Part shown: positions 1 through 7,106 of the stretch, one piece after another
How the letters are laid out: each line of letters starts with the position of its first letter
Numbering within the stretch: the stretch's first letter is position 1
NCBI GenBank assembly: GCA_013911625.1
Contig: JACESW010000064.1
Location: forward strand, 1 to 7,106
Length of the DNA stretch: 7,106 nt
DNA from: Cryomorphaceae bacterium
GTDB taxonomy: Bacteria > Bacteroidota > Bacteroidia > Flavobacteriales > Schleiferiaceae
Direction: 5' to 3'
Made by a program: the position numbers and the translations under genes
Notes under the pieces: generated by a model
The model's input: only the letters and a program-made list of their open reading frames with translations
Databases searched by the model: none
What the model was told of the DNA's origin: nothing

Positions 1-838
1 CATCATACCTGCCTACAATGCTGCGTCCACGCTAAAGGAATGTCTAGAAAGTGTGGCACGTCAGACTCTTCGACCTTTTGAGGTGATTTTAGTGGACGAC
101 GGGAGTACGGACAATACTAGAAGGGTTGCAGCAAAATTTGAATCCAAGCTCACTTTAAGGATTGTGAGTCAGTCAAATTCTGGCTTGGGAAAAGCGCGGA
201 ATGCAGGGATGGCGGCCGCTACAGGCGATGCTTATGCATTTCTGGATGCGGATGATATGTGGTTGCCGGGCAAGCTCGAGCAAGGGGTAAAGGCGCTTTT
301 AAAGTATCCAAAGACCCATTGGTTTTATACGCCGATTTTGGAGTGGACACCCGATAAAGAAAATGGTACGCGCAAGAGAGCCTGTAGCCAGGTCAGTTCG
401 CTGCGGTCCTTTTTGAGCTACAACCCCATAGTTCCTTCAACGATCATCATGCGCAGTAGTTTTGACTATGCATGGGAAAATGACAGGAACCTCCAGGAAG
501 ATGTCGGCGCGCATTTAAGAGTGCTTAGCCGTGGCGATTTTCCGAAGATGCTGCCAGAGGCGACCTTGAAATACCGGTTAGATTTCGGTATGACTGCAGA
601 TGCAGAGGGGCACGTAGATAAAGTGATGCGTGCAGTTGTGAAGGCTAAAGAGCTTGGTCACATCAGTGAGAAGGAATTTAAACTCTATGAGGCCCGTAAG
701 GCCTATGAATTGGCCCGAACGTACAAGAAGCGCGGCGATACTGAGGCGCAGAAGAAGTGGAAAACGGAAGCCTTGGATAAGGCAAAAACTACAAGAGTAC
801 CTCTAGGACTTTGGTGGCGGTTACTGGTATTAGTCTAG
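1..838 (+). CDS. Glycosyltransferase family 2 (GT-A fold), 5'-truncated by the window edge
   Basis: Likely transfers a sugar from a nucleotide-sugar donor to a surface glycan, at the cytoplasmic face. The reading frame is open from base 2, so the GTG at 53 is an internal valine and the true start lies left of the window; 278 residues are visible. They begin with the GT2 opening strand IIPAYNAAS, then ILVDDGSTDNT (visible residues about 29-39, nucleotide binding), GLGKARNAG (about 61-69), and FLDADDMWLPGKLE, whose DADD (82-85) is the metal-binding DxD-type motif. QEDVGAHLR (about 165-173) is a candidate acceptor-side acidic motif with the catalytic base. The last 60 residues are charged and helical (KLYEARKAYELARTYKKRGD), TPR-like, and end in a short hydrophobic tail (LGLWWRLLVLV) that may touch the membrane. 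The stop TAG at 836-838 overlaps the end of the convergent gene. The family is confident; donor, acceptor and pathway (LPS, capsule or exopolysaccharide) cannot be told without the neighbours to the left. Confidence 0.9.
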   Translation, partial: IIPAYNAASTLKECLESVARQTLRPFEVILVDDGSTDNTRRVAAKFESKLTLRIVSQSNSGLGKARNAGMAAATGDAYAFLDADDMWLPGKLEQGVKALLKYPKTHWFYTPILEWTPDKENGTRKRACSQVSSLRSFLSYNPIVPSTIIMRSSFDYAWENDRNLQEDVGAHLRVLSRGDFPKMLPEATLKYRLDFGMTADAEGHVDKVMRAVVKAKELGHISEKEFKLYEARKAYELARTYKKRGDTEAQKKWKTEALDKAKTTRVPLGLWWRLLVLV

Positions 839-1687
839 CCAATACGTCATTCCAACGGTTAAAAAAGAGAACGGGTAGTCGTTCAATCCTCGCGTCCAGC
901 CTACTTGTGTTTGGCCGAAGGACAAACTTTTACGCCATTGTAGCTCAAGTAATCTAGGCCAGTCTCCGTCCAGAAAGTATCCTGTAAAGGTGCGTAATTG
1001 AGCACTTAAAAAGGTGTTGTCTTTCTGCAGCTCTAGTTTAACATTACCAAGGAACCCGTCGTTTTGGGGGTAATCGACCCAGTGGGTCTGGTAGACTTGG
1101 AATCCAGCATCAGTGGTGAGTAATGGTTGCCAATTTCCTAAGGATGCGAAGGTTTTTTGATGCGAAAAGAAAAAGGCATAGCCTGGCGCATCGGTAAACC
1201 TCGCTTGAGGAAGCGGTCCCGCGGCTGTTTTCGTGTGAAACGTGAACCAAACCGAACCTTGTTCTTTTTGCCAAAGTCGCGTGCTGATATCGATCAAGAC
1301 ATCACCGGCGAGCACTCCTTCACCGTCCTGATCTCTAGAAATTCGCAAGTCTCGAACTTCTTCCGACATGCGATAATATTCAATCGATTGATGCGTAATG
1401 TGAATTTGTGTGTGGCCTCTGTCCCAATGCAGTTCGTTGTGCAGTGTTAAGAAGCTGTCGTCTTCGATGAGGCTCATTTGTGAGCTGCTCTTAAAATAGT
1501 TTCCACGGTCACTTCTTTGCAGTGTAGGGATGGGAATAGCATTTGGGCCTAGGTAAGCATGAGAATATTTCATGTATTGCGTCCACGGCGTCGCTCCGTC
1601 CCAGTTGTGAATTTGATTCCACCAATCCATCTGTGCAGTAGCGCTCAGCTGGCTAAGGAGTAAGAAAAGCAGAAGAATTCGACGCAT
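830..1687 (-). CDS. Secreted, probably outer-membrane beta-barrel protein of unknown function
   Basis: A 285-residue protein with a clear Sec signal peptide: MRR, a leucine-rich core, and an AxA site (A16-T17-A18, cleavage before Q19). The mature part opens with the aromatic segment DWWNQIHNWDG and has no cysteine. It is dominated by alternating polar/aromatic stretches of beta-strand length, for example TQIHITHQSIEYYRM, GSVWFTFHTKT, LSAQLRTFTGYFLDGDW and SFLTVGMTYWLD. This suggests a small outer-membrane barrel or a periplasmic beta sandwich. The C-terminus (YWLD) is aromatic but lacks the classical terminal phenylalanine. I do not recognise a characterised family, though it resembles conserved hypothetical proteins of Bacteroidota. 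Its ATG shares its A with the dnaX stop codon (TAATG), so it is probably translated by coupling from the dnaX message; no promoter is visible between them. Its 3' end overlaps the convergent glycosyltransferase by 9 bases. The gene is solid; the localisation is inferred and the function is unknown. Confidence 0.8.
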   Translation of the reverse strand: MRRILLLFLLLSQLSATAQMDWWNQIHNWDGATPWTQYMKYSHAYLGPNAIPIPTLQRSDRGNYFKSSSQMSLIEDDSFLTLHNELHWDRGHTQIHITHQSIEYYRMSEEVRDLRISRDQDGEGVLAGDVLIDISTRLWQKEQGSVWFTFHTKTAAGPLPQARFTDAPGYAFFFSHQKTFASLGNWQPLLTTDAGFQVYQTHWVDYPQNDGFLGNVKLELQKDNTFLSAQLRTFTGYFLDGDWPRLLELQWRKSLSFGQTQVGWTRGLNDYPFSFLTVGMTYWLD

Positions 1688-3582
1688 TATTCCAGGTCGG
1701 TATTTAGCTTCTCACGCAGGTAGAGCAGGTTGGGATTCTTTTCCACCATGTGCTTGAATTTCTCCTCAGGTAGATAGAGTTTCTTCGTCTGAACGTTTTC
1801 GGCCATCTTCACTTCAAAACGAAGGGCAAAGTTGTCCAATTTTTTGCGCAACCACGGGACCAGTTCTTTCTGTTCGTCGTTGAAGTAGCCCAGCTGGATG
1901 TTGTTGTCCACGGTGATTTCCAGCGTGTTTTTATCCAAAATCTTAGGTGCTTGCGCTTGAAGCATGCTGCGAATAGCTGTCTTAACGTGGCGCTGTTTGG
2001 TGTACTCGTCAAGGGCCAATTTTAATTCGTGCTCGGTGTATACGTTCTGCGGACCCTCTGTGGCTGCTGGAATATCGCTTTCAACCTCTGCGGCTTTTGG
2101 GGCAGTTGGCTCGTTCTCACTGGCCATTTCCTCCATCATAGCCGTAAGTGATAACCCGCCTTTTTTCTTGCCCGTGGTTCTGCGACGTCTGCCTTCTTTC
2201 GGAAGTTCAAAAGCAGCATCAGGAGAGGTTTCTGGCGGCGGTGCTACAGCTGGATTTTCTGGAATCGCTGGCTCCCCTGGCAAATTAGAATCGCTCACAG
2301 TTTCGTGCACAGGGGCAGTAGTTTGTGGAGCAGGAGCAGGAGCAGGGGGTGGTGCTTGTTGTGCTGGAGCCTCTTTCGCAGCTGGCAGGGGTGCAGATTC
2401 GACTGGCGCAGGGGTTATTTCTCGGGCTGGTTGAACAGGCGCTTTACCGCGTTTTGGAAGGGCATCCGGTAAGTACTGATCCGTGCCTTCCGCTTTAGGC
2501 GCTACGCTGGGTTGCGACTTTTTTTTTTCTTGCGAGATGAACTCGACGAGTTTAAGCAGACCCAATTCTACTAAAATTCTTGGCTGGCTCGATGCCTTGT
2601 ACTGACCGTCTAACTCATTGAAGACTTTCAATCCGTGCAACAAGAATCGTGTTGAGGTTGCTGCGCTTTGTTCGAGGTAGCGCTGTTTGATCGCTGGACC
2701 AACTTCAAGAAGTTCCACCGTTCTAGGCTCTCTAGCGACCAAGAGATCTCTAAAGTGCTTGGCCATTCCTACGACAAACTCGTGGCCGTTGAACCCTTTC
2801 TCTAGGACTTCATTGTACAAGAGGAGTAAATCAGGATAGTTTACTCCGGCGGCAAGGTCGATCGAGCGGAAGAAGTAGTTGTAATCAAGGATATCCAACA
2901 CTTCTACTACTTGATTGTAGGTGAGCTCGCTTCCAGAGAAGCTGACCATGCGGTCGAACAAACTCAAGGCGTCCCGAAGAGCGCCATCGGCTTTTTCTGC
3001 GATCATGTGCAGGGCTTCCGGCTCTGCTTTTACACCTTCTTTTTCGGCTACAAATGCGAGGTGTCCTGCAATATCATCCACCGTGATGCGCTTGAAGTCA
3101 AAAATCTGACAACGCGACAAGATGGTTGGTATGATCTTGTGCTTCTCTGTAGTCGCTAGAATGAAGATGGCGTGCGCTGGCGGTTCTTCCAGTGTCTTCA
3201 AAAAGGCGTTGAAGGCCTGCTGAGAGAGCATGTGCACCTCATCGATAATATAGACCTTAAATTTTCCGGTTTGTGGAGCGAATCGAACTTGATCAATCAA
3301 ACGACGGATATCATCCACAGAATTGTTTGATGCGGCATCCAATTCAAAGATGTTTAATGCCAATTCTTCTTCGGTCAAATTCGCATCGCCATTGATGACT
3401 TTCGCAAGAATACGGGCACATGTCGTTTTTCCAACGCCACGTGGACCACAGAATAGTAGGGCCTGCGCCAAATGATCACTGGCCACACTTTTAAGCAGTG
3501 TGTCGGTGATGTGACCCTGTCCAACCACCGACTCAAAGGCCTGAGGTCTGTATTTTCTTGCTGATACAATGAATTGCTCCAT
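1687..3582 (-). CDS. dnaX: DNA polymerase III subunit tau/gamma (clamp loader ATPase DnaX)
   Basis: DnaX is the ATPase of the clamp loader that opens the beta clamp and places it on primed DNA at the fork; the long (tau) form also binds the polymerase and helicase. The 631-residue product starts with the conserved FIVSARKYRPQAFESVVGQ, which fixes the start. It carries Walker A GPRGVGKT (46-53), ELDAASNNSVDDIR (80-93), Walker B IIDEVHML (112-119), sensor-1 ILATTEK (141-147), the arginine-finger region SRCQ (156-159) and sensor-2 GALRDALSLFD (200-210). The collar domain III runs to about 350. A Pro/Ala-rich linker (about 357-460) and a basic patch RRRRTTGKKK (465-474) follow, then the C-terminal domain (about 513-631), expected to bind polymerase. 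The Cys-rich zinc module usual between Walker A and the SNN motif is absent: the only cysteines are C45, C55 and C158. An A10 run at codons 352-355 may give a short gamma-like form. Its stop overlaps the downstream gene by one base (TAATG), and it diverges from rpsF. Confidence 0.97.
   Translation of the reverse strand: MEQFIVSARKYRPQAFESVVGQGHITDTLLKSVASDHLAQALLFCGPRGVGKTTCARILAKVINGDANLTEEELALNIFELDAASNNSVDDIRRLIDQVRFAPQTGKFKVYIIDEVHMLSQQAFNAFLKTLEEPPAHAIFILATTEKHKIIPTILSRCQIFDFKRITVDDIAGHLAFVAEKEGVKAEPEALHMIAEKADGALRDALSLFDRMVSFSGSELTYNQVVEVLDILDYNYFFRSIDLAAGVNYPDLLLLYNEVLEKGFNGHEFVVGMAKHFRDLLVAREPRTVELLEVGPAIKQRYLEQSAATSTRFLLHGLKVFNELDGQYKASSQPRILVELGLLKLVEFISQEKKKSQPSVAPKAEGTDQYLPDALPKRGKAPVQPAREITPAPVESAPLPAAKEAPAQQAPPPAPAPAPQTTAPVHETVSDSNLPGEPAIPENPAVAPPPETSPDAAFELPKEGRRRRTTGKKKGGLSLTAMMEEMASENEPTAPKAAEVESDIPAATEGPQNVYTEHELKLALDEYTKQRHVKTAIRSMLQAQAPKILDKNTLEITVDNNIQLGYFNDEQKELVPWLRKKLDNFALRFEVKMAENVQTKKLYLPEEKFKHMVEKNPNLLYLREKLNTDLE
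2495..2528 (-). other. Predicted dnaX frameshift/slippage site (A10-G run plus alternative stop codons)
   Basis: On the minus strand, ten consecutive A residues (2528 to 2519) are followed by G, read in frame as GAA-AAA-AAA-AAG (E352-K355). This contains A-AAA-AAG in the phase of the E. coli dnaX -1 frameshift heptamer. Shifting -1 (or gaining one A) gives seven new codons (VATQRSA) and then TAA at 2497-2495, a product of about 362 residues. Shifting +1 (or losing one A) gives SRNPA and then TAG at 2504-2502, about 359 residues. Either product would keep the ATPase and collar domains and lose the linker and C-terminal domain, as gamma does. I see no good Shine-Dalgarno stimulator upstream. 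Downstream there is only a weak 4-bp GCCT/AGGC stem, so transcriptional slippage, as known for Thermus dnaX, fits better than a stimulated ribosomal shift. This is predicted from sequence only. Confidence 0.6.
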
Positions 3583-3586
3583 ACCA

Positions 3587-3594
3587 CAAATATA
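3587..3594 (-). promoter_or_regulatory. Candidate dnaX promoter -7 element (TATATTTG)
   Basis: On the minus strand TATATTTG matches the Bacteroidota -7 consensus TAnnTTTG exactly. Only four bases (TGGT) separate it from the dnaX ATG. Transcription would then start at or within a base or two of the start codon, giving a leaderless or nearly leaderless message. The -33 region at the expected spacing reads TTT rather than TTG, so the upstream half is weak. No better full promoter was found further upstream on this strand. Confidence 0.5.
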
Positions 3595-3658
3595 AGCGAC
3601 CTTTGCACCTATAAAATGTCCGCAGAAAAAAAGGCTGCAAACACGTTGCTAACATTAG

Positions 3659-3689
3659 TTGGAACAAAAGGAAAAGTCTCGTACATTTG
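3659..3689 (+). promoter_or_regulatory. Promoter of the rpsF-rpsR-rplI operon (TTG / TACATTTG)
   Basis: TTG at 3659-3661 and TACATTTG at 3682-3689 are separated by 20 bases. They match the Bacteroidota housekeeping promoter (TTG, spacer about 19-20, TAnnTTTG). The predicted transcription start is near 3695, giving a leader of about 25 AT-rich bases before the rpsF ATG. The element lies about 90 bases from the divergent dnaX -7 element. Confidence 0.75.
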
Positions 3690-3718
3690 CACTCCTTAAA
3701 TTTTAAGTTCAATTAATT

Positions 3719-4051
3719 ATGAATCAGTACGAAACCGTTTTCATTTTGAATCCCGTTTTATCTGAAGATCAGGTAAAGGAAGCGGTAGATAAGTACGTGT
3801 CATTCTTGAAAGAGAGAGGCGCGAGCATTATCAACAAAGAAAATTGGGGCCTCAAGAAGATGGCTTACCCAATCCAAAAGAAAAAAAGTGGCTTTTACCA
3901 CTTTGTAGAATACACAGCTCCTGGTGAGGCGATTGCTCCGCTAGAAGTTGAGTTTAAGCGTGACGAGCGTATTATGCGCTTTTTGACAGTAAGAATGGAT
4001 AAATACGGTATCGAATACGCTGCAAAGCGTCGTGCCAGAGTTAACGCTTAA
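3719..4051 (+). CDS. rpsF: Small ribosomal subunit protein bS6
   Basis: bS6 binds 16S rRNA in the platform of the 30S subunit as a heterodimer with bS18, encoded next. The 110-residue product has the family's opening strand [12 protein letters not shown], the helix [19 protein letters not shown], the strand [20 protein letters not shown] and the closing [18 protein letters not shown]. Length is normal for the family, and the acidic C-terminal tail known from E. coli is absent (it ends RRARVNA). The ATG is preceded by AT-rich sequence without a Shine-Dalgarno motif, usual for this phylum. It is the first gene of a three-gene ribosomal operon, 11 bases ahead of rpsR. The leader is too short to hold the bS6:bS18-binding autoregulatory RNA known from other phyla, so that form of feedback is not evident here. 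Confidence 0.97.
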
Positions 4052-4062
4052 AAGAAGAAATT

Positions 4063-4356
4063 ATGGCAACTAGAGGAAATAGAGGCACGAGAGGAAAAGG
4101 TGATGTTCGTTACCTACAGCCTATCAACGTAGAAAGCGGCAACCAACAGAAGTACTGTCGTTTTAAGAAAGCCGGTATCAAATACATCGACTACAAGGAT
4201 CCAGATTACTTGTTGCGTTTTGTAAACCCACAAGGTAAAATCTTACCACGTCGTTTGACCGGTACTTCATTGAAATACCAAAGAAAATTATCTACAGCTA
4301 TCAAGCGTGCTCGTCACATTGCATTGATGCCTTACGTAGCTGATAACCTTAAATAA
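4063..4356 (+). CDS. rpsR: Small ribosomal subunit protein bS18
   Basis: bS18 pairs with bS6 on the 30S platform near the mRNA exit. The 97-residue product has a basic, glycine-rich N-terminal extension ([18 protein letters not shown]) of the Bacteroidota kind. The conserved core follows: [20 protein letters not shown] (about 31-50), then [19 protein letters not shown] and [21 protein letters not shown] single cysteine remains at the start of the core, so there is no zinc-ribbon set. It lies between rpsF (11-base gap) and rplI (9-base gap), consistent with one transcript. An A/G-rich stretch (AAAAGAAG) upstream of the ATG is at most a weak ribosome binding site. Confidence 0.97.
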
Positions 4357-4365
4357 TTCAGTACC

Positions 4366-4815
4366 ATGGAAATCATTCTAAAGAAAGACGTAGAAAACTT
4401 AGGTTTTGCTGATGACGTGGTAACTGTAAAAGACGGTTACGGTCGTAACTTCTTAATCCCACAAGGATTAGGAGTTTTGGCAACAGAGAGCGCGAAGAAA
4501 GTATTGGCTGAGAACTTGCGTCAACGTGCGCACAAAGAAGCTCAAGCTATCTCTGATGCAAAAGCAACTGCTGAAAAATTGGCTGGTGTTGAGTTGAAGA
4601 TGACTGCTAAAGTAGGTACGGGTAACAAGCTCTTCGGTGCGGTTACTAACCAAAACGTAGCAGACGAACTAGCGAAGGCTGGTGTTACCCTTGAGAAGAA
4701 ATTCATCCAAATCGTTGGTGGTTCTATCAAGGCACTTGGTCACTACACTGCTGCAGTGCGTTTGCACCGTGAAGTTGTAGTAAACTTTGAATTTGACGTT
4801 GTAGCGGAAGCTTAA
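4366..4815 (+). CDS. rplI: Large ribosomal subunit protein bL9
   Basis: bL9 binds 23S rRNA near the L1 stalk and reaches across the subunit surface; in other bacteria its loss affects frame maintenance and ribosome spacing. The 149-residue product is full length. The N-terminal RNA-binding domain has the family signature (GFADDVVTVKDGYGRNFLIP, about 13-32, continuing QGLGVLAT). A connecting helix follows (about 40-75, AKKVLAENLRQRAHKEAQAI), then the C-terminal domain with KVGTGNKLFGAVTNQNVADEL (about 81-101) and a final beta region ending VVNFEFDVVAEA. It is the last gene of the ribosomal operon: a strong intrinsic terminator begins 28 bases past its stop codon. Confidence 0.97.
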   Translation: MEIILKKDVENLGFADDVVTVKDGYGRNFLIPQGLGVLATESAKKVLAENLRQRAHKEAQAISDAKATAEKLAGVELKMTAKVGTGNKLFGAVTNQNVADELAKAGVTLEKKFIQIVGGSIKALGHYTAAVRLHREVVVNFEFDVVAEA

Positions 4816-4842
4816 ACGACAATCCTATATCGCGAATGCGTG

Positions 4843-4869
4843 AAGCCGTCCCTCGGGACGGCTTTTTTT
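4843..4869 (+). terminator. Intrinsic terminator of the rpsF-rpsR-rplI operon
   Basis: A hairpin with arms AAGCCGTCC and GGACGGCTT (9 bp, GC-rich core of 7) and loop CTCG runs from 4843 to 4865. The T tract spans 4863-4869 and overlaps the end of the right arm. It is a textbook rho-independent terminator on the plus strand. On the minus strand the hairpin is followed by only two T residues, so it should act in one direction only. Confidence 0.92.
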
Positions 4870-4883
4870 ATACTTTAACCACC

Positions 4884-5051
4884 ATGAAAAAGAAGACGAA
4901 AGCCGTCGACAAGAAGGTCATACCGTACCTAAGTGCGGGAATGATGATAGGTCTCCTTATTGGTTCACTTACAGACAACATAGGATTGTGGCTGTCTCTT
5001 GGTTTAGCAATAGGGGCGAGCGTAGGATACGCTCAAGTAGAAAAGAAATAA
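4884..5051 (+). CDS. Small two-helix inner-membrane protein of unknown function (55 aa)
   Basis: A 55-residue product: a very basic N-terminus (MKKKTKAVDKK), then two hydrophobic segments, about 13-28 (IPYLSAGMMIGLLIGS) and 33-50 (IGLWLSLGLAIGASVGYA), joined by the short turn LTDN, and the tail QVEKK. Glycines spaced by three or four residues (G19, G23, G27 and G40, G44, G48) look like a glycine-zipper arrangement for tight helix packing. By the positive-inside rule both ends should face the cytoplasm. The ATG at 4884 is chosen because the frame upstream, open from 4836, runs through the rplI terminator hairpin, and residues read from there look non-coding. The gene starts 14 bases past the terminator T tract, so it needs its own promoter or read-through; no convincing promoter is seen. 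It converges on the permease gene with one base between stop codons. Coding status is probable; function is unknown. Confidence 0.7.
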   Translation: MKKKTKAVDKKVIPYLSAGMMIGLLIGSLTDNIGLWLSLGLAIGASVGYAQVEKK

Positions 5052-5052
5052 C

Positions 5053-6291
5053 CTACTCGTAGCGCAGCGCCTCCACGGGATCGAGGTCTGCGGCCTTTGT
5101 TGCCGGATACCATCCTGCTGCAACACCGACCAAAACAGATATTATAAAGGCCACAATGATCCAGAGCCAAGGAATAAAGAAGAACCCACCAATCTGGTTC
5201 GCTACGACATTTCCTATGATAATCCCGAACACAATACCTGCCCAGCCACCGATCTGCGTAATCATAACGGCCTCGGAAAGGAACTGAGAACTAATGGCCC
5301 TCTTGGTTGCGCCAATGGCCTTACGAGTACCGATCTCTCTGGTACGCTCGGTAACACTTACAAGCATAATGTTCATCAAGGCAATGGACGCACCCAGCAG
5401 AGTAATAGAGCCAATAATAAAGGCACCGGTGGTCACCATGTTTAAATTGTCAATTAAACTCTTCGCGACGCTATCACTACGTGTGATGCTAAAGTTGTCG
5501 CGTTCTTTTGGGACCAATTTTCTAACGCTACGCATCAAAGCCATACATTGTCCCTGCACGGCGTCTAGGGTTTCAGCACTCGGTGCATTGACACTCAAGG
5601 TGTAGTTTGGCGAACCGCCTGAGAAATTTGCACGTGCATAGTTTAATGTAACCCAAGCACCGCGGTCTCCAGAGAACAGACCTGACGATCCTTTTTCAGC
5701 AAGGGTACCGATGACCAAATACGGTTTCCCTTGAATGCGAATGGTATTACCTGCTGCCGGATTGTCCCCAAACAAATCCTGCTTTGTTTCACTGCCTAAT
5801 ATGGTGTAGTTGCGTCCAGAATACACATCGTCCAAGGTGAAATTTCTCCCTTCTGCAAGGTCGAACCCACCGGTGTACATGTAATTTTCGTCCGTTGCTG
5901 TAATCAAAGTATTTGGGTTGGTGCTCACATTCTGGTAGGAAAGCTTGGCAGTCCCCGATGCGATATAGGTCAGGGATGTTTTTGCCCCAGGATAATCCAT
6001 ACGCTCTTTAAAGCGCAACGCTTCGCGGTAGGTAATTTGAGGGTTTTGTCGGTAATCGGCATTTCCCACAAAAAATCCGCCCTGTGAATTTCTAATGGTC
6101 AATGTATTGGCACCCAAGGAGGTAAAGTTACTCTCAAGGCTTTGTTTCAATGCGTCTGTTGCACTTAAAATACCGACCAGGGCCATGATACCGAAAGAGA
6201 TAATAAGCGACGTCAAGATGGTCCGTAGCGGGGAAGCTTTGATTGCTGACCAAGCCAGGGAAGTGGTTTCTTTGAAATTCTTTAGTCGCAT
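5053..6291 (-). CDS. ABC transporter permease, MacB/FtsX type
   Basis: An inner-membrane subunit of a MacB-like (type VII) ABC system, a family that works across the periplasm on lipoproteins, peptides or drugs rather than by classical uptake. The 412-residue product has the N-terminal amphipathic helix ETTSLAWSAIKASPLRTILT, TM1 (about 24-42) and a large periplasmic MacB-PCD domain (about 45-285) with the typical FDLAEGRNFTLDD segment. TM2 (about 289-312) follows, then the cytoplasmic coupling motif ERTREIGTRKAIGAT (315-329), TM3 (about 345-366), TM4 (about 373-394) and the family's closing YPATKAADLDPVEALRYE. The start at 6291 is preferred to an in-frame ATG at 6327 because family members begin close to this helix and a promoter-like TAAATTTG lies between the two. 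No ATPase or membrane-fusion partner is in the window, so it must pair with subunits encoded elsewhere. The substrate cannot be told. Confidence 0.93.
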   Translation of the reverse strand: MRLKNFKETTSLAWSAIKASPLRTILTSLIISFGIMALVGILSATDALKQSLESNFTSLGANTLTIRNSQGGFFVGNADYRQNPQITYREALRFKERMDYPGAKTSLTYIASGTAKLSYQNVSTNPNTLITATDENYMYTGGFDLAEGRNFTLDDVYSGRNYTILGSETKQDLFGDNPAAGNTIRIQGKPYLVIGTLAEKGSSGLFSGDRGAWVTLNYARANFSGGSPNYTLSVNAPSAETLDAVQGQCMALMRSVRKLVPKERDNFSITRSDSVAKSLIDNLNMVTTGAFIIGSITLLGASIALMNIMLVSVTERTREIGTRKAIGATKRAISSQFLSEAVMITQIGGWAGIVFGIIIGNVVANQIGGFFFIPWLWIIVAFIISVLVGVAAGWYPATKAADLDPVEALRYE

Positions 6292-6315
6292 AGGGGTGGT
6301 GCTTAGGGCGTAAGC

Positions 6316-6323
6316 CAAATTTA
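6316..6323 (-). promoter_or_regulatory. Candidate promoter -7 element (TAAATTTG) of the permease gene
   Basis: TAAATTTG on the minus strand is an exact match to TAnnTTTG. It lies 24 bases before the ATG at 6291, a distance similar to that at rpsF (29 bases), so the leader would be about 18 bases. The -33 part is poor: the nearest candidate is CTG at a spacing of 21. The alternative ATG at 6327 would be upstream of this element, which argues for the shorter protein. Confidence 0.5.
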
Positions 6324-6454
6324 GCAATTACTTTTACGCTGTGGCAGTGAATCCGAAACATACACTTGGTTTTTTGGCAGGCGGGTACAGAAATGTGGCT
6401 GCACTCAAGGGGATTGAACTGCCCAGTCTTAACGAAAGACCATTGTATGATAGC

Positions 6455-7106
6455 ATGCTCGTTGGATGGGATGCAGCCGATTGGAACAGTATTTATCCGC
6501 TGTTGCAACAGGGCAAGATGCCTGCGCTGGCGGAACTCTTGAGCGCTGGAGTTCATGCAAATTTGGCCACTATTGATCCACCCATCTCTCCGATGCTATG
6601 GACGTCAATAGCCACTTCTACGTGGCCGTCGGCACACGGTATTCATGGATTTACAGAAATGCACGAAGGGGGTATTCGTGCCGTTCGTGGCTCGTCCATC
6701 CAAATACCTACCTACTTTGACTATCTCGAAAAGCAAGGAGTTCCGGCTACAAGCGTAGCGTGGTGGCCGTCGCACCCGGCTAAAGAAAGTACATTGGGCG
6801 CTATACGCGTCTCCAACTTAGCCGTTAGTGAAGACTTACGCTGGCTACAGGACGGGGTGGTCCCAAAAGAGCATCATGGACTCTTGTCTTCGCTATTGTT
6901 AAAGCCTGAAGAAATTCCTGCGACTGCTATAGCGCAATTCTTCCCTGACATGGAATTGGACAGCAAAGATGATGTAGTACGCAGTGTGCTGAAGATTACT
7001 ACGCATGCATTGAACGTTCAACTGTTGGCTACGTTTGCGCTGGATTACGGTGCAGGAGGTCATGCAAGCATATATTTTGATGCTCTTGATCATTACAAGC
7101 ATCTCG
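6455..7106 (+). CDS. Alkaline-phosphatase-superfamily phosphodiesterase/nucleotide pyrophosphatase, 3'-truncated
   Basis: A metal-dependent phosphoesterase of the type I phosphodiesterase/nucleotide pyrophosphatase group; the substrate is unknown. The visible 217 residues carry the family landmarks: MLVGWDAADW with metal-ligand D6, QQGKMPALAELLSAGV, SPMLWTSIATSTWPSAHGIH with the likely nucleophile T50 (the loop reads ATS where ATG is common), WWPSHPA (103-109), and YFDALDHYKH, in which D209 and H213 fit the D-x3-H metal pair. The rest of the catalytic domain lies beyond the right edge. The start is uncertain. ATG 6455 begins directly in the first beta strand, which is tight. The frame stays open upstream to a TAA at 6311, with GTG at 6341 and 6347 and TTG at 6443 as alternatives, but the added residues look non-family-like. 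There is no signal peptide from 6455. The gene diverges from the permease, and no clear promoter was found on this strand. Confidence 0.88.
   Translation, partial: MLVGWDAADWNSIYPLLQQGKMPALAELLSAGVHANLATIDPPISPMLWTSIATSTWPSAHGIHGFTEMHEGGIRAVRGSSIQIPTYFDYLEKQGVPATSVAWWPSHPAKESTLGAIRVSNLAVSEDLRWLQDGVVPKEHHGLLSSLLLKPEEIPATAIAQFFPDMELDSKDDVVRSVLKITTHALNVQLLATFALDYGAGGHASIYFDALDHYKHL

Follow-up and report, generated by a model that had tools for sequence, protein, structure and literature searches.

In Thermus thermophilus, the dnaX gene of DNA polymerase III carries a run of nine A residues at which transcriptional slippage is reported, the shorter product being made at 50% (PMC1088944). For Escherichia coli dnaX, the process described is -1 programmed ribosomal frameshifting (PMC5009743, PMC3711429). 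Genes of yet another layout were gathered by Antonov et al. (2013), who list 17 dnaX genes made of two open reading frames, nine of them with ten A's, and propose transcriptional slippage for them (PMC3711429). Finally, a reversed candidate, in which it is tau that would be made by frameshifting, helped by stimulators like those of E. coli, is mentioned for Chlorobium phaeobacteroides with reference to unpublished work (PMC5009743).

The window analysed here is a stretch of 7,106 nucleotides from a Cryomorphaceae bacterium. Its minus strand holds a dnaX gene (DNA polymerase III subunit gamma/tau; 1687..3582) with a full zero-frame product, tau, of 631 residues, and a run of ten A's (A10; 2519..2528, minus strand, T10 on the plus strand), flanked by G on either side, lies in codons 352-355. 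As in Thermus, the run is on the sense strand and at least nine A's long, tau is in the zero frame, and stops stand close to the run in both other frames, beyond chance. The difference is that the Thermus run has nine A's, against ten at codon 352 of 631 in the window, and that slippage and a shorter product are reported there and predicted here. With E. coli the window shares A_AAA_AAG in phase with a -1 stop, and presumably a short product from the same gene; it departs from it by its ten A's, the lack of an unusual hairpin and the lack of a Shine-Dalgarno (SD) word. Relatives of the window with tau in the -1 or +1 frame resemble the two-ORF genes as Antonov et al. present them, tau requiring recoding. 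The window gene itself is of another type: its tau is zero-frame, and gamma would be the product of the slip.

Our reading, to which we give a probability of roughly 80% on the comparisons presented below, is that the A10 run serves as a site of programmed transcriptional slippage. RNA polymerase would realign the nascent RNA on the run, thus producing dnaX mRNAs with differing numbers of A's. Those with ten, or ten plus multiples of three, would give tau, while any other count would lead to a stop within seven codons, and to a gamma-like protein of about 359-362 residues comprising the shared N-terminal part only. Selection would then concern how long the run is and the presence of stops in the two frames other than that of tau, whereas the codon phase of the run would be free.

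The dnaX gene and its A10 run

The protein encoded in the window matches the N-terminal model TIGR02397 (dnaX_nterm) from residue 6 to residue 345, over profile positions 3-354 of 355, with 368.9 bits for a cut-off of 250. It matches NF004046 with 402.2 bits (cut-off 400), contains the Pfam domains DNA_pol3_delta2 and DNAX_ATPase_lid and, in a phmmer search, aligns with E. coli gamma structures over residues 4-275. A narrower, full-length model, PRK14971 (NF011531), covers residues 1-630 with 682.8 bits, just below its 685; a match to this model is no defining feature of DnaX as such. The best named match is L001, from a Schleiferiaceae metagenome bin (71% over the best segment), and similarity places the window in Bacteroidota, close to Schleiferiaceae. 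TIGR02397, Pfam and phmmer place the shared N-terminal part, AAA+ ATPase and lid, in residues 1-345 (2548..3582, minus strand), where we also assume, by analogy with E. coli, that the collar belongs. The tau-only part, a Pro/Ala-rich linker followed by a C-terminal domain, both absent from gamma (1687..2518, minus strand), is recognised by the tau-tail profile described further on. Directly downstream of dnaX comes the gene of a 285-residue protein without Pfam or NCBIfam match (830-1687, minus strand). On the other side, and divergent from dnaX, lie the genes of ribosomal proteins S6, S18 and L9 (3719-4815, plus strand), followed by an ORF of 55 residues without NCBIfam hit (4884-5051). An Rfam scan of the window returned no match.

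The run sits just beyond the end of the N-terminal model match. It occupies nucleotides 1055-1064 of the gene, from the second position of codon 352 to the second position of codon 355, and the zero-frame reading GAA AAA AAA AAG puts A_AAA_AAG in the phase known from E. coli. It is the longest A run of the gene, the next being two runs of six. An mRNA with 11 A's would be read in the -1 frame up to a TAA after seven codons (2495..2497, minus strand), giving a predicted gamma of 362 residues that ends in VATQRSA; an mRNA with nine A's would be read in the +1 frame up to a TAG after five codons (2502..2504, minus strand), giving 359 residues that end in SRNPA. Run, phase, codon numbers and both stop distances had been given by the initial annotation, and direct reading found them all right.

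Conservation of the run and of the stops behind it

We compared 228 dnaX genes, the window included. The named loci (L001-L080) are the best 80 of 591 relatives; of the six peptide patterns that found them, one overlaps the codons of the run, a mild bias. L001 comes from genome G001. The family set holds 79 of the 83 dnaX matches that 88 genomes of this genome's family yielded, and the phylum set the 72 best matches, G001 apart, from 296 genomes sampled in the same phylum. The search for both sets used residues 1-345 alone, a part that stops short of the run. Three genes cut by contig ends (L130, L131, L164), the duplicate L081 and four partial family matches (in G344, G347, G329 and G302) were left out. 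Beyond the named loci, the taxonomic spread was judged from similarity.

Nine or more A's are present at the site in 215 of the 228 genes. Besides the window, these are 74 of the 80 named loci, 72 of the 75 family genes and 68 of the 72 phylum genes. Elsewhere in the same genes, only six runs of this length exist in 407,025 nt, which, with the A10 being the longest A run of the window gene, makes the run more than a matter of chance. Ten is by far the commonest length (177 genes), the others having nine (14), eleven (20), twelve (three) or thirteen (one). When the set is thinned to less than 75% identity in the shared part, the run is kept in 64 of 70 genes and has exactly ten A's in 50. In the 21 genes closest to the window it is never broken (A10 in 20, A11 in one), while in the shared part of these same genes the third base is constant in none of the 15 columns made of lysine codons throughout, and in two of the 15 made of glutamate codons. 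The run is seen in all three codon phases, and the base after it may be G, C or T. G359 has two dnaX-like genes, L171 and L180, with 13 and 11 A's at the site; this genome is perhaps a mixed bin.

How common such words are in whole genomes varies widely. In G370, G375 and G366 the dnaX run is the sole A10/T10 word of the entire genome. Exactly one such word is found in eight of the 88 family genomes; in seven it goes with a dnaX A10, and in G372 the dnaX gene is cut. G376 has three and G001 eight, while three family genomes (G344, G346, G384) have none. Several others are rich in them, up to the 193 overlapping words of G362, a genome with a dnaX that is yet devoid of the run.

The stops behind the run are conserved as well. 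Of 146 genes whose tau occupies the zero frame, 145 meet a stop within nine codons in the -1 frame, 133 do so in the +1 frame and 133 in both, against 51%, 41% and 21% at positions further on in the same genes. Thinning leaves 46 genes, with counts of 46, 41 and 41; in 5000 null draws for these genes the averages are 23.7, 19.9 and 10.4, and the highest values 35, 33 and 22. The enrichment of +1 stops goes beyond what -1 ribosomal frameshifting alone would predict. The initial annotation had proposed just this comparison of the dnaX nucleotide sequences of relatives, and its outcome is on the side of that proposal: the run is kept and its flanks drift, the out-of-frame stops are conserved in both frames, and an unbroken series of A's is indeed noteworthy next to lysine codons that vary in their third base at all 15 other columns of the close genes.

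Both the run and the hairpin module described below are lacking in ten of the 228 genes (L015, L025, L042, L049, L060, L072, L208, L213, L223, L228). Four of them are Bacteroidales (L015, L025, L049, L072), including Bacteroides, and two, L042 and L060, unclassified Bacteroidetes. In L042 there is an A10 about 100 codons further downstream; in the other nine no convincing substitute for the run was found, the A7 sites considered in L049 (z +0.9, no structure) and L223 (z -2.0, weak) having been rejected. Gamma production via this route is not kept everywhere. Further away still, 47 distant dnaX genes picked among the matches listed have, near the same place, nine A's in 22 cases, ten in two, and no run of nine in 23. 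A9 is thus frequent in place of A10 in these distant genes (L232-L234, L304-L312 and others).

Frame changes and the mechanism of the slip

In 68 of the 215 genes with the run, tau is outside the zero frame (64 have it in -1, four in +1), and the zero frame stops 0-6 codons past the run. A tau-tail profile built from 145 zero-frame tails recognises the tail in all 64 and all four, and also in the three hairpin-type relatives discussed below; on wrong-frame decoys, one of 306 scores. Even a single-sequence search with the tail of the window finds 48 of the 64 and all four. With tau in another frame, a slip must make tau in these 68 genes, and by homology with the shifted species the tract of the window should slip too. 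The slip proposed in the initial annotation thus gains support from relatives where it must work.

These changes of frame recur on the tree (FastTree, shared part). Counted by parsimony, which here takes no account of branch supports, the frame of tau changed 27 times over the 219 tips with at least nine A's, four distant genes included, and 22 times over the 178 A10 tips; the codon phase of the run changed 27 or 21 times on the same two sets. As far as these sequences tell, the run floats relative to the codons, and its length holds.

The mode of ten A's rather than seven, the occurrence of all phases, and the freedom to have G, C or T after the run favour RNA polymerase as the agent of the slip. 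The alternative that survives best, unlikely as we find it, is that -1 ribosomal frameshifting at the A_AAA_AAG of the run makes gamma, whether alone or together with some transcriptional slippage. In the window the heptamer stands in the phase required, and any A10 holds an A_AAA_AAR heptamer; against this, a site of seven bases has no need for ten A's, yet exactly ten are present in 177 of 215 genes. The displacement of tau mainly to the -1 frame (64 against four) is what ribosomal frameshifting would give, but it fits insertion-biased slippage equally well, and the four genes with tau in +1, like the enrichment of +1 stops, point away from the ribosome. Among genes that have the run in phase 1, a G comes next in 32 of the 38 with tau in -1, compared with 58 of the 107 with zero-frame tau. 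Together with the prevalence of -1, this makes some ribosomal share possible.

The search for stimulators leads to a similar balance. We folded the 50-60 nt downstream of the run and compared them with windows of the same gene and with dinucleotide shuffles. The mean z of the downstream 50-mers is -0.42 for 147 genes with tau in the zero frame, -0.41 for the 64 with tau in -1 and -0.48 for the four with tau in +1, against -0.24 in 214 control windows; z falls below -2 in 25 of 215 genes and in 15 of 214 controls, a small excess. When the reference is windows of the same gene, z averages +0.17 and lies below -2 in eight of 215. An SD-like word lies 4-20 nt upstream of the run in 39 of 215 genes, for a control rate of 0.12, again a small excess. 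These slight excesses, as well as the existence of an E. coli-like module in one clade of the same family, speak for the ribosome. The window itself speaks against it: the segment downstream of its run shows no unusual structure (z -0.37), hence no stimulatory hairpin of the E. coli type, and by eye no SD-like word of the E. coli type is seen 4-20 nt upstream. Moreover, Flavobacterium johnsoniae is reported to make little use of its anti-SD (PMC8710568). The initial annotation had seen no strong stimulators, which stands for the window, where both are lacking; in the relatives both are only a little above control. Three genes, L093, L119 and L205, have an unusually stable predicted structure after their A10 run (z -5.3, -4.2 and -3.2), possibly a sign of combined mechanisms.

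A much more improbable idea is that the locus is phase-variable, replication slippage switching tau on and off, or that homopolymer errors of assembly gave rise to the shifted genes. Departures from A10 are indeed scattered (35 changes on the tree, where the minimum of 50 shuffles is 36), and L038, with nine A's, and L139, with eleven, appear to be single-base changes, for which, as for other single cases, an assembly error is possible. For most shifted genes we rejected it: 55 of the 64 genes with tau in -1 have exactly ten A's, several of these genes lying megabases into a contig, and all 64 tau tails are intact. As for phase variation, tau is needed for replication in E. coli, and if the same is true here switching it off should stop replication. 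Least credible of all is that the run is kept for the protein, as a basic lysine patch, or by codon bias, without any recoding: A10 does encode two or three lysines in every phase, and AAA is the commoner lysine codon (3016 AAA against 1363 AAG upstream of the run), but the third-base drift of the lysine (15 of 15 other positions in the 21 close genes) and glutamate codons nearby led us to reject this, and against it also stand the shifting of the run relative to the codons and the 68 genes in which a zero frame that stops just past the run goes with an intact tau tail.

Programmed transcriptional slippage is thus the reading that we retain. A gamma-like form made by a slip, more likely transcriptional than ribosomal, is also what the initial annotation had suggested, and the conservation of the run, the stops in both frames and the flips of tau argue for it. 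For the organism of the window, slippage and its degree of efficiency are inferred from such comparisons, as are the existence of gamma and its function.

The hairpin-type clade and the place of gamma in the phylum

The only family genes of the set without the run are L169, L170 and L174, in genomes G363, G362 and G339. Around codon 354, A_AAA_AAG stands in the phase known from E. coli and is immediately followed by a zero-frame stop; tau is read in -1, with tails that the profile finds intact. Their run is A6G only, in L174 a little upstream of an A8. A predicted hairpin begins 6, 5 and 6 nt past the AAG, respectively, with minimum free energies over 60 nt of -19.9, -20.3 and -26.5 and shuffle z values of -2.95, -2.77 and -6.83. 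The three make up a single clade (support 1.0) that sits within A10 genes (0.91). All this together looks like the replacement of transcriptional slippage by ribosomal frameshifting. They share the downstream hairpin with E. coli, in a reversed arrangement, gamma being in the zero frame and tau the -1 product. The zero-frame gamma stop directly after the site is as in the Chlorobium candidate, which is therefore a precedent for the hairpin layout in itself; Chlorobium is of another lineage, and the part consulted of the article that mentions it says nothing of a position nested among A10 genes (PMC5009743).

Further genes of this type were looked for by scanning 395 genomes, of the order of G363, for the pattern. 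With at most one mismatch 118 of them match, but the reversed pattern used as a control also matches in many genomes, so that most of the 118 must be due to chance. Exact matches, among those listed, comprise the three known genes and one site in G446 (L323), which was rejected as a hairpin-type dnaX, the stretch giving no dnaX hit.

How much of this is new has to be weighed with care. The initial annotation knew of no description of the phenomenon in this group of bacteria. The type of gene had in part been described by Antonov et al. (2013), in a paper that, in the part consulted, mentions neither frame flips nor replacement by a hairpin module (PMC3711429). As to the breadth of the pattern, the flips and the switch, no report was found in titles and the first lines of abstracts, a scope outside which most of the subscription literature lies.

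Taken together, and with less assurance than for the run itself, we think it fairly probable that dnaX of Bacteroidota contains a frame-free cassette, where RNA polymerase, rather than the ribosome, would set the ratio of gamma to tau through the number of A's, where the zero-frame product would have flipped at least some 20 times, and where one clade would have gone over to a ribosome-level switch. All frames being always made on this view, the zero-frame product could flip without loss of either tau or gamma. The pattern in the family and the phylum is more interesting than the window's own run. Should the cassette be real, the family would offer a natural comparison of polymerase-level and ribosome-level switches, and the apparent change of mechanism within it makes the interchangeability of slippage and frameshifting testable with neighbouring sequences. 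The tract would also report on the slippage of RNA polymerase in vivo, in bacteria that, judging by F. johnsoniae, make little use of SD signals. It would explain, too, why ORF searches yield about 360-400 residues of DnaX in shifted species, with a tau that is read after the slip, and is unbroken. It has long been asked whether a separate gamma subunit matters in bacteria other than E. coli and Thermus. Most of the relatives sampled here appear to be under selection to make one, by a route that can be traced over many flips of frame.
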